IMG/VR virus record: IMGVR_UViG_3300034068_001120
Location: 1 to 64,000 of that record
DNA: 64,000 nucleotides
Direction: 5' to 3' (one strand)
Origin: a virus
The first letter of the stretch is position 1; the number at the start of each line of letters is the position of its first letter. A program made the position numbers and the translations under genes. Shown here piece after piece: positions 1 through 64,000 of this stretch. Below the pieces are notes generated by a model. The model saw only the letters and a list, made by a program, of their open reading frames with translations. It did not search any database and was not told where the DNA came from.

Positions 1-1138
1 CATCGTTAAATGATTCTTCGACTATATCTGAAGAAGTCTTTGGTTGAATTGGCTTATTACCAATACTTCCAATGTTTTCTTTGATTGTAGTTAATTTTTC
101 GGCGAATTGTTCAACTGTTTCGAATTCAATATCTTCGGCAAGTGCACGAAGTTTTTCAGAATCCGTATCAGTTAAACCTTCAGAAATATCTCGAAGCAAA
201 ATTTCGCAATGAAGTTGTTCATTTTGTTCTGCGAGATGCAGGGTATCTTGAATTTGTTCATCAAGTTCTGTTTCTAGTGAAGAACAAGATTCAACTGCTT
301 CTTCTAGAAGATCAAGTCTTTCTTCTGGAACTTCGATATATGATTCGGCAAAGAGTTCACGAAGATTTCCAATGAATTGCTCGGTTACTTCTGTTCGCAG
401 ACCAGAGTCCACGGCAAGACGATTTTCCTGCATCCATTCTTCAACAACATAATTCAAATATTGATCAATGCGTTCAACAAGTTCTTCGGTAACTGATTCG
501 GTGTGTTCTTCGAGAAGAGCCTCGTAATCAGCCTGAAGTTCTTCTGTGATTGCACTAACACGGCTCGAGACATGTGCCTCGAAGAGTGTTGTTGCCTTTG
601 TGACAAATTCTTCAGAAAGATTCTGTCCTGCAAGAAGAGTTTCAATTCCTTGAACTTCTTCTGTGGTTGCCTTGGCATCACTCTTCTTTGCCTTAATTGT
701 GGCACGATTCTTCTCGACAGATGCACCCGTTGGTTCTGCAATTAGAACGGTCTTACCATTGGCTGTCATTTGCTTACCATTGATTGCTTCTGCTGCTTCG
801 TTTTTCATATTTTTTTCTTTCTTAGTTTCTTTTTTATCTTCTGCTTTATCTTCTTTGGAATCTTTGCCTTTTTTCTTGCCCATGAACTTCTTCAAGAATG
901 CAGGAAGTTTCTTTTCCTTTTTATCTTCTTCTTCTGCAGCATCTTCTTGATCGCCATCATCGACGGCTGATGCTACTTCTTCGAGTTCTTCAATCTCTTC
1001 TTCAAGATCTTCTGCCACATCACCCTCGAGGTCTTCGTCTCCCTCTACTTCGTCGTTGACTTCTTCAACGACTTCTTGGTCGAATGATTCGCCCAATATT
1101 ACTTTACGAATGACATCTTCAATTTTTTCTCGTGACAT
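1..1138 (-). CDS. gp22: Prohead core scaffold protein gp22 (3' end outside window)
   Basis: This is the main internal scaffold of the T4-type prohead, degraded by gp21 during maturation. I read 379 codons without a stop from the ATG at 1138 to the window edge. The first ~120 residues are highly acidic and lysine-rich (runs of E/D, then KKEKK and KGKDSKEDK). The rest is mostly helical and includes YLNYVVEEWMQENRLA and GNLRELFAESYIEVPEERLD, which I recognise as conserved in gp22 of marine T4-like phages. An AAGGAG ribosome site precedes the ATG. It follows gp21, the T4 order, so the major capsid gene gp23 should lie just beyond the left edge. Truncated only by the window. Confidence 0.93.
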   Translation of the reverse strand, partial: MSREKIEDVIRKVILGESFDQEVVEEVNDEVEGDEDLEGDVAEDLEEEIEELEEVASAVDDGDQEDAAEEEDKKEKKLPAFLKKFMGKKKGKDSKEDKAEDKKETKKEKNMKNEAAEAINGKQMTANGKTVLIAEPTGASVEKNRATIKAKKSDAKATTEEVQGIETLLAGQNLSEEFVTKATTLFEAHVSSRVSAITEELQADYEALLEEHTESVTEELVERIDQYLNYVVEEWMQENRLAVDSGLRTEVTEQFIGNLRELFAESYIEVPEERLDLLEEAVESCSSLETELDEQIQDTLHLAEQNEQLHCEILLRDISEGLTDTDSEKLRALAEDIEFETVEQFAEKLTTIKENIGSIGNKPIQPKTSSDIVEESFND

Positions 1139-1173
1139 GACAGTGAATCTCCTTTGGAATATATGTAGACGAA

Positions 1174-1815
1174 TTAAAGTTTTGATACAAAATCGGCGTA
1201 TAGCTTCATCATTTGTTCTTCTAGGTTTCTAGAAGCGGTATTTTCAATGATTTTCTTATAAGAATCAATGACAATTGGCTTGATTATTCCATTGTCCCAG
1301 ATCCATTCTTTTCCTTCCATTATGCCATTTACAAAGGCATTTGGGGCAGATGGATCTGCCACCACATCGACCGAGGCAAGCATAAAGTCTTCTTGAACTA
1401 TGTTGACTCCTTCGTGTTCTTTGAGAGATCCCATGCCTCTTGAAGAAACTCCAAGTTTGGCACCTTCATCCATCAAATTTTTAACTATTTTTCCGTATGG
1501 CGTATCTAGAATCTTGGCTCGGCCGTATACGTCATTTCCTTCAACTCTGAGTTCTTTAATAATATGAGAGACTCGATCTAGATTTATTGACGGGCCTTCT
1601 GGATGACCCATTTCACCCATTGCTCTATTTTGTAGAACATATTCATTATTATATCGAGTAACCTCATTGTTCATTGTTGTTGAAGGATACATTCTGCCAT
1701 TGCGATTCTTGGTCTCGCTCTGCATGAAAATACCTTCAATAAAATAATTCTTCGCACCATTCTTTTCTTCGGTAAGAAGTTTTACACTGAGAGTTGTTTC
1801 CGTAATTAATTTCAT
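1174..1815 (-). CDS. gp21: Prohead maturation protease gp21
   Basis: This serine protease sits in the prohead core, cleaves scaffold, capsid and internal proteins after (L/I)xE, and then itself. It has 213 aa against 212 in T4. Family landmarks are visible: YFIEGIFMQSE at 24-34, the catalytic-histidine region GEMGHPEGP (His71), the nucleophile region GVSSRGMGSL (Ser124/125), and VDVVADPSAPNAF near 149-161. Its own N-terminus holds LITE, a plausible self-cleavage site. The start overlaps the stop of the upstream gp68-like gene as ATGA, so the two are translationally coupled. Its specificity matters for the three putative packaged proteins found elsewhere in the window. Confidence 0.96.
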   Translation of the reverse strand: MKLITETTLSVKLLTEEKNGAKNYFIEGIFMQSETKNRNGRMYPSTTMNNEVTRYNNEYVLQNRAMGEMGHPEGPSINLDRVSHIIKELRVEGNDVYGRAKILDTPYGKIVKNLMDEGAKLGVSSRGMGSLKEHEGVNIVQEDFMLASVDVVADPSAPNAFVNGIMEGKEWIWDNGIIKPIVIDSYKKIIENTASRNLEEQMMKLYADFVSKL

Positions 1816-2198
1816 TTCTTCAGTATTCTGGCTGTTGCCTTGTGTATTCCACTAGTTCTTTTTATAAGCTCGTCTGCGTGGAGGTCTTTTATTCTGTGAT
1901 TTTGCTGAAACAGTGGCTTGCTCAGTTCCGCGTGGATCCCTTCCGCCGACCTTTGTGCTCGCCGATTCGCCTTTTTCATATACCGTCCCAATAACTCAGG
2001 ACTCAATTCATCAAGTTGTTTTGTTTCTTCTTTAATAATTTCTTCTGATTCCTCAGGCGTATTGAACATGGATTTGGTTATTTCATATCGAGCCTCGTCC
2101 ATTGCAAGACTTGACTTTGCATACAATGAACCAAAGATCAAACCCTTTGCTTCTGTGAAATTCTTTAATACTAGTGCTCGTGCGATTTGTTTATTCAT
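1812..2198 (-). CDS. gp68: Prohead core protein, gp68-like
   Basis: 128 aa, close to the 141 aa of T4 gp68 and in the same place, directly upstream of gp21. It is helical and charged, with a conserved-looking LDELSPELLGRYMKKA segment around residues 61-76, a short block that recurs in many phage structural and scaffold proteins. No enzymatic motif is seen. The gp68 assignment rests on position, size and composition; I cannot confirm it by alignment. It overlaps gp21 by ATGA and is preceded by CAGGAGAC as ribosome site. Confidence 0.6.
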   Translation of the reverse strand: MNKQIARALVLKNFTEAKGLIFGSLYAKSSLAMDEARYEITKSMFNTPEESEEIIKEETKQLDELSPELLGRYMKKANRRAQRSAEGIHAELSKPLFQQNHRIKDLHADELIKRTSGIHKATARILKK

Positions 2199-2218
2199 GT
2201 GTCTCCTGAGAATACTAT

Positions 2219-2407
2219 TTATTTAGTAATATCTTCATCTTCGGTATTGTTCTCGTCCTCAATATTTGAGGATTTGTCCATATAAAATAAAGAATTCGAT
2301 ATATTTCTTCGTTCTGTGTCTAATTTTTCTCGAACTTTGTCTTTGAGTTGACTGAAAATAGCCGTCTGAAAGTCCCCAAATCCCATATCTTCTTCATCAT
2401 TGCTCAT
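2219..2407 (-). CDS. gp67: Small acidic prohead core protein, gp67-like
   Basis: 62 aa with an acidic, disordered C-terminus (NIEDENNTEDEDITK) and a short central helix (SQLKDKVREKLDTERRN). T4 gp67 (80 aa) is likewise a small protein with a strongly acidic tail, encoded between the portal and gp68. Position and composition support the assignment; sequence identity is not obvious. Its ATG overlaps the portal stop codon (ATGA), so translation is probably coupled to gp20. Confidence 0.55.
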   Translation of the reverse strand: MSNDEEDMGFGDFQTAIFSQLKDKVREKLDTERRNISNSLFYMDKSSNIEDENNTEDEDITK

Positions 2408-4068
2408 TTTGATTTACCTTTCGGTGGCACTATTTCGCCAATTGTGACATCTCTCTTCTTTGGTTGTTCCGAAGCAACAGAGGCTGGTTTAGATCCACCT
2501 GCTGGCTCTGGACTTGGAGGTGCATTTACATCTTGACCACCCTGAGGAACAATTGTTCCTTCTTGGGTCTCGGCGTTAATCTCGGCATCAATTGCATTCA
2601 TATCTTCATCTGTTTGACGTAGAATATGCTTACGAATCCAATTTCTTGAATAATATCGTCCAACAAAATCTTCTGCATCTCTTGCCGATGTCATTCTATC
2701 TCGCAATACTTCAGATTCTTTGAGTTCTGTAAAGTGAGAATCTTTATTAAATTGAAAAACCAGATTTGATTCTATATCTTTCCATTCATCTTCTCGGATT
2801 ACACCTTTAAGAATTAATTGAACTCGCATCAGTTCTGAAATCAATTCACTGAACTTCATACGAAGTCGTTCAATAAATTTAAAGAATTTCACTTCATCTC
2901 TTGAAATTTCTGATGCTCTTCCCAGATTAAATCCAGATTGTTCTTCTAATCTAGAAGCAGGAACATTCAATGCTTGAAATAATTTCTTCTGGAAATACTT
3001 AACATCATCCATTTCTCCAAGATTCTGTCCAGCAGGCATTGTAGTGATTTCTGTGCCTTTTCCGCCTTCACGGCGTGGCATCCAAAAATCCTCAATCATG
3101 GATAGATGTTTTCTACTATCTCCAATTTCACCTGTAGATGGATCATATATTAACTTGTTGCGATATCGTCGCATAAGACCACTAACATATTCTTCTGCTT
3201 TTGCCTTTGGTAAATTGCCTACATCTACATAAAAAATTCTGCGTTCTGGTGCTCGTGTTATTCTGTAAATAACAATAGCATCTTCAATCATTCGCAATTG
3301 ATTTAATGATTTAATTGCTTTATGCAAATATCCAATAATTTTCTTTCGTCGTGCGTCATACAATCCAGAATGAGCAAAGCAAATGGCATCTGGAGAAATA
3401 CGCAAGCCTTCAAGTTGTCCGCCAATATTTCCAGAAGCAGTTGTGGATGATTCATTTTCACTGAACACATAAAATTCTTCAACTGATGTTACTAGATTGG
3501 CTCCAGTTGGCGCGCCTTGTATCAACGGCTTTTTATGAATCTTGCGAATTTTTCGTATTTTTATAGGATCAATTGGACGCAATTCCATGATGCCGTTCTT
3601 CTTTTGTTTTTCGTCTACAATAATATGATAATATATTCTACCATCAACATACCATCTTCGGAATATTTCATATCCTCGTTTAGACATATTCAACAATCTC
3701 AGAATTTCATGAAATTCTTCTTCTATTTTAGTTTTAATACTAGACGGTAGTTTTAACTTTGCAACATCTAGTTTAATGATCTCATATGATTCGTCATAGA
3801 CAATTGCTTCATTGCAAATATCATTAATGGCGGTTTCTGCTTCCGGTTGCAGTGCCATATCACGATACTTGTGAATTAATTCTATGTCGGTTTTTATGGA
3901 TCCGTCAAAATCAACATATGCGCCATAGTAGCCACCTGCTTCTACAGGATATGCGCCATCGTCGTAATCAGGTGCGACAAATGAAACCGCTTTGGAATTT
4001 GCGGGCTTATCGTCGGGATCTTTTCCGGGATTCTTGCCTAATATCAATCCGAATAAATTAAATGCCAT
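2404..4068 (-). CDS. gp20: Portal vertex protein gp20
   Basis: Dodecameric portal through which DNA enters and leaves the head and on which the prohead is built. About 554 aa from the ATG at 4068 (T4: 524). Family blocks include VSFVAPDYDDGAYPVEAGGY near the N-terminus, ELRPIDPIKIRKIRK, ICFAHSGLYD, KSLNQLRMIEDAIVIYRITR and FFKFIERLRMKFSELI. I chose ATG 4068 (MAFNLFGL) over an in-frame TTG 15 nt upstream because it has a usable spacing to GGAC and matches the usual portal N-terminus. It lies between the tube gene and the prohead core genes as in T4. Confidence 0.96.
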   Translation of the reverse strand: MAFNLFGLILGKNPGKDPDDKPANSKAVSFVAPDYDDGAYPVEAGGYYGAYVDFDGSIKTDIELIHKYRDMALQPEAETAINDICNEAIVYDESYEIIKLDVAKLKLPSSIKTKIEEEFHEILRLLNMSKRGYEIFRRWYVDGRIYYHIIVDEKQKKNGIMELRPIDPIKIRKIRKIHKKPLIQGAPTGANLVTSVEEFYVFSENESSTTASGNIGGQLEGLRISPDAICFAHSGLYDARRKKIIGYLHKAIKSLNQLRMIEDAIVIYRITRAPERRIFYVDVGNLPKAKAEEYVSGLMRRYRNKLIYDPSTGEIGDSRKHLSMIEDFWMPRREGGKGTEITTMPAGQNLGEMDDVKYFQKKLFQALNVPASRLEEQSGFNLGRASEISRDEVKFFKFIERLRMKFSELISELMRVQLILKGVIREDEWKDIESNLVFQFNKDSHFTELKESEVLRDRMTSARDAEDFVGRYYSRNWIRKHILRQTDEDMNAIDAEINAETQEGTIVPQGGQDVNAPPSPEPAGGSKPASVASEQPKKRDVTIGEIVPPKGKSK

Positions 4069-4097
4069 AAATGTAAAGTCCAATCAAAAAAGGTGAA

Positions 4098-4706
4098 TTA
4101 ACCGAAACCGACGCTGCTTGGAATACCGAAGAATTGCAGAATAGACGTGATGGCATCTCCACCACCAGAAGGTGCGGATCCTCCTTCTACTGCTTCCCAC
4201 CACGAATAATTAAGGGTGACAGGAAACTCTGCGATTTGATCGTTATTGTCGAATGCCATATCAATTGGACCAATATCAGATGGAAAGCATCCAAAGAACG
4301 AATATGTTCTTAGTGCATCACCTGTTCTGAGCAATTGTGTAATGCTCCATGTTGGCATTATAGCAAACATGTTATTGTCTCCAACGTTTCCCTTATGAGA
4401 ATTGAACTGAGAACTCCAATGCTCAAAATGACTTCTGAGTTTCATTGAAGCATCAGAGATAATAGTGATTTGCCAATCCTGAAATGTTCGATCTCCAGGA
4501 ATTCTAATTTTTCGTCCACGATATGGAACTTCTATGGTTCCAAGTGAAGAAGCAGGAATTGATGCTGCTTTGCACAAAAATGCGATGTTTCGACCGTCAG
4601 GATATCCTGGAATAGTTCCAGATACCTTGAACAAATTTGTGCGAAGACCTCCACCAGAGAAGGCGTTGACGAAACCCGAAATATTATTGCTTGGATCTAC
4701 TGGCAT
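4098..4706 (-). CDS. gp19: Tail tube protein gp19
   Basis: Major inner tube subunit, stacked in hexamers inside the sheath. It has 202 aa (T4: 163). The central TFQDWQITIISDASMKLRSH and FEHWSSQFNSH segments are the hallmark of T4-type tube proteins, and GRNIAFLCKAASIPASSLG precedes them. The C-terminus is longer than in T4, with a glycine-rich end. It follows gp18 with a clear AAGGAG site. A second tube-fold protein is encoded at 34.6 kb. Confidence 0.95.
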   Translation of the reverse strand: MPVDPSNNISGFVNAFSGGGLRTNLFKVSGTIPGYPDGRNIAFLCKAASIPASSLGTIEVPYRGRKIRIPGDRTFQDWQITIISDASMKLRSHFEHWSSQFNSHKGNVGDNNMFAIMPTWSITQLLRTGDALRTYSFFGCFPSDIGPIDMAFDNNDQIAEFPVTLNYSWWEAVEGGSAPSGGGDAITSILQFFGIPSSVGFG

Positions 4707-4744
4707 TTGTGTGTACTACTCCTTTTATATGTAGTATGCTAAAC

Positions 4745-6829
4745 TTAGGCTCCGACGACTTCAGAAAAATTTACCCCGGTTCTGGTTGCAATGAAATTCA
4801 ACTGAATGAAATTAATGGATCGAGTTGGTTTGATGTAGATGTCTGCAACAAACTCATTGCGATCAATGACTTCTCCAGTATTATTAGTATCATCACACAC
4901 CACCAAGAAATCCGTAATTCCTCGGCGTTGTTGAACTGTTCGTAGGAACGGAACAACCAGATTCTTAAATTGTACTCGAGTGAATTGATCATTCTGTTCA
5001 AACAAGAAATACTTTGATGCAATTGCAATTGCCTTCTCTAGAACAATGAACAATCGTCGTACATTTATACGATCAAACGCAGATGGGCGTGTCTGCATTG
5101 TCTTGTCTCCAAACAGAATCGTTCCTTGACCAGGAAAGGACACAACGGGATTTACTTGCTTTTGGTAAAGTTCATCTCTGTGTGCTTCTGATGATGGATT
5201 ATAAGGCAACTTAACAACATTCTTAATTTGACCACGATTAAATCCTGCTGGACTAAACCAAGCCTCATTCGTGAATTCTGTTCGTGCCACAAGACCTGCA
5301 ATATCTGGATTAAGTGGCATAGCTCGAACAACATTATTATATGTGTCCAGTTGCAATTTCCATCCACTGTCCATTACTGCATAAGATGAATTAATATTAA
5401 GCGAATTCTCTCTATATGTTTTAATGTTATTAAGAGCCGCATACGGAAGTGCATTTACTACACTTGCAGCCGAAGGCGATGCAAATGCCATACAATCTTT
5501 GCGTGGTTCCACAATGTTTTGTATAATCATTGTAGCCAAAGTAGAACTTGCGTCGCCAAGAGGCATAAGAGAAACGTCTACTTCATCTGGATTTGCAAAA
5601 TTCATCCAACCACTAGTATATCTTTCGGAATCTGTTGGAGCGGTATCGCTTGCTCCGTCGAGATTAACACACAACACATTAGTATTAACCAACGAATTGG
5701 ACTTTGATACTGATGTTATTGCTGATAGATTTCCAAAGGTGGCGGAAGCCAATTGCGCTGTTCCTGATGAAGAACCAAGATCAACTGGCAATGCCCAAAT
5801 ATATTCCGACTGGTTATTGATAACTGTTTTCCAGTAATTGCTAGATCCATCGGAATTTACTGCATCCGATGCTCTGGAAACGCCTTCGAATTTTTCTATA
5901 ACACTACCAGCAACTCCAGTCCACAATCCCAATTTATCGCTGATTACAACATTAATCAGATCATTGCTTCCACCCTTTGAGGCTGCATCGCTAGTAGAAG
6001 TTGCAGTTGTCGAGACTTGTCGTGCATAAGCAGACTTAATCGTCATTGTGGCACCAGCAGCCTGAGTCACTGGAATTCCACCATCCACAAACAAATTCAA
6101 GTAACCGAATGTTGGTCCCGCTGGAAGTGCCATGTCCCATCCAGAAGTAACTCCAAAGAAATTACGAAATGTAGCAGTTACAGCAACCGATGTTGGAGCC
6201 GCAGAAGATCCAATTACTCGTGTAACGCCATTCAAGGTAGCAGAAGTACCATCATCAAAGGTAATCAAGTCACCGACACTGAAGCTTCTGGCTTCCGATG
6301 TGGATCCAACGTACATTCTAAGGAATGTTGCACCTGCTGTAGCCTGATAAGCAAGACTCGCTCCTGTAGTTCCAGCACCACTCACAACAGCGCATTGAAT
6401 ACTATTTCCAAGAACACCTGGATATTTTGAAGCAAATAGTGCAGGAAGAGTTAGGCTTGGTAGAGTTGTATTGACCAAAACTGAAGTTGCAAAACTTGTT
6501 GCATTTGGAATTTGTGCTGTTGCGTAAGCAGTAACACCAGTAACAGTGCAAGTTGCATTGTATGCCGTTGCTCCCAAAGCACGAACAACTCCGCAATTAT
6601 TTCCATATCCTAGGAAATTTGCAACACTGAAAAAGTCAACATAATTGGATGTGTCTGGTTTGCCAAAAATATTAACAAGTTCTGTTTGATTTGTAACAGT
6701 GATTACTTCATTTCCTGGACCCCAATGAAAATATCCAGCAAATCCACCAGGAGTGGATGCCACGGCAGGGATAATTGCGGTCAAATCTTTTTCTGTTATG
6801 CTTACGCCAGGGCTAACTCTAAATCCCAT
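4745..6829 (-). CDS. gp18: Contractile tail sheath protein gp18
   Basis: Outer contractile sheath subunit. It has 694 aa (T4: 659). The N-terminus MGFRVSPGVSITEKDLT and GFAGYFHWGPGNEV is the conserved sheath start. The C-terminal core has DRINVRRLFIVLEKAIAIA, FLRTVQQRRGITDFLVVCDD and SINFIQLNFIATR, the strand-exchange region that links neighbouring subunits. The middle, residues ~90-330, is threonine/alanine-rich and variable, as expected for surface domains. The ribosome site is AAGGAG. Order 17-18-19 as in T4. Confidence 0.97.
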   Translation of the reverse strand: MGFRVSPGVSITEKDLTAIIPAVASTPGGFAGYFHWGPGNEVITVTNQTELVNIFGKPDTSNYVDFFSVANFLGYGNNCGVVRALGATAYNATCTVTGVTAYATAQIPNATSFATSVLVNTTLPSLTLPALFASKYPGVLGNSIQCAVVSGAGTTGASLAYQATAGATFLRMYVGSTSEARSFSVGDLITFDDGTSATLNGVTRVIGSSAAPTSVAVTATFRNFFGVTSGWDMALPAGPTFGYLNLFVDGGIPVTQAAGATMTIKSAYARQVSTTATSTSDAASKGGSNDLINVVISDKLGLWTGVAGSVIEKFEGVSRASDAVNSDGSSNYWKTVINNQSEYIWALPVDLGSSSGTAQLASATFGNLSAITSVSKSNSLVNTNVLCVNLDGASDTAPTDSERYTSGWMNFANPDEVDVSLMPLGDASSTLATMIIQNIVEPRKDCMAFASPSAASVVNALPYAALNNIKTYRENSLNINSSYAVMDSGWKLQLDTYNNVVRAMPLNPDIAGLVARTEFTNEAWFSPAGFNRGQIKNVVKLPYNPSSEAHRDELYQKQVNPVVSFPGQGTILFGDKTMQTRPSAFDRINVRRLFIVLEKAIAIASKYFLFEQNDQFTRVQFKNLVVPFLRTVQQRRGITDFLVVCDDTNNTGEVIDRNEFVADIYIKPTRSINFIQLNFIATRTGVNFSEVVGA

Positions 6830-6901
6830 TTTAGTATCTCCTTAGTGAATTCTGTAGTCTGTTCTGTATTATGTATTATTTTTCTATTCTTGGATTAGCC
6901 T

Positions 6902-8575
6902 TTAGCCCCATTGATTATTTCTATTTTTTGTGTCTCCTATGTCCCAAATATTGCCTCTATCGTCTATATGATGAGTTTCTCCCAATCCATCATCCATAAA
7001 CCCAAAAGGAGTCATTTCATCTTCCAAATTTTTCATTTGATCTTCGTATAGATCTTTTCTAATATCTAATCCAGTTAAATCTTTAAAATATTCCTGAGTG
7101 GTCAACCAAGCAAACAACACCAAAGTCATTGCCAAATCATCATGATGTCCATCTTCTGCTTCGTAAGATTCTCCTTTTGCCACAAAAGAGCATAACTCTT
7201 CTACTATGGCGTAATCCTCGATTATGAGTTTATTGTCTTCAATTAAATTTTTCAGAATAGAACAGCCTATTCGTTTTACTGCCGAAGAAGTTCTGACTCC
7301 CATAAAAGAAGATCCACTCTTTCCGAATCCACCATTTACGACCTGTCCTTTTCTACCAAGCATTTGGACATGAATAAGATTCTCGTATTCCATGTCCTTA
7401 TGCAAGATATCTGCTACTTGCTGACCAAGATCATTAATCTCAACTAAAATATACGATCTATTATATTGTCTTGCCACAGGATATATGGCATTAGGATAAA
7501 GCATGGGAGCCAATTCATTGTTTCTAAAAGTTGCCGCTATTTGATAAGGAAATATAGTAATATCAACAACAACAAACGCATGATAATCTTGTCCTTGTCC
7601 TCTTGAAGTATCTACAACTATAACATACCGATGTTCGGGTATTGGTTTATGATATATCTTTAATCCTTCGGCATTAGAAAATATAGGAGTAGAATATGCC
7701 AGTGTCTTTAATCTGTCGGGTGTTATGAGTGTTCTCATAGATCCAAGAAACTGACACTCGAATTCTGTGGTAAATTGATCTAAAGAAGTATTGGCAATTG
7801 TTTGTTTCTTCCAATTATCGTCTCTTCCAGGAACATCTCGCCAATCTACTTCTATTGGAACATATTCGTTTTTTCCTTCTTCTCCTTCTTTCTTGTTTGC
7901 ATCAACCCAAAACTTATAAAACATATTCAATCCCTTTGGAGTTGAAATCATTACAACCTTTGTGCTTTGTCCACTTGTAATGGTGGGATACACCGAAGAA
8001 AAGAATTCTTCTGAAACATTCTGGGGAACGTAGGCAAATTCATCGAGTAGCAAAAAATTATACGATCCACCACGAACAGCCGAAGAAGAAGTTGCACTTG
8101 CAAGAACTTTAGAGCCATTTTCCAGAACAATAGATCCTTTATTCCATTCTACTACTCCTTGTTGTAACCACAACGGCAAAAATTCATATGCCATTTTTAA
8201 TCTGCCCAATAATTCTCTTGCAGTAGTAAGTTTGTTGGCAAGAATAGCAACATTCATACTTTGATTAAATAAGATATAATGAAGTAAATAAGAGGTGATT
8301 GTGGTGGACTTTCCACTTTGGCGTGGACACTTTGCAATAACAAATCTGTTGCGATGCACGGTTTCTATCATATCCTCTTGAAAATCATATAGAGAGAATG
8401 GAATGGTTCCTTTATCCAAAGAGATAATTTTTACATAATTCTTAATAAAATATACAGGATCTTGAGAACATCGAACATATTCTTCAATTTGTTTTTCTGA
8501 AAAATTTATAGTAACACCTGCTGCCTTCAGATTGGCATTTCCCATGTATTTTTGACTATTCTGCTTATTCGTCAT
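6902..8575 (-). CDS. gp17: Terminase large subunit gp17
   Basis: ATP-driven DNA packaging motor and headful nuclease. It has 557 aa (T4: 610). ATPase part: Walker A CPRQSGKST at 83-91, Walker B LLLDE at 175-179, coupling motif MISTPKG at 209-215. Nuclease part (RNase H fold): VIVVDTSRGQGQD with Asp322, ILVEIND with Glu379, and GHHDDLAMTL with the aspartates at 479-480, so the metal-binding acids are all present. The first 11 nt overlap gp16. The N-terminus is shorter than in T4. Confidence 0.97.
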   Translation of the reverse strand: MTNKQNSQKYMGNANLKAAGVTINFSEKQIEEYVRCSQDPVYFIKNYVKIISLDKGTIPFSLYDFQEDMIETVHRNRFVIAKCPRQSGKSTTITSYLLHYILFNQSMNVAILANKLTTARELLGRLKMAYEFLPLWLQQGVVEWNKGSIVLENGSKVLASATSSSAVRGGSYNFLLLDEFAYVPQNVSEEFFSSVYPTITSGQSTKVVMISTPKGLNMFYKFWVDANKKEGEEGKNEYVPIEVDWRDVPGRDDNWKKQTIANTSLDQFTTEFECQFLGSMRTLITPDRLKTLAYSTPIFSNAEGLKIYHKPIPEHRYVIVVDTSRGQGQDYHAFVVVDITIFPYQIAATFRNNELAPMLYPNAIYPVARQYNRSYILVEINDLGQQVADILHKDMEYENLIHVQMLGRKGQVVNGGFGKSGSSFMGVRTSSAVKRIGCSILKNLIEDNKLIIEDYAIVEELCSFVAKGESYEAEDGHHDDLAMTLVLFAWLTTQEYFKDLTGLDIRKDLYEDQMKNLEDEMTPFGFMDDGLGETHHIDDRGNIWDIGDTKNRNNQWG

Positions 8576-9068
8576 CTGTATTGTCTTTTTGGTTTTGAAT
8601 AGTCTCTAGAATATCTGGTCGGTTGTCAAATGCCTTGGTAGAGGATCGTGCTGTGTTTATAATGTCTTGTAGTTCTTTTGTGGATCCAACATATATGGAA
8701 TTAGTAGTATTTGATATTTTGTTGATTGTAGTTTCTTTTCGAATCGTTTTAATTTTTTCGTGTAGATTCATTATTTCTTGATTTGCATCTGAAAGAGATT
8801 TAATCATTTGCGCCACTACCTCATATGCTCGTGGAGAATCTCCTTCTAGAGCAACGGCCAAAACACCATCCAATGCACCTTTTCCGACTTCAACTAGTTC
8901 TCGTAAGTTTTTACGAACTGCGTTATAATCTGCATGTAAATCAGATTCTAATTTTTCATCTTTAATAGGAGGCAATTCGGATTTTATTAGTATTGCCTTT
9001 TGAGGAACAACAACATTATCAGGTGATAATCCTAGTGCATTTTCTATTGAATTAAATTCATTAGCCAT
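8565..9068 (-). CDS. gp16: Terminase small subunit gp16
   Basis: DNA-recognition and regulatory partner of gp17 that forms rings and stimulates its ATPase. It has 167 aa (T4: 164). A central coiled-coil oligomerisation region runs from about 45 to 105 (LHADYNAVRKNLRELVEVGK, then SPRAYEVVAQMIKSLSDANQ), matching the T4 pattern of DSPR..EV....M....NREI. Acidic C-terminus. It overlaps gp17 by 11 nt, so the two are made together. Confidence 0.9.
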   Translation of the reverse strand: MANEFNSIENALGLSPDNVVVPQKAILIKSELPPIKDEKLESDLHADYNAVRKNLRELVEVGKGALDGVLAVALEGDSPRAYEVVAQMIKSLSDANQEIMNLHEKIKTIRKETTINKISNTTNSIYVGSTKELQDIINTARSSTKAFDNRPDILETIQNQKDNTDDE

Positions 9069-9084
9069 AATAAAACACCTTTCA

Positions 9085-9897
9085 TCACCATGGAGCAGTA
9101 GTAATGCCGTTCGGTGGATTTAAATATTCAATATAGGAAGAAGTTGCCGAATATGCAGTTATACCAGAACTGGCTCCCAGTGATCCTGTAACTCCTAGTG
9201 GTCCAGTGATTCCTGTTATAATCGTGGCATAGTCCGCAGTAAGTCCTGATAAATCATCTGAAAATACATCAAAATTATTGAGATTTGCATAAACCGTTCT
9301 GATTTCTTTGTGTGACTTTATTTCACCAAAGATATATGCCTTCATTGTAAAATTAAGAGTAAAGGTTATTACTCGACGAGTAGATAATTCTCCTTCGTAC
9401 TCGTCCTGTGATAATATACCATTCAAATAAACAGGAACATCTAATTTATCATTCACTCCTCCGAAATTTATTGTTACAACAAATTCTGGAGAAAAATACG
9501 GAAGAATTTGTTCAATGATTCTAAGACCATCTTCCATATTTCTAACATGAATATATAATCCAAAATCAATATTGTATGGAACTTCTGCATACGAATAACT
9601 TTGACCAGTTGAATTGGATCGGGATATTGTTTTCGAAAGACTGTTTCTTTTTCTGGCAGGATCATATACGAATCCTGTAATTTCAAAACCAATTCTTGGA
9701 AGAGTGGTTTCCATTTGTTGCTCTTGAAGAGATACAGCAATTCTTGCAAGAAATTTTTCTTTTGCAGAATAAGAAACAGGAACCAGAATCTTTTTGGTTC
9801 CACCGCTTTCTACTCGTTCAATTTCTATACTATTAAAGAGCGAGCCGAATGCCACGACCAATTTTCTAATTGTTCCGTTATAGAAAGATCCGAACAT
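9085..9897 (-). CDS. gp15: Tail sheath stabiliser / terminator gp15
   Basis: Caps the last sheath ring and connects the tail to the neck. From the ATG at 9897 it has 270 aa (T4: 272), beginning MFGSFYNGTIRKLVVAFGSL, the conserved gp15 start. The open frame extends 15 codons upstream, but that part overlaps gp14, whereas ATG 9897 has an ideal AAGGAG site 9 nt upstream inside the gp14 end. Conserved stretches near 60-140 describe a compact alpha/beta fold. The neighbours gp14 and gp16 confirm the role. Confidence 0.92.
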   Translation of the reverse strand: MFGSFYNGTIRKLVVAFGSLFNSIEIERVESGGTKKILVPVSYSAKEKFLARIAVSLQEQQMETTLPRIGFEITGFVYDPARKRNSLSKTISRSNSTGQSYSYAEVPYNIDFGLYIHVRNMEDGLRIIEQILPYFSPEFVVTINFGGVNDKLDVPVYLNGILSQDEYEGELSTRRVITFTLNFTMKAYIFGEIKSHKEIRTVYANLNNFDVFSDDLSGLTADYATIITGITGPLGVTGSLGASSGITAYSATSSYIEYLNPPNGITTAPW

Positions 9898-9898
9898 T

Positions 9899-10804
9899 CT
9901 AGTACGCTCCTTCGCTAAAAGGATCGGTATCTGTGAAATCAAATATCTGATCTCTATTCGTTTCTAGATCTATTTCATCATTATCTTGTTGGGCCACATT
10001 AGAAACCTTTATGTTGGAATCTGTTATAGAACTGATGACAAATTGCGTTCCAGAAGAATCTCCAGTAACAACATTGCCAACAGAGAATGTGCCTGTTGCC
10101 ATACGAACATTCACGGTAATTGTCTTCGGTGATGTTGTTTTGGCAATAACAGATCCTTGTGCCGATGGTTCTAAGGAACTTCCAACAAATACTCGTTCTC
10201 CCACGGTGTAAGCCGAACCAGTTATTCCAGCCGTGAGCCCAAATATCTGTGCATAATCAGAAGAAAAGAGTGCACCCTGATCTATATCGGTTTGTCCTGT
10301 AATAATTTCTTCTTGATTGTAGATGAATCGCTGACAAGATAATTGAAATATTGACTTTAATCCTAATGGATAGAAAGGCATTTCTTTTTCTACGAATTTT
10401 ATTTCAAAGAATGCCTTGGCATAATCAAAATAAATTAAATCGCCTTCTCTGGGTGATCCTAGTTCTCTGATATTTTGATTGTGAGACATAACTTCAAGAA
10501 ATCTTCGTTGAGAAACAATAAAAGTTCCTTCATCTGGAATTTCTAATCCAAATCGAGAAATTAAATGTCCAGTAGCAGGAGGAGCAGGAGCAAATCCAGC
10601 ATCAGGTGAATTAAAATACATTTCAATTCTATTAATGTCCGTAAACTTAGACACCACATCGCCGAGTAGGGTATCTTGTGATACTAATTCTCGTGGAATG
10701 TAAATATAATCATATCCATGAATTTTAATTGCTTCTATGGTAAGACTATCAATTAATCGTTGTTCACTAGGAACATGCTTTCGAAAATATGGATTCGTTG
10801 TCAT
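9899..10804 (-). CDS. gp14: Neck protein gp14
   Basis: Neck (head-to-tail) protein that together with gp13 seals the filled head. It has 301 aa (T4: 256). N-terminus MTTNPYFRKHVPSEQRLIDS and the block IKIHGYDYIYIPRELVSQD are typical of this family in marine T4-like phages. A beta-rich insert near 190-260 accounts for the extra length. It lies between gp13 and gp15 in T4 order and its end carries the ribosome site of gp15. Confidence 0.9.
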   Translation of the reverse strand: MTTNPYFRKHVPSEQRLIDSLTIEAIKIHGYDYIYIPRELVSQDTLLGDVVSKFTDINRIEMYFNSPDAGFAPAPPATGHLISRFGLEIPDEGTFIVSQRRFLEVMSHNQNIRELGSPREGDLIYFDYAKAFFEIKFVEKEMPFYPLGLKSIFQLSCQRFIYNQEEIITGQTDIDQGALFSSDYAQIFGLTAGITGSAYTVGERVFVGSSLEPSAQGSVIAKTTSPKTITVNVRMATGTFSVGNVVTGDSSGTQFVISSITDSNIKVSNVAQQDNDEIDLETNRDQIFDFTDTDPFSEGAY

Positions 10805-10805
10805 T

Positions 10806-11564
10806 TTATCCAGTAATAAAATCAGGAGGTTCTTGATAACGCAGAACGGTTTGTTCTTCTAGTTCGGTTATTTCTCGAATGGCTTCTGTGTAAATTTTAG
10901 TACCATTAAAAGTCATATTTCCTGGCATGGCAATACCTTCATACTTACTAAGATTAATGCCCCATTGTCGCTTAATAAGTGCTGTTACATATTTCTTTAA
11001 TAGAATATCGCCGTAAATTTCACGTGCTGCATCTGGATCTAATGTTGTATACCCTTCAATAAGCAGAAACTGACCAACAATAAAGCCATCAGTAATATTG
11101 GTATCTATGACTAGTTTATTTGAGTGTCTATTGAATCTGATTTGTTTCTCTGGATCCAATAATTGTTGCAACAATTCAATATATTGCATTGCCGTAGTAA
11201 AGTGAGTAAGATTAATTTGACCATTTCTTACACCATAAAAATCATTTAATGCCAACTGATATCTAATATTAAAAATATTATTGACTTGCATGTTAAATCC
11301 AGCCTGAAATACTTTTGTCACAGAAATAAGACGAGTATCTATAGCGTCAGTGGATATATATTTGTTATTTCTATCTGTTTGCGTAATTTGATATTTATAA
11401 TACTGTCTTTGAAATCCCTCACTGCTCATCTCGGCAAACCATTGCAGAGCCTCATCCATTCTATCTTCTAGCTGCGAATCTTCTACATTTATTTCAATGA
11501 CAGGAGAACCAAGAGCACGCAATGCGTATTCTTTTAATTCTTGTCGTGTGGTTGGTATTGCCAT
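10806..11564 (-). CDS. gp13: Neck protein gp13
   Basis: Head-completion/neck protein, partner of gp14. It has 252 aa (T4: 309), so it is somewhat short. The N-terminus RQELKEYALRALGSPVIEIN followed by VEDSQLEDRMDEALQWFAEM is the conserved gp13 signature. The C-terminal half (GDILLKKYVTALIKRQWG) is also family-like. It is directly followed by gp14 with a 1-nt gap. Confidence 0.9.
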   Translation of the reverse strand: MAIPTTRQELKEYALRALGSPVIEINVEDSQLEDRMDEALQWFAEMSSEGFQRQYYKYQITQTDRNNKYISTDAIDTRLISVTKVFQAGFNMQVNNIFNIRYQLALNDFYGVRNGQINLTHFTTAMQYIELLQQLLDPEKQIRFNRHSNKLVIDTNITDGFIVGQFLLIEGYTTLDPDAAREIYGDILLKKYVTALIKRQWGINLSKYEGIAMPGNMTFNGTKIYTEAIREITELEEQTVLRYQEPPDFITG

Positions 11565-11565
11565 A

Positions 11566-13839
11566 TTACGTGGTTCTCATAATAAAGGCAAGAGCATAGT
11601 ATGGTGGAAGATTTGCAGTGTTTATTTCAGGCACCACAGTAACATCTGCTTCACTGAAAGCAGCCCCAGTATTCTTTTTAGGTTTGGATGTATTATATCG
11701 CTTTAGAGTATCACCACCTTGTGCACCTCCTGCACCGATATTCGTACCCGCATAATTATCAATTGCACTGATACCAGGAGTATTGTCGTCCATAGCATAA
11801 ACATGTCTGTGATCCACAAGACTTGCTGTTGCAGATCCACCTGATGCAGCAACAGCATATCCTCCTGTACCTGCACCTGCACTTGCACCAACAACAAATC
11901 TACCACGAAGATCAGGAGTTCCATTGGATCCATTGCAAAGTGCCCAAGATGTGGGAATATTAGCAACAGTACCACTCCACATAATAATTCCACCTACTGG
12001 AATAGTTCCATTTCCAACAAATGAAGTTGCATTTACCGCACCACTCACATCCAACTTCACAGGCATAGTCGTCAAAGAAGTCTCTATTATTTTCTTCGTA
12101 TTTGCGCCTTGTTTAACGTCTGCTGTTGAAATTAAATTAGGACTATTATAAAGACTAGTCAAAAACTGGCCTTCCCACAAAGTTTGATCTGCAAAATTTC
12201 CACCATATCCAATATCAATTCTATCCACTGACCACGTAGGCCACTCGGTCAATAAGGTATTATCGCCTAATACAATAACAGCATTTGTTCTGGAATTGAT
12301 GGGTGATGCCGCATCGCCGCCATTCAAAAATCCTGTCTGTATTATATTAAATGGAGTATTTCCTGTGCATTCGACATCACAATTGTACCAAGTCACATCA
12401 TTATTAATGGTCTTAATGTATCCAGAAACAATACACTGCCAATTTTTCATTCCTCCTGAGCCACCAGATACGGATGCAGGCATTTTTCTATTCATGCCGC
12501 TGATAGTTACTTTGACAAAATGATCATATTGGGGATTCGTTGCAGATGTCGTTGTTCCAGGAGGAAGTATAATAACAAACGGACCACAACTAGCACTGGT
12601 TCCTGGTTCAATACTAGTATGGAATCGTAATAAATTGGTGGTGGAACTTGTGATATTAGAATCACCAACAGAGACAGTTTTTACCACGGCTCCTGAAGGA
12701 TACGTTAAATATGTTGTCTTGTATTGATTTCTCACAGGAAGAATAGTGGATCCAGTTCTAGTCTGTGCAATGGTTCCGTTATAAGTTATTCCAGTAGTAA
12801 CAAACAATCCACTCGCAGTAATACCAGCAGCAGAGATGCCCGTGGCTGTCAAAAGAGTTGCGCTCATTGTTGTGCCAGTTAATCCTCCTGCCACAGTGAA
12901 TACCAGATTAGAATTTGCAGAAAATCCTGCTGCAATTCCACTACCATCATTATACTGAATCATTCCAGTGGAGCCTGCAGGTTCTGCCGTATCCCATACT
13001 AATTGACCTGCGCCATTGGTTCCCAATAATTGTCCATTCGTTCCATCACTAACAGGAAGATACCAAGTGGTGGGAGTCGTAATCGCTGGAGGTGCTTGGA
13101 ATCCCACTGTTTTTCCTGTTGAATCCGTGAATACAAAACTTCCACCACAAACACCACGGAAATCTTTGCCTAGAAAATTTCCTTCAAAGGTACCAGTAAC
13201 ACCAGAATGAATATTGGTTCCCGAGGTTGATCCATTGAGCAGATATACAAAATTTCTGGATCCGGCTTTAGCACCAAAGAATCCTAAAGATGCTCCAGCG
13301 GAGTTGTCTGTGTCTGGATAGAAAAATGCAATGCCTCGATCCATCGCACGTGAACCAGCACCAGTTACACCAACTCCCCCAGTTTGTCCAAGCGATATAA
13401 CAGCATCGGCTATTGTAAAATTTGCACTACTCGTAGAAGTCAGGGTTCCGCCAACGAAAAAATTACCAGTAACTGTTACATGTGAGAGTATAGTAGCCGA
13501 ACCACCAGCAACACCCATTGTAATTGCAGTTGCATTAGAACCAATTGTAAGAGTAGATCCAGCGGCATTAAAGGTATGAAATGCTGCCTGTGTTCCTCGA
13601 ATTCCCGCCGAGAATGTATGTCCTGTAAGAACTGTTGGAAGCAAAGCTGCAGTTAATACTCCTTCTGCATCGGTTGTTGTTAATGAAACACTACTAGACG
13701 AAACACCAGAATATACCTTTAACTTATTGAGTTTATAGGCTGATAAATTACTTTGATCTTTCCAAGTATTAAACGTATTGTTTAATGCAACTTCTGGGAT
13801 TGAATAATTATTGGAGTCTGGTCCTGTATTTACTGGCAT
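11566..13839 (-). CDS. Tail fibre protein with C-terminal tail-collar domain (gp12-like position)
   Basis: 757 aa of mostly beta-rich, Gly/Thr/Ser/Ala-rich sequence. N-terminal ~40 residues (NNYSIPEVALNNTFNTWKDQ) look like a baseplate-attachment segment seen in T4-like fibres. Repeated TAAGITASG-type stretches suggest a trimeric fibre shaft. The C-terminus carries a phage tail-collar domain (family PF07484): PVGGIIMWSG, then SWALCNGSNGTPDLRGRFVVG, ending with DHRHVYAMD and LPPYYALAFIMRT. In T4 this domain occurs in the short tail fibre gp12. It lies between the gp10-like gene and gp13, the place of T4 gene 12. Likely a receptor-binding or baseplate-tip fibre. Confidence 0.85.
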   Translation of the reverse strand: MPVNTGPDSNNYSIPEVALNNTFNTWKDQSNLSAYKLNKLKVYSGVSSSSVSLTTTDAEGVLTAALLPTVLTGHTFSAGIRGTQAAFHTFNAAGSTLTIGSNATAITMGVAGGSATILSHVTVTGNFFVGGTLTSTSSANFTIADAVISLGQTGGVGVTGAGSRAMDRGIAFFYPDTDNSAGASLGFFGAKAGSRNFVYLLNGSTSGTNIHSGVTGTFEGNFLGKDFRGVCGGSFVFTDSTGKTVGFQAPPAITTPTTWYLPVSDGTNGQLLGTNGAGQLVWDTAEPAGSTGMIQYNDGSGIAAGFSANSNLVFTVAGGLTGTTMSATLLTATGISAAGITASGLFVTTGITYNGTIAQTRTGSTILPVRNQYKTTYLTYPSGAVVKTVSVGDSNITSSTTNLLRFHTSIEPGTSASCGPFVIILPPGTTTSATNPQYDHFVKVTISGMNRKMPASVSGGSGGMKNWQCIVSGYIKTINNDVTWYNCDVECTGNTPFNIIQTGFLNGGDAASPINSRTNAVIVLGDNTLLTEWPTWSVDRIDIGYGGNFADQTLWEGQFLTSLYNSPNLISTADVKQGANTKKIIETSLTTMPVKLDVSGAVNATSFVGNGTIPVGGIIMWSGTVANIPTSWALCNGSNGTPDLRGRFVVGASAGAGTGGYAVAASGGSATASLVDHRHVYAMDDNTPGISAIDNYAGTNIGAGGAQGGDTLKRYNTSKPKKNTGAAFSEADVTVVPEINTANLPPYYALAFIMRTT

Positions 13840-14033
13840 TTACTAGTTTCCTGTGTATTATGTACGAATTTCAGAACTTCTTCTAACTGAGCCTTTAAAG
13901 TATGTATCTCTATTTCTAAATCCTTAATCTGCGTTTCTGTTTTCTTTTTTTCTATAAATTCTTCTGCTGCTTGAGTATCAGCCAGTATGAGTGCCCCAGA
14001 ATAAGAATCTCGTTTATATTTTCTTAATCCCAT
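13830..14033 (-). CDS. Small coiled-coil protein between baseplate and fibre genes
   Basis: 67 aa. The first ~30 residues (MGLRKYKRDSYSGALILAD) are basic and extended; residues 29-58 form a clear heptad-type coiled coil (KTETQIKDLEIEIHTLKAQL). It overlaps the fibre gene by 10 nt and starts 2 nt after gp10-like, so it belongs to the same transcript. Possibly a fibre trimerisation or chaperone factor; function unknown. Confidence 0.75.
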   Translation of the reverse strand: MGLRKYKRDSYSGALILADTQAAEEFIEKKKTETQIKDLEIEIHTLKAQLEEVLKFVHNTQETSKCQ

Positions 14034-14035
14034 AA

Positions 14036-17000
14036 TTAACTCACAAAACTAGCAACTCGTATACTGCGAACAGCAGGAGTCTGATAATATGTTGCAGGAA
14101 CGGCAGTAGATGCAAGAGATATTTTAATTTGATAGGAAGAAAATGCGGTTCCTAATGTTATGCCGTATGTTCCTGTACTATAATCTAAATCTGATCCACT
14201 CACAGGAGTAGAAACGGATCTGGTTAACGCATTCCAAGTCTTTGTTTGAATTTGTGCTTCTCCTGCTGTGGAAACTCTATAATATACTTCTAATGATGAT
14301 CCACTCGGAGTATTTGTGTCCACAAAAATTGCAAGTCCATTTGAGTTCACGGCATCCACGGCAACAATACGACTAATATATTGTGACGGAGAGCCAGTAG
14401 CAACTCGCATAGCAATTCCAGTGGCATACATTGCTTGTGTATCAACTACAGGTGAAACAAATCCAGTACCATTAAAGCTATATTGAAGATTAAATGCTGT
14501 TGAAGGAATTGATGTCATATAAATGTTTTCATTATTTTTAAATGCAAGACTTGTTGAGTCTGTGAATTGTCGGGAAATACCACAACCAGCAGGAATCACT
14601 TCTGGAGAACTAAACTTTAATATTTGCTTTGCCAGATTATTTGTCAGTGTTGCATTAAATCTACTAGAAGCACCAGTTTCAAATACGCAACGATTTACAT
14701 TAAACATAAGATCAGTTGAGTTTTCTGCAACAGAAAGTCCCATGGAAGTAGAAGTATATAAAGTTCCTACCAGTTGATTATTTCCAACGCGACCACCTGT
14801 AGAATCTCCACTTGCTAATGCATTGTATCCAGAGTCTGCTGCATATAAAGAATATTTCTGAGAATTAGTACTAATGCATATTGCATATTCTCCTGGTTCT
14901 AAGAATACAGGACTAGAAAATGTAAAGGTTGTGGCATATGGAGTTACTGAGTCTGCCGTTACACCTGCAGACAAAAGTGTCACGGTGGAAAACGGTAATA
15001 CCACCGAAGGAGACGGATATCCAGATATAGTTGGTCTGATTTGTACGGTGACAGGAAGCACAGAATCTTTTTCGGAAAAGAACAATTCCACGCTCTTGAT
15101 AAAGAGTCCTTCTGGATTACTTTTCTTGTCAACGAAGAATGTTTGTGAAAGTGGATCTGCCCATTGTGAATTTTCTAAAATATCAACAGAAAACTCTCTT
15201 GCAAATGGATTCTTTACAATTCCATCACTTGATACAGTTTGTCTTCTGAGTACAGGTGGACGAGTAGAATAAGATCCAGAATCTCGTTGATCCAAAGCAC
15301 CAACACAATAATATGTTGCTTCGGCTGCCGTGGTTGCATTTTCATTAGTCGAAGAATCTACCAGTCGAACAATCTTCTCTCCTGCGGTATAGGTATTTGC
15401 CGGAATGTTGAATGTAGCACCGCAAGTTCCATATGCGTCACTTGATAATCCACTCTTTACAACATCGCCATCAAAATAAATTGAAAGTCCTGTTGTTGAT
15501 GGTTTAAGACCAAATGCAGTGAATGTTATTCCTGTTGTTGCTGGAATATATTGAACAATACTACGATCCACTATTTTTGTACCAACTCTGGTTTTAATTC
15601 TATTCTTCAGACGAGACATCTTCATACGAGTACTAAGATTCTCATCTATTCCAATTATTGTGCGACTTATCCCAGCAGATGCATTACCCGAATTAATATT
15701 GGGAATAACCGAGGAAGATGCAACATGAGGGGTTTTAAGATTTTGTTTTTGTACGTCATCTTGTTCTTGATTATTGTCTTCTATTCCTGTCCACATACTC
15801 TCCCAATCATTCCATTGGGTACCGAATCCTCGTGAATTGTCCGCATTAGATCCCAACCAATTATCATTTTCGCCTAATGCATTTGTTTTTACTATTGGAC
15901 GATATGCAACATCGTATACCGTAGCAACCGAAGGAGTTAATTTGGCAAATCCAAGCCAATTAATTGTATTGGATGGATTAACAATAATCTGCTTGGTTGA
16001 TTCTCCATTTTCAATATAGGGAGTTTGTGTATAACTCAATGTAATCAAACCATCTGCTGATAACGTAGTTCCAGTATAAGCATAACCACCCAACGAAACT
16101 GTTGATGGTGTAAAAAATGGACGCAATTCACCTGTTTCATAATCAACAGAACATATATGATCTCCAGAAGCAACATCGCCAATAGAATGTCCCACAAATT
16201 CTTCAGAAAATATAGAAGTTTTTAATGGTTCTGTAGCAGCTCCTGCCAATGTTTTAATGGATTTTGAATCTGTTTCCAATTCAGACAAAGATAATTTGGC
16301 AAAAACTTCCACATCATCAATACGTTTTTCTATTTTTCCAATATCCTGCATGGTGTATCGCTTATTGTCTGTTGCGGTAAACAATACATCTCCTGCATTA
16401 TGTGTATATGCTGGTATCGAAGCCGTACCAAGAACCATAGCATCAATTGGATCTGGTGGAACCGAAGGAGATATATCTGGAGTTCCCGTAACTGTTAAGA
16501 ATTCTGCTGTTCCATCTGTTGGATCAGTTCGTAGGCATATCTTGTCTATTCTAGGAAGATAATGAGTATAGGATACTGTTGTGGATTTTTCTGTTCTGAA
16601 TGGTTTAAAGAGTGGAGTAGTTGCAGTTAATCCAGAATGCCTGAAATCTAGGCAATTAGCAAGAGAAACCGTTTTACCAGTTTTTGGACTTGTGAATAAA
16701 GGAACATTATCATACGAAACTCCAATGTATGAAGTTGCACCAATGAAAGGAGCGGCCGCTAATCCACCATGAAGAAAATAATTATAACCAACAGACAATG
16801 TTCCTGATGTGTTAAAAGCATCCCAAGCGGTTTGTTTGGATGACTTTACCATTATGCGAGAATAATTATAATGAGTATCAGTTTGTCCGTCATCTAATTC
16901 AAAATAATCTGATATATCTGTAGGACCTATACTATGGGTAATACCTGTTATAGAATAGACATCGGCTTTTGATAGCGTGTATACACTGCGTCCATTTTCT

Positions 17001-18910
17001 AGGGTGTTTGCATTGTATGCAATTGCCGAATCTGTTGCAGCCGTCGAAGTTTTCGTTCGTATAGAAGAACTGCTTATAGTGGACGGTTTATATACAACTG
17101 GAACCAAGACACGTAGGTTTCCGCTAGTAAATCCTGAAGGAGTAGTACCGCCATTATAAGAAAAAACAACACTATTAGCACCTGACGTTATACTGCTTGT
17201 TCCAGCATGGTAAGCTGGAAAAAATACTTGTCCTGTTGCATTCGATATTGCAATATCTGCTAGTGTGGTGTTTGGATCAAGGTCAATATATGCGTCAGAT
17301 ACTGTCTCAGAGAACATGCTACCGCTATCAGATATCGTGAATGTTGTTCCGCCCGCAGCAGTGTGTATGTAATTGGTTAAAGTATTCGTCCATAATCTTC
17401 CAGGAGCCGCTACTGCAGTGACTTGATCTATGGCATATCCAGTCGTCATTTCATATACAAGAGATTGCGAGTTTGGAGATTGAACTTGTGCAAAGGTAGT
17501 TCCAGTTCCAGAGGGAACAAATGTACCGCAAGTATGTCCTGCGCTCCAACCCGTTCCATTATTATCAACAAAATACAATGCACCACTACTAGCTCCAGCA
17601 ACTGAACCACTTAATCCATACAAATATAAATTGTAATTATATCCTGTAGTAGATCCAGTACTCACTGGAATGGCACCATGAACATAGCCTGTTGCAACTA
17701 CACCACTGGAAGAATTTCTAAATTTTACTTCTACAGAACCAGAATTAATATTCACTAGATTATTGGCAAATGTTGTTCCGAATGCGGCACTAGTGCCCAT
17801 ACAAACACCCACATAATTACCCAATCCAAATCCATAAGTTAAATTTGTTTCTGTTTGTGTTGTTCTGGCTTTTGCAACATTCAAGGTTATTGGATATTGT
17901 GATTCTAATTCGTGTCCTTGCACGTATGCTTTACCAGGACCAATTACAAATCCCAAAGTAGAACCACTCAAATTCTTTACCTTTACATCAAATGGCCTAA
18001 CAATATACGAGCCAGATTCGTCAAATGTTCTACGAGATAATGCAGATTCTATCTCGGCATAGGATACTCGTTCAGATTTTCTTGTGATTTTGCCTGCATC
18101 GAATCTAATCAATTCAATGAAATCATTTGCTTCTGAAGTAATGCCAGATTGCGTTAACATTAAATCTATCTTATAACGATCTCCACCTGGTGCATTATAA
18201 TTAGACGAGCCAATTGCAGGATCCTTTAAGGTAGAATCTTCTTCTGCTGTTACTGTATCTCGTACCACATCAAATCCAACACGAGTAGTAAGAAGATTAA
18301 AAGAAGCGGCGGTTCCACCGAATGACACATCCAGTGTGCTACCAGATATACGATATGGTGTAAACTTTTGTGTTCCTACTGGAGTAAAAAATCCATCAAC
18401 ATAAAAAATACCATCGGCAACGGTAATCAATTTGCATGATTCAGTGGTTCCAATAACGCCATTCGTTAATGTGGTGCCACCCAATGAAATGTTTCCCGCA
18501 CTAAAAGAATAGCCAGAGGTGAAGTCGACTATTACTACTAAATGGGTAGTACTACCTCCAGACGAAAGAGGTACATAATGAACTATCTTTGCTTTTGTTG
18601 TGCTTTGAACTAATTCAGATCCGATTAGGGTATCATAATCCAATACAGCGGCATCATTAAGACTGGCAATAGTTATTCTTATGGCAGAGGTAGTTCTGAC
18701 ACTTATTCCACCACCAATAATGCGAGATCCATCTTTGAAGAGATGATCCCCAACCTTTGAAACTTGGTTTTGTAATATAGATTGTGCTTGAGTTATTTCT
18801 CTGGCTTGCAAAGCATAGCCAGGTCGGAATAGAACACGTAAAAATCCAGAATCAGTAGTAAAATCGTCGTAATACGGATTTATATTGAAAATACTAGGGT
18901 CGTATGTCAT
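14036..18910 (-). CDS. gp10: Giant baseplate wedge protein, DUF4815 / gp10-like
   Basis: 1624 aa, the largest gene here and far longer than T4 gp10 (602 aa). The N-terminus MTYDPSIFNINPYYDDFTTD, then LRVLFRPGYALQAREITQAQ and GDHLFKDGSRIIGG, is the start of the DUF4815 family found in marine T4-like phages, where it is annotated as baseplate wedge gp10. The middle contains long Ser/Thr/Gly beta-rich regions, and SNPEGLFIKSVELFFSEKD near 1250 looks like a second conserved baseplate module. It would connect the wedge to the short fibres. Neighbours are gp8 and the fibre gene. The family call is strong; how far it functionally equals T4 gp10 is inference. Confidence 0.88.
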   Translation of the reverse strand: MTYDPSIFNINPYYDDFTTDSGFLRVLFRPGYALQAREITQAQSILQNQVSKVGDHLFKDGSRIIGGGISVRTTSAIRITIASLNDAAVLDYDTLIGSELVQSTTKAKIVHYVPLSSGGSTTHLVVIVDFTSGYSFSAGNISLGGTTLTNGVIGTTESCKLITVADGIFYVDGFFTPVGTQKFTPYRISGSTLDVSFGGTAASFNLLTTRVGFDVVRDTVTAEEDSTLKDPAIGSSNYNAPGGDRYKIDLMLTQSGITSEANDFIELIRFDAGKITRKSERVSYAEIESALSRRTFDESGSYIVRPFDVKVKNLSGSTLGFVIGPGKAYVQGHELESQYPITLNVAKARTTQTETNLTYGFGLGNYVGVCMGTSAAFGTTFANNLVNINSGSVEVKFRNSSSGVVATGYVHGAIPVSTGSTTGYNYNLYLYGLSGSVAGASSGALYFVDNNGTGWSAGHTCGTFVPSGTGTTFAQVQSPNSQSLVYEMTTGYAIDQVTAVAAPGRLWTNTLTNYIHTAAGGTTFTISDSGSMFSETVSDAYIDLDPNTTLADIAISNATGQVFFPAYHAGTSSITSGANSVVFSYNGGTTPSGFTSGNLRVLVPVVYKPSTISSSSIRTKTSTAATDSAIAYNANTLENGRSVYTLSKADVYSITGITHSIGPTDISDYFELDDGQTDTHYNYSRIMVKSSKQTAWDAFNTSGTLSVGYNYFLHGGLAAAPFIGATSYIGVSYDNVPLFTSPKTGKTVSLANCLDFRHSGLTATTPLFKPFRTEKSTTVSYTHYLPRIDKICLRTDPTDGTAEFLTVTGTPDISPSVPPDPIDAMVLGTASIPAYTHNAGDVLFTATDNKRYTMQDIGKIEKRIDDVEVFAKLSLSELETDSKSIKTLAGAATEPLKTSIFSEEFVGHSIGDVASGDHICSVDYETGELRPFFTPSTVSLGGYAYTGTTLSADGLITLSYTQTPYIENGESTKQIIVNPSNTINWLGFAKLTPSVATVYDVAYRPIVKTNALGENDNWLGSNADNSRGFGTQWNDWESMWTGIEDNNQEQDDVQKQNLKTPHVASSSVIPNINSGNASAGISRTIIGIDENLSTRMKMSRLKNRIKTRVGTKIVDRSIVQYIPATTGITFTAFGLKPSTTGLSIYFDGDVVKSGLSSDAYGTCGATFNIPANTYTAGEKIVRLVDSSTNENATTAAEATYYCVGALDQRDSGSYSTRPPVLRRQTVSSDGIVKNPFAREFSVDILENSQWADPLSQTFFVDKKSNPEGLFIKSVELFFSEKDSVLPVTVQIRPTISGYPSPSVVLPFSTVTLLSAGVTADSVTPYATTFTFSSPVFLEPGEYAICISTNSQKYSLYAADSGYNALASGDSTGGRVGNNQLVGTLYTSTSMGLSVAENSTDLMFNVNRCVFETGASSRFNATLTNNLAKQILKFSSPEVIPAGCGISRQFTDSTSLAFKNNENIYMTSIPSTAFNLQYSFNGTGFVSPVVDTQAMYATGIAMRVATGSPSQYISRIVAVDAVNSNGLAIFVDTNTPSGSSLEVYYRVSTAGEAQIQTKTWNALTRSVSTPVSGSDLDYSTGTYGITLGTAFSSYQIKISLASTAVPATYYQTPAVRSIRVASFVS

Positions 18911-18919
18911 TAGTTCCTT

Positions 18920-21274
18920 TTAAAAGCCTACCGATAGTCTAAATTCTTCATTTTGTCCTACGACTCTATCAATCGCCACTACACTGTCTATGTATAATAT
19001 TTCTCCAGAATTGGGGTTGATGTCTGGTAGAGAAACTCCTGTAACGAGATATGCACCCAAAGCAGAATATGTCGAGGAATCTCCATCAGCAATATTTTTA
19101 AACTGTCCCGTTACTTCGCTTACCCATAATGTACCATAACTAGAATTTACAAGTTCCCAAGTATACACCTTGGCACTAGCATATCCAATTGCAATTGATC
19201 CAGTCTGTCCCTGTGTAACTGTATCGCCAGTTGTGAAAGTAGAGGAAGAAAGTCCACTACCAGTTACCTGTAATGCATGCAATCCTGTATAACTAGACAA
19301 TCCAAGCGAATCAATATAAGGATCGCCTACATCTATAATTTTAAATTTACTGTCGCTTGTAAATGTCAATCCACCAGAAAGTTGGGCCGTTGTGACAAAT
19401 TCGCCGTATCTTGGAGATATAGAATTGATTTTTGCCGATGCCAACGATGATGCACCCGTCACTCCTGCCGTTGTGGATATAGCAAAGGAATTTTTTGTGG
19501 ATCGCACACCAAGAGTATATCCACCAGGTGTTATTTCACTAATACTTAAAACAATTCCTTCTGCCTCAATACTGTATCCAAAACTAATTCCCACAGAACC
19601 AGATCCAGGAACAGTAAATGTTACACCAACAGGAATAGTTTGAGTGATTTTTTCTCCAGCAGTAAATGTAGCCGTGGCATCGAGTCCTATAATATAATCA
19701 TTTGGTCTATCAGAATAATCAATAAAACTTTTAGAGTCGCTTGCAGTTTTAAGCAAAACTTTCTTGGAGGTGTCATTTGTAGATTTTATTGCATATACCT
19801 TTGCCGTGGCAAACGTTTCTAATCCCAACAAAGCAGTTGTATTGGTTGTTATGTTTGTTGCAGAGAATAAACTAGCGGATAGTGTGCTAGTAGTGGAAGT
19901 ACTTGTATTTAAAAGAAGAACATCTCTGTAAAATATATCACTAGTTCCTGCAAGTTCTCCTGGATTAGATAGTAGTGTTGGATTTTTAATAATTCCAACC
20001 TGTCTATATGATCCTCCTGATTTTATTTTTGTTTCGTCTAATGGTGTTATTCTAGCAACCATTGCAATGCGATCTGCATTCAATTCTTTTAATATATTAG
20101 CACCATGCCCTCCTTTTGGAGCAAGAACAGCAGTCAATATTGGAGGTGTTGTTTCTTGAAATGGTGTCGGAATAATATCCATGATTGCATGAGAATAATT
20201 ATATCCTGAATTTATAACATCAATTCCTTGTATAGAAAGATCATCGGCCATAATAGGAGATACATATGCTCCATCTCCATCTCCAATAATATTAATAAAT
20301 GGCAAAATTTCAATAACAGGATAATTGGAATTTCCAATAACGGATAGAGTAAATCCAATCGTATCATTCTCTATTATAAAATATCTTGAAGTTGATCCAG
20401 TTACACCTGCAGCACTAATAACACCATAATTATTTATTTGTGATATATTACCCTCGTTTGTTGCCACGCGTACTGCATATCCGTTAAATCCAGGAGAACC
20501 GCCGCCAGGCATATTTTCGCGATTAATAATTTGATTGAGGCTAGATATATCTGTAATTTCTAACTGCGTTTGTGTACTAGAAAGAGCAACTGATCGAGAT
20601 ACTAGTAGACCAGAAGTTGTGGTGGTAATTGCAACAGAATGGCGATAAATGCCGCTAGTAACTCCAGTAGCAACAGATACATCTACTCTGGATATTCCGC
20701 CATCCGCTGCTTGTAATTGTGTATTATATTGATTTTGGGTTTCCAGAACACTACTATCAGTTATATAATTGATTGGTATATAAAGTGAAGTACTGCCCAA
20801 CAAATCGGCTTCTTTAACCGTTCCAATATATTTCCAAATGTATAGATCTGCTGTTTTAAATACTGTGGAAAGTATGCTAGTCGGCTCTACTGTAGAAGGT
20901 GCTCCATCAGCATTTGATATGCATATGTAAATATTATTTTGACTATTTAATACATAGAAAGTTTCAGGAGTATCAACATTAAATAGATCAATACTATCAT
21001 CATATTGATCATAGATCTCATTAAGAGTCCAATCTCGTTTGGCAACAACATATAGAATGTCGGTTGGGTTTAATTTTTTATATCCTATTATGCTGCGACC
21101 AATTTGTTTTTCACTTTTATCAGAATCAATATAGGTATCTGGAGAATTTTCATTTGTCCAGGGTGTGCATTTTGCTATAAAAAAATAATATTGATTATTT
21201 CTATCGGTTGATATATTCTGCAGTAAATTATCGGCAGAAGAACGACTCATTGAATTTTTTATAATAGATGGCAT
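18920..21274 (-). CDS. gp8: Baseplate wedge protein gp8
   Basis: 784 aa (T4: 334). The first ~180 residues fit the gp8 pattern: YYFFIAKCTPWTNENS, LNPTDILYVVAKRDWTLNEI, YDQYDDSIDLF, ICISNADGAPSTVEPTSI and DLYIWKYIGTV. The remainder is a long beta-rich extension typical of marine T4-like gp8 proteins. It lies between gp7 and gp10-like as in T4. A TATAAATA late promoter lies just upstream of its ATG, between it and gp7. Confidence 0.9.
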   Translation of the reverse strand: MPSIIKNSMSRSSADNLLQNISTDRNNQYYFFIAKCTPWTNENSPDTYIDSDKSEKQIGRSIIGYKKLNPTDILYVVAKRDWTLNEIYDQYDDSIDLFNVDTPETFYVLNSQNNIYICISNADGAPSTVEPTSILSTVFKTADLYIWKYIGTVKEADLLGSTSLYIPINYITDSSVLETQNQYNTQLQAADGGISRVDVSVATGVTSGIYRHSVAITTTTSGLLVSRSVALSSTQTQLEITDISSLNQIINRENMPGGGSPGFNGYAVRVATNEGNISQINNYGVISAAGVTGSTSRYFIIENDTIGFTLSVIGNSNYPVIEILPFINIIGDGDGAYVSPIMADDLSIQGIDVINSGYNYSHAIMDIIPTPFQETTPPILTAVLAPKGGHGANILKELNADRIAMVARITPLDETKIKSGGSYRQVGIIKNPTLLSNPGELAGTSDIFYRDVLLLNTSTSTTSTLSASLFSATNITTNTTALLGLETFATAKVYAIKSTNDTSKKVLLKTASDSKSFIDYSDRPNDYIIGLDATATFTAGEKITQTIPVGVTFTVPGSGSVGISFGYSIEAEGIVLSISEITPGGYTLGVRSTKNSFAISTTAGVTGASSLASAKINSISPRYGEFVTTAQLSGGLTFTSDSKFKIIDVGDPYIDSLGLSSYTGLHALQVTGSGLSSSTFTTGDTVTQGQTGSIAIGYASAKVYTWELVNSSYGTLWVSEVTGQFKNIADGDSSTYSALGAYLVTGVSLPDINPNSGEILYIDSVVAIDRVVGQNEEFRLSVGF

Positions 21275-21287
21275 GGTATTGTCCTGA

Positions 21288-21295
21288 TATTTATA
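21288..21295 (-). promoter_or_regulatory. T4-type late promoter before gp8
   Basis: Exact TATAAATA on the minus strand in the short gp7-gp8 gap, 13 nt upstream of the gp8 ATG. T4 late promoters have this -10 motif and no -35. The octamer occurs by chance a few times in AT-rich DNA of this length, so its location in one of the few gaps of the late block is the main support. It would give an internal start for the gp8-gp22 segment with a very short leader. Confidence 0.55.
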
Positions 21296-21301
21296 TAAGT
21301 A

Positions 21302-24300
21302 TTAATCGCTTAAAAACGTATTAAGTGTTATTCCTGAAAAGGCTTTTCCTGGATTGGGATGCGGTTTTATATCCCAATATGGTTCATGGATAACTTTGGC
21401 ACTACGATGCACTGTTTCGTATGCATATGGTAGTTTATCGTCCATTTTATATTTACGAGACAAGTAACCATACACCATTTGTCTTTCTAATTCAGTGAGT
21501 TTTCTGTCGTAGACTATAACTTCATTAATGACACCACGAAATCCGTATGAAGTATTTGTAATAGCCTGGCTAATCCAAGCAGCATTTCCAAAAGTATGAC
21601 CACTAGAAACAACGGTTGGTCTAAGAAATACTCCAAATCTACCAATATCTAAAGTCAATCCGCTAGTTGGAGTTGGAGATGCAGAATTTAATCCATCTTG
21701 AGTTGAAACAGGAATACCCGTAGATCGAGAACGATTTTCTGCTCTGTCTCCATTTACATACGCATAGAGTGTTTGGGAAGTATCACGAGAAACTTCACCG
21801 ATTATCATTTCCATACACACGCCAGAAACATGAGGATCGTATGCAATACTTGTTGCTAGAGCATTTGTGACTGGGCGAACACCCTTCCAAGGAGCGAAAC
21901 CAAGCAATCCAGTAGAACTACCCCCAATCGAGCTGTATCGCTTAATTCCAGAAACAATAGAGTAATAGTCCACAGTTTGAAAACTAGGAGTGTTATCTAT
22001 TTTATTCCAAGAACGAGAAAATATAACAGAATCATCTCCTAACGTGTGGTATGCATCAGTAAATGGTTTATTAGTACCAACCAATCCCAATCCATTTCCG
22101 TATTCATCACTAGCGTTTCTGAATACTATAAACATATCCATATCTGCCGAAAGAGTCAATCCGTTTTTAAGATAGAAGTGTTGTCCAACCAGCAGTTTAT
22201 CTCCTGTAGAACCAGGACCAAACGTAATTCCCAAAGTGGTAGATCCAAGAGTTAGTCCAGTAGTTGATCCCGTCCATATAGTTTGTGGTCCAAATATCAC
22301 TTCACCATTAAAAGAAATTCCCGTGGCTCCAACAATACCGTTATCATTAATAATTAACGTGGGACGTAATTTATCAATAGTAACTCCCTGAAGACCTGCC
22401 GCACTAGTCCATCTATCCCACTTCGGTGGAATAGCATGATTTAATGAAGCAGAAGCATCTCTCCAGACATCCATACTTGCTCCATTAATCATTGCTCCAC
22501 ATACACCAATATTTTCTGGTTTCAGCCACAGCGTTAACCCAGGAATTCTATTCATGTTATTTCCGATTTCTTGACCGCTCTCGTTTCCTGCTTCCCAAGA
22601 TCCGCTCGATCCAAGCGGAATACCAAGAGGATTGTGTACTATTGTACCATTTTCTGGAACAGTGGCATAAGTTATTCCCATGCACAAACCATAGACTGTT
22701 CCTACTGGAGAAGTAAGACCACGTACGGCAAATGAGGAACTGGAAATATATGGATTGTATCCAATTGGATACAAATCACCTGCAGTTGAACCTATATATT
22801 GAAATCCATAAAACTTTAAATTATATGCAGTTGATCCTGAAGAAAACATAGACACTGTTGCATATAAGATCTGCCCTGCAGGAACTGTAATTGTGCGTGT
22901 TTGTGTGCCTGCTTTAAAATATCTGAGGTTGGTGCCGTCACGTTGTACCGAATAAGATACACCAGAAACTGTGGAGAGCGGACCAACAGGATTAGCACCG
23001 TCTTCAAAGATGTACATTCCATTGCTGTTCATCAACCAAGCATAACACACTCCAGCAGGAAGTACGGCAACTGGAATTGTTACTCCCCTTAATCCAACAA
23101 GAATATTTGATCCTAAATCTAAATTAAATTCTAATCTAAAATCTCCAGTATATCCTTCAACAGATGTTGCACCACCACTGCTCCATGCTGCTGCACCTGC
23201 CGCTATTCCACTTGTGCGCAAAAGATCCAATCTTCCGCTAGTTGTTGCTCCACTCAATCCAGCCCAAGTCAATGAATCAGTGCTTGCAGTATAGCCAGTA
23301 GTAGCCTGTCCGTTTGCTCGCAAATTTAAAGTACTATCTATCCTGTATGGTGCATATTCACCAATAAATGGAGATGGAAAGTCCTTTCTCCATGCATCTG
23401 CATTACTCGTCACCAGTAAATTAGCATTTAGTAAAATCTCACCAAACATTTTCATTCCAGCGGGATGTATTATGGATTTTAATACAGTAAAATACTTATC
23501 AAAAGAAACGTGCGACTGTAGCACATACGAATAATCTTGATAATAATTTCCATCTTGAATCTTTTTATTGGATGATATTTTGCCTTTGTTTCCATAAAAA
23601 TATCCTGGATAATTAGTTATGGCTGTTGGTGTTAGTATAATCCTAGAAGCTGTGTTCACTCCCGATGAAGAAATAACCATTGCCGATACTTCTGAATAAT
23701 AATTAATACCAGAATCCTGGATTGATATTTTCTTAATAGTACCTGCCAAGCCAATAACACTTACCTTTGCCACAAATCCAACACCATCAGAAACAATGAA
23801 TAAATTATCTCCAACCACATAACCTGTGCCTGGCGTATCAATATAAAAATCACCAAGAACACTATATGTTTTCTCTGCGTAATCTGTTGTCGCACTTCTG
23901 GCTATTATATCTGCATCTGGAAGAAATACTCCAATTATATCTGTAAGAAAAAATTCAGTAACGGGAATTCCATGGGCAGAATAACGAACAATATTATCAA
24001 TAGTAGCACTCGCTATAACTAAAGAGGAATCAGTATCAGAATATTGGATCAGTTTTCCGCGCAATGAATTATAGATATCATCCCCAGATAAACATGTAGT
24101 TTTTACTGATTTTGGTTCAACCCAGACACCGCTAGAAATTCTAAGAATATCTTCTTTTGGGGAATAGATTTCTAGATCACTGTTGTACAATACTCTAAAC
24201 AAGAATCTATATGCATTTTCTGTTCCTTTGTTTCCATAAAATTCTCTGATTTTTTTCAGTAATGTAGTTTTATTAGGAGTATATCCCTCTGCATTAATTG

Positions 24301-24577
24301 CTAATACTTCAGGAAATGATTCTGTGTATATATTTTTAAAGTGATCATAGAATTCCGTTAAATTCTTATCAACATCACCAACAGTACCGAGTTTACTGGA
24401 TACGTATCCTGGATTGCCAGGAGATTCCAACCATTCGTAATATGCTTTAATAAACAAGATCAGTTTAGGATGATCTGATTTCATAAACGTAGGAAATTGT
24501 TCCGTAATAAACGGAGATATAATATTTTCCAATTCCTGCATTGGAGTATCTAAAATGATAGACTTAATAGTGCTCAT
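21302..24577 (-). CDS. gp7: Baseplate wedge protein gp7 with C-terminal LamG-like lectin domain
   Basis: 1091 aa (T4 gp7: 1032). The N-terminal ~330 residues are the conserved wedge part: PFITEQFPTFMKSDHPKLIL, FIKAYYEWLE, KIREFYGNKGTENAYRFLFR and YNSDLEIYSPKEDILRISSG. From about 660 to 1060 it has the layout of a concanavalin-like/LamG domain: IPGLTLWLKPENI, a long jelly-roll stretch, and the typical end FRGVINEVIVYDRKLTELER then VYGYLSRKYKMD. Such domains usually bind glycans. It sits between gp6 and gp8. The domain call is from pattern recognition. Confidence 0.88.
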   Translation of the reverse strand: MSTIKSIILDTPMQELENIISPFITEQFPTFMKSDHPKLILFIKAYYEWLESPGNPGYVSSKLGTVGDVDKNLTEFYDHFKNIYTESFPEVLAINAEGYTPNKTTLLKKIREFYGNKGTENAYRFLFRVLYNSDLEIYSPKEDILRISSGVWVEPKSVKTTCLSGDDIYNSLRGKLIQYSDTDSSLVIASATIDNIVRYSAHGIPVTEFFLTDIIGVFLPDADIIARSATTDYAEKTYSVLGDFYIDTPGTGYVVGDNLFIVSDGVGFVAKVSVIGLAGTIKKISIQDSGINYYSEVSAMVISSSGVNTASRIILTPTAITNYPGYFYGNKGKISSNKKIQDGNYYQDYSYVLQSHVSFDKYFTVLKSIIHPAGMKMFGEILLNANLLVTSNADAWRKDFPSPFIGEYAPYRIDSTLNLRANGQATTGYTASTDSLTWAGLSGATTSGRLDLLRTSGIAAGAAAWSSGGATSVEGYTGDFRLEFNLDLGSNILVGLRGVTIPVAVLPAGVCYAWLMNSNGMYIFEDGANPVGPLSTVSGVSYSVQRDGTNLRYFKAGTQTRTITVPAGQILYATVSMFSSGSTAYNLKFYGFQYIGSTAGDLYPIGYNPYISSSSFAVRGLTSPVGTVYGLCMGITYATVPENGTIVHNPLGIPLGSSGSWEAGNESGQEIGNNMNRIPGLTLWLKPENIGVCGAMINGASMDVWRDASASLNHAIPPKWDRWTSAAGLQGVTIDKLRPTLIINDNGIVGATGISFNGEVIFGPQTIWTGSTTGLTLGSTTLGITFGPGSTGDKLLVGQHFYLKNGLTLSADMDMFIVFRNASDEYGNGLGLVGTNKPFTDAYHTLGDDSVIFSRSWNKIDNTPSFQTVDYYSIVSGIKRYSSIGGSSTGLLGFAPWKGVRPVTNALATSIAYDPHVSGVCMEMIIGEVSRDTSQTLYAYVNGDRAENRSRSTGIPVSTQDGLNSASPTPTSGLTLDIGRFGVFLRPTVVSSGHTFGNAAWISQAITNTSYGFRGVINEVIVYDRKLTELERQMVYGYLSRKYKMDDKLPYAYETVHRSAKVIHEPYWDIKPHPNPGKAFSGITLNTFLSD

Positions 24578-24578
24578 T

Positions 24579-26396
24579 TTATAAAGTTATTGTTTCTTTT
24601 CTTTTCTCGTATGGAATCATATTAACACTCACAGAATCCGAATATACACCACTAATGCGAAAGATTTTATTCTCAAACACAAAAAGATCTGTATTTTTTG
24701 GCATAACAGTTATTGTCAGGTATTGTTGAGAAGCATTAGAAATAATTGGTAGGAATTTACTATTAAAAGTAACCTTTCCAGTATTATATACAACAGTGCC
24801 AACCGATGGATATACTATCGTTGTGATATTTGTGGTTGCGTCTGTGGATGTTACGTTTAAAACACCCATTCCATTTTCTTGTAGGCGACAATTATTCACT
24901 GTAGTATTTTGTGTATTTTTATGTGTAATTAAACTTGAGGTCACGGCTCCTCCCTCGGCTAGTTCTTTTATTGGATTCATATAAGTTAAACTAAATCCTT
25001 TGGATGCAGAAAACTTGTTTAAGTCTATAGATTTTCTAAGAGAGATAGTGGTTTCATTACTAAGAATAGAAATATCTAATGCATTGATACCCTCAGAGAT
25101 TTTTGATGTGTATAAATTATCACCAAAAGATTGCAATGCCTGTGCAGAATATCCAAACAAGTAAGCAACAATAACTGCCTTTAACGTTCCTGTACTATAA
25201 GCCAATATAGTTGGATCATAAGTTATAATTGTGTTGACTATTATATCAATAAAATCCGCATCCACAATTTCTGGAATTATGCTAACCACTGATGATTTAG
25301 TTCGCAATGTTTGTGCCAATGCATACTTTTCAGATGTTGTTAATGCATCCCCAGAGTTTGGTTTTACGGCAATAAATACTTTTCCATATTGTGGTGGGTT
25401 TGTTGTTTCACCACCATACACCAACACACTATCTGTGTTTGGATACTCTCTCATAACAGCAACACGATAATCTTCTTCGGTTACTGCTCGTCCACCAGAT
25501 TGATAATATTTTGGAGCAAGAAATTTAATCTTTGCAACACTTTCTTCTGCTGCTCCACCAGATGATTGAGATACAACTACTGGAGTATTCAATCCCGCTA
25601 CTACTGCTTCAAAATCTGTAATGCCATTTGCCACTTCGCCATTGGTTTCTAGGTAATCTATAATAACAACATTACCAGCAGTTGGTTGTATTCCCAAAAA
25701 ATTGTCGCCGAAATATAATTCATACATTCCTGCTTCTTTTTCTTGTAGGAAATATACTTTGGATGTTGGAGTAAGATCAATGTATGTTTCTGCTTGAGTC
25801 CATATATCATTTAACCCAGTTTGATCTACTACCGAAGCTTGAACTCGAACTCGAATGGTTGATGTATCTATTTTATCATTTGGAAGAAGAAGAGTATTAA
25901 GATTTTTCTTAATAGGATCATACACATAAGTTATTCTGCGTAATGTTCCTTCTTTTACTTCTACATTTTCAAATACCCCCTCAGAATTGGAATATATTGT
26001 ATTTAATAGAACAAATCTATATGGTACTTTTGCCGCATCTGTTCCTATAAACTCTGATGCATAACTCAAAAACTGATCTGCATTCCCAGATGCTGCTGTT
26101 ATGGTTAGAGTTGCAGTAGCCGCTCTTTTAGATCCTGTAAGATATCCCAGTGTTTTTGCATGAGATACAACACTTGGTCTCATTAAAGCACTATCCAAAA
26201 ACATTTCATTGGCAATCATATTTGAATAGAATGCCTGATAATGTGTATTGTACGCCATAACATCTAGGATAGTATTGAGTACAGATCCGTCAAAGTTATA
26301 ATCTCTAAGTGTATCTTGTGTACTAAGATATGATTTTAAAGATTGTTTGGTTTGATCAAAATCCAAACCAACAACATTGAAACTATTATTTGCCAT
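24579..26396 (-). CDS. gp6: Baseplate wedge protein gp6 (baseplate J family)
   Basis: Forms the ring of wedge heterodimers that triggers sheath contraction. It has 605 aa (T4: 660). Recognisable segments are DGSVLNTILDVMAYNTHYQA and FYSNMIANEMFLDSALMRPS near the N-terminus, AKTLGYLTGSKRAATATLTI, and GGRAVTEEDYRVAVMREYPN typical of baseplate J-like proteins. It ends 1 nt before the gp7 start and begins 1 nt after gp25's stop. Confidence 0.95.
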   Translation of the reverse strand: MANNSFNVVGLDFDQTKQSLKSYLSTQDTLRDYNFDGSVLNTILDVMAYNTHYQAFYSNMIANEMFLDSALMRPSVVSHAKTLGYLTGSKRAATATLTITAASGNADQFLSYASEFIGTDAAKVPYRFVLLNTIYSNSEGVFENVEVKEGTLRRITYVYDPIKKNLNTLLLPNDKIDTSTIRVRVQASVVDQTGLNDIWTQAETYIDLTPTSKVYFLQEKEAGMYELYFGDNFLGIQPTAGNVVIIDYLETNGEVANGITDFEAVVAGLNTPVVVSQSSGGAAEESVAKIKFLAPKYYQSGGRAVTEEDYRVAVMREYPNTDSVLVYGGETTNPPQYGKVFIAVKPNSGDALTTSEKYALAQTLRTKSSVVSIIPEIVDADFIDIIVNTIITYDPTILAYSTGTLKAVIVAYLFGYSAQALQSFGDNLYTSKISEGINALDISILSNETTISLRKSIDLNKFSASKGFSLTYMNPIKELAEGGAVTSSLITHKNTQNTTVNNCRLQENGMGVLNVTSTDATTNITTIVYPSVGTVVYNTGKVTFNSKFLPIISNASQQYLTITVMPKNTDLFVFENKIFRISGVYSDSVSVNMIPYEKRKETITL

Positions 26397-26807
26397 TTAG
26401 CGAATCCTTTCTAAAACAACAGACAACCTATCTACTCGTCCAATTGCTCGTATAGAGAACTCCACAGATACCGTATAATAATTTTCGTCATTATTGGCGA
26501 TTACATCCACCTGAACATTATCAACTCGTGGTTCGTGATTATTGATTGTATCGTATATTCGATCTTTGATCTCTATAGTGGTGATTGCATCTATTGGTTC
26601 AAATAATAAATTGCGCAAAGAACCACCCAATCTTGGTTGAAACAATCTTTCTCCAAACGAAGTATTTAATAAATTGGATATAGATCTACGAATAGATTGT
26701 TCGTCCTTTAATAATAAAAGATCACCATTTCTTGGGTTTTTTGTAAAATTTGGATCAATATCTGAAAATATTGTTGTATTTAAAAAATTAGATACTTTAA
26801 TTGGCAT
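26397..26807 (-). CDS. gp25: Baseplate wedge protein gp25 (GPW/gp25 family)
   Basis: 136 aa (T4: 132). Lysozyme-like-fold wedge protein that nucleates the first sheath ring. Family motifs: SIRRSISNLLNTSFGERLFQ, PRLGGSLRNLLFEPID and NNHEPRVDNV. The EPR motif that binds the sheath/wedge interface is present. It is directly followed by gp6. Confidence 0.95.
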   Translation of the reverse strand: MPIKVSNFLNTTIFSDIDPNFTKNPRNGDLLLLKDEQSIRRSISNLLNTSFGERLFQPRLGGSLRNLLFEPIDAITTIEIKDRIYDTINNHEPRVDNVQVDVIANNDENYYTVSVEFSIRAIGRVDRLSVVLERIR

Positions 26808-27464
26808 TTATTTCCTATTTGTGTGTGTGAGATGTATGTTTATATTCTTTGTGGTGGCTTCTATAACTTGTTCTAATGAATCTTCGGATATTCCTTCTTG
26901 TTTTATACTATCCAATCCATTCCCATCACACCAATGACAACAAACAAATCCCATAGGAGTAAGACTGTCGCTATATTTCAATGAACTAACCGTGAAATAT
27001 TCTACATTATTTATCTCTAATGCAGATCTAAGAGAACAATCCAACAAAGATTCCACAGAAATAATTTTGTATGGACTAACTTCTAACAAATGCACCAATT
27101 CCATGTATCTAGTGACTAAAACATCCTGCGATTCTAATAGCATCGACTGAATACCTGTAGAAACTGATTCATGTGTTACTGAAAATCGTCTCATTGAACT
27201 ACCGTCGGCAAATATACCACCATTATGAAATTGAAATATTAATGCACGGGAACTACGAGTCACTAATCGCAATTCTGTCAATAGTTCATGTATTTGCGAA
27301 TGTTTATCTTTATTCTTAATATCTCTGGAAAAAAGTTCTTTTATGCTTGGTTTTCTTCTTCGTATTGCTCCAATTATACCCAAGGCTATGCCAAAGATAA
27401 CTCCGCCCAATATTTCCGCCAAAGGACCAATAAAATCTCGCAATGCCGTGTATACTTGTAACAT
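26808..27464 (-). CDS. Membrane-anchored protein with GAF-like sensor-type domain in the baseplate operon
   Basis: 218 aa from ATG 27464 (AGGTGA site upstream); a GTG at 27473 overlapping the previous stop is the alternative. One hydrophobic helix near residues 12-33 (PLAEILGGVIFGIALGIIGA) is followed by RRRK, so the C-terminal part is probably cytoplasmic. After ~60 residues comes IHELLTELRLVTRSSRALIF then QFHNGGIFADGSS and a later FTVSSLKYSDSLTPMGFVCC, the look of a GAF-type ligand-binding fold. A related layout is seen in unannotated proteins of other large phages. Its place between gp25 and the hub genes is unexpected. It could be a virion membrane-contact protein or a lysis/host-sensing factor; unknown. 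Confidence 0.7.
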   Translation of the reverse strand: MLQVYTALRDFIGPLAEILGGVIFGIALGIIGAIRRRKPSIKELFSRDIKNKDKHSQIHELLTELRLVTRSSRALIFQFHNGGIFADGSSMRRFSVTHESVSTGIQSMLLESQDVLVTRYMELVHLLEVSPYKIISVESLLDCSLRSALEINNVEYFTVSSLKYSDSLTPMGFVCCHWCDGNGLDSIKQEGISEDSLEQVIEATTKNINIHLTHTNRK

Positions 27465-27469
27465 ATGAG

Positions 27470-28540
27470 TCACCTAAATCCTGTATCTGTTGGTGCATGC
27501 TTAGAATCATATGCACGTTGAGCGTATTCTTTGAATTCAGGAGATAACAAATTTCCTGACAACTTTGCTTGTATTTTATTGCATGGATCTGTTCCATCTC
27601 CCACCAAATTAATCAAAAAATTGATTTGTGTGAATTCTGAAATCTTCAGCATGGCTTCTTCCATCAGATCCGTTGCTTTGTTTGTAAGATCGTTCATTGC
27701 ACCAATTCCTTCATTGATTGCTCCTGACACTGCGTCTATTCCATCTGCTATTCCTTTGGCAATATCATCTGCTGCACCCAGATCTGCTGGATTGCCTATC
27801 ATTTTATCAATATCAGCATGAACCTTGGTCATTGCGGCTATTCTTGTTATTCCATCTTCGGTTACAATACTTGCGGCACCACTAATATCTAATCCTTCTA
27901 TACCAAAAGCACATCCAATCTTTCCATATAAATCCATTTGACCCACCATGGACATAAGATTCTTGGGATCACTGAGTCTATCTGCTTCTGCTTTGAATAA
28001 ATTAACTGAGTTTTGCATTGAAACCAAATTACCAGCCATATTATTTATTTTTCCAGTATCAACTCCCATTACTGCAAGTTTATTAAATAATGGCGAAGCA
28101 GGATCGCTGAATACCGCAAATGCCGTAATAGATTTTCCAAGTGCCGCACTCAATGCTCCCGCATTTTTTCCTGCTACATTTTGTATAGGGTTGTTTGTTT
28201 CACACCATGCATGTGCTGCTTTTTCTTCATCTGTAACTGATTTTTTACATGGACATGGTGCGGCTTCATCTACTCCAGACAATAATGTTGGATCTACTGT
28301 AATAGCAGCATTAGATTGTAGTAATGCTGCTTCTGCTGCCGCTGCTGCTTTATCTTGTTTTTGTGCCTCCCATGTGGCAAAATTTGCTGCTGCTTCTTGA
28401 GCAGCAATTTCACTTTGCAATACTGCAAGTTGTGGCATTTCTTCCTTGTTGATTGCATCTTCTTCTTGAACACCCCACGCAGATGAGTTCACTTTTGGTG
28501 TTATTGGCGTTTCAATCGGTTTACCATCTGAAAATCCCAT
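27470..28540 (-). CDS. Alanine-rich helical structural protein next to PAAR tip
   Basis: 356 aa. Residues 30-80 are alanine/glutamate/glutamine-rich and coiled-coil-like. Around 95-115 there is a cysteine cluster (PCPCKKS and a later Cys) that may bind metal. The middle is long amphipathic helices (SDPKNLMSMVGQMDLYGKIG; GAINEGIGAMNDLTNKATDL). No catalytic motif. It lies between the PAAR tip gene (4 nt apart) and the GAF-like gene within the baseplate cluster, so a spike/hub-associated or injected protein is likely. Similar proteins accompany PAAR and gp5 in marine T4-like phages, but I know no function. Confidence 0.75.
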   Translation of the reverse strand: MGFSDGKPIETPITPKVNSSAWGVQEEDAINKEEMPQLAVLQSEIAAQEAAANFATWEAQKQDKAAAAAEAALLQSNAAITVDPTLLSGVDEAAPCPCKKSVTDEEKAAHAWCETNNPIQNVAGKNAGALSAALGKSITAFAVFSDPASPLFNKLAVMGVDTGKINNMAGNLVSMQNSVNLFKAEADRLSDPKNLMSMVGQMDLYGKIGCAFGIEGLDISGAASIVTEDGITRIAAMTKVHADIDKMIGNPADLGAADDIAKGIADGIDAVSGAINEGIGAMNDLTNKATDLMEEAMLKISEFTQINFLINLVGDGTDPCNKIQAKLSGNLLSPEFKEYAQRAYDSKHAPTDTGFR

Positions 28541-28544
28541 ATAA

Positions 28545-28805
28545 TTATCCTATTAAAAAGGTAGAAGAACCAGTAGGTGTATGTCCACAAGATGCTTGAC
28601 TTGCTTCTGTGCATACTGGAATACCATTAACAATAAAAGAAGAACTACCATTTGTCATTATGGCATTATTGTGATCTCCTTCACCGTGGTCTTGTATTGG
28701 ATTTCCTTCCACACATATAGGCATACCATCTACCAAGAAGGAATCTATTCCGTCTAATATAAGTCCACCAGCGGTATCCTGAAATGCTCTGCATACTCCT
28801 GACAT
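28545..28805 (-). CDS. PAAR-motif spike tip protein (gp5.4-like)
   Basis: 86 aa of tandem PAAR-like beta repeats: DGIDSFLVDGMPICVEGNP and GSSSFIVNGIPVCTEASQ, ending SCGHTPTGSSTFLIG. PAAR proteins cap the gp5 needle with a sharp cone that coordinates a metal ion; candidate ligands are the histidines HGEGDH and the cysteines. It follows gp5 directly, matching the T4 gp5-gp5.4 relation. Confidence 0.9.
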   Translation of the reverse strand: MSGVCRAFQDTAGGLILDGIDSFLVDGMPICVEGNPIQDHGEGDHNNAIMTNGSSSFIVNGIPVCTEASQASCGHTPTGSSTFLIG

Positions 28806-28817
28806 ATTATCTCCTTA

Positions 28818-29924
28818 TTAAATAATTACGGACTTTGGGCGAACTACTGGAGGACCAGAATTAACTTCAATTCTCTGTCCAACATTCATAATAGATCCAT
28901 CTGATATAAATGATACTACCTTGCCAGAAAACGCAATATTTTCTTCGGCAAAGAATTCCATCTGTTTTCCAGATGCCTTTAAGTTTCCATCGACTTTAAG
29001 GTTTATGTCTCCCTTTGCGAGAATATTGACTTCTCCATTTAGTTGAATATTTCCTCCACCATTAACTGTAATATTTATACCACCAGAAACAACTAAATCT
29101 ACACCCTCTGATCCAGCAACATAAATCTTCTTATTTCCATAACAGATCTCGTAATCATCTCCCACAATTCTCTGAACTCTTGTGCCATCTGGCGGAACAT
29201 ATGCTTTCGGTGGTGCCGTATATCCATTTCCAATTTCAACAAAAGTGCCAGATGTATGATACTGGTGTATTCTTTCGTGTCCTGGCGTATCATCAAATTC
29301 TTCAATATGTCCGCTTTCAGTGAATCGTACATGATTCTTTGGATAAACTGGATCAAATGGTGTGCGTGGTTCGCTCCATATTTTTCCATTTGCCATATCA
29401 GGAACACTTATGATTCCTTCTTTTCTGCTATAATTTTTGAAATCAACAACAGTACCACCGAATAATCCAGAACCATCAGTTCTTGCTAATCTATTGGTGT
29501 CTTGTTCTCCTGCAATAGAGCATCCCTTTGGTACTATACCTTGAGCAACATCTAATTCTGTAACAGGATATGTACCATTTGGATTATTGAATCCTTTATC
29601 TCGTATCGCACCAGATTGAGGAATTCCTCCAAATGAACCAATAATTATTGGATCTTGTGCTTCTTTTCCATCTCGAAAAAATCCAAATACATGAGATCCC
29701 ACCAACAATCCAGTAGGAGAAGTACCAATACCAGATAATGCGGCACTTGTAATCGGCTGCATTGGATATGCCCATGGAAGAGCCGCAACAGGTAATTCTT
29801 TTAGATCAGTTGAATGATATCCAAATACTCGAACACGACATCGACCCAAAAATAAAGGATCGCTCGTATCCTCTACAACACCATGCCACCAAATAAATCC
29901 AACCTGTCCTAGAAATTCTTTCAT
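28818..29924 (-). CDS. gp5: Central baseplate spike protein gp5, without a lysozyme domain
   Basis: 368 aa from the ATG at 29924, which overlaps the gp27-like stop (ATGA) and has GGGAG 4 nt upstream; an upstream TTG is less likely. The N-terminal ~100 residues are the OB-fold (GFIWWHGVVEDTSDPLFLGR, VHGR-type CRVRVFGYHS, then VGSHVFGFFRDGKEAQDPII). The last ~110 residues are a regular beta-helix needle (INITVNGGGNIQLNGEVNIL). T4 gp5 (575 aa) carries a lysozyme between these parts; I see none here, so cell-wall cleavage must come from another protein or be unnecessary. Confidence 0.92.
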   Translation of the reverse strand: MKEFLGQVGFIWWHGVVEDTSDPLFLGRCRVRVFGYHSTDLKELPVAALPWAYPMQPITSAALSGIGTSPTGLLVGSHVFGFFRDGKEAQDPIIIGSFGGIPQSGAIRDKGFNNPNGTYPVTELDVAQGIVPKGCSIAGEQDTNRLARTDGSGLFGGTVVDFKNYSRKEGIISVPDMANGKIWSEPRTPFDPVYPKNHVRFTESGHIEEFDDTPGHERIHQYHTSGTFVEIGNGYTAPPKAYVPPDGTRVQRIVGDDYEICYGNKKIYVAGSEGVDLVVSGGINITVNGGGNIQLNGEVNILAKGDINLKVDGNLKASGKQMEFFAEENIAFSGKVVSFISDGSIMNVGQRIEVNSGPPVVRPKSVII

Positions 29925-31243
29925 ATAACTCCCATACAATTTCTGCTTAATTCTAATTTACAACTATACAATGTACTTAGTGTATGTTTAATAGAAGTTA
30001 TAATAAAATCTCCACTTAAATTTTCGTCTGCTCTGTTTCCTTGGGCCACATCAGAATGTCCATCTGCCGATATTTTAGGAACAAATACAGCAATAACCTG
30101 TCCAACTCGTTTACGATTATCGCCAAATATTTCTATTATAATTTTTTGAGTTGTCATTGTGTTCATATGATAATTTCTTTTTAACAGAGTAGTCTCTATT
30201 TGCATGTTATCAATAATAGGATTCGCTTTACTATACACAGTATAGGGAGTAACCGCACTATAATGTAGAGACGCTCCCTTTTTTAACATATTTTCTGCGG
30301 GTAAATCTGCAAAACGAAAATGTCTACCCTTTCCTAATTTTTTCTTATCATCAAATATCATTTCTTCTAGAAAATCATTTTGGCGTAATTGTTTTCTCAA
30401 TACATCATGAATCAATAACGAAGAAGATACTGTGCCTTCCATAATATTTTCTGCCATGTCGAATCTTTTTGCTTCGTGTACATCTTGGATTCTGTGATAT
30501 TCAGGTGGTAGAATGGTGGTACTACGAATGTTCTCTCTAGTTGGATTCGGATTTCTAGTAGTAAAATGATATCGAAGAATGTCTCGAGATCCTTCTTCTA
30601 TAATATGTGCCAAACTCTTAAAACAATGACCGTCTAATGTTTCATAAAAGAAAAATGGCATGTAATCTGTAACGGTTAATGAGTATGCTTTTGTTGCCAA
30701 CCAACTTATTGCCTTAAATGGACTATATGTTGCTGGAAGAACAAAACTATAATTATCCTTTGTATTTTCTATTTGAAGTTTTTTACCCCACACGGTTTCT
30801 GAAAAATGTCTGGTAAATATATTAGAAACCATACCAGATACTGAACCAGAAACAGCATAACCACAGCGTTGAGAAAAATTGTAATATCCTCCTTCGCTTA
30901 TAAGATGAAGCACATAACTTTGAGTCTTTCCACTTTCGTAGATCTCAAGATCCTCCAACTTATAAACACGAAAAATCAATGTGGTTTCATTGATTTGTGC
31001 TATATCTGTTTTGAATACCAATTCAATCGTTTCTTGTCCAGTTATTGGAAGAATCTCTGGTAAGTTTACGCCATCTTCAATGTATATTTTTGCCGTGAGA
31101 TTTGGCGAAAACATATCCTCAAATATTTCTATATGTTTAAATATTTTTCTAATATCAACACTTTTATTATTTACCAAAGAGGTAAGCATTAGTTTTTGGA
31201 GCCTATAATCTCCTGGTTTGGTAATATTAGAACCTTGTGGCAT
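29921..31243 (-). CDS. gp27: Baseplate hub protein, gp27-like
   Basis: 440 aa (T4 gp27: 391). Trimeric hub that links the gp5 spike to the tail tube. Typical elements: RKIFKHIEIFEDMFSPNLTA, YVLHLISEGGYYNFSQR, AISWLATKAYSLT and a C-terminal beta barrel ending GDFIITSIKHTLSTLYSCKL. It directly precedes gp5 with an ATGA overlap and follows gp53. Assignment is by fold pattern and position. Confidence 0.85.
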   Translation of the reverse strand: MPQGSNITKPGDYRLQKLMLTSLVNNKSVDIRKIFKHIEIFEDMFSPNLTAKIYIEDGVNLPEILPITGQETIELVFKTDIAQINETTLIFRVYKLEDLEIYESGKTQSYVLHLISEGGYYNFSQRCGYAVSGSVSGMVSNIFTRHFSETVWGKKLQIENTKDNYSFVLPATYSPFKAISWLATKAYSLTVTDYMPFFFYETLDGHCFKSLAHIIEEGSRDILRYHFTTRNPNPTRENIRSTTILPPEYHRIQDVHEAKRFDMAENIMEGTVSSSLLIHDVLRKQLRQNDFLEEMIFDDKKKLGKGRHFRFADLPAENMLKKGASLHYSAVTPYTVYSKANPIIDNMQIETTLLKRNYHMNTMTTQKIIIEIFGDNRKRVGQVIAVFVPKISADGHSDVAQGNRADENLSGDFIITSIKHTLSTLYSCKLELSRNCMGVI

Positions 31244-31246
31244 ATT

Positions 31247-32116
31247 TTAAACTTTCAACAAATTATCTAATTCTTTTATTGCTCGATCCTTATATTTTGG
31301 ATGAAGTAATTTTATTGTTCGTTTTGTTTCATTTAAATCCATCTCATAAATTAAATTAGATACTGCATAGGCAGTTACGGCATCTCCACTTATACCCATA
31401 TATTTCCCAATATACGTATCATAAAAGTTAGATGCAGTTGCGCCAATCGATGCACCAAAGTCAGTGGTACCATCTAATACATTGTGATAATATCCATTTG
31501 AAATGGACAATGAATCTACTATTATGGTTTCATTTGCTCCTACATCATCTGTGGGTCTATCAACTTTAAAATGATGAGCAGCCATGTACGTTTGTTCTAT
31601 TTTTCGTATATTTATTCCCAGTGTTGCGCCAGTAACTTGTATGTAAGCATTACCTGTAGAAAATTGACTGCTTTGTACAATTAGTTTGCACATCGTAGGC
31701 TCGAAGTCTTCTATTGTAGATGAGGTTCCTGCTTGTGTCAACGTAACACCAGGAATTATATCAGAATCATACAATAATCCACCACTAAGACCAGTAAAAA
31801 ATACAGAATATCCTGTGTACTTTTTCTGAATATATTCTTCCATTGTTGCTGCTGATTTATACCATCCATGATACGGATCTATTACTGTATTCATTAATAG
31901 AACAAGCCAATGAAGCAATGGATCTCCATAAAGACGTTCTGCTATGTGTTCTGGACGTTCTCCATCTTTCACATCGTATAGAATAAAAATTCCATTGCCT
32001 TCTCTGACATTATCGGACAGGGCTACTCGTCTCAACAGATTACGAGCAACAACAGGAGTAATGGTAGTTCCATTGTATATTGGATATTGTAGCACTGGAA
32101 ACTTATTAAAATACAT
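31247..32116 (-). CDS. gp53: Baseplate wedge protein gp53
   Basis: 289 aa (T4: 196). The N-terminal half is clear gp53: MYFNKFPVLQYPIYNG, then YDVKDGERPEHIAERLYGDP and LLHWLVLLMNTVIDPYHGW, the LysM-like part. The extra C-terminal ~110 residues are a beta-rich insert before KRTIKLLHPKYKDRAIKELD. It overlaps gp48 as TAATG. Confidence 0.92.
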   Translation of the reverse strand: MYFNKFPVLQYPIYNGTTITPVVARNLLRRVALSDNVREGNGIFILYDVKDGERPEHIAERLYGDPLLHWLVLLMNTVIDPYHGWYKSAATMEEYIQKKYTGYSVFFTGLSGGLLYDSDIIPGVTLTQAGTSSTIEDFEPTMCKLIVQSSQFSTGNAYIQVTGATLGINIRKIEQTYMAAHHFKVDRPTDDVGANETIIVDSLSISNGYYHNVLDGTTDFGASIGATASNFYDTYIGKYMGISGDAVTAYAVSNLIYEMDLNETKRTIKLLHPKYKDRAIKELDNLLKV

Positions 32117-33552
32117 TAGAATCCCTTTTCTACGGCTTCTCTAGTAAGGAGACCGATTTCGCTGAATTGAATTGTTAAGTTGACTCCTATAGGAGCATTA
32201 TCTCTAAATGTAGAGAATAGAGATTGTGGTGTATAGTTTACTTGAATATTTGTTGCAACACATCTGGCTATCTTTGGAATATATTCATTTTCAAGAAATC
32301 CTTTGGAGTTTGGGTTAGTTGATAAGAACCTAATCTCGAATTCAGCAGGAACTCTTAACATTATCTCTACATTAGATTGACCATCCCCGAACGCTTGATC
32401 TTGAATTGCGGGATGTGCATGATATCTAAAGGTTTCTATTATATCTTGAATCATACGAGTTTCAATTTCTGATCTTGCATATAATTCCCAGGCAAAAGAA
32501 AATGTTCGAAATTCTTTTTGCTTAAACATTTTTTCTAGTCTGGGATTTATTACTGTTCCTAATAATAATTGTCTTTCTGCTCCAATTCCTACTTTATCTG
32601 TTGCCCAGCCAAGTGCCGCTCCTGCAACCTGCATGGTAGCATCCACCACACCACGACCACCACCAGAAACTGCTTCTATAGTACCATTAACCGCCTTAAA
32701 ACTAGCATCATTATATGAAAAAATATCTTCATTATTAATACTTGTGCACATAGGAAGGTAAATGGATGTCATTTGATCATATTGTGCAACACTGACTTGA
32801 GTCAAAGCAACATCTGCCGCTATAGTATTAGCAACACCAAATGGAATTGGTGCTGCTGCTACTACTGCTGCTCCGACTGCCGATTGCACATCACTAGAAG
32901 TCAACTTTTGTGCTCTTTCGTTTTGGCTTAAATTTTGTCCGCTAGCAGCCGTGGCAATTCTATTAGATAAAGAATCTACAACGGTTTGTGATGATGTTAT
33001 TTTGCTTTGTAAGTTTTGTGCTTCTTCGGTATCAACAATAGCAGACGAAGTCGTGAATTTTCTTGATAAATTTTCTCCAGGTAGTTCAAACTCACTCATA
33101 AGATTTCCATAATTTACTACAGAAGCAGATTGAGTGGCTAACCCAATGGCTCGATTAGCGGTCTGTAAATCGGATTGCAGTTGAATTTTATTCTTTTCTT
33201 CCTGTTCGAGTTGCTTTATTAGCATATCATTTTGCCATCTCCAAAATATTTTAAATTGGACGGCATGAGGCACTTGATTCATTCCTATTTCAGTTGGAAA
33301 TTTCAATACCGATGGCTTTGCTCTGGTTCCTTTTGTACTATATTCCGTGGATTCTAATAATTTAGAAATCTCGCTTTCATCCTGAACTGGAGCATTATCC
33401 GATGAGGTTGTTCTGGTAGTTGCAGTATATAAATCGGATTTACTGGAAAATGCGGGAGTTTTCAGTAATGCAGTAAGATCTTCCTGCATCTGTTCTTTTT
33501 TTGCCGCAGCATCGAATACTTCTTGTGGTGTTGGTGTTCCTGGAGGTAGCAT
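32116..33552 (-). CDS. gp48: Baseplate tail-tube cap protein gp48
   Basis: 478 aa (T4: 364). It sits on the hub and starts tube polymerisation together with gp54. Conserved gp48-type C-terminal half: INPRLEKMFKQKEFRTFSFA, WELYARSEIETRMIQDIIET and FRYHAHPAI. The N-terminal 230 residues include a glutamine-rich coiled coil. It is the first gene of the long minus-strand late block, 44 nt downstream of a TATAAATA promoter, and faces the plus-strand gp4 gene. Confidence 0.88.
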   Translation of the reverse strand: MLPPGTPTPQEVFDAAAKKEQMQEDLTALLKTPAFSSKSDLYTATTRTTSSDNAPVQDESEISKLLESTEYSTKGTRAKPSVLKFPTEIGMNQVPHAVQFKIFWRWQNDMLIKQLEQEEKNKIQLQSDLQTANRAIGLATQSASVVNYGNLMSEFELPGENLSRKFTTSSAIVDTEEAQNLQSKITSSQTVVDSLSNRIATAASGQNLSQNERAQKLTSSDVQSAVGAAVVAAAPIPFGVANTIAADVALTQVSVAQYDQMTSIYLPMCTSINNEDIFSYNDASFKAVNGTIEAVSGGGRGVVDATMQVAGAALGWATDKVGIGAERQLLLGTVINPRLEKMFKQKEFRTFSFAWELYARSEIETRMIQDIIETFRYHAHPAIQDQAFGDGQSNVEIMLRVPAEFEIRFLSTNPNSKGFLENEYIPKIARCVATNIQVNYTPQSLFSTFRDNAPIGVNLTIQFSEIGLLTREAVEKGF

Positions 33553-33595
33553 GTACGCCTTTATATTATTTCGTTACAGAACCGAACTACATATA

Positions 33596-33603
33596 TATTT
33601 ATA
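33596..33603 (-). promoter_or_regulatory. T4-type late promoter heading the minus-strand late block
   Basis: TATAAATA on the minus strand in the 50-bp divergent gap between gp48 and gp4, 43 nt upstream of the gp48 ATG. The last base of the octamer is the A of the gp4 ATG on the other strand, so promoter and start codon share sequence. Position at the head of a 33-kb late block is the main support. Confidence 0.65.
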
Positions 33604-34040
33604 TGGCATACCGAGGATTCTTCAAACCACAAAATCCAACCAAATACATAGGAAATCCTATTAAGATTATGTATAGAAGTTTGTGGGAAAGAAAATTCAT
33701 GAAATTTTGCGATTCGGCAAAAAATGTTCTTCGCTGGGGATCAGAAGAGGTAGTCGTTCCCTATTTTAATCCACTAGATCAAAAAGCCCACAGATATTTT
33801 GTAGACTTTATAGTGGAAATGCAAACCAAAGAAGGCATAAAAACTCTACTAATAGAGATAAAACCAAAAAAACAATGCAAAGAGCCAATCAAGAAAAAAC
33901 GCATAACAAAGAGTTATATTTCAGAAATCAAGGCTTGGGTTACGAATAGTGCCAAATGGGCTGCGGCAACCGAAGAATCTAAAAAAAGGGGATGGGAGTT
34001 CAAAATCTTGACCGAAGATGACCTATTCAGAAAATCATGA
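33603..34040 (+). CDS. gp4: Head completion protein gp4 (gp50/gp4)
   Basis: 145 aa from the ATG at 33603 (T4: 150); the frame is open further upstream but that part overlaps gp48 and lacks family sequence. Conserved: MAYRGFFKPQNPTKYIGNP, YRSLWERKFMKFCDSA, RWGSEEVVVPYFNPLDQKAH, RYFVDFIVEM and LLIEIKPKKQ. The D...E-x-K arrangement (VDFIVE...LIEIKPKK) is that of a PD-(D/E)XK nuclease-like fold, which is what gp4 resembles. It is needed to finish heads before tail joining. It overlaps the next gene by ATGA and has no obvious ribosome site. Confidence 0.92.
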   Translation: MAYRGFFKPQNPTKYIGNPIKIMYRSLWERKFMKFCDSAKNVLRWGSEEVVVPYFNPLDQKAHRYFVDFIVEMQTKEGIKTLLIEIKPKKQCKEPIKKKRITKSYISEIKAWVTNSAKWAAATEESKKRGWEFKILTEDDLFRKS

Positions 34041-34645
34041 AAGAGAATCTATCAGATAAAAAGAATGAACTAATTGATCTGGTGGAAGATACTATTACTG
34101 GATTAGGTGGAACTGATGCATCCTATTCTGAATTGCTTCACTTTTTAGTTAAAATGCATGCTTTGTCTAGACCAAAGAGATTGATGATTGGTCAGCTTTT
34201 ATTTTTTAAATACTTACCAACCAACGAGCGATTCATAAAAGCCAAAAAGCATTACGACATATATCCACTCATATTGATTACCGAGGTTCATCGGGGAGGA
34301 TTTGAAGGAATCAATCTGCATTACATAGACTCAAAAATAAGAACTACTCTATTTAATAATATAATGGAGAATCTGGTTGTGATTAGAGGCGGCGAGACTA
34401 GAACAAACAGAATCAAAATAAACTATCACCTGTTGTCTAGGTTTTCCATGTTTCGTTATTTTAGACCCTGCTATCGACAATACAAGTGGCAGGGATTACG
34501 AAAGCCACCTATAGCCATACCATTTCAATTATGGCAAACAGTTGAAGAATTAGATCTTGGATTATTTCGTCATGCAAACAAATCAAAGATATATCTTGAA
34601 TCATGGAAAACAATTAGAAGATCCTTAGTAGGAAAGAGGAAATAA
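34037..34645 (+). CDS. Conserved phage protein, possibly the DNA-end protector (gp2-like)
   Basis: 202 aa. Recognisable stretch: MIGQLLFFKYLPTNERFIKA, YDIYPLILITEVHRGGFEGI, NLHYIDSKIRTTLFNNIMEN and a late YHLLSRFSMFRYFRPCYRQY. This Y-D-x-Y-P-L...G-x-N-x-H-Y pattern recurs in large phages. It follows gp4 with an ATGA overlap; in T4, gene 2 (end protector, 274 aa) neighbours gene 4. The gp2 assignment is only from context and vague memory of annotated relatives. Confidence 0.6.
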   Translation: MKENLSDKKNELIDLVEDTITGLGGTDASYSELLHFLVKMHALSRPKRLMIGQLLFFKYLPTNERFIKAKKHYDIYPLILITEVHRGGFEGINLHYIDSKIRTTLFNNIMENLVVIRGGETRTNRIKINYHLLSRFSMFRYFRPCYRQYKWQGLRKPPIAIPFQLWQTVEELDLGLFRHANKSKIYLESWKTIRRSLVGKRK

Positions 34646-35329
34646 ATGGCAGAATTTGATATTCCACCGTCGAACATAGATTTAATGCAGGACACCATTC
34701 TTAGAGGTGGTATAGCGTTTCCAAATAGATACTCCGTTAGTGTAGTGCTACCTCCAGCATTAACAAATCCAAATAATACAGAACAAAAACAATTAAATAT
34801 TCGTTGTGAAAATGCAGCCATTGTTGGTCGTGCTTTTTCAACGTTACAATATCGATTTTATGGTCCTGCTCGAAATATACCATATGAATCAATATATTCT
34901 GGAGAAATACAAATATCATTTTTGCTATCTGGTTATTTACAGGAACGAGAGTATTTTGAAACATGGATGAATAAAATGTGCAACAAGGATGATTATAAAT
35001 TTAGATATTATGATGAATATGTTGGTAGTATGGTTGTAACAGTAATAGGAAGAGACGAAGTACCAACTTATTCTATTCTATTAGAAGAAGTCTGTCCCAA
35101 ATTGATTGGAGAAATTTCTCTGGGTTATGATAAAAATGATGAAGCCATGAGACAAGATATAACACTCTCATATCGAAAATATTCAATTAATAAAATTGAT
35201 CTACCAACACCACCACCATACATTCCACCAATTCAAAAACCTGCACAACCACCACAACCCACAGAAGTGTTTGAGCCAATTCCTGATGATTTTCAAATAG
35301 GTCAAGGCAGCAGAAGTATCATTGGTTGA
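34646..35329 (+). CDS. Tail-tube-fold protein, candidate tube initiator (gp54-like)
   Basis: 227 aa. The core has the tube-protein pattern of gp19: CENAAIVGRAFSTLQYRFYG, then YSGEIQISFLLSGYLQEREY and FETWMNKMC, parallel to gp19's TFQDWQITIISD...HFEHWSSQF. A proline-rich tail (PTPPPYIPPIQKPAQPPQP) is added at about 185-210. T4 uses gp54 and gp48 as modified tube rings at the baseplate; gp48 is across the divergent gap and no other gp54 candidate is visible, so this may fill that role. It directly follows the preceding stop (TAA then ATG). Confidence 0.7.
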   Translation: MAEFDIPPSNIDLMQDTILRGGIAFPNRYSVSVVLPPALTNPNNTEQKQLNIRCENAAIVGRAFSTLQYRFYGPARNIPYESIYSGEIQISFLLSGYLQEREYFETWMNKMCNKDDYKFRYYDEYVGSMVVTVIGRDEVPTYSILLEEVCPKLIGEISLGYDKNDEAMRQDITLSYRKYSINKIDLPTPPPYIPPIQKPAQPPQPTEVFEPIPDDFQIGQGSRSIIG

Positions 35330-35335
35330 TTGGTG

Positions 35336-35343
35336 TATAAATA
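35336..35343 (+). promoter_or_regulatory. T4-type late promoter before gp26
   Basis: TATAAATA on the plus strand, 6 nt after the tube-fold gene stop and 39 nt before the gp26 ATG, in one of the few gaps of this cluster. It would drive gp26, the small hub gene and the tape measure. GAAAGGAA serves as ribosome site for gp26. Confidence 0.6.
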
Positions 35344-35382
35344 TAGAGTACATCTATTATAGTATTTTTTGAAAGGAATACA

Positions 35383-36093
35383 ATGAGTAAATTGAATTTA
35401 ATATCTGCGTCTCTACCCACTTATACAATGACTCTTCCCATATCAGGAAAGATCATCAAGTATCGTCCATTTGTTGTTCGAGAGGAAAAGGTATTGCTTA
35501 TTGCATTACAATCCAAAGATCAAAAACAAATTACGGATTCTATTAGAAATGTAGTTGTTGCTTGTACTGACTCGGTATTGGATACCAAGAATATTAGTAT
35601 AGCAGAATCCGAATATGCTTTTTTACAAATACGAGCAAAATCCATTGGCGAAGAAGTTAAGCCTCAAGTAAAATGTTCTAGTTGTGGAAATCCCACAACA
35701 ATAAAAATTCGACTTGATCAGATTCAAATGAAGAAATCAGATAAAGAAATGATTGATCCAACCATAGTCATGTCAGATGATTTGAGTATTGTTATGCGAT
35801 ATCCATCTATCCATGATGCAGAGGCTAATGCAGGAGAAGTAGAAACCACCTTTAAACTAGCCGAACAATGTATAGAATCTATTATCCTGAAAGATGAGAT
35901 ATTTCCAAAAAAGGATATTAGTCCTAAAGAATTAACTCAATTCATTGATAATTTATTACCCGATCAATTTTCAAAAATTTTAGTTTTTCTGAAGAGCACA
36001 CCTGAATTGCAATACAATTTTGATTATAAATGCCCAACTTGTGGAGAAAGGGTTGCGGTGGAACTGAAAACAATCTCAGATTTTTTTCAATAG
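35383..36093 (+). CDS. gp26: Baseplate hub assembly protein gp26
   Basis: 236 aa (T4: 208). Family start LISASLPTYTMTLPISGKII then KYRPFVVREEKVLLIALQS is characteristic (T4 baseplate hub assembly family). Two CxxC pairs, CSSCG near residue 104 and CPTCG near 217, could hold a zinc ion; this is typical of marine relatives. It acts as a chaperone-like factor in hub formation. The stop lies 60 nt inside the next open frame. Confidence 0.9.
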   Translation: MSKLNLISASLPTYTMTLPISGKIIKYRPFVVREEKVLLIALQSKDQKQITDSIRNVVVACTDSVLDTKNISIAESEYAFLQIRAKSIGEEVKPQVKCSSCGNPTTIKIRLDQIQMKKSDKEMIDPTIVMSDDLSIVMRYPSIHDAEANAGEVETTFKLAEQCIESIILKDEIFPKKDISPKELTQFIDNLLPDQFSKILVFLKSTPELQYNFDYKCPTCGERVAVELKTISDFFQ

Positions 36094-36275
36094 CACTCTG
36101 CCATAACGACTTGGCAGCGTATTTTAAACTAACATTCAATCTTGTACAACATCAGGGTCATTCTCTGGAAGATATAGAGAATCTAATACCATGGGAAAAA
36201 GAAGTATATATAAATTTATTAATTAATCACATCAAAGAAGAAAAAGAGAAAATCAAAAACAGAACTCCCCAATAA
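36030..36275 (+). CDS. Small baseplate-hub associated protein downstream of gp26
   Basis: 81 aa if started at the ATG inside gp26. The protein-like part begins around FFSIALCHNDLAAYFKLTFN and includes HSLEDIENLIPWEKEVYINL, a pattern seen in short proteins encoded after gp26 in T4-like phages (gp51 position). The start is uncertain: the ATG 36030 overlaps gp26 by 64 nt, and no other ATG exists before the conserved part. Its stop overlaps the tape-measure ATG (TAATG), indicating coupling. Confidence 0.65.
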   Translation: MPNLWRKGCGGTENNLRFFSIALCHNDLAAYFKLTFNLVQHQGHSLEDIENLIPWEKEVYINLLINHIKEEKEKIKNRTPQ

Positions 36276-38488
36276 TGGCAAAAAAACCTTTAATCTCAGA
36301 AATAGAAAAACTACAGTCCAAATATAACGTTGCTGCAAGTCTTTCGTCTACGATATCTGATCAGATTATTCAGGCAGAAGGTTTAATTGGAACTTTAGAG
36401 ACAGCATATTATGATGCATCTGATTTTAAAACAAAAGCAATAGAAGCCCAGAAAAAACTAAAAGCAGATGTAGCAGCAAAAAAATCAACACCTGCCAAGA
36501 ATATTCCAAAGAATATGGCAAAGTGGAAGAAACTATTGCAGTCCGCAGAGACAGATGTAATAAACGCAGAAGTAAGAAAAGCAACAGCAAAAAGAGATTT
36601 GACTGCTACTAAAAAGAAAGTAGACGTTCTAAACAGACAAAAACAAACAAATGACACAAAGATAATTTCCATTGAATCAAATATAAAAAACGCCATTAAG
36701 ATTCAAACCGAGGCATTGACTGCAGAAAAAATAAAAATAGCATCAGAATCAAAAATAGGCACAGACTACAACATGCGAGTTTCTAAGTTATTTAATACTA
36801 TAGAACGATCAACATCAATTCCTAATAAAGAATTACAATCTCATGTGTTAGGAACTTCTAGTGGAGAAAGATCTGGTTCATCGCAATCTGGTGTAAGAGC
36901 AAAGAAAAACGAATTCATCGCCAAAAATCCTGATCTATTTGACAAATCTAAAATAGAAGGAAGAACAGCAAACGAATTATTAAATGAAGCAGTTTCTCTT
37001 TCTGAATTATCTTTGACGGCAAGCCAAAAAGATGCTAACAGCATATTGGGTAGGTTATTATATTTAGAAAAAACAGCAAAGGCCACAAAGGATGATGAGG
37101 TTGCTAAATTAATTTTGAGTATTATTGGTCCAGTGAAAACTGCCATGGCGAAAAAAGCAACGTTCAGTAGTTTTACAGAAAAACGAATCGGTGATTATGT
37201 ATCGTCTATACCAGAAATGCTTATACGAAAACTTCCAGGCATTGGTGGTGTGCTTGGCGATTACATGAAACAACAAAAAGATAGACGAGATGCAGAATTA
37301 GACGAAGAAAAATTAATGGCAAGAAGAATTTCCGAAGGAAAATCCAGAGGACGTTATTCAGATGATGCATCAAGCCCAAAATCTAAAAAGGCTGTTTCAG
37401 ATTATTCAAACGACACCTCAAGTACAACACCCATAAAGCCCGTTTCAGATGACACATCAAGTCCGATGGCTGATATTGGTGGATCAAGAGCATCCGAATT
37501 GGGTGCATCAACTATAAGTTCGGCTATGTGTCTGGATGAAATATTAAAAGAAGTAATAGACATCAGAAAACTATTACACGAAAGTTTGGATCCAGAAGAA
37601 TCAACACTCACTGGAAGAGAAAAACAGTTTGAAACTCCCGATATGAAAAAAGCCAAAGCACTAAAACCAAATGCGATGAAAGAAGGTGGGATGGGATCTG
37701 CCATAACATCTGGAATGAGTTGGCTGGATTCTCTTATTACTGGAGGAATATCTGGTTTAGTGGCATCTATCTTACCCGCCATCGTTCCCATGATTATGAG
37801 TGCAATGGGAACACTTTTGGCTACTGCAGGAGCGGTTGCTTCATTTATAGGACCAATTGTACTTGCAGCAGGTATAGCCTACGGAGGATACAAATTGGGT
37901 GAATACTTATCAGAAGAATATCTAATACCATTTCTAGAAAAGGTAGGTTTGATAGTAACTCCTGGTAATACTCCAGGAATAGTTCCAGGTGGTGCAGAAG
38001 ACACTTATATTAAGAATGACGAGATAGCAATGAAAGATAAATTGGCTGCTAATAATGCAGAGGGAGAACTTGCGCGTGATGTTGGTTTCTTTAAATTTTA
38101 TCCAGACAAAGATCAAAGAGCCGAACTATTTGCAAAAGATCCTAACGAATTAAAAACATCTCTTTTACTTGGTTCTGGATTGGCAAAGTTATTAGGTAAT
38201 AATGGACTATCAGAAGAAGAAGTAGATGCGCTTATAGCAAAACAACAATTTATGGGAGAGCTCACCAAGCCAAAAGAAGGCACACAACAAAATAAAGCCA
38301 TGGAATTTGAGGATTCCATAGATCAACTTGATTCGACTTCACAAAAACCATATTCTACTTCAGAGTCACCTAGAAATAACATAAATTCAGTACAGACCAA
38401 CAATTATGTTACAAATATAAATTCAAAGTCGGGTACACGAAATACCGAATCGACTCTTGAAAAGATGAATAGATCCTCATTTGCATAA
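36275..38488 (+). CDS. gp29: Tape measure protein (gp29-like)
   Basis: 737 aa (T4 gp29: 590). The length sets tail length. The N-terminal ~160 residues are helical coiled coil (IEKLQSKYNVAASLSSTISD; KRDLTATKKKVDVLNRQKQT). Residues ~480-560 form hydrophobic segments (SGLVASILPAIVPMIMSAMG; ASFIGPIVLAAGIAYGGYKL) as in other tape measures that may enter the host membrane. The C-terminus NNYVTNINSKSGTRNTESTL matches the marine gp29 ending. Last gene before a strong terminator. Confidence 0.88.
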   Translation: MAKKPLISEIEKLQSKYNVAASLSSTISDQIIQAEGLIGTLETAYYDASDFKTKAIEAQKKLKADVAAKKSTPAKNIPKNMAKWKKLLQSAETDVINAEVRKATAKRDLTATKKKVDVLNRQKQTNDTKIISIESNIKNAIKIQTEALTAEKIKIASESKIGTDYNMRVSKLFNTIERSTSIPNKELQSHVLGTSSGERSGSSQSGVRAKKNEFIAKNPDLFDKSKIEGRTANELLNEAVSLSELSLTASQKDANSILGRLLYLEKTAKATKDDEVAKLILSIIGPVKTAMAKKATFSSFTEKRIGDYVSSIPEMLIRKLPGIGGVLGDYMKQQKDRRDAELDEEKLMARRISEGKSRGRYSDDASSPKSKKAVSDYSNDTSSTTPIKPVSDDTSSPMADIGGSRASELGASTISSAMCLDEILKEVIDIRKLLHESLDPEESTLTGREKQFETPDMKKAKALKPNAMKEGGMGSAITSGMSWLDSLITGGISGLVASILPAIVPMIMSAMGTLLATAGAVASFIGPIVLAAGIAYGGYKLGEYLSEEYLIPFLEKVGLIVTPGNTPGIVPGGAEDTYIKNDEIAMKDKLAANNAEGELARDVGFFKFYPDKDQRAELFAKDPNELKTSLLLGSGLAKLLGNNGLSEEEVDALIAKQQFMGELTKPKEGTQQNKAMEFEDSIDQLDSTSQKPYSTSESPRNNINSVQTNNYVTNINSKSGTRNTESTLEKMNRSSFA

Positions 38489-38519
38489 AAAACAGGCGCA
38501 CCGAAATGCGCCTGTTTTT
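38488..38519. terminator. Bidirectional rho-independent terminator between gp29 and gp32
   Basis: A perfect 13-bp stem, 38488-38500 paired with 38507-38519, with a 6-nt loop (CCGAAA); core AACAGGCGCA/TGCGCCTGTT, flanked by A-run on one side and T-run on the other. Both converging transcripts (gp29 from the left, gp32 from the right) would be ended. Confidence 0.93.
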
Positions 38520-38543
38520 CTAACATGATATAATCAGTTGGCT

Positions 38544-39455
38544 TCAATCATCATTCGCCAACTTCTCAAAATACGAGAGAGCATCCTCAGTCTCATTCTC
38601 TGAAGACTTCGGAGCCTTCTTTGCAGGAACTCGAGAAGCAGATTCTGTAGGAGCAGATTCAAACGAAGCCTTTTCCGCTCCTCCTGTTACGTTTGCACTT
38701 TCTGCTACTGATCGAATATCATCTCCAAGCACTTGCTGCAATCGAGTCTTCAATTCATCATAAGACTTGAAATTCTTTGGATCAGTAAATTCCTTGAGAG
38801 AATGTTGCTTCTTCCACAGAAGTTCCAATGCCTTATCATCTCCACCAAGAAGCGGTGTAGGTGCTGCAAACTCTGAACGATCATAATTAACATATCCATC
38901 AACCTGACGAATCTTTAACTTGAAATCAGCACCAGCCCAAAAATCAAATGGATTGAGTGGCTTCTCATCTTGATATTGCGGATTCATTGCTTCCTGAATC
39001 TTTTCAAAAATCTTCTTGCCATACTTAAACAGGAAAACCTTTCCTTCGTTTTCTGGATTCTTTGGATCTGATACAATATAGATGTTTGAAATGTAAGACA
39101 ATCGACGCTTTCGATCTCGCGCAATATTCTTATCTGCATCACTACCACTTTGCCAAAGTTGTGAATTCATTTCAGAAACTGGATCTTTCAATCCAATACT
39201 TGTAAGAGAATTTTCAATATACCAACCACCTGTACCACGGAATCCGTGATTGTAAAGACGAGCCCAAGGCAAATCTTCGCCATCTGGTGCAGGCAACAAT
39301 CTGATAATAGCATAACCATTATTCGTCTTGTCCAATGCAGGTTTCCAAAAACGATCATCTTTATATGAATCGCTTTTCTTCACCATCTTTTCCATTTCAT
39401 TTGCCAATGTTTGATACGCATTCTTTGAAGTATTCTTCAAATCTTTAAATCCCAT
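38544..39455 (-). CDS. gp32: Single-stranded DNA-binding protein gp32
   Basis: 303 aa (T4: 301), from ATG 39455 with AAGGAG 6 nt upstream; ten further open codons upstream are not used. Covers ssDNA at the fork and in recombination. Basic N-terminal cooperativity region, OB-fold core with GYAIIRLLPAPDGEDLPWAR, GGWYIENSLTSIGLKDPVSE and RLSYISNIYIVSDP, and acidic C-terminal tail (SENETEDALSYFEKLANDD) for partner recruitment. The zinc-binding cysteines of T4 gp32 are absent: the protein has no cysteine. Own promoter at 39490-39517. Confidence 0.95.
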   Translation of the reverse strand: MGFKDLKNTSKNAYQTLANEMEKMVKKSDSYKDDRFWKPALDKTNNGYAIIRLLPAPDGEDLPWARLYNHGFRGTGGWYIENSLTSIGLKDPVSEMNSQLWQSGSDADKNIARDRKRRLSYISNIYIVSDPKNPENEGKVFLFKYGKKIFEKIQEAMNPQYQDEKPLNPFDFWAGADFKLKIRQVDGYVNYDRSEFAAPTPLLGGDDKALELLWKKQHSLKEFTDPKNFKSYDELKTRLQQVLGDDIRSVAESANVTGGAEKASFESAPTESASRVPAKKAPKSSENETEDALSYFEKLANDD

Positions 39456-39489
39456 AATAATCTCCTTGTTAATGTTACCGATCACTTAT

Positions 39490-39517
39490 ATTATATCACG
39501 AAAATCCAACAAGTCAA
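39490..39517 (-). promoter_or_regulatory. Sigma70-like promoter of gp32
   Basis: TTGACT (39512-39517) - 16 bp - TATAAT (39490-39495) on the minus strand, with an extended -10 (TGA before TATAAT). It sits directly between the gp33-like gene and gp32; the expected start gives a leader of about 28 nt containing AAGGAG. This would allow gp32 to be expressed from host polymerase independently of upstream genes. Confidence 0.75.
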
Positions 39518-39518
39518 A

Positions 39519-39734
39519 TCAAAGCGGCAATTTTGATGTTTTCGGTAGCAAATTTAATTCTTGCCCCTCAATTTTAATTTTTTGAATTATTGGTTTGCTC
39601 AAAAACTTTGCCGCAACTTGCGGTTCAATACCAAATTGTTCACAAATTGCAATTACCGAATCAATGTACGATGCATTATGCATTTTTGCATATTTTTCTA
39701 CTTCTTTAGGAAACCTAATATTATTAACTTCCAA
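39519..39734 (-). CDS. gp33: Late-transcription coactivator, gp33-like
   Basis: 71 aa, shorter than T4 gp33 (112 aa) but of the size found in marine T4-like phages. Conserved block: SYIDSVIAICEQFGIEPQVA then KFLSKPIIQKIKIEGQELNL and LLP..SKLPL at the end. T4 gp33 binds the RNA polymerase flap and bridges to the sliding clamp to activate TATAAATA promoters. As in T4 it is close to gp32. The start is uncertain: TTG 39734 is the best option, because no ATG precedes the conserved part and a stop lies 8 codons upstream. Confidence 0.78.
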   Translation of the reverse strand: MEVNNIRFPKEVEKYAKMHNASYIDSVIAICEQFGIEPQVAAKFLSKPIIQKIKIEGQELNLLPKTSKLPL

Positions 39735-39758
39735 CTGGTGATGCTTTCTTGTTTGTAT

Positions 39759-39953
39759 CTAGACAAGATGCCTGTTGTGTCCTATTCTAGAGTTATTCTT
39801 TTTTTCGTACCCGTGAAACATTCCTTGCGTAAATCCTGTATGTTTTCCACTTTGATATCCTCGATCATATGCAAATGCATACAGTTTGAGTGCTCCTGCA
39901 ACGAACAAACAGATTGACGACATAATAATTGAGATGAGTGATAGTGTTTCCAT
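39759..39953 (-). CDS. Small single-span membrane protein
   Basis: 64 aa. N-terminal hydrophobic helix, residues 4-24 (LSLISIIMSSICLFVAGALK), then a polar tail AFAYDRGYQSGKHTGFTQGM. Such Y-D-x-G-Y..G tails are frequent in small phage membrane proteins. ATG 39953 has only a weak GGGT site. Located between tRNA-Glu and the gp33-like gene. Function unknown. Confidence 0.6.
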   Translation of the reverse strand: METLSLISIIMSSICLFVAGALKLYAFAYDRGYQSGKHTGFTQGMFHGYEKKNNSRIGHNRHLV

Positions 39954-39997
39954 ACCCGTATGTACTTTATCTCATATTCTGAACCATACCTTAACAA

Positions 39998-40072
39998 TGA
40001 CTCTGTTGGGATTCGAACCCAAGTGTCCTCCTTGAAAGGGAGGTGTCCTAGACCAGACTAGACGACAGAGCC
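39998..40072 (-). tRNA. tRNA-Glu (TTC)
   Basis: 75 nt on the minus strand. Seven-base-pair acceptor stem GGCTCTG/CAGAGTC with one G-T pair, T arm with TTCGAAT loop, anticodon arm CCTCC-CTTTCAA-GGAGG giving anticodon TTC. Discriminator A; CCA is not encoded and would be added by the host. Confidence 0.93.
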
Positions 40073-40078
40073 GATCCT

Positions 40079-40540
40079 TTAGCGAACTCGGGCTTGACCA
40101 TATCCATAGACTGGTTGTGGTGCGTAACAAGCAGATCCGAATCCACTATATCCTCCTCCACAATCACCCTGATAGCCTGCATAACCACCCTGATAACCAT
40201 TTCCGTTATAGTATCCTACACCATATCCGACTCCGTATCCTGCTCCATATCCATATCCAACCCCACCCCCATTAGGATACGAATTGTAGCCGTTCATGGA
40301 ACCAAATCCCCATGATCCTCCGCCACCTTGTGTACCAATCATAACAGCAGGATTGGTGGCACTTACGACTTGTTCGCTTGTGTAATTTGGATTGTATCCG
40401 TAACCACTGCTTCGATTGGTATAGGTTGTCGTCGAACCATCTGCATTTTTTACTTCTTTGACAATATCAGTTTTTTGAATTTGACATCCAACACCAATAC
40501 TAATTACTGTTGCAAATGAGATAATATTTTGAAGTTTCAT
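40079..40540 (-). CDS. Glycine/tyrosine-rich exported protein, possible lipoprotein
   Basis: 153 aa. The N-terminus MKLQNIISFATVISIGVGC is signal-peptide-like and ends in GVGC, a lipobox-like site with a poor -3 residue, so lipidation is uncertain. Then a charged segment (IQKTDIVKEVKNADGSTTTY), and from residue ~70 a tail of GYGYG/GGY repeats (GVGYGYGAGYGVGYGVGYYN), low complexity. Such tails form flexible or aggregating surfaces. A strong sigma70-like promoter lies 43 nt upstream, so it is probably expressed early; a role in envelope modification or superinfection exclusion is conceivable but not shown. Confidence 0.8.
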   Translation of the reverse strand: MKLQNIISFATVISIGVGCQIQKTDIVKEVKNADGSTTTYTNRSSGYGYNPNYTSEQVVSATNPAVMIGTQGGGGSWGFGSMNGYNSYPNGGGVGYGYGAGYGVGYGVGYYNGNGYQGGYAGYQGDCGGGYSGFGSACYAPQPVYGYGQARVR

Positions 40541-40582
40541 ATAGTCCTTTTGTTGTTTTACTGTTCAATCCTACACCCTAAT

Positions 40583-40610
40583 AGTATATACCAAATTACT
40601 GCGTTGTCAA
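40583..40610 (-). promoter_or_regulatory. Sigma70-like promoter of the exported Gly/Tyr-rich protein
   Basis: TTGACA (40605-40610) - 16 bp - TATACT (40583-40588) on the minus strand; predicted leader about 36 nt with AAAGGA before the ATG at 40540. Same architecture as the promoters at 43.7, 57.1 and 61.8 kb. Confidence 0.78.
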
Positions 40611-40747
40611 GTTTTTTTGGATGGTTTCTTTATTTGATTTGAATCTATGGCAGAATTACTCTTTGCCATGGTTTTCTGGGTTATTTTTGTGATAGCGGCC
40701 CGTAGAAGCATATTTTTAAATACGTCTAGTCCTTTGGGTTTTCCCAC
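40607..40747 (-). CDS. Candidate small basic protein (GTG start)
   Basis: Possible 46-aa frame in an otherwise gene-free gap: GKPKGLDVFKNMLLRAAITK then a lysine-rich tail, stop overlapping the -35 of the next promoter. It needs a GTG start and has no clear ribosome site, though a CATAAATA late-promoter-like octamer lies 5 nt upstream. Composition is protein-like (an amphipathic helix), but it could be chance. Confidence 0.3.
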   Translation of the reverse strand: MGKPKGLDVFKNMLLRAAITKITQKTMAKSNSAIDSNQIKKPSKKT

Positions 40748-40783
40748 ATAACTATTTATGATTTTGCATATTTACAAAATGCC

Positions 40784-41620
40784 TTATTCTACCGGCGTAT
40801 TTGGCTCTTTTACCGATGTTCTCTTGGCAAATTTGTTTGCAGAATCAATATTATCAAAATATTCAAACTTGCCATTTCTGTCTTTGGCACCCCAAATACC
40901 ACTACTAGTTTTCCAAACAGACTGCAAGGCATGGTATTTTGGATCATGATACTCTCCAGCCTGTTTGCCAATTTTTGGTTTTTTGTTTTCTGTACCCTTG
41001 GTTGGAGCATATAGTTTAGCATTGCCAGAGTTGGCTGGTAGATAGTCTGTTGGCGATGCCTTTGTCTGGGTCTTGGATCGATCTGGAGGCGTTTCTTCTC
41101 CTGTTTTGGCTCCAGACCCTCCAGACTCTAAAGCAGAAAAGAAATCAGTTACTTTATGCTTTGCCAATTCTAAGTTATCTTGTCCTTCACCCTTCTCAAA
41201 CTTCATTAATACTTTACCTATTCCCTTGGTTTCGTTGGTGGAAATATAATAAAAATTTATTGAATTCTTAAACATAACCAAAGGTTGATCAAATTGACGA
41301 CCCAAAGTTATAATTTGTGTTTTTGTGATATTTGGCACCATTAAACTCTTTTCAGATACATCATTGCCTTCTTTTTTAGAAGAACTACACAATTCAATAT
41401 AACCGTATCCCATATCAATTACTTTTGATTTTAATTCATCATGAGTTTGTGCATTGATTTCTTCGGTTGCCTTGCTTTGAAAACTAGAAACTATACCAAA
41501 ATCTCTACTATCATCTGCCACTAAATCAAAAACAGCAGACAATCTCTTTTTGGTGGGATTACTGGTTTCCATCGCCTCAGATAGTGTGCACTTATTAAAA
41601 TATTGCGTGAATTTCTTCAT
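40784..41620 (-). CDS. Putative packaged internal protein, DUF3293-like core
   Basis: 278 aa. The N-terminus MKKFTQYFNKCTLSEA has the pattern of the T4 capsid-targeting sequence (T4: MKTYQEFIAE), with aromatic residues at 4 and 7 and a gp21-type site LSE at 13-15. Residues ~30-135 (FGIVSSFQSKATEEINAQTH; VIDMGYGYIELCSS; SLMVPNITKTQIITLGRQFD; QPLVMFK) resemble the DUF3293-type proteins of phages. The C-terminal half is a linker with Ser/Thr/Pro and a last domain with YHALQSVWKTSSGIWGAKDR. A TATAAATA late promoter lies 10 nt upstream. I infer it is packaged into the head and injected. Confidence 0.75.
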   Translation of the reverse strand: MKKFTQYFNKCTLSEAMETSNPTKKRLSAVFDLVADDSRDFGIVSSFQSKATEEINAQTHDELKSKVIDMGYGYIELCSSSKKEGNDVSEKSLMVPNITKTQIITLGRQFDQPLVMFKNSINFYYISTNETKGIGKVLMKFEKGEGQDNLELAKHKVTDFFSALESGGSGAKTGEETPPDRSKTQTKASPTDYLPANSGNAKLYAPTKGTENKKPKIGKQAGEYHDPKYHALQSVWKTSSGIWGAKDRNGKFEYFDNIDSANKFAKRTSVKEPNTPVE

Positions 41621-41630
41621 GGGATCCTCT

Positions 41631-41638
41631 TATTTATA
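41631..41638 (-). promoter_or_regulatory. T4-type late promoter of the putative internal protein
   Basis: TATAAATA followed by AGAGGATCCC and the ATG at 41620, so promoter, ribosome site (AGAGGA) and start codon lie within 22 nt. It lies in the gap between the tRNA-like gene and the CDS. Late expression agrees with a virion protein. Confidence 0.6.
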
Positions 41639-41666
41639 TAGAGGATATATTTTTCAACCATTACAA

Positions 41667-41726
41667 AAGCGATGGAGGGAATCGAACCCTCAGTAATGCG
41701 TACAAGACCCACCTTGCAGCATCGCC
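41667..41726 (-). tRNA. tRNA-like gene lacking an anticodon arm
   Basis: 60 nt on the minus strand. Acceptor stem GGCGATG/CATCGCT pairs over 7 bp (first pair G-T); a perfect T arm GAGGG-TTCGATT-CCCTC; a D-arm-like hairpin GCAA-GGTGGGTC-TTGT. Only 9 nt (CGCATTACT) remain where a 17-nt anticodon arm plus variable loop should be, and no alternative folding with a 5-bp anticodon stem works. Either a decayed tRNA or a functional tRNA mimic. Confidence 0.5.
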
Positions 41727-41736
41727 TCACATCAAA

Positions 41737-42030
41737 TTATCGAGCAGACATTGCCATATTACTGGCAGTGTTCATCGTACGACTTGATGTATATGCACGA
41801 TACTCTCGAAGACCCTTCTTGGTAATCTTCATGCTGTATGAAGTAAAACCCGAACTATTCTTCGTAGTCGTGATAGAATAGAATCCATAAGAATCTCCCA
41901 TCTTCTTAATTGACGAAATCAATGATCGGAAGTTCTTCACTCCAAAGCGAGTCTTTGCCTGAGCAGCAGTGAATGATCGTCCTTCAAAAAGACATTCCAA
42001 AACTCGAACGGTATTGTTTACCTTTGACAT
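41737..42030 (-). CDS. Small winged-helix-like DNA-binding protein
   Basis: 97 aa. The sequence NNTVRVLECLFEGRSFTAAQ, KTRFGVKNFRSLISSIKKMG and a beta-hairpin-like GFTSYSMKITKKGLREYRAY reads as helix-turn-helix plus wing. Close relatives (VLE-LLEGR-FTAAQA-RFGVKN) are common unannotated proteins in marine T4-like phages. Possibly a transcription modulator; DNA binding is inferred from pattern only. Confidence 0.7.
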   Translation of the reverse strand: MSKVNNTVRVLECLFEGRSFTAAQAKTRFGVKNFRSLISSIKKMGDSYGFYSITTTKNSSGFTSYSMKITKKGLREYRAYTSSRTMNTASNMAMSAR

Positions 42031-42138
42031 AATAAATCTCCAACGGCCTCATGTTGTACGCATTAAATCTGGCCAAAATTCAATGCGTTTATGTGATCAA
42101 TGTGGCAAGAAAATGACACACGTCAAATGTTTTTATTA

Positions 42139-42387
42139 TTAGTTCAGTCCCCATACAGAAAGACTAGCAGCAGAAAACGAAACTCCTGCTACTTGTATGG
42201 GTATTAGTTGAGTTGATATTGCAGGAATATGTATTCGCTGTGCGCTTGTCTGTCCTGCAAAAGTTGCACCATAAGTATATAAATCTAGATGAGTTGGTCC
42301 TGATGGAGTTGTGCATTCCACAAAAATGCCTTTGCATTTAACCGTTGCATTAGTTGTAAGCAGTGTTAATTTAGAATAGATGTCCAT
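42139..42387 (-). CDS. Small beta-rich protein, copy 1 of a tandem pair
   Basis: 82 aa. Shares its plan with the next gene: YSKLT.LTTN at the start, LDLYTYG in the middle, QRIHIPAIS then LIPIQVAGVSFSAASLSVWG at the end. Entirely beta-type composition, no cysteine motif. Likely a virion surface or decoration protein, but no family name is known to me. AGGAG site upstream. Confidence 0.7.
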   Translation of the reverse strand: MDIYSKLTLLTTNATVKCKGIFVECTTPSGPTHLDLYTYGATFAGQTSAQRIHIPAISTQLIPIQVAGVSFSAASLSVWGLN

Positions 42388-42399
42388 GGTATGCTCCTA

Positions 42400-42654
42400 T
42401 TAAGACAACGACCATACACTTAAATTTGCACCAGCAAAAGAAACTCCTGCTACTTTTATTGGAAGTATCTGAAATGATGAGATTGGTACATGAATTCTAA
42501 CACTTGATGTTACACCAGTAGAAGTATAAGCATAAAGATCTAATGTAGTTCCACCAGCAGGGGTGTTATTAATATTATCAATCATTAATCCTTTAGATCC
42601 ACTGACAAATTGATTTGTTACTAACGGACTGACTTTTGAATATTTATCGTACAT
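42400..42654 (-). CDS. Small beta-rich protein, copy 2 of a tandem pair
   Basis: 84 aa, paralogue of the preceding entry: KYSKVSPLVTNQFVSGSKGL, LDLYAYT, VRIHVPISSFQILPIKVAG and VSFAGANLSVWSL. The two genes are 12 nt apart and clearly arose by duplication, with strong conservation of the last 30 residues. AAGGAG site upstream. Probably a small structural or head-surface protein. Confidence 0.7.
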   Translation of the reverse strand: MYDKYSKVSPLVTNQFVSGSKGLMIDNINNTPAGGTTLDLYAYTSTGVTSSVRIHVPISSFQILPIKVAGVSFAGANLSVWSLS

Positions 42655-42701
42655 TATTGGATCTCCTTGCTCTATTTAGACAACGAAGTACATGGCGAAT
42701 A

Positions 42702-43073
42702 TCAGGTAGTTTTGTACTTTGTTTTCCACGCTTCTAACGAAATGCATCTGGGTCTTTGAGACTTATCACACCAATACCACCAAGAATTTGATTTATTAGC
42801 CAAAAACCACAATAACGCACCATCTTGTCCGCATCCACCAATTGCATCTTCCCACAAAATTACATCCAAACCATCTTCCCATTCTGTGCCATATGTTTGA
42901 AGAGATATGCCTGTCATTATTTTAAGCATAATCTGGTTAAGTGCTTCTTTTTCGCTTATTTTTATTAGGATTGGTTCTTGTGTTTGTGCCTTTGGTTTTT
43001 TTAAAAACAGCGTCCCAATTGCGCGACCAAATTTTTGGATCAACCCACCTGTATGCGTCACCTTTTCCTGCAT
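42702..43073 (-). CDS. Unknown phage protein
   Basis: 123 aa. Basic N-terminal 30 residues (LIQKFGRAIGTLFLKKPKAQ) that could touch a membrane, then a helical part and a tryptophan-rich C-terminus (ALLWFLANKSNSWWYWCDKS) with three cysteines. No family recognised. Ribosome site AAAGGA. Confidence 0.6.
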   Translation of the reverse strand: MQEKVTHTGGLIQKFGRAIGTLFLKKPKAQTQEPILIKISEKEALNQIMLKIMTGISLQTYGTEWEDGLDVILWEDAIGGCGQDGALLWFLANKSNSWWYWCDKSQRPRCISLEAWKTKYKTT

Positions 43074-43090
43074 TATTCTTTCCTTTCACG

Positions 43091-43348
43091 TCAAACCTGC
43101 ATGCCACTTTGAACTAACTGCATAATTTCTCTTGCACACGGAGACAACCACAGATTTCGGGATTCTATTTCCCAATCATTGAATGCTCTATACAATAAGG
43201 CTTCTAATACTTCATCGGTATCTATTCGTGATATAATTCTATCTTTGGGAGGAAGAGTTGGTTCCATAAGACCCAACAACCAAATGCCATCTACATCATA
43301 ATCAATGAACGGATATAAACCAGACGATTCAATATACTCTCTCGACAT
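43091..43348 (-). CDS. Unknown small acidic protein
   Basis: 85 aa, acidic, with alternating helices (DTDEVLEALLYRAFNDWEIE) and an N-terminal PFIDYDVDGIWLLGL. No family recognised. AAAAGGA site 9 nt upstream. It ends 17 nt before the preceding gene's start. Confidence 0.6.
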   Translation of the reverse strand: MSREYIESSGLYPFIDYDVDGIWLLGLMEPTLPPKDRIISRIDTDEVLEALLYRAFNDWEIESRNLWLSPCAREIMQLVQSGMQV

Positions 43349-43386
43349 ATTATTATTTTCCTTTTAAAAATTAATACAATACAAAA

Positions 43387-43457
43387 TAGGCAGTTCAGGT
43401 GTTGATCCTGATTGAACCCGTTATAAGCGGGTCTGCGAAGCCGTCCGCCCACCGCCC
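43387..43457 (-). tRNA. tRNA-Ile (TAT)
   Basis: 71 nt on the minus strand. Acceptor GGGCGGT/ACTGCCT (7 pairs, two G-T), anticodon arm ACCCG-CTTATAA-CGGGT with anticodon TAT, 4-nt variable loop, T arm TCAGG-ATCAACA-CCTGA with A in place of the usual T54, short 3-bp D stem GCG/CGC. Discriminator A, CCA not encoded. Would read the AUA codon, common in AT-rich phages and rare in many hosts. The unusual T loop may hide it from routine detection. Confidence 0.75.
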
Positions 43458-43461
43458 AATA

Positions 43462-43683
43462 TTATTTACTCAATACGCTTTTCTTATTTCCAACATGACC
43501 ATTAGTATTTTTCATAAAATAGTTGCTTTGTTGTCTGTCCAAATCATTGCCAAGTCGATACTGAACCACCAACTCACTATCTATCACAGATGCCAGATCT
43601 TTCAATATTTTTGTGGATAAATCTGTTGCAGTTTTTTCATCTGCACCTACTGGAATATCAATATGTAATCTAAATTGTGACAT
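43462..43683 (-). CDS. Unknown small protein, probably read from a near-leaderless mRNA
   Basis: 73 aa from ATG 43683 (MSQFRLHIDIPVGADEKTAT). The frame is open 13 codons upstream to another start, but that would include the -10 of a strong promoter. Ferredoxin-like alternation of strands and helices (FRLHIDIPVG; ILKDLASVIDSELVVQYRLG). No family recognised. With the promoter at 43689-43716, transcription should begin at or next to the ATG. Confidence 0.6.
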   Translation of the reverse strand: MSQFRLHIDIPVGADEKTATDLSTKILKDLASVIDSELVVQYRLGNDLDRQQSNYFMKNTNGHVGNKKSVLSK

Positions 43684-43688
43684 GCTAA

Positions 43689-43716
43689 AGTATACACCAT
43701 TATCGGACCTTGTCAA
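43689..43716 (-). promoter_or_regulatory. Sigma70-like promoter with almost no leader
   Basis: TTGACA (43711-43716) - 16 bp - TATACT (43689-43694) on the minus strand. The -10 ends 5 nt before the ATG at 43683, so the transcript should start at the start codon. Confidence 0.72.
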
Positions 43717-43739
43717 GTACAAGGCACCAAAATCAATAT

Positions 43740-43937
43740 TTAATCTGCGCCTTCATCCACATTATTTATTTTATCCATAAGATCAACTGCACGCGTTGCT
43801 TTTCTCAGTCGAACCATTGTAACGGCTAAGTCTTTCCATCCAATGGTGTCCAACAAATACGCTTCATAAGACGAAATAACCGCAGAGGATGCCTTGGTCA
43901 ATTCAACATATAAATCTCGTTCTAATTTCTTGGCCAT
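43740..43937 (-). CDS. Unknown small helical protein
   Basis: 65 aa, almost wholly helical (VELTKASSAVISSYEAYLLD; VTMVRLRKATRAVDLMDKIN). Reminiscent of small phage regulatory proteins, but no family recognised. AAGGCG site upstream; 3 nt after the previous gene. Confidence 0.6.
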   Translation of the reverse strand: MAKKLERDLYVELTKASSAVISSYEAYLLDTIGWKDLAVTMVRLRKATRAVDLMDKINNVDEGAD

Positions 43938-43940
43938 TGT

Positions 43941-44255
43941 TTACGCCTTTTTAAAAAAGTTAACCAAACGATAAAACCATGTATGTGTAGGTTGTGGACT
44001 GTTTAATACCTTTCGCTTTTCTTCTTGGTACTCCATGATCATTTCCATTTTTAATAATTCATGAATCTGTGCTGGCATTATAACTCGAATATCTTTGGAA
44101 TACTTAATCTTTGCAAACATGATTAACTCATAAATTTGAAGGGATTTTAATACTACTTCCCATTGTTCTCCTCCATTAAAAGATTCATATATTCCGTAGT
44201 AGGTGCCACGGGAATCTATCTCTATCATATCAATACCTAAGATATGTTGTTCCAT
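43941..44255 (-). CDS. Unknown phage protein
   Basis: 104 aa. N-terminal half beta-like (HILGIDMIEIDSRGTYYGIY), C-terminal half a long helix with basic end (EMIMEYQEEKRKVLNSPQPT; RLVNFFKKA). GAGGAG site 8 nt upstream and a GATAAATA octamer further up. No function assigned. Confidence 0.6.
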   Translation of the reverse strand: MEQHILGIDMIEIDSRGTYYGIYESFNGGEQWEVVLKSLQIYELIMFAKIKYSKDIRVIMPAQIHELLKMEMIMEYQEEKRKVLNSPQPTHTWFYRLVNFFKKA

Positions 44256-44272
44256 ATAGATCTCCTCAAGGA

Positions 44273-44280
44273 TATTTATC
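44273..44280 (-). promoter_or_regulatory. Possible late promoter variant (GATAAATA)
   Basis: GATAAATA on the minus strand between tRNA-Leu and the 104-aa gene, 17 nt before its ATG, with GAGGAG in between. One base from the T4 late consensus; the arrangement equals that at 41631. Weak on sequence alone. Confidence 0.35.
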
Positions 44281-44298
44281 TAATAAGTGAGGTTGGAA

Positions 44299-44381
44299 TG
44301 CGGAACAAGGGACTCGAACCCTTATGCGCGGGGCGCACAAAATTTTAAATTTTGCATGTATACCAATTCCATCAGTTCCGC
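44299..44381 (-). tRNA. tRNA-Leu (TAA)
   Basis: 83 nt, class II with long variable arm (TGCGCCCCGCGCA). Acceptor GCGGAAC/GTTCCGC, anticodon arm CAAAA-TTTAAAA-TTTTG with anticodon TAA, T loop TTCGAGT. Discriminator A, CCA not encoded. Confidence 0.93.
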
Positions 44382-44387
44382 AAATGA

Positions 44388-44735
44388 TTATATCAAGAAT
44401 TCGTGATCTACTCGTGGTACTTCGTAGTATCGTCTAATGTTCCAGAACTTTGCTAGTGCACGTTCCCAACAAGCACCCTTACTGAATTGAAATCCTGCTA
44501 ACATATAAATTGCATCGCAAGTAGCCAGAACCTGAATATCACGTCTGGCGCAATCTTGGTATTCCCATTCTCCTTGATTCTCTGGTTTTAATCCAGCATC
44601 TTTATCTAATCTAGCAGGATTAATGACATCCCATCCAGCAGCCAAAAGTTGCGTTTCTTTTGAAAAAAACGCATCCCAATTGTTGTTTGGAAATCCTGTC
44701 ATGGGTCCTGCAATATATATTTTTGGCTTTTTCAT
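44388..44735 (-). CDS. DUF4406 / nucleoside 2-deoxyribosyltransferase-like protein
   Basis: 115 aa. Opening KIYIAGPMTGFPNNNWDAFF followed by LLAAGWDVINPARLD, then RRDIQVLATCDAIYMLAGFQ and SKGACWERALAKFW fits the DUF4406 family with the deoxyribosyltransferase fold: a nucleotide loop GPM, an acid after CDAIY and the E of the S-x-G-A-x-x-E motif. May act on modified nucleosides or nucleotides; the substrate is unknown. Weak ribosome site. Confidence 0.85.
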   Translation of the reverse strand: MKKPKIYIAGPMTGFPNNNWDAFFSKETQLLAAGWDVINPARLDKDAGLKPENQGEWEYQDCARRDIQVLATCDAIYMLAGFQFSKGACWERALAKFWNIRRYYEVPRVDHEFLI

Positions 44736-44836
44736 AAAATTAATCTCAAAGTAGCCGATGTATGTAGATCATTAATTTGGAGAATTTGAATTTAAATACA
44801 TACTATAGATCAGAATCTATTAAATAGGAATATCAT

Positions 44837-45406
44837 ATGATACCATTCAAATCGTTTAACTCAAAGCAAATTACAGAATCAGAAACCAATTATAGTGAGT
44901 TTGTTTCTGTGTTAGCCGAAGAATACGAAATGAGTGTGGAAGAAGTTGAAACACTTATCGAAGATGTGGTCAAAGAAAAAAATAGATATCGTATTGCTGG
45001 ATCCAAGAATAGACCACATCGTGTGGACAGAAATTATATAAAGAAAAAATATAAACGAGCGGGTTTCGTGCGAGCCAAAAAGTATATTCTTGATAAAAAG
45101 GGAAGAAGACTACGATTAGATACTCCAAAAGAAGCAAGATACAGAACAGCAACGGCTCAGAAAATGAAAAATTTGGATAAGGGTGGTGACTACCATGGTC
45201 TCGAACAAGTGACAAGTAGAACGCTAAAGAAGATGAGTCGTATGTCTAAATCACCAAAGAAGAAAGACAATTCGGCGATGAGAGCGTTCATTGCTCGATC
45301 TGCTGCAATTAAATACAAAAAAACCAAAAGAACAAAGCCAGTGGTAAAGAAATTAAAGAAGAAAACGTCAAGTCAACCTAGACGACTAGCATCGGCTTCC
45401 AGATAA
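44837..45406 (+). CDS. Putative packaged basic DNA-binding internal protein
   Basis: 189 aa, the only plus-strand gene in a 19-kb minus-strand region. N-terminus MIPFKSFNSKQITESE shows the capsid-targeting pattern (aromatic at 4 and 7) and a gp21-type site ITE at 12-14. The rest is extremely basic: KEKNRYRIAGSKNRPHRVDR, many KK and KKK runs, tail KKLKKKTSSQPRRLASASR. Such composition equals DNA-associated virion internal proteins of T4 (IPI-III). AGGA ribosome site. Its 3' end converges with the adhesin gene (8 nt between the stops), with no clear terminator. Confidence 0.75.
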   Translation: MIPFKSFNSKQITESETNYSEFVSVLAEEYEMSVEEVETLIEDVVKEKNRYRIAGSKNRPHRVDRNYIKKKYKRAGFVRAKKYILDKKGRRLRLDTPKEARYRTATAQKMKNLDKGGDYHGLEQVTSRTLKKMSRMSKSPKKKDNSAMRAFIARSAAIKYKKTKRTKPVVKKLKKKTSSQPRRLASASR

Positions 45407-45414
45407 TTAAAATG

Positions 45415-46863
45415 TTATGAAGGAAACGGAGATCCCGAATTGGTCTCTATGGTTATACCAGATGCGAATGTGGTATTAGCCAAGGCGGCTTCGGTTATTC
45501 TTATTCCGTAGTAACCAGCAGAAGGAACATAGGTAGAGCCTATTCCTGCTCCAGGAACCAACTCATCGTTTACGGGACTCAATCGTACTAAACCGCCGAG
45601 ATCTGCGCCTGCTGAAGATGATATTCTACCGTTAGTACAAATAACTCCTTGTTGACCAAATATAGAAGTAGAATCAACTACTAGTCTTCCAGATGCCAAA
45701 GAAAAATCTGAAAGCGTAACAGTTCCTCGCAATTTAACCAAAGGAGCACCTGTCTGTGTACCCGATCCCAAGGTGGCAAATTTAAAATCTGTATTGGCTG
45801 CTGGCTCTGCTTCCGTTGGATTAGTTCCTAATATAACGGTATATGGCAAAATAGTACCAAGAGATATTCCTTGCGCTCGAAGAGCACTATTCAATGTAAG
45901 ATCTGCATATGATGCTGCGTTTTGAGGAGAAAGTGCGTTCGTGTCTCCATTTCTACGAATAGACGAACTAAGTGTATATGTACTGGCTACCGATGCATCA
46001 AAACATCTAATATTTGGTGATATTGTTATAAAATTCAATCCGCTCGATGAGCCATAAGGTATAGTTGTGTTAAATATTTGTCCAAGTAAATTTACTGGAC
46101 ACGACGCAGTAACACCAGAATCTTCTATAATAGTAAATAATGGTGATATTTTTAGTTCATTCAATACTATGCCACTTTGAATCAATAGAGATTTAGCAGT
46201 ACCGCCTTCAATGCGAAGTGCCGTTTGTAATTTCCATGGTCTATCTGTTATAGAAAATGCAGGTCCATTAAAATACGATTCGCCTGCAGGAGCAACTCGT
46301 GTAAATGTTATTGGAGTATTTGCGCCCTTTGGAACTATATTAATATCGTATGCACCGTCATTTGTATCGTAAATATATGTTGCACTTCCTGCACTGACTC
46401 CTAATGGATATCCTACCAAATTAGCAGCGGTATATCCAATTGTTTCTGTTATTGAAGAGTTTCCCAAAGTTGGTCCACCGACTCTGGCATGTCCAAATAA
46501 TCCAGTTTCTAATGGCAATCCGTCGGTACTATAATTATTGAATGGTCCTATGGTTACAACAGATGCAGAGAGTATGGCATTTGAACTATTCAAACAAGGA
46601 CTTAGTACATAAGTGTATGCACCCGTTCCAGTTACCCCAGATAAAGTACTACCCAAAGTAGGAAATCGGTCTGATATGAATACTGTATCGGCTACTCCAG
46701 GAATTCCTGTTGCTCCAGTAACGCCTGAACCAACTGTACCAATACTATATGCCCAATTAGCACTCGCTCCTATGCTCGTTGCAGCAATCCATGCAACATA
46801 TGATTCGCCTGTTGTACCTTTAGGGAATCCTGCAGCCGAACCTTTCCAATAATACTTTGCCAT
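45415..46863 (-). CDS. Beta-rich adhesin-like structural protein, copy 1
   Basis: 482 aa, Gly/Thr/Ser/Ala-rich and beta-rich throughout. N-terminus MAKYYWKGSAAGFPKGTTGE then GASANWAYS parallels the next gene (MAVLYWLGNTAG...NTAQNW). The aromatic N-terminal module followed by a probable right-handed beta-helix (repeated VTLSDFSLASGRLVVDSTS-type rungs) is common in phage and bacterial surface adhesins. Probably a fibre, tailspike-like or head-decoration protein. AGGAGA site. Confidence 0.7.
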   Translation of the reverse strand: MAKYYWKGSAAGFPKGTTGESYVAWIAATSIGASANWAYSIGTVGSGVTGATGIPGVADTVFISDRFPTLGSTLSGVTGTGAYTYVLSPCLNSSNAILSASVVTIGPFNNYSTDGLPLETGLFGHARVGGPTLGNSSITETIGYTAANLVGYPLGVSAGSATYIYDTNDGAYDINIVPKGANTPITFTRVAPAGESYFNGPAFSITDRPWKLQTALRIEGGTAKSLLIQSGIVLNELKISPLFTIIEDSGVTASCPVNLLGQIFNTTIPYGSSSGLNFITISPNIRCFDASVASTYTLSSSIRRNGDTNALSPQNAASYADLTLNSALRAQGISLGTILPYTVILGTNPTEAEPAANTDFKFATLGSGTQTGAPLVKLRGTVTLSDFSLASGRLVVDSTSIFGQQGVICTNGRISSSAGADLGGLVRLSPVNDELVPGAGIGSTYVPSAGYYGIRITEAALANTTFASGITIETNSGSPFPS

Positions 46864-46884
46864 TTAATATTCTCCTAGAATTCT

Positions 46885-48261
46885 TTAACCAGATATAGTG
46901 CTATTGGGATGAGGAATGAATGTACATGTCGAAGATTCTATTTTTAGTCCTGCTGCACCAGTCCAACCGTATGCAAGAGCAGAACCACCCAGTATTAACG
47001 GAACGGTTCCAGTGATACCATAAAATCCTGTTGATGGTCGTCTTAAATCTAAACTGGAGTGTCCGCGCAAAATACCTGATTTAATGTTAATTGTATCTTG
47101 AGCATTTGAATTACTCAATATATTCATATGAGAATCTTCCAGTAACATATCATTAATAAAACAAGCACCCTGTATTACTATATCTGCTTCTCCTCCAGCT
47201 ACATTTGAGGTATTATCTTCCCATAAATTATAATATAATGGAGTTGTGCTTAATGAAGATGCAGTAGTTCCAACAGGATTACCAATATAAATCGTATATG
47301 CGCCTGCTGTTGTTGATGGTGGCTGAGTTTTATTAAACTTAATGCCTTTGAAGTTCTGATAATCATTTGCAGAAGACGCAGAACGATCATTTGTTGTTGA
47401 TCCCACCGTGCAATTTATAATTATTGCCGTGGTTATTCCTGTAAAATGGTTTAGCAAATTAATAGACATGTTATCACAGGTAGATCCCAATGGAAAATAT
47501 ACAGATCCAGGCTGTCCTTTGATTTCGAATGTATTAACTGTAGTAGCAGCAGCAACATTTACATCACCAAACCAATAACCATATCCATTTGGCTGAGTCG
47601 CAGTAGAAGTAACAAACTCTGGCGTAGTCCATTTTCCAATTTTTCCGGAAAGAGTTACATTCCATCTGTGCTTTGAAAAATTTGCTGTGCTGTTGGTATT
47701 ATATGACACCACCGAAGATATTTGATTGTAACTACTAGCCGTATATCCACCATTAACAATGCCCTTATATCCAACATTCCAATAATCTGGGTTAGTCAAC
47801 ATCCAAGTATCGTCTATTAATTCTAAAGATGAATACTGCCAAAATAAAGGCATAGAAACATCAGAATTAAAAGAAAATTTAGAATAGGTGTATCCCTCAG
47901 CAGGAGATCCAATTACTCCTACATTTAAATTAAATAGAGGTCCTGTAGCAGTCAATCCAGAAGTAGATCCTGCACTCACCCAGTAATAAGTAGTGCCAGT
48001 TATGCTCATGCCACCAGTCGCACAATTAGCCATAATTGGTGCCAGATTAACAGTAGAATATCCTTGTACTGGATAGGGTACTACATTATTAATATAAACA
48101 CTATCACCCGCCCATGGTGATCTTCCACTTGGTATTAGTTGGGTAAAATGTGGATTTCCACCAGTTCCGCCAATAATTTGTGGGGTAACCCAATTTTGGG
48201 CAGTATTCCAATCTCCGCCACTAGTCCCTGCTGTATTTCCTAACCAATACAATACTGCCAT
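46885..48261 (-). CDS. Beta-rich adhesin-like structural protein, copy 2
   Basis: 458 aa. Begins MAVLYWLGNTAGTSGGDWNT with AQNW, a module shared with copy 1. The remainder has beta-helix character (ADIVIQGACFINDMLLEDSH; TINIKSGILRGHSSLDLRR) and a C-terminus GGSALAYGWTGAAGLKIESS like copy 1's. No catalytic residues identified. A sigma-type promoter and a terminator-like hairpin are found in its leader. Confidence 0.7.
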   Translation of the reverse strand: MAVLYWLGNTAGTSGGDWNTAQNWVTPQIIGGTGGNPHFTQLIPSGRSPWAGDSVYINNVVPYPVQGYSTVNLAPIMANCATGGMSITGTTYYWVSAGSTSGLTATGPLFNLNVGVIGSPAEGYTYSKFSFNSDVSMPLFWQYSSLELIDDTWMLTNPDYWNVGYKGIVNGGYTASSYNQISSVVSYNTNSTANFSKHRWNVTLSGKIGKWTTPEFVTSTATQPNGYGYWFGDVNVAAATTVNTFEIKGQPGSVYFPLGSTCDNMSINLLNHFTGITTAIIINCTVGSTTNDRSASSANDYQNFKGIKFNKTQPPSTTAGAYTIYIGNPVGTTASSLSTTPLYYNLWEDNTSNVAGGEADIVIQGACFINDMLLEDSHMNILSNSNAQDTINIKSGILRGHSSLDLRRPSTGFYGITGTVPLILGGSALAYGWTGAAGLKIESSTCTFIPHPNSTISG

Positions 48262-48272
48262 TTGTGTCCTCT

Positions 48273-48303
48273 AAAAAGGGAAAGTGAGTGTTACCGCTTC
48301 CCT
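48273..48303 (-). terminator. Terminator-like hairpin in the leader of the adhesin-like gene
   Basis: On the minus strand AGGGAA...TTCCCT pairs over 6-7 bp around a 13-nt loop and is followed by TTTTT, ending 11 nt before the ATG at 48261. It may end transcripts of the upstream phosphoesterase gene, or attenuate transcription from the promoter at 48326. Confidence 0.45.
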
Positions 48304-48325
48304 CTATGTAGACACAAATATATTT

Positions 48326-48353
48326 TGTATATTTACAAAACACCCCAAGTCAG
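48326..48353 (-). promoter_or_regulatory. Possible sigma70-like promoter upstream of the adhesin-like pair
   Basis: CTGACT (48348-48353) - 16 bp - TATACA (48326-48331) on the minus strand, weaker than the other promoters of the set. It lies in the 128-bp gap after the phosphoesterase gene. Start would be about 58 nt before the ATG, upstream of the hairpin. Confidence 0.4.
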
Positions 48354-48389
48354 GTAAATAACGCAATAATTGATCAAAAAATACAATAT

Positions 48390-49052
48390 TTAAAGATTCA
48401 TCAATTCAAGGTATGGTTGTTTTCCATTTAGTACAACTCCACACGACACAACTGGTTTCTTGAGATGATATTGTCCATATGAAAAATTGATATGATTTCT
48501 GTCTACTCCTGTACCAACATCCATACCAAAGAATCTGGTTGTTGGTCCAACTAACCAATTAATTCCTGCTATTGAATGATGATGTCCAAGAACACAACTG
48601 GTTGCTCTTGCTTTGGCAAGATTAAATGAAGGATATTGAGAGCCAGTTCCTGTTCCGTGAGTGTAGTAGACCCCATCAATAGTGAATCCATAATCCCAAA
48701 CCCACTTTGGAGTTTTATATATTTCAGGATATTGTTTAATATAGAACGAAGGAATGCCGACATCCGCACTCAATCTAAAAACTCGTTCATCATGGTTACC
48801 AATACAAATCTTCATCTTTGGAAATACCTTGTACCATTTTTTAATACAAGCCAAGGATGCTCTATATTCATCCATTGCAGCAACCGAGTCTGGATGCTTC
48901 TTGTGAAAAGAAATGGTATGATGATCTACAACATCTCCAATATGAACCACACCAGTGCATTTATACTTTTTGTATATTTCTTGCACAAATTGCAAGTATT
49001 TGGGATGAACAGCAGGAAAATGAGTATCACCAATAACTAAAATGTTTGACAT
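48390..49052 (-). CDS. Calcineurin-like metallophosphoesterase
   Basis: 220 aa. All metal-ligand motifs of the fold are present: GDTH at 8-11, HIGDVVDHH with Asp40, GNHDE at 85-89, a later YYTHGTG and VLGHHHS. So a dinuclear-metal hydrolase of phosphodiesters or phosphomonoesters. Such enzymes occur in many large phages; substrates may be nucleic acids, cyclic nucleotides or RNA 2',3'-phosphates. AAAGGA site upstream. Confidence 0.9.
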   Translation of the reverse strand: MSNILVIGDTHFPAVHPKYLQFVQEIYKKYKCTGVVHIGDVVDHHTISFHKKHPDSVAAMDEYRASLACIKKWYKVFPKMKICIGNHDERVFRLSADVGIPSFYIKQYPEIYKTPKWVWDYGFTIDGVYYTHGTGTGSQYPSFNLAKARATSCVLGHHHSIAGINWLVGPTTRFFGMDVGTGVDRNHINFSYGQYHLKKPVVSCGVVLNGKQPYLELMNL

Positions 49053-49076
49053 AATATAAATCCTTTAAATAAGTGG

Positions 49077-49280
49077 TTACACGATATTAGTAGTTTCACA
49101 CAACTCGTTTAGTTCTTTGCGTATTTTCTTATGCTCCATGAGTAATGAATCATACTCAGCGGAAATCTTCTCTATATGTAGAGTTAGTTTCTGTATTTCC
49201 TTACAAGATACCAGCACATTCTTATGATTTTTCCAAGGAATACCACATACTTCACACAATAAGTCTTTTGATAAATTCAT
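49077..49280 (-). CDS. Small CCHC zinc-motif protein with coiled coil
   Basis: 67 aa from ATG 49280; the open frame extends upstream into the preceding gene. Residues 9-26 give C-x2-C-x6-H-x6-C (CEVCGIPWKNHKNVLVSC), followed by a helix KEIQKLTLHIEKISAEYDSL. The same module is in the 337-aa protein at 50265 and, with H replaced by S, in the 82-aa protein at 53953. Probably a zinc-stabilised coiled-coil protein. Last gene of the coupled operon. Confidence 0.7.
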   Translation of the reverse strand: MNLSKDLLCEVCGIPWKNHKNVLVSCKEIQKLTLHIEKISAEYDSLLMEHKKIRKELNELCETTNIV

Positions 49281-49285
49281 TTTTA

Positions 49286-49477
49286 TTATTTTCGATCTAA
49301 ATAAAATAAACAAGTAAGAATAAATGCACATCCTAGTATTACTGGAAGGGAATTTCGAGCAATATGTATGAAAAATCCCAATAATCCTTCAGTACAATAA
49401 ATCAATCCAACACTAAAGATATAAACCAATATAAAGGCGCAACAAAAATACGGAATATCTTTTCGTGTTAATTTCAT
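49286..49477 (-). CDS. Small two-span membrane protein
   Basis: 63 aa from ATG 49477, which overlaps the preceding stop as ATGA and has AAAGGA 5 nt upstream. Two hydrophobic helices: PYFCCAFILVYIFSVGLIYC and LPVILGCAFILTCLFYL, with a positive N-terminus (KLTRKD) and C-terminus (DRK), so both ends are probably inside. Holin-like topology is possible but not supported further. Confidence 0.65.
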   Translation of the reverse strand: MKLTRKDIPYFCCAFILVYIFSVGLIYCTEGLLGFFIHIARNSLPVILGCAFILTCLFYLDRK

Positions 49478-49812
49478 TCGTCCTTTCCTGCGCCCCATCC
49501 CGACATACGAACACGATCTGTATTTCGATTTAGTTCTTTGATAGTCTTCTTGTTCATATCTACCGAAACATAAACACAGGCATCCAGACCATGGTCTTCT
49601 GGTTTCTTTTTTGAATCAAGTCCTGCTATTGTTCCAAGACCGTAGAACTGTTCTCCTACTTCTAGCATTGGTCCGCCTTCAAAGTCAAACATGCCTTCTC
49701 CTTGCCTAGCATATTGGCTTTTGCCATATATTCTAAAAACGCCTTGTTTAGAATCAACACACTCAATTGTGCGTTTGTCTCCGTATCTGGATTGTGTAAT
49801 TATTGGGTTCAT
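49474..49812 (-). CDS. Unknown phage protein
   Basis: 112 aa, mixed alpha/beta (KRTIECVDSKQGVFRIYGKS; GGPMLEVGEQFYGLGTIAGL), acidic centre. No family recognised. It is linked by ATGA overlaps on both sides, to the 39-aa membrane microprotein upstream and to the two-span membrane protein downstream, so it is part of the coupled chain. Confidence 0.65.
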   Translation of the reverse strand: MNPIITQSRYGDKRTIECVDSKQGVFRIYGKSQYARQGEGMFDFEGGPMLEVGEQFYGLGTIAGLDSKKKPEDHGLDACVYVSVDMNKKTIKELNRNTDRVRMSGWGAGKDE

Positions 49813-49928
49813 TGTTTGCCTTTCTTTTTCTTGAGTTGCTTATAATCCCAAACTGACCATCCTATCATACCAAATAGTGCAGTGAATGCGAGGATAACGA
49901 ATATGAGTACTTGTGTTCGTTCGTTCAT
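49809..49928 (-). CDS. Membrane microprotein (39 aa)
   Basis: 39 codons, MNERTQVLIFVILAFTALFG then MIGWSVWDYKQ and a lysine tail KKKKGKQ. One transmembrane helix (8-28) with the basic end inside. The ATG overlaps the stop of the upstream 59-aa gene (ATGA) and its own stop overlaps the next ATG. Below usual gene-calling length. Confidence 0.65.
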   Translation of the reverse strand: MNERTQVLIFVILAFTALFGMIGWSVWDYKQLKKKKGKQ

Positions 49929-50104
49929 TTCAGTTTGCTTTCTGTGATCACATCTGTAATCACGAGTGGGTAATGGCGAAGACACGCCGATGCCTTTGCT
50001 CTAATCTCTTTAGGCACTTTTGGTGTTATTGTTTTATTAAGTAGTGCAATTAGAAATTCCTTAGTCATTTCAAGTGATCTGATTTCTTCTTCTCTTGTTG
50101 TCAT
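49925..50104 (-). CDS. Small protein beginning MTTREEEI, copy 2
   Basis: 59 aa, MTTREEEIRSLEMTKEFLIA followed by a basic middle and HYPLVITDVITESKLK. The first eight residues are identical to those of the next gene upstream, suggesting duplication of the initiation region. Coupled by ATGA on both sides. Helical; function unknown. Confidence 0.6.
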   Translation of the reverse strand: MTTREEEIRSLEMTKEFLIALLNKTITPKVPKEIRAKASACLRHYPLVITDVITESKLK

Positions 50105-50268
50105 TTTGTTTGCTCTTTGTAAATTTCGTACAGTCCTTCTAGGTGTCCATTAGAATCCGCACCATGTTCGATTCGACAATTAATTTCCGTCAAGATGCGC
50201 CGCACTAAAGAGTTCGCTTCGTCCCGTTCCTTACGAAGTTGCTCTATTTCTTCTTCTCTTGTTGTCAT
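50101..50268 (-). CDS. Small protein beginning MTTREEEI, copy 1
   Basis: 55 aa, MTTREEEIEQLRKERDEANS forming a coiled-coil N-terminus, then CRIEHGADSNGHLEGLYEIY. ATG overlaps the stop of the 337-aa zinc protein (ATGA) and its stop overlaps copy 2. Function unknown. Confidence 0.6.
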   Translation of the reverse strand: MTTREEEIEQLRKERDEANSLVRRILTEINCRIEHGADSNGHLEGLYEIYKEQTK

Positions 50269-51278
50269 TTTTTCTTCTTTATTGGTTTGATCTTTGGTGG
50301 AGTCTTACTGAACTTACCTTCTTTTGCTTCTTTTAATCCTTTGCAAAGTTTTGCATCTTGCGACACTTCTTGCGACAAAGTGTCACTAGCCACTTCCTCC
50401 TTGAAGCAATCCCAACCACGATCAGCGGCAAACCATTGCAATTTTAGACGAGTTGGTTCGACAGTTTTTTCTGCCAAAAACCAACAAACCTCACGCCTTG
50501 CATAGTCACGCTCTTTCCGTAGTTGTGCATTCTCTGCACAAGTTCCAGCGATTCCCATATGAGATGCCCACGGCACACCACAGGAATGGCAATGAGATTG
50601 AACTGCTGCAGAATCTGTATCCTCTAATTGCGACACTTCTTGTGACAAAGTGTCACGAGCCACTTCTTGCAGTTGTGCAATCACTATCTTCATCTCTGTC
50701 ATTTCTGTTCGGCGATCCCACAATTCTTGATTAAGACTGTCCCACATTTCTTGCGACATTTCTTGTGAAAATTGTTCCGACACTTTGTCGGGATTTGAAT
50801 CTGTTAGGAATTCTTCGGCACTTCCACTTACCCAACCTTGGCGTTTTAGATTACAGGCAGTACAAGTGGTGTGCAACCAACCACTATCTGTATTTCTCCG
50901 TGCAGGACTTCCACATAGTTCACATATTCGTCCTGACATTGCTTCTGCCAACTCAATCATTGCTTCTGTGCTAGCATCTCCACCGTCCACATAGAATCGA
51001 AGTGTTCCCAATTTCTCTTTGACTTGGGCAGCAACAACCTGTACATATTCAGGATCACCTTCTTCGACGAACTCGTACTTATCTGTTTCGATTATGTAGC
51101 GTGTATTTGCAGCAGTACAATGTTGTTGCATTGTATAACAGAGTGTATCTAGGAGGTCGTACCACCCATCGTTGCATTCGATACCCCATGCCATACAAGT
51201 CACCATCGGATCACCGCCGATATTCTTGAATATCTTTGGATAGGTTTTTATTAAATCGTTTTGTAATTTTTCATTCAT
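50265..51278 (-). CDS. Multi-zinc-motif phage protein with internal repeats
   Basis: 337 aa. N-terminal ~150 residues belong to a common large-phage family: ECNDGWYDLLDTLCYTMQQH, AAQVKEKLGTLRFYVDGGDA, and a zinc-ribbon ICELCGSPARR...TTCTAC. A helical linker carries DTLSQEVSQ twice. Near 230-250 comes the C-x2-C-x6-H-x6-C module (CHSCGVPWASH...). The C-terminus is a lysine tail (KIKPIKKKK). Repeats are also seen at DNA level (50358 and 50628). Likely nucleic-acid or protein binding; role unknown. Confidence 0.7.
   Translation of the reverse strand: MNEKLQNDLIKTYPKIFKNIGGDPMVTCMAWGIECNDGWYDLLDTLCYTMQQHCTAANTRYIIETDKYEFVEEGDPEYVQVVAAQVKEKLGTLRFYVDGGDASTEAMIELAEAMSGRICELCGSPARRNTDSGWLHTTCTACNLKRQGWVSGSAEEFLTDSNPDKVSEQFSQEMSQEMWDSLNQELWDRRTEMTEMKIVIAQLQEVARDTLSQEVSQLEDTDSAAVQSHCHSCGVPWASHMGIAGTCAENAQLRKERDYARREVCWFLAEKTVEPTRLKLQWFAADRGWDCFKEEVASDTLSQEVSQDAKLCKGLKEAKEGKFSKTPPKIKPIKKKK
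50358..50396. repeat. 39-bp repeat with internal palindrome, copy 1
   Basis: Matches copy 2 (50628-50666) with two differences. Contains the inverted repeat GACACTT...AAGTGTC, able to form a hairpin. Encodes the DTLSQEVSQ segment of the 337-aa protein, in frame with copy 2 (270 bp = 90 codons apart). Confidence 0.75.
50628..50666. repeat. 39-bp repeat with internal palindrome, copy 2
   Basis: Second copy of the repeat at 50358, same orientation. Further shorter echoes (GACACTTTGTC, TTCTTGCGACA) follow near 50750-50790, so the element has spread locally within one gene. Confidence 0.75.
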
Positions 51279-51543
51279 GTGAGTTTCTTTCTTGTTCTAC
51301 TCTTTCATCCAAGTCAATTAGAATTACTTTGCGCCATGTTTCTTGGTCACACCCATTGCTATACATTGCCTCATTTACTTCTTTTACAATCATGTCTTTT
51401 GTATTTTTGGATAAGAGTTTCCAATTCGTTACGATGGCATCGGCACCGTCTGATGAAGCGTATGTCTTCCTAGACAGACAATATCTAAACATCCAAAATA
51501 GCTGGTCTTCTGTTACTGTTATTTTATTATTTAACTTTCCCAA
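51271..51543 (-). CDS. Unknown phage protein
   Basis: 90 aa starting with TTG at 51543 (GAGGAG 11 nt upstream; no ATG nearby; first internal ATG at residue 18 would remove conserved-looking sequence). Helical: TEDQLFWMFRYCLSRKTYAS, VTNWKLLSKNTKDMIVKEVN. A similar small protein is common in large phages. Overlaps neighbours on both sides (13 and 8 nt). Confidence 0.6.
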   Translation of the reverse strand: MGKLNNKITVTEDQLFWMFRYCLSRKTYASSDGADAIVTNWKLLSKNTKDMIVKEVNEAMYSNGCDQETWRKVILIDLDERVEQERNSHE

Positions 51544-52070
51544 TATACTATTTCTCCTCGTTTGTAAAATTTTAAGTTCTTTGAATGCTTTTCATCTGTA
51601 AAATGCTTGTCCTTGATAGTGAAATGATTATTAGGAACAAGAGCAAAATATCCACGATCAAGTGTAATAAGACTTAAGGGTTTATGTTCAGCAGGATAAC
51701 GAGAATAACCATCTTTCCAATCAATTATGATTCCTGTATGCCTACCTTGTTTTCCTGCATGAAATACATTGACAGCGAGTCCTTCAAGATAAGTTGCTCC
51801 AAAAGTTTCAAGATGATTACCCATTCCACCCCAAGGTTGAATGGCATTATTCTTACCATCATCAAACACTTCCGTGGTAGACAAAGCAGATAAGGGAAGA
51901 CCCGACCAATGAGCACCTGATTGAAGAACAACATGACAGCAAATCAATTGTCCTATTCTTGAGTATATAGCGTGCCATATAGCAGGAGTGTGCCCAATAG
52001 GCATATCATTACCAAGAAATGAATTTTTAACATTCACATACAGATGATGTGGTAGGTTAGCATTTTTCAT
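51531..52070 (-). CDS. Conserved large-phage protein of unknown function
   Basis: 179 aa from ATG 52070, which has GAGGAG 7 nt upstream; an upstream in-frame TTG is rejected. Strongly patterned: LPHHLYVNVKNSFLGNDMPI, GHTPAIWHAIYSRIGQLICC, HVVLQSGAHWSGLPL, then TGIIIDWKDGYSRYPAEHKP. This combination is recurrent in large phages. Several histidines and the DWKDG segment suggest an enzyme or metal site, but no activity is known to me. Confidence 0.75.
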   Translation of the reverse strand: MKNANLPHHLYVNVKNSFLGNDMPIGHTPAIWHAIYSRIGQLICCHVVLQSGAHWSGLPLSALSTTEVFDDGKNNAIQPWGGMGNHLETFGATYLEGLAVNVFHAGKQGRHTGIIIDWKDGYSRYPAEHKPLSLITLDRGYFALVPNNHFTIKDKHFTDEKHSKNLKFYKRGEIVYWES

Positions 52071-52081
52071 TTCATATCTCC

Positions 52082-52243
52082 TCAAGCCCAATCTGGAAGC
52101 GAGTCAGGTCCGTCATCATCATGAGAATTGGTTGCCCAACAAAGTTTATCAATCTGTTTTTGTTGTTGGGCAATCTTATCTTCTGCCACTTTAAGTCTTC
52201 TTTGTAGTTCCTTTAACTGAAACTCAAGTTGTAAATTTGTCAT
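52082..52243 (-). CDS. Small coiled-coil protein (53 aa)
   Basis: 53 codons: MTNLQLEFQLKELQRRLKVA then EDKIAQQQKQIDKLCWATNS, a continuous coiled coil, with an acidic tail HDDDGPDSLPDWA. ATG overlaps the stop of the 172-aa gene (ATGA). Too short for most gene callers. Function unknown. Confidence 0.65.
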   Translation of the reverse strand: MTNLQLEFQLKELQRRLKVAEDKIAQQQKQIDKLCWATNSHDDDGPDSLPDWA

Positions 52244-52758
52244 TTCATATATCCTTTTTTGAACTGTTCGTTGTTAAAGTTTGCTTCCTCTTGAAGATTG
52301 AGCATCTCTGCTAGTTGATTCTGCTCGTCTTCACGGCAGATCTTCATTACATTCTCAATGGAAAGAGTGCAATCTCCTGCAGGGGATGCGCCGTACGGAG
52401 GTAATATCCCACGCACAACTGGTGACGGGACATACTCTGATATTCTTATTTTTGCCTCTTCTATCCGCTCATGTAAGACTCCTGCTCCCTCGAGGGTATC
52501 CAACAACTCCTCCTTGAGGGCAACAACTTGATCTTGTAGTTTTACAAGTTCAGCAATCGCTCTACCCATCAAAATCTGCTCTAGGGACGATCCCCTGCCC
52601 TCATCCAAATACTTCTGCATCAATAAGATCGTATTAGGTTCTCCATTCTCTCCTTCAAATAGTTTGCCCACAAACGAACTACTGAGTTCATTCATAAATT
52701 TTTCTACCGTCATCGTGTCTGCAATCTTTTGCCCTTGTGTTTGTGGTTTAATTTTCAT
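52240..52758 (-). CDS. Unknown helical phage protein
   Basis: 172 aa, helical: EKFMNELSSSFVGKLFEGEN, AELVKLQDQVVALKEELLDT, and a proline-containing PSPVVRGILPPYGASP linker. No family recognised. ATGA overlaps upstream (membrane microprotein) and downstream (53-aa protein). Confidence 0.65.
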   Translation of the reverse strand: MKIKPQTQGQKIADTMTVEKFMNELSSSFVGKLFEGENGEPNTILLMQKYLDEGRGSSLEQILMGRAIAELVKLQDQVVALKEELLDTLEGAGVLHERIEEAKIRISEYVPSPVVRGILPPYGASPAGDCTLSIENVMKICREDEQNQLAEMLNLQEEANFNNEQFKKGYMK

Positions 52759-52835
52759 TTTTTATTCCTTCTATCCATTAGGATTGAAATTACGATTGCA
52801 ACAGATACAACTAATACTAGAAACAAAATAATCAT
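52755..52835 (-). CDS. Membrane microprotein (26 aa)
   Basis: 26 codons, MIILFLVLVVSVAIVISILM then DRRNKK: a bare transmembrane helix with basic C-terminus. Start and stop both lie in ATGA overlaps with neighbours. Third of three consecutive tiny membrane frames. Confidence 0.55.
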   Translation of the reverse strand: MIILFLVLVVSVAIVISILMDRRNKK

Positions 52836-52912
52836 TTGCGTTTCTCGTTTTGTAGTAACAATATAATGTTAAATAATTGAACCACAATTATAATGCACAA
52901 TAAAGTAATCAT
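52832..52912 (-). CDS. Membrane microprotein (26 aa)
   Basis: 26 codons, MITLLCIIIVVQLFNIILLL then QNEKRK: a transmembrane helix with basic C-terminus, very similar in plan to the next gene. ATGA overlaps on both ends. Confidence 0.55.
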   Translation of the reverse strand: MITLLCIIIVVQLFNIILLLQNEKRK

Positions 52913-53019
52913 CGAAGGTTTATCCTTTTTAAGATTGTATGAAGAAGTGTACTGACTATAGCACACAGCAACATAAAGCAAACTACAGGTATTGCTACAG
53001 AGAGTACGGTTTCAATCAT
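52909..53019 (-). CDS. Membrane microprotein (36 aa)
   Basis: 36 codons, MIETVLSVAIPVVCFMLLCA then IVSTLLHTILKRINLR: one transmembrane helix and basic C-terminus. Its ATG overlaps the uvdE stop (ATGA) and its stop overlaps the next microprotein. Confidence 0.6.
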   Translation of the reverse strand: MIETVLSVAIPVVCFMLLCAIVSTLLHTILKRINLR

Positions 53020-53960
53020 TTTGTTTGGCTCTTTTCAGGCATTGAACAATACCTATACATAGGATTTTTGGTTGTGTACCACAAGACTGCAAGATCTTTT
53101 GCTTTTGCTTCTACCATTATATCATATGGTAGAGTAAGTGATAATTCAGGAATCATACTATTTATGAAATCTGAATGTGCCTGTGGTCTAGCACCTATTT
53201 TAGATTCTGAATAATGTACTTTCGGTATCTCACAAAATCCCGCCCAAGTACTGAACGCCATTGCAGCGGCATCTTGTAAAGATTCTCGATTGCAAAATTG
53301 GTGATGATGAATATCCAAAACCAATTTAATTCCAGGACAACGAGGCACAATGAGTTCAAACAGATCACTCATACTCCACATACTCGCCTTATCATCATTC
53401 TCTATCGTTAGTCTTTCTTGAATAGCAACAGGCAAAAGAGCATATTGTTCTGCAAATCGTTTTGCAGTTTCTAGTTTGTTCTCATATACACCACCAATAT
53501 GGATATTGATTGCAAACTCTGCTCCATATCCTAGCATATCTGCAATTGTAGAGTGCATTTGCAATCCTAAAATACTTTTCTCTACAGTTTTAGGATTAGG
53601 TGAAGCAAGGCAAGTATATGGGCCAGGATGACAACTCAATCGCATTCTTTTTTGTTTTGCGTAGTAACCTGCTGTTTGTAAATTGGTTTGTATTGCAACT
53701 GCATCAGGCAAATCTGTTACCTTGTATTGCAATGTAGAATGATCTATAAACGGAAATATGCCACTACCAACTCGAAAAAAGTAAATCTTATTTTGATAAT
53801 TCCATTCTAGAATCGGCAACAAGTCAGCACTATTTTTAAGTGCCAACTCGTTTGCACGAGCAATAGAAAACTTATTCATTCGACAAGTTCTATCTGTTAG
53901 GACTTCGTTTGATTCATTAAGTGTCATATTTTTACAAGCATATCCAAACCGTTTAATCAT
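53016..53960 (-). CDS. uvdE: UV-damage endonuclease UvdE/UVDE
   Basis: 314 aa, the normal length of the family. TIM-barrel nuclease that nicks 5' to UV photoproducts and starts alternative excision repair. Recognisable: RFGYACKNMTLNES at the start, FFRVGSGIFPFIDHS, RLSCHPGPYTCLASP, INIHIGGVYENK, LTIENDDKASMWSM, LVLDIHHHQFCN and KVHYSESKIG. The metal-binding His, Glu and Asp residues of these motifs are in place. It overlaps a zinc-motif gene upstream and a membrane microprotein downstream. Protects phage DNA from light. Confidence 0.93.
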   Translation of the reverse strand: MIKRFGYACKNMTLNESNEVLTDRTCRMNKFSIARANELALKNSADLLPILEWNYQNKIYFFRVGSGIFPFIDHSTLQYKVTDLPDAVAIQTNLQTAGYYAKQKRMRLSCHPGPYTCLASPNPKTVEKSILGLQMHSTIADMLGYGAEFAINIHIGGVYENKLETAKRFAEQYALLPVAIQERLTIENDDKASMWSMSDLFELIVPRCPGIKLVLDIHHHQFCNRESLQDAAAMAFSTWAGFCEIPKVHYSESKIGARPQAHSDFINSMIPELSLTLPYDIMVEAKAKDLAVLWYTTKNPMYRYCSMPEKSQTK

Positions 53961-54201
53961 GTCGATTTAATCCTAATTGTTTTTGGTATTCCATTACGAT
54001 TCTTCCTGCTTCATCACACGATTTTTCGTGTCCATGAGTATTTGTGAAGTGGCCTTTATCACAATGAATAATATTTAATAAATCCTCTACATCATTCTTT
54101 AACTTTCTATATTCTCTGCATTTAGATAAATCTCCAAGACTATTAACTATAGGAAATCCACAGTTCACACATTGTATTAAAGGATTAAAGCCGTTAATCA
54201 C
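53953..54201 (-). CDS. Small zinc-motif protein (GTG start)
   Basis: 82 aa starting at GTG 54201, which overlaps the microprotein stop (GTGA). C-x2-C...C at 11-28 (CVNCGFPIVNSLGDLSKC) with the same spacing as the CCHC module but serine at the histidine position. A second set of Cys/His lies at 47-62 (CDKGHFTNTHGHEKSC) and may form another metal site. Overlaps uvdE by 8 nt. Confidence 0.65.
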   Translation of the reverse strand: MINGFNPLIQCVNCGFPIVNSLGDLSKCREYRKLKNDVEDLLNIIHCDKGHFTNTHGHEKSCDEAGRIVMEYQKQLGLNRHD

Positions 54202-54329
54202 TTGTATTCCTTTCTTGAAATAATATAGGATACCGTTTTTAATCCAACAAACATACCAAGTGCAAATACAGCAATAATTATACCATTGTACTCAAGGAAC
54301 GATTGAATGTTCAATACAGTCTGCATCAT
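54198..54329 (-). CDS. Membrane microprotein (43 aa)
   Basis: 43 codons, MMQTVLNIQSFLEYNGIIIA then VFALGMFVGLKTVSYIISRK: one transmembrane helix around 17-37 and basic C-terminus. ATG overlaps the ligase stop (ATGA), stop overlaps the GTG of the next gene. Below the usual length cut-off. Confidence 0.65.
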   Translation of the reverse strand: MMQTVLNIQSFLEYNGIIIAVFALGMFVGLKTVSYIISRKEYK

Positions 54330-55468
54330 TCGTAGTCCCTCACACTAACACCGATAGGAAACCGTGGCAGATTGCCATTAGTGAGTCCCTGATACCGTAC
54401 AGTCAACATCTTCCCGATTACACTCCTAGGATTCTTTAAGATGTCTTTAAGAACATCAAGTGAGCCTTCCATCTTGCAATCAAACAAATCACCCTTTAAT
54501 GTTGTACAAGTAAAGATGGCACATTCTGCCATTCGACCACGACCTGCCTTTACTCCTGTAATCTTAAACTCGGCATCATCGAACTCCTTGATCTTTTGCA
54601 GATTGTAGGATCGTTTGTATTCATAAAGAGAATCGGCATTGCGTGCCATTGTGCCTTCGTATCCTGATGTGCGATCTTCTTGAAATTGTTCCATTAGTTG
54701 ATTCGCGTCCAATATAAAAGTAGTATTCACAGAAATCAACGGTGCTTTGAGTTCGGCATTCTTGATTGCATCTGTGCGTTCCGTGAATGCACAACCATCA
54801 ATCATATCATACACATGATATTCCACCACTTCGTGTCCTGCCTTTGGCGTGACTTGCTTCACAAACGATACAATCTCTTCAAACCGATTCTTGTAAGAAT
54901 GGTTATATAGTTCACCATCCAAAACAGTTCGATCTTCTGCCGTGTCTCCATCATATTGAGGAAACTGTTCTTCCAATGCACGAATAATGTGAGGAACTCC
55001 TGTAATCGGCTTGCGAGTGCGCGACCACAAAGTAGCCACACCAAGTTCAATAATAGCAATGCATCGAATACCATCTAGTTTCGGTTGAGCATAACAAGGA
55101 TACTCAATCTTACTTTCGTGATCTCGGAATTTGTGAGCCAGCATGGGATCAACGCCACCAACAACGAATTGAGTGTCAACCAATCCTGCCTTGGCTGATT
55201 CTTTTGTCTTGGAATATCCACTCTTTAACTTTTTCTCCCATTGTGCAGTTGCTTCTGCAATAGCCTGTTCTTCAGGACTTGTTTCATTGGATTTACCCAC
55301 ATTCTTTCCTTTTCGGATTATATCTCTTGTGGTTTGCATTTTACCATCAATCTGACCATATACTTTGATAATACAATTGCTTTCCACACAAATACTCCAT
55401 TGTTGAATGCTTCCGTTGGAATTAAGAGAAAATAATGGTGCAAAGTTTTTCATGATTAAGGTTTTCAT
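54326..55468 (-). CDS. ATP-dependent DNA ligase with N-terminal WGR-like domain
   Basis: 380 aa. Adenylation domain with catalytic lysine in QPKLDGIRC (Lys130), then LWSRTRKPITGVPHI, VLDGELYNH, GYEGTMARN and YNLQKIKEFDDAEF, i.e. ligase motifs I, III, IIIa, IV and V; an OB domain follows with FPIGVSVRD near the end. The first ~85 residues (WSICVESNCIIKVYGQIDGK...) read as a WGR-type DNA-binding domain, an uncommon extra for phage ligases. Seals nicks in replication and repair, fitting uvdE close by. MetSix is an alternative start. Confidence 0.92.
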   Translation of the reverse strand: MKTLIMKNFAPLFSLNSNGSIQQWSICVESNCIIKVYGQIDGKMQTTRDIIRKGKNVGKSNETSPEEQAIAEATAQWEKKLKSGYSKTKESAKAGLVDTQFVVGGVDPMLAHKFRDHESKIEYPCYAQPKLDGIRCIAIIELGVATLWSRTRKPITGVPHIIRALEEQFPQYDGDTAEDRTVLDGELYNHSYKNRFEEIVSFVKQVTPKAGHEVVEYHVYDMIDGCAFTERTDAIKNAELKAPLISVNTTFILDANQLMEQFQEDRTSGYEGTMARNADSLYEYKRSYNLQKIKEFDDAEFKITGVKAGRGRMAECAIFTCTTLKGDLFDCKMEGSLDVLKDILKNPRSVIGKMLTVRYQGLTNGNLPRFPIGVSVRDYE

Positions 55469-55482
55469 TGTCGGCTTTCTGT

Positions 55483-55809
55483 TTATTTGGTTCGAGTTTT
55501 ACGATTCGAGTGCATGAATTCTGTGGTTTCGTTTTTGTCGTAGCATTTCCATTTGATTCGTGGCATTTGAGTGACAAAGTACGCAATAAGCGTATTGACA
55601 CGCGCAATTCCTCTAATAGTGAACGAGTACTCTCTTACATTAGTAAGAAAACTATATCCTCTACCTCTTTCAGATCTCCTAAAGGTCTTGGGAAGCATAT
55701 CCGCAAGCATATCAAGTTTCCAATCTTGTTTGCTTGAAAAAACCAAGTCAAATACTCGATTCTTGTCCCCTTGTAGTTCTTTTATTTGATTGACAGGTTT
55801 CTTTTTCAT
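55483..55809 (-). CDS. Unknown basic phage protein
   Basis: 108 aa, basic (pattern MLPKTFRRSERGRGYSFLTN; FVTQMPRIKWKCYD; tail SNRKTRTK). Mixed alpha/beta. No family recognised; probably nucleic-acid associated because of charge. AAGGAA site upstream; 14 nt before the ligase gene. Confidence 0.6.
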   Translation of the reverse strand: MKKKPVNQIKELQGDKNRVFDLVFSSKQDWKLDMLADMLPKTFRRSERGRGYSFLTNVREYSFTIRGIARVNTLIAYFVTQMPRIKWKCYDKNETTEFMHSNRKTRTK

Positions 55810-55813
55810 TATT

Positions 55814-56008
55814 TTAATTTCCTTGTTTTAAGTTTGAATCCGATCTATCCATAATAGGTATCCCATCTTCAAGAATGGTTGACAGAATCATTTTGGGAAA
55901 TTCATCCTCTGTCTTAAAGCATTGAAATGCTTCGGAGGCAAACGCCTCGGCTTGCTCTGTATCCTGACAAACAAATTCCAATACCAGTTTAATTTCTTTA
56001 TTGTGCAT
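55814..56008 (-). CDS. Unknown small acidic protein
   Basis: 64 aa from ATG 56008 with AAGGAG 5 nt upstream (a GTG two codons earlier is less likely). Ferredoxin-like alternation: IKLVLEFVCQDTEQAEAFAS, EAFQCFKTEDEFPKMILSTI. No family recognised. Overlaps the 92-aa gene by 11 nt. Confidence 0.6.
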   Translation of the reverse strand: MHNKEIKLVLEFVCQDTEQAEAFASEAFQCFKTEDEFPKMILSTILEDGIPIMDRSDSNLKQGN

Positions 56009-56276
56009 CTGCACTCCTTTTTAAAATATTAGTAGTTTCCTTGCTTTCCCGTTCTTCAAAAAACGAATAATCCAACACAGGCAGAGTAATTGCATTTGCA
56101 TAACGAATCATGTCTTCTTGAAGTCCATCCACCGAGTCGGAGGACATAGGATAGGATGCTGTGGAACTGCACATAACAGGTTCTCCACCTTCAAAATAGA
56201 CTTCACGAATATCCCAAATAAAAGCATCTCCTACACTTGACATAATCACTCGATATTCCCAATAATTCTTTTTCAT
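55998..56276 (-). CDS. Unknown phage protein
   Basis: 92 aa from ATG 56276 (GGAAAT site); the longer open frame runs back through tRNA-Lys and is rejected. Segments: YWEYRVIMSSVGDAFIWDIR and SVDGLQEDMIRYANAITLPV. No family recognised; acidic and compact. Confidence 0.6.
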   Translation of the reverse strand: MKKNYWEYRVIMSSVGDAFIWDIREVYFEGGEPVMCSSTASYPMSSDSVDGLQEDMIRYANAITLPVLDYSFFEERESKETTNILKRSADAQ

Positions 56277-56293
56277 GCGATTTCCTTTTTGAA

Positions 56294-56366
56294 TGAGGTC
56301 GGTGGGACTCGAACCCACGACCAAGAAATTAAAAGTTTCCTGCGCTTCCAACTGCGCCACGACCTC
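56294..56366 (-). tRNA. tRNA-Lys (TTT)
   Basis: 73 nt. Acceptor GAGGTCG/CGACCTC, D arm GCGC/GCGC, anticodon arm GGAAA-CTTTTAA-TTTCT with anticodon TTT, T arm GTGGG-TTCGAGT-CCCAC. Discriminator A, CCA not encoded. Confidence 0.95.
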
Positions 56367-56383
56367 AATATATTAAATTTTGC

Positions 56384-57055
56384 TCAAAGTTGCACAGCCT
56401 GATAATTTGCTCCTGCTTTCAATATAGGAGCAGGAAGAAACATCTTACGATTACATATAGGATTGCAATACGACTCGGCATAATATCCTGCCATAGAAAT
56501 CCATTCAGGATTACCATTTCCTGGAGGAACAAGTCGAACAGGAGCATCAATTGCGTGTTGCAAAGCCAAAAGAAATTGTTCGTCGTTTAGATGATTGCTT
56601 TCTGTAATAAAAATATCCCAAGCAGCCAATCCATGAACAATCATACAAAGAGTAGTCCATCCTGTATCTGTGGGAGAGATGGTAATACCAATCATGTCCA
56701 TCATTTTCCTGTTTGTTGACATGGGAGCAATAGTGGTATCATATTGAATAGAACAATGTTCTCTACCATTAGAATGTCCAAGTAGATGACTTGCTTCACG
56801 CCGTGAACGCTTGTCAAGAATACTTAAATATTCATTAACCTTATCAGTCATTGCGCTCATTCGTTCTTGAATACCCAACTCTCGTTCTTCACGCAATTTA
56901 ATAAATATATTCTCACAATGTCGAAAAGGTACATACGCAGGAATTATCCTGACTCCCACACTACGCGCGGGAAGTGTAGACGGAGAGGTGGCAAGAGCCT
57001 GTTTAATGGCCGCAAGATGAGCAGTGATGTTAGCGGAAGGGTTAGGTGTTTTCAT
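56384..57055 (-). CDS. Unknown accessory protein under its own strong promoter
   Basis: 223 aa from ATG 57055 (MKTPNPSANITAHLAAIKQA); six codons upstream are open but would extend into the -10 box. The middle has IFIKLREERELGIQERMSAM, GREHCSIQYDTTIAPM and GWTTLCMIVHGLAAWDIFIT; C-terminus with AGYYAESYCNPICNRKMF. No family recognised. Promoter at 57065-57093 leaves a leader of only about 3 nt. First gene of the minus-strand operon that continues to 49 kb. Confidence 0.7.
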   Translation of the reverse strand: MKTPNPSANITAHLAAIKQALATSPSTLPARSVGVRIIPAYVPFRHCENIFIKLREERELGIQERMSAMTDKVNEYLSILDKRSRREASHLLGHSNGREHCSIQYDTTIAPMSTNRKMMDMIGITISPTDTGWTTLCMIVHGLAAWDIFITESNHLNDEQFLLALQHAIDAPVRLVPPGNGNPEWISMAGYYAESYCNPICNRKMFLPAPILKAGANYQAVQL

Positions 57056-57064
57056 GTTATACAA

Positions 57065-57093
57065 AGTATACAACAGGAATCACCTCTTGTCAA
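57065..57093 (-). promoter_or_regulatory. Sigma70-like promoter heading the 57-49 kb operon
   Basis: TTGACA (57088-57093) - 17 bp - TATACT (57065-57070) on the minus strand, followed by TTTGTATAACATG, so the transcript should start 2-5 nt before the ATG at 57055. Confidence 0.75.
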
Positions 57094-57377
57094 ATGAGAA
57101 GCCTAATAATGAATATTTTAATTTGATACCTGCATTATTATTCGTAAAATACATTATCCGAATAAAATATCGGCAGAATATGCTATTCAAGAGAGCATAA
57201 CAGGAGAGTGGTGCTATGACGAAAGAGGTGGGATAGCGGATCACAGCGGTCATTCTAGCCTTATAGATAAACCACTGTGAAGTCGGTGTCAGGTGGGGTG
57301 AATGGTGTCTGCGGGTGTCTGATGGTGTCAGGATGATGTTGGGTTAGTCTGCATACCCAGATGGACTCTATTTTTAC
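57094..57377. other. Gene-free stretch with G-rich repeats
   Basis: No convincing gene on either strand. The left part (57100-57240) is AT-rich without clear signals. The right part holds four GGTGTC hexamers and a strongly G-rich top strand (see repeat entry), followed by CATAAATA before the plus-strand gene at 57391. The minus-strand frame covering it is a shadow. Confidence 0.6.
57285..57329. repeat. GGTGTC iterons
   Basis: GGTGTC occurs at 57285, 57304, 57314 and 57324; the last three are spaced exactly 10 bp, one helical turn, and GGTGGGGTG lies between the first two. Looks like a phased protein-binding array in a gene-free region; purpose unknown. Confidence 0.6.
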
Positions 57378-57385
57378 CATAAATA
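57378..57385 (+). promoter_or_regulatory. Possible late promoter variant (CATAAATA)
   Basis: CATAAATA on the plus strand, 5 nt before ATG 57391. One mismatch to TATAAATA. If used, the RNA would begin at the start codon. Weak alone; supported by the late-type nature of the gene behind it. Confidence 0.35.
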
Positions 57386-57390
57386 CTTTT

Positions 57391-57783
57391 ATGATCACCT
57401 TTATTCCTTTTCTTCTAGAATCTTCCCCGACACTCTCTGCACTTCGTCGAGCCAATGAAAAAGACTTGCAAGAACTTCCAGGGACCCGTGGCAAAGCAGC
57501 ACATCGCAAATTACATCTTATAATTAAAAGATTAATTCGTAACGAATCCACTGATTGGAGATCAAACCTGCACCTGTGGAGAGAGTACCTGCAAGCTACT
57601 ATGCAAGAAGATAGTACTATTGGTATAGGCTTTCCTGCAGCAGAACCAGCCCAGAGAGCGGCTCGAGAACCGGGATCTGATCCAACTATGACGGCTAAAA
57701 GAATGAGACGGCGTAGACCTGTCGGTGAATGGTCGAGGTCTGGTACTGGACCAGTTGAGATGGGTAGAAGCACTTGGAGTTAA
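57391..57783 (+). CDS. Putative packaged basic internal protein
   Basis: 130 aa from ATG 57391 (an in-frame ATG at 57361 would add ten residues). The N-terminus MITFIPFLLESSPTLS aligns residue for residue with T4's capsid-targeting sequence MKTYQEFIAE: M1, T3, aromatic 4, F7, aliphatic 8, E10, with LLE as gp21 site. The rest is basic (KAAHRKLHLIIKRLIRNEST; KRMRRRRPVGEWSRSG), suited to lie with packaged DNA. It is one of two plus-strand genes in the accessory region. Base composition is richer in G+C than its neighbours. A minus-strand frame over the same DNA is considered a shadow. Confidence 0.65.
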   Translation: MITFIPFLLESSPTLSALRRANEKDLQELPGTRGKAAHRKLHLIIKRLIRNESTDWRSNLHLWREYLQATMQEDSTIGIGFPAAEPAQRAAREPGSDPTMTAKRMRRRRPVGEWSRSGTGPVEMGRSTWS

Positions 57784-57795
57784 AATATAATTCAC

Positions 57796-57814
57796 CCAGC
57801 GTTATCCAGCGTTA
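57796..57814. repeat. Tandem 9-bp repeat CCAGCGTTA
   Basis: CCAGCGTTA at 57796-57804 and 57806-57814, 3 nt beyond the tRNA-Arg 3' end. Too short for certainty; could mark an old integration or recombination end at the tRNA. Confidence 0.5.
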
Positions 57815-57816
57815 AA

Positions 57817-57890
57817 CATTCCTGAGTGGACTCGAACCACTGACCACCAGATTAGAAATCTAGTGCTCTATCCAACTGAGCTACAGGAAT
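57817..57890 (-). tRNA. tRNA-Arg (TCT)
   Basis: 74 nt. Acceptor ATTCCTG/CAGGAAT, D arm GCTC/GAGC, anticodon arm CTAGA-TTTCTAA-TCTGG with anticodon TCT (reads AGA), T arm AGTGG-TTCGAGT-CCACT. Discriminator G, CCA not encoded. Confidence 0.95.
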
Positions 57891-57910
57891 AACATATTAG
57901 TTGATTAGTT

Positions 57911-58201
57911 TTACTGAGAACCGTATTTACGGGCCCGCAATCCAGCGGCTCGTTCTAATCGTTCATGATAACATTTAGGTGTGCCTCTGGCAACCTTTCG
58001 CATGACTTCTTTGAAGTCTTGTCCTGGACCCAGCGTGGCATCGCAGCCTGTGACTGGAGGAGTAATCCAAGATTTAGCGATAACTCCTTTGGCTTCGCAG
58101 TGTGGACAAGGCTGGCTCAGAGGCTGATTTCTATCCGTCACACTTAAGAACTGTTCGAACTTGTAAGCGCACTCGGCACACGAAAAATCATAAGTCGGCA
58201 T
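57911..58201 (-). CDS. FmdB-like zinc-ribbon protein
   Basis: 96 aa. Opening PTYDFSCAECAYKFEQFLSV with C-x2-C at 8-11, then PCPHC at 32-36, is the FmdB/CxxC-CxxC zinc-ribbon family, known as putative transcription regulators. The C-terminal part (FKEVMRKVARGTPKCYHERL) is helical and basic. Starts 3 nt after the HEXXH gene's stop, so both share an mRNA. Confidence 0.85.
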   Translation of the reverse strand: MPTYDFSCAECAYKFEQFLSVTDRNQPLSQPCPHCEAKGVIAKSWITPPVTGCDATLGPGQDFKEVMRKVARGTPKCYHERLERAAGLRARKYGSQ

Positions 58202-58204
58202 TTG

Positions 58205-58639
58205 TTAAATCTTTCTTGCAACACGAAGTCGGTGCAGTTTTTTTAAATATCTGGTGCGTTCGTAACTAATGTATTTAGCAGGAATCGGCAGACGAAATTC
58301 TCGGCACACTCTGGAAACCTCGGCTTCAGTTGATTCTTCCATAAGTAAATAGTCGGCGTGTAAAAAGATCGGATCATCTCTCATCCATTGTTTCATGTGC
58401 ACATATTCATGGACCAGAGTGAGCAGCCATTGATAGGTTCTCTTGTTTCCTGTGGCGACTCGGATAGTACCATGAATCCACAAGGCATGTATCGGAGGCT
58501 CAAAGTAGCCATCACATCTTTCTCCCTCGGCATTCACTCTTTTATTCTGGGTGATGAAAAGTCTTACATTGCACTTCTGGCAATGCGTTCGGACTGTGTC
58601 CAGAAATCGAATTACTCTAGGATTCTTCATGTAAGCCAT
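58205..58639 (-). CDS. HEXXH putative zinc metallopeptidase
   Basis: 144 aa from ATG 58639 (GGAGG 6 nt upstream). Central helix LLTLVHEYVHMKQWMRDD contains HEYVH; the third ligand could be the glutamate pair in MEESTEAEVSRV about 22 residues on. N-terminal CQKC (20-23) and a later Cys may bind structural zinc. Basic C-terminus (RTRYLKKLHRLRVARKI) suggests DNA contact, an arrangement recalling SprT/Spartan-type proteases, which digest DNA-protein cross-links. That link is inference. Confidence 0.75.
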   Translation of the reverse strand: MAYMKNPRVIRFLDTVRTHCQKCNVRLFITQNKRVNAEGERCDGYFEPPIHALWIHGTIRVATGNKRTYQWLLTLVHEYVHMKQWMRDDPIFLHADYLLMEESTEAEVSRVCREFRLPIPAKYISYERTRYLKKLHRLRVARKI

Positions 58640-58939
58640 AGAAAACCTCCCTGAGTATGTATTCTTATTTTATTGATCGGAGGGTAATTCTCGGTTAAAA
58701 GGTATTCGAATATACTTCTGAATAACCTTAAAGAATCAATAGAATCTAACAATTTGAAACTACAGAAGTATGTAGTATGGCGTTTTTATAATAATAAGGC
58801 GGTTAATATATTTTTCCAAAATAAATATTCTTTCCGTGTCACAATTTCCTCCTGGACCGCGGCAGGGGTTTCTGAGAACTATGACTTTTTAAGATATAAC
58901 ATATTGTTTGATAGTTTAATCCCGTGGAATTCTCCCACT

Positions 58940-59000
58940 GGGTCCAGGGGAGCGGGTAATTTATATTTTAATCGGATCTCGGATAACATATTATTCAGTC
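58940..59000 (+). repeat. Long direct repeat, copy 1
   Basis: Starts GGGTCCAGGGGA, then an AT-rich block with ATATTTTAATCGG and ends TAACATATTA-TC. Nearly the same series occurs 99 bp downstream. A degenerate upstream echo carries TAACATATT at 58897. Confidence 0.8.
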
Positions 59001-59038
59001 GGACTCTCACCGGCCAAGGGTCCCTGGCAAAGTTCACG

Positions 59039-59096
59039 GGGTCCAGGGGAACGCGTAAATAATATTTTAATCGGCTCTGACTTAACATATTAATCG
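59039..59096 (+). repeat. Long direct repeat, copy 2
   Basis: GGGTCCAGGGGA...ATATTTTAATCGG...TAACATATTAATC, matching copy 1 in most positions over about 58 bp with small substitutions and indels. Conserved blocks are separated by variable ones, more like binding or RNA elements than a recent duplication. Confidence 0.8.
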
Positions 59097-59171
59097 GATT
59101 AGATTTCGCGTGCGCCGCGCCAGCGGGTCCGGCCCAGTGTGGCGAACTATGACGCAGAACCAAAATATAAA

Positions 59172-59196
59172 ATAAAAATCCCCCAACGGACGGGGG
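59172..59196 (-). terminator. Rho-independent terminator after the 73-aa gene
   Basis: On the minus strand CCCCC-GTCCGTT-GGGGG followed by ATTTTTA. It lies 55 nt downstream of the stop at 59251 and would end the cobS operon. A second GGGGG block at 59203 gives an alternative pairing. Confidence 0.75.
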
Positions 59197-59250
59197 TTCG
59201 TCGGGGGACAGATGTCGGAGCGGTGAAACGCGCGACCTGTTATGTAGACT

Positions 59251-59472
59251 TCATCCCAATCTTCTAATGGGATAAGCCGTCGATCCATTGTCGGAGACTT
59301 GAAACAATGTACTAGATCCATCTTGAAACTGAACCACTATCTCATCGCCATACAGCACGGCAGATTGGGCTTTGGAGGTCACCGTACACATAGGAGAGTT
59401 CCAACCACCCTTCCACAACAAGACTCGGCCAGACTTAACTGTAACAAACATTTGATCTGTGTTGTCTTCCAT
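59251..59472 (-). CDS. Small conserved phage protein
   Basis: 73 aa, all beta: VTVKSGRVLLWKGGWNSPMC, SKAQSAVLYGDEIVVQFQDG, STLFQVSDNGSTAYPIRRL. A similar short protein (KSG..LLWK.GW...CTVTS) is seen in other phages without known role; likely a small barrel or SH3-like fold. AAAGGAA site. Flanked by two terminators, so it may have its own transcript. Confidence 0.7.
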   Translation of the reverse strand: MEDNTDQMFVTVKSGRVLLWKGGWNSPMCTVTSKAQSAVLYGDEIVVQFQDGSSTLFQVSDNGSTAYPIRRLG

Positions 59473-59499
59473 TTGAGTTCCTTTAATATATTTGTTTGA

Positions 59500-59537
59500 A
59501 AAAGAAACCCCGACAACTAGTTTAGTAATTGTCGGGG
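59500..59537 (-). terminator. Rho-independent terminator after the CobS-N-like gene
   Basis: Perfect 9-bp stem CCCCGACAA/TTGTCGGGG (59508-59516 with 59529-59537), 12-nt loop, followed on the minus strand by TTTCTTTTTC. Ends transcripts coming from 59655 and upstream. Confidence 0.9.
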
Positions 59538-59654
59538 TCTGTGTAAGATCATCATAAACTATCTGCTAGATCTTTCGATGAAACAGATAAGGATTTTTAT
59601 TCACTACATGGTTTATGGCTGAACTGATGATCTCACTATAGTGTACACATAAAC

Positions 59655-59981
59655 TTATATAATATTCTGTGCAGATTTCATTCCTTTAACATTAGGTGAA
59701 CCGGCCTTGCGTCCTCGCTTGTTGTCGTTCACCGTCAAAGTACTGACATCCACATTCAGTTCAGGAATCAGGTAGTAGCCTCGTCCTGCTCGTCGATTCT
59801 GTGTAATTGCGATCCAAGCAGGAATAGCAACATAGACAGAGTTCTCCAAGACTTCCACCAAGTCTTTGCGTGACACCTGACACTCGTTGAGTACTGTCAG
59901 GCTATTACGATTGACTTGAAGAAAGGTGATGAAGTCCACCTGACCTTGTGTATAAGTTGAAGACATAATTGAATTAGACAT
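59655..59981 (-). CDS. Stand-alone homologue of the CobS N-terminal domain
   Basis: 108 aa. VYVAIPAWIAITQNRRAGRG then YYLIPELNVD parallels residues 42-66 of the CobS-like protein two genes upstream (YSIVPAWIMSEDRKQGRGIY, SVPEL), with similar helices before it and a basic RGRKAG tail after it. The shared domain is therefore duplicated and separated from the ATPase. May bind the same partner as CobS, as adaptor or competitor. Not assigned to a named family. Confidence 0.75.
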   Translation of the reverse strand: MSNSIMSSTYTQGQVDFITFLQVNRNSLTVLNECQVSRKDLVEVLENSVYVAIPAWIAITQNRRAGRGYYLIPELNVDVSTLTVNDNKRGRKAGSPNVKGMKSAQNII

Positions 59982-60041
59982 TAGATTTCTTTCTGTTGAA
60001 TTGATTTGAATAATGAAACACGATGAGTCATAGCCCTTGGG

Positions 60042-60515
60042 TTATTTGATTCTATGCACCTCCACAGTTGGTGAGGCAAGAGAGTTCACCCAATTTATAA
60101 TTTGAATGAGCGCACTCACATCCACCATCTTACAAAATAGTCCGTCACCAAATGCCACCCAATTCTTTTGAGGATCAAGAATGGATACTTCGGCACGAAC
60201 TACATCAGGAATAAATTCGAATCGAATGTTGAGAAGTGATTGAGGAAGTCCTAATGGATTCACATCATCAGATGAACCATCCAACTCCTCTTGTTGAGGA
60301 GTGTAAATGTTAAGAACATATCCGTTTGGAAACTTCATTGTGAACTGTGATCCTGCGGGTTCGTAATGCGGTCCTGGAACTGCTGTAATATTTCGATTGG
60401 AGAATCCTGCAAAATCATTAGCCAAGTCTTTGATGTCGGCAGATGCACGACCTTGAACCGCTAATTCATTCTGATGAAGTCTATTATCCACGGCGTTTGT
60501 AATTGGTTGTGTCAT
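60042..60515 (-). CDS. Unknown protein in the cobS operon
   Basis: 157 aa. N-terminal helix, then beta-rich centre (SQFTMKFPNGYVLNIYTPQQ; FEFIPDVVRAEVSILDPQKN) and a helical end. No family recognised. It lies between cobS and its N-domain paralogue in one transcription unit, so a role together with them is plausible. Confidence 0.65.
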   Translation of the reverse strand: MTQPITNAVDNRLHQNELAVQGRASADIKDLANDFAGFSNRNITAVPGPHYEPAGSQFTMKFPNGYVLNIYTPQQEELDGSSDDVNPLGLPQSLLNIRFEFIPDVVRAEVSILDPQKNWVAFGDGLFCKMVDVSALIQIINWVNSLASPTVEVHRIK

Positions 60516-60536
60516 TTTGTTTCTTTCTTTTATATT

Positions 60537-61814
60537 TTAGATTGGACAGATTGTTGGAGAAACACTAGACGGAACTACGGCAGGAGCAGGAGATCCTTCG
60601 GCAGGACGCATTTGAGTATCGGCATCCACCTTGGTGTAGAACTCCATAAAGGATTGCTTTGTATCCTCGTCGAAGCGAGACACACATCGTTCAATGGCAG
60701 TCATCTTGTCTCCGAAGATTGAGAAGCCAAACACAATGTCTCGCAGTCGGCGGGTCGTGATGATGTCAGACACAACATTCTGCTTGAATGACTTGCGAAT
60801 AATGTCTGCCCAATTCACCAAGTTCACAATGAATGCAGAGTCATCGACTCCAACCGACTCGGCATACTTGGTGAGAATCTTGTTCTCGGTTGCAATGCCT
60901 GCATAATCCTGCTCGTAAGTAAAGCGGAAGCGTTCCAAGAAGGCTTCGTTCATTTGGTTTGTGCCAATGAATCTGCCGTCAGAACATCCCTTGCCTTTGG
61001 TGTTGGCAGTTGCGACAACGGTGAATCCTGCAACAGGTCTGACAAACATTCCAATCTTTGGAATAAACTTTCCCTTGCCTTCCAAGATACTTTGAAGACA
61101 CATAATGAGATGAGTTCCCAAGTCCACTTCGTCGAGAAGAAGAACAGCACCTCGTTGCATTGCAACAAGAGCAGGTCCAGGACAGAATACAGTTTCGCCA
61201 TTCTGCAATCTGAATCCACCGATCAATTCATCTTCGTCGGTCTGTGCAGTAAGATTCACACGAATACATTCTCGATTCAGTTGAGCGCAAACTTGCTCAA
61301 CCATTGTGGTCTTGCCATTACCTGACAAGCCTGTGATGAAGATTGGACAGAACGAACCTGACTTCACAATCTTCTTGATCTCATTGTGATATCCCCACGG
61401 AATATAATTATCATCTTCAAGAGGAATAAAAGTATTGCCGATATCTGTTTGTGATGCAGTCTTGATAAGACTTGCGGTTGTGGTGGTGGTGCTGTTGGTG
61501 GTGGTTGGTTTCATTGGTGTAATGGTTTCTGTTGTTGTGGGTGTGATGATGGCAGGAGTAGATACTTTGTTGCGGTTGCGAGTGTTTGGAATCACGGTGA
61601 TGTCTGTGTCTTTGGCAAACAATTCAGGAACAGAATAAATTCCTCTGCCTTGCTTGCGATCTTCTGACATAATCCAAGCAGGAACGATTGAGTATCCTGC
61701 TTTGCAAGCAATGGTGTTGAGCAGACTGAACTCAAACATATCGGTTGGTTGGGTGGGAAGGAATGGTCGGGCAGATTTCACGAAGAGGAATTGTGTGGTG
61801 GTGAGTGTGTGCAT
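60537..61814 (-). CDS. cobS: CobS-like (MoxR-type) AAA+ ATPase
   Basis: 425 aa from ATG 61814 with AAAGGA 4 nt upstream; 20 more open codons precede it but contain the promoter. N-terminal domain with VPAWI...GRGIYSVPEL (44-64), a threonine-rich linker, then AAA+: Walker A GLSGNGKTT (162-170), Walker B VLLLDEVD (224-231), sensor VVATANTKGKG, and FLERFRFTYEQDYA. In bacteria CobS and CobT chelate cobalt in B12 synthesis, but T4-like marine phages carry distant relatives without the rest of the pathway, so the phage pair may remodel another complex. Strong own promoter. Confidence 0.9.
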   Translation of the reverse strand: MHTLTTTQFLFVKSARPFLPTQPTDMFEFSLLNTIACKAGYSIVPAWIMSEDRKQGRGIYSVPELFAKDTDITVIPNTRNRNKVSTPAIITPTTTETITPMKPTTTNSTTTTTASLIKTASQTDIGNTFIPLEDDNYIPWGYHNEIKKIVKSGSFCPIFITGLSGNGKTTMVEQVCAQLNRECIRVNLTAQTDEDELIGGFRLQNGETVFCPGPALVAMQRGAVLLLDEVDLGTHLIMCLQSILEGKGKFIPKIGMFVRPVAGFTVVATANTKGKGCSDGRFIGTNQMNEAFLERFRFTYEQDYAGIATENKILTKYAESVGVDDSAFIVNLVNWADIIRKSFKQNVVSDIITTRRLRDIVFGFSIFGDKMTAIERCVSRFDEDTKQSFMEFYTKVDADTQMRPAEGSPAPAVVPSSVSPTICPI

Positions 61815-61833
61815 TGTGTCCTTTGTTATATAA

Positions 61834-61861
61834 AGTATATGTCGTAAATGGGGGTTGTCAA
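61834..61861 (-). promoter_or_regulatory. Sigma70-like promoter of the cobS operon
   Basis: TTGACA (61856-61861) - 16 bp - TATACT (61834-61839) on the minus strand, in the gap after the cobT-like gene. Predicted leader about 13 nt including AAAGGA. Confidence 0.82.
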
Positions 61862-61891
61862 ATAATGCGGTCAATTTTTCAAAGATTTATT

Positions 61892-64000
61892 TTATGTTCC
61901 AAGAGTCTCGCCGATCAGGGTGGCAACCGATTTGAGTGATCCAATTGCGGATTGATTGGCAATGAATGCCTTCTGCAATTCTGTTTTGGACTTTGCCGTG
62001 TTCATATTCTTTGACACAGTTTCCAACATACCTTGAGCAGAATAACCAATCTCTCCGTTCTGTTGACGAGCAATACGATTCTGATCAACAACGATTGCAG
62101 TATCAAATCCGTCAACTGCACATCGAACGAATCCATCTCGTTTCCAATTACAATTCGGAAGTTCTGTTGCGCCTTTGATTTGATGAGCAGGAGATCCTTT
62201 CGACCAATGCAACTTAATCCAATGAATTGCTGTTCCTGTTCGCTTTCGGATAATGTCACAGGCAATCCACACAGAAGTAGATTGAACTGTAAGAGTCTTG
62301 TCCAATTCTTCAATGTTATATTTAAGTCCTGTCACAGGATCAGAAATAATAATGTTGCTGTGTCTGTGTCGATTTGAACCATCGGAATTCTTTCTGTCAC
62401 TTGGAAGAAAGAATCCATCACAAGAATCTCCGTCAGTCAAGACAACCAAGTGAGTGGACTGAAGATTATTCTTTGCCTTGAACTCCTCAATAGTTTCCAC
62501 AATTTCAATCAATGCCGAAGTGGTTGGAGTTCCACTCAAATGATATTGATTATGCTTTGCACAATTATCAATGTCCTGCCAATTCCACAGAATACTCTTT
62601 CCCTTTTCATACTCGGCATTTGTCATCTTGGATGACAACCAATTCAGAAGATGAATGGGATGCATTTTCACATTGTCCTTGTCGTATTTTCTATCCGTTC
62701 GACTCGACAAATCTTCTCCGCTTGAGTTGCTAAAATCATTTGGAGTCCAAGTATGATCAGAGAATGCAAAGACTTCAAATGGAATTCCACTTCGTCGGCA
62801 AAAGTCTGTGAGAATAATAAGTTGTCCAATGGTTGATCGCATAATTCCCTGCATTGAACCCGACCAATCCAACAGAATAATAATGCCGTGATTCTTTCCT
62901 TTGGCAATCTTTACAGTTCTGCGAAAGACATCATCAGACCAACGATAAGAATTCATTCTCAAAGTATCAAGCGCACCTGTCTTTGCAACAGAAGAACGAT
63001 GAAACAAGTCCGCAGCTTGTTTTCTTGCAAAAGCCTGTGACATTGTTCTGCTTGCATCAGTATAATCTTTCACCTTGATTGGAGTGAGAACTTTCTGCAA
63101 ATCCAAATTGTTTGGTTTGGATGCAATAATCAAATCAACATCTTTCAGAATCATATTGTAAGTCACAATCACATTTGGATGCTTTGGTGGAAGTGTGCAA
63201 AGATAATGATTGTCCATTGGACTTGTTTTAGCAGTGCTTGCCATTTTTTCAATTGCCTGTTCCATCATCTTGTTTGTTGATGGAGTTGGCAATTGTTGCT
63301 GTTGGTGTTGCTGTTGTGGTTTCTGCTGTGAAACTTTAGATTCTGACGATTCTTTGGAAGAAGATTCACCTTCTTCTCCTTCGCCTTCGCCTTCTCCTGC
63401 TTGTTGTTCTGCCGATGGATCATTCTCCATCTCCACAGGATGATTCTGTCCCTGTGATTTGCAGAATTTAATAATTTTCACCGCAAGATCAACAACATTC
63501 TGAAATGATTGTGTTCGTTCCATCAGCGGAATAAACTGCGATTCAGCGGAAGAAAAAGGAATCACAACATTAGAATGAATGCCCAATTTGAAGTGAAGAT
63601 TCAACCGATCTGCAAAGCAAGCAGTCGGGAATGTGGAAGGCTTTCCAAAGAATTCCTGTGCAACAAAGTATTCATAAGCCAAGTAGAAATCTCGTTTCAA
63701 GCCTTGAAACTTGTTCTTGATAAGTCTTTCAATTCTTGCATCTTCCACAATATTCAAATATGATTTGGCTTGTTCTGTGGAACATCCTGTTTGCTTTGCA
63801 ATAAAATCCATTCCATCCACCCATTCTTTGGCAGGAGTCCACAAAGCGTGTCCGACTTCGTGTCCAACCAACATATCATATGTTGATTCTGAAGCAGTCT
63901 CCCACAGAGGAAGAAAGAGTGTTCGTGTTTTAAGATTAAACATTGCAGTCGGAATCTTTTCGTGGAGAATTGTAATGTTCTCGGATGCGAGAAGTTTCGC
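61892..64000 (-). CDS. cobT: CobT-like VWA protein with HEXXH motif (5' end outside window)
   Basis: At least 703 codons; the frame is still open at 64000, and codons before the first ATG (63943) read KLLASENITILHEKIPTA, clearly coding, so the start is beyond the edge. LVGHEVGHALW contains HEVGH, a zinc-peptidase signature, near the N-terminus. A low-complexity acidic/Gln region (GEGEGEEGESSSKE; QQQHQQQQ) follows, then a C-terminal VWA domain with MIDAS motif DWSGSM and later VVLTDGDSCDG. CobT-type VWA proteins work with CobS/MoxR ATPases; the neighbour order agrees. Confidence 0.9.
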   Translation of the reverse strand, partial: AKLLASENITILHEKIPTAMFNLKTRTLFLPLWETASESTYDMLVGHEVGHALWTPAKEWVDGMDFIAKQTGCSTEQAKSYLNIVEDARIERLIKNKFQGLKRDFYLAYEYFVAQEFFGKPSTFPTACFADRLNLHFKLGIHSNVVIPFSSAESQFIPLMERTQSFQNVVDLAVKIIKFCKSQGQNHPVEMENDPSAEQQAGEGEGEGEEGESSSKESSESKVSQQKPQQQHQQQQLPTPSTNKMMEQAIEKMASTAKTSPMDNHYLCTLPPKHPNVIVTYNMILKDVDLIIASKPNNLDLQKVLTPIKVKDYTDASRTMSQAFARKQAADLFHRSSVAKTGALDTLRMNSYRWSDDVFRRTVKIAKGKNHGIIILLDWSGSMQGIMRSTIGQLIILTDFCRRSGIPFEVFAFSDHTWTPNDFSNSSGEDLSSRTDRKYDKDNVKMHPIHLLNWLSSKMTNAEYEKGKSILWNWQDIDNCAKHNQYHLSGTPTTSALIEIVETIEEFKAKNNLQSTHLVVLTDGDSCDGFFLPSDRKNSDGSNRHRHSNIIISDPVTGLKYNIEELDKTLTVQSTSVWIACDIIRKRTGTAIHWIKLHWSKGSPAHQIKGATELPNCNWKRDGFVRCAVDGFDTAIVVDQNRIARQQNGEIGYSAQGMLETVSKNMNTAKSKTELQKAFIANQSAIGSLKSVATLIGETLGT

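What the first reader, a model, noticed from the sequence alone, without database searches (positions are those of the whole stretch)
57391..57783. N-terminus matches the T4 capsid-targeting sequence position by position
Seen: MITFIPFLLE compared with T4's MKTYQEFIAE shares M1, T3, aromatic 4, F7, aliphatic 8 and E10, and the body is strongly basic. Known: T4 internal proteins carry this sequence, are packed in the prohead core, trimmed by gp21 after (L/I)xE, and injected. Inference: this orphan gene in a compositionally odd region encodes an injected protein.
Basis: partly seen in the sequence, partly recalled or inferred. Interest (0 to 1): 0.75.

Follow-up and report, generated by a model that had tools for sequence, protein, structure and literature searches.

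The report
Phage protein tagged for capsid packaging
A small, otherwise unknown gene of an environmental T4-type phage begins with a ten-residue address label like the one T4 uses to load proteins into its head for delivery into bacteria; the same phage and many wild relatives put this label on a varied set of proteins, including enzymes and toxin-like domains, so the idea can be tested directly by virion mass spectrometry.

Summary
ATG 57391 opens a 130-codon + strand ORF starting MITFIPFLLE|SS, with a basic body (pI 11.0) and no relatives. The resemblance to T4's capsid-targeting sequence (CTS) exceeds chance. With a CTS profile built from other viruses, this start ranks 4th of 918 ATG starts in the 102.8-kb contig. 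One unrelated internal position in 26,482 scores as high, and no shuffled contig does. Three independent facts fit: the phage encodes the gp21-type (S77) prohead protease; a late promoter CATAAATA lies 5 nt before the ATG, the commonest spacing in CTS genes; and the phage has at least five other CTS genes. Isoleucine at position 2 is a common natural variant (at least 119 loci against 18 for a codon-reversed control). Weak points: proline at 6, hydrophobic 5 and 9, no homologues, no virion data. Best reading: a late-expressed orphan internal protein, cut after E10, packaged and injected; a new member of a known kind. The wider result is that T4-type environmental viruses put this separable cassette on many unrelated domains (HNH, ADP-ribosyltransferase, Zeta/HicA-like, NUDIX, ATP-grasp, glucosaminidase).

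The parts
57378..57385 (+). late-promoter-like -10 element CATAAATA, 5 nt before the ATG
   Evidence: NATAAATA is the published late promoter of T4-like cyanophage S-PM2 (PMC2984593). 5 nt is the commonest NATAAATA-to-ATG distance in 109 K2-type CTS genes (42/109), in 77 I2-type ones (31/77) and in non-CTS genes of the same loci (38/113).
57391..57420 (+). capsid-targeting-like propeptide MITFIPFLLE; predicted cleavage after E10
   Evidence: Rank 4 of 918 ATG starts with an external CTS profile; 1 non-CTS match in 26,482 internal windows.
57421..57783 (+). predicted mature protein (120 aa from SSPTLS..., basic) and stop codon
   Evidence: AlphaFold2 from the single sequence: helices 15-28, 32-51, 56-76 (block pLDDT about 70-82) and a disordered basic tail; mean pLDDT 60.9. 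No family, no fold match.
57361..57390 (+). in-frame upstream extension (alternative start ATG 57361)
   Evidence: It would bury the motif and put the late-promoter element inside the gene; the CTS profile scores this start at -18.6 bits.
1174..1815 (-). gp21-type prohead protease (Peptidase_S77), the processing enzyme the model needs
   Evidence: PF03420 E = 7.8e-40 at 1318-1755.
2404..4083 (-). T4-type portal protein (gp20)
   Evidence: phrog_213, E = 4.1e-199; places the virus in the T4 superfamily together with sheath and baseplate hits.
40784..41620 (-). second candidate CTS gene in the window, MKKFTQYFNKCTLSE..., 278 aa, with TATAAATA 10 nt upstream
   Evidence: 11.6 bits. Lacks E10, but an L-x-E site follows at residues 13-15; body matches DUF3293. 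Tentative.

Best explanation
The ORF from ATG 57391 is a late gene for a small internal (core) protein of a T4-type phage. Shown: the N-terminal motif, the late-promoter element at the usual spacing, the protease gene, several other CTS genes in the same genome, and the natural occurrence of the MI[ST]F form. Inferred from T4: late sigma-dependent transcription gives a nearly leaderless mRNA; F4 and F7 of the first ten residues bind the prohead core; gp21 cuts after the LLE (L/I-x-E) site at residue 10; the basic helical body (SSPTLS... to the end) stays in the head with the DNA and enters the host at infection. Its job there is unknown. By analogy with T4 IPI, IPII and IPIII (inhibitors of GmrSD restriction enzymes) the likeliest role is an early counter-defence or DNA-associated function.
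For: External CTS profile: 14.2 bits, rank 4 of 918 ATG starts, 0 in 40 shuffles, T4 ipIII itself 15.7; 1 false match in 26,482 internal positions. S77 protease present. Other CTS genes in the genome: MKSFIQYLKE, MKTFFQFITE, MKNFHRYIDE, MKSFLEHLTE, MKTFIAFMRE. CATAAATA 5 nt before the ATG, commonest spacing elsewhere; the contig has 14 such promoter-ATG arrangements against 1.2 in shuffles. Published late promoter NATAAATA (PMC2984593). I2 class: at least 119 loci against 18 for the reversed control. Residues 4 and 7 target, 8 and 10 are needed for processing (PMC9026906). No Shine-Dalgarno, as in most of the other CTS genes here. GC by codon position 0.52/0.54/0.32 follows the genome's coding pattern, and its frame scores best among the six over most of the interval.
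Against: The score is below the 5th percentile (16.9 bits) of the CTS set. P6 costs 3.7 bits and I5, L9 are hydrophobic where CTS genes mostly have polar residues, so the amphipathic pattern is broken. No homologue, so no conservation test. The codon score alone does not separate it from false ORFs (34% of false ORFs score as high). No protein-level data of any kind.
Confidence: 0.7

Rival explanations
1. The gene is real but starts at ATG 57361. The N-terminus is then a hydrophobic segment (MDSIFTINTFMITFIPFLLESS), a short membrane anchor or signal, and the CTS resemblance is a by-product of a run of F, I and L.
For: The reading frame is open from 57361. Peak hydropathy 1.85 over 15 residues and 1.53 over 19, close to membrane-segment values. 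Residues 5, 6 and 9 are hydrophobic, unlike most CTS genes.
Against: The late-promoter element lies between the two ATGs at the commonest distance from the second. No promoter element or Shine-Dalgarno was seen before 57361. T3, F4, F7, L8 and E10 all at the right places is improbable by chance.
Confidence: 0.13
2. The ORF is real and starts at 57391, but the N-terminus only resembles a CTS; it is an ordinary small late or host-interaction protein that is not packaged.
For: About 0.03 chance matches are expected per genome at this score. K2 is absent and P6 is present.
Against: Requires coincidence of motif, promoter spacing, basic body and a genome already rich in CTS genes.
Confidence: 0.1
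3. The ORF is not a gene: an open frame by chance in a 742-nt gap between minus-strand genes, or the shadow of a minus-strand gene (57261-57773, 170 aa).
For: All nearby genes are on the minus strand. Codon scores are not decisive; an overlapping antisense ORF exists.
Against: Chance ORF of this length in the gap: 0.7%. Its own frame scores above the antisense ORF (0.077 against -0.125 bits per codon). The antisense ORF has no family.
Confidence: 0.07

Closest known systems
T4 internal proteins IPI, IPII, IPIII with the capsid-targeting sequence (Mullaney & Black 1996; reviewed in PMC9026906)
   Same: Ten-residue N-terminal motif with aromatic 4, F7, aliphatic 8, E10; small basic body without conserved sequence; gp21-type protease in the genome.
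   Different: I2 instead of K2, P6, and hydrophobic 5 and 9; body unrelated to any IP; single gene on the + strand among minus-strand genes; not shown in virions.
I2-type CTS proteins of environmental T4-type viruses (MI[ST]FK[QEK][FY][LI]xE, e.g. L057:2376-2744, MITFREYLIE)
   Same: I2, T3, F4, aliphatic 8, E10, NATAAATA at 5 nt.
   Different: Those have mostly K or R at 5 and a polar residue at 6; bodies unrelated.
T4 Alt (packaged ADP-ribosyltransferase)
   Same: Another core protein with a short N-terminal propeptide removed by gp21 and injected (PMC9026906).
   Different: No enzymatic domain was found in the finding; Alt's propeptide is shorter (7 residues).

Membership tests
T4-type internal proteins carrying a CTS | N-terminal ten-residue CTS with aromatic 4, F/Y7, aliphatic 8, E10 | tested here: met
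   14.2 bits against an external profile, rank 4 of 918 starts; weakest at P6.
T4-type internal proteins carrying a CTS | K at position 2 (usual, not shown to be required) | tested here: not met
   I2. Not a strict requirement, so not a defining feature: I2 loci exceed the reversed control, at least 119 to 18.
T4-type internal proteins carrying a CTS | gp21-type S77 prohead protease in the same genome | tested here: met
   PF03420 E = 7.8e-40.
T4-type internal proteins carrying a CTS | Expressed in time to enter the prohead core (late expression) | tested here: inconclusive
   Sequence evidence only: CATAAATA 5 nt upstream; no transcript data.
T4-type internal proteins carrying a CTS | Basic body with no conserved sequence beyond the CTS | tested here: met
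   pI 11.0; no relatives.
T4-type internal proteins carrying a CTS | Cleavage after E10, presence in virion, injection | not testable with these tools
   Needs virion proteomics.
T4-type internal proteins carrying a CTS | N-terminal motif conserved in homologues of the same gene | tested here: inconclusive
   The only match is an identical fragment lacking the N-terminus.
T4 superfamily (the virus) | T4-type portal, S77 protease, baseplate wedge and hub proteins, tail tube, tail sheath | tested here: met
   The contig ends near gp21, so the major capsid protein was not seen.

The most novel reading that the evidence does not exclude
The capsid-targeting sequence is a superfamily-wide, separable delivery tag. 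Environmental T4-type viruses, this one included with about six or seven such genes, fuse it to many unrelated bodies (HNH nucleases, ADP-ribosyltransferases, Zeta/HicA-like and RelA/SpoT-like domains, NUDIX, ATP-grasp, methyltransferases, murein-cutting enzymes, orphans) and so inject a large, mostly uncharacterised effector set with their DNA. The finding is one orphan member of that set.
Probability: 0.6. Interest if true: 0.75.

Novelty: new member of a known kind. Interest (0 to 1): 0.55.

Why it matters
What T4-type phages inject besides DNA is known mainly from a few T-even proteins, and those turned out to disarm host restriction enzymes. A reliable sequence label (CTS plus late promoter) turns 'which phage proteins are injected' into something read from sequence. 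In the open-access papers searched I found CTS-type leaders described for T-even phages but no survey in cyanophages or environmental T4-type viruses; subscription papers were not covered.

Tried and rejected
Pfam HHH_5 (E 0.16-0.18, below cut-off) was not accepted. Foldseek of the low-confidence model: no match with E below 2.4. Codon usage alone: inconclusive, because neighbouring genes in this stretch also have atypical codon scores. Requiring K2 for a CTS: rejected after the I2 scan against its control. Relation of the body to the HNH-type CTS protein at 74473 (similar-looking G-T-x-x-K stretch, noticed by eye): not supported by any search. gp21 co-occurrence is not perfect: among CTS-pattern-bearing records of at least 100 kb, 8 of 11 have it; the three without may be fragments or pattern false positives.

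Full report
What is there. The window is the first 64 kb of a 102,841-base linear virus record. PHROGs and Pfam place it in the T4 superfamily: portal, baseplate wedge and hub, tail tube and sheath and the gp21-type prohead protease, Peptidase_S77, E = 7.8e-40 at 1318-1755. The contig ends near gp21, so the major capsid protein is not on it. The finding is a 130-codon ORF on the + strand in a 742-nt gap between a minus-strand gene (56384-57073) and a minus-strand tRNA-Arg (57816-57891).

Is it a gene. A 130-codon ATG ORF appears in 0.7% of shuffles of the gap. GC by codon position is 0.52/0.54/0.32, the genome's pattern; the frame scores best of the six over most of the interval and above the overlapping antisense ORF, but the codon score alone would not separate it from false ORFs. 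The start at 57391 is supported by CATAAATA ending 5 nt before it. NATAAATA is the published late promoter of cyanophage S-PM2 (PMC2984593). In this contig ATAAATA precedes an ORF-opening ATG 14 times, against 1.2 in shuffles, and 5 nt is the commonest distance in related viruses, for CTS and non-CTS genes alike. The stretch has no Shine-Dalgarno, as with most CTS genes here and unlike most structural genes.

Is the motif a CTS. First, the genome itself: a plain BLOSUM62 comparison of all 2,634 possible starts with T4's MKTYQEFIAE brought up MKTFFQFITE (74473), MKTFIAFMRE (81529, minus), MKSFLEHLTE (71516), MKNFHRYIDE (73158, minus) and MKSFIQYLKE (71073), with the finding 14th. Two of these have TATAAATA 11-12 nt upstream. 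In 19 phage records without the promoter requirement the motif (with Y allowed at 4) was found 34 times and its reversal once; in T4 it returned ipII and ipIII, as it should, and gene 61.1. Fourth, a profile built from these sets, with this virus's own proteins left out, scores the finding 14.1 bits; one internal position of 26,482 that is not a CTS gene does as well. With the full set the finding is 4th of 918 ATG starts, no shuffled contig reaches it, and T4 ipIII scores 15.7. The weight given to residue 2 in the profile is my estimate from the few non-K starts; leaving position 2 out keeps the finding at 13.8 bits.

What speaks against. The finding lies below the 5th percentile of the CTS set. 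P6 costs 3.7 bits, and I5 and L9 are hydrophobic where CTS genes are mostly polar. Amber-suppressor work on T4 IPIII found residues 4 and 7 most important for targeting and 8 and 10 for processing (PMC9026906); all four are kept, but position 6 was not among those tested there. With the upstream ATG the N-terminus would be a near-membrane-grade hydrophobic run, the main rival.

The cassette. In the 91-aa HNH protein at 74473 the ten residues KTFFQFITER sit between the initiator M and a body that in podophage ICP2 (gp12) starts directly after its M: MAKKRNYRQEY... against M-KTFFQFITER-AKVRNYKKEY.... ICP2 has no S77 protease hit. Homologues of the 148-aa protein in cyanophages mostly align from residue 12 onward. 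So the tag behaves as a separable unit. Among 101 distinct tagged proteins from environmental viruses only M1, F4 and E10 are invariant, all of them fixed by the search pattern, and the bodies include DUF6267, Zeta-toxin-like, ADP-ribosyltransferase, NUDIX, HicA, RelA/SpoT, glucosaminidase, ATP-grasp, methyltransferase and RNA-ligase matches. S77 protease was found in 8 of 11 CTS-pattern-bearing records of at least 100 kb, in T4, KVP40, P-SSM2, S-BM3 and HTVC008M, and not in ICP2 or phiKZ. S-BM3 has the protease but no hit to the strict K2 pattern.

How it most likely works. Late transcription from CATAAATA; translation from a nearly leaderless ATG; the first ten residues dock in the prohead core; gp21 cuts after FLLE; the basic body (three predicted helices and a disordered basic tail; single-sequence model, mean pLDDT 60.9) remains with the DNA and enters the host. 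Docking, cutting and injection are inferred from T4. The role in the host is open; T4 IPI, IPII and IPIII inhibit different GmrSD restriction enzymes (PMC12373910), so counter-defence is the leading guess.

Verdict. Observation confirmed, interpretation supported at about 0.7, novelty 'new member of a known kind'. The larger interest is the breadth of the tag in environmental T4-type viruses.

Noticed in passing
L141:667-831 (T4 NC_000866.4 18966-19130, minus): T4 gene 61.1 (54 aa, hypothetical) begins MKTFKEFIKE|D, a full CTS match, next to 61.2 (adfA); it may be an overlooked T4 internal protein.
   Followed up: partly
L004:11474-11749 (contig 74473-74748, +): HNH-type protein carrying an exact ten-residue CTS insertion relative to ICP2 gp12; a predicted packaged nuclease-like protein.
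   Followed up: partly
L004:8074-8810 (contig 71073-71809, +): Two consecutive CTS genes (MKSFIQYLKE, 148 aa; MKSFLEHLTE, 97 aa with DUF6321), start of the second overlapping the end of the first; domains shared with large cyanophage proteins.
   Followed up: partly
contig 72439-73158 (minus; L004:9440-10159): Nucleotidyltransferase-like protein (phrog_36119) with MKNFHRYIDE and TATAAATA; similar-looking tagged proteins in L059, L068 and L077.
   Followed up: partly
contig 79188-79203 (L004, +); other loci: CATAAATA at exactly 5 nt before ATG is also found before a MIIAGIDYSL-type protein here and in other viruses, so the arrangement is conserved for non-CTS genes too.
   Followed up: no
window 57285-57345: Degenerate GGTGTC repeats in the gap just upstream of the ORF; no function assigned.
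   Followed up: no
L005:16346-18991 (contig 98346-100991, minus): Collagen-like (Gly-Pro/Ser-Thr) repeat protein of 881 aa among tail-fibre-like genes.
   Followed up: no
L061, L065, L099, L146, L155, L160, L234: HLEHVEDH-type proteins (some probably the DUF6267 matches) repeatedly carry a CTS in environmental T4-type viruses; a recurrent tagged family of unknown function.
   Followed up: no
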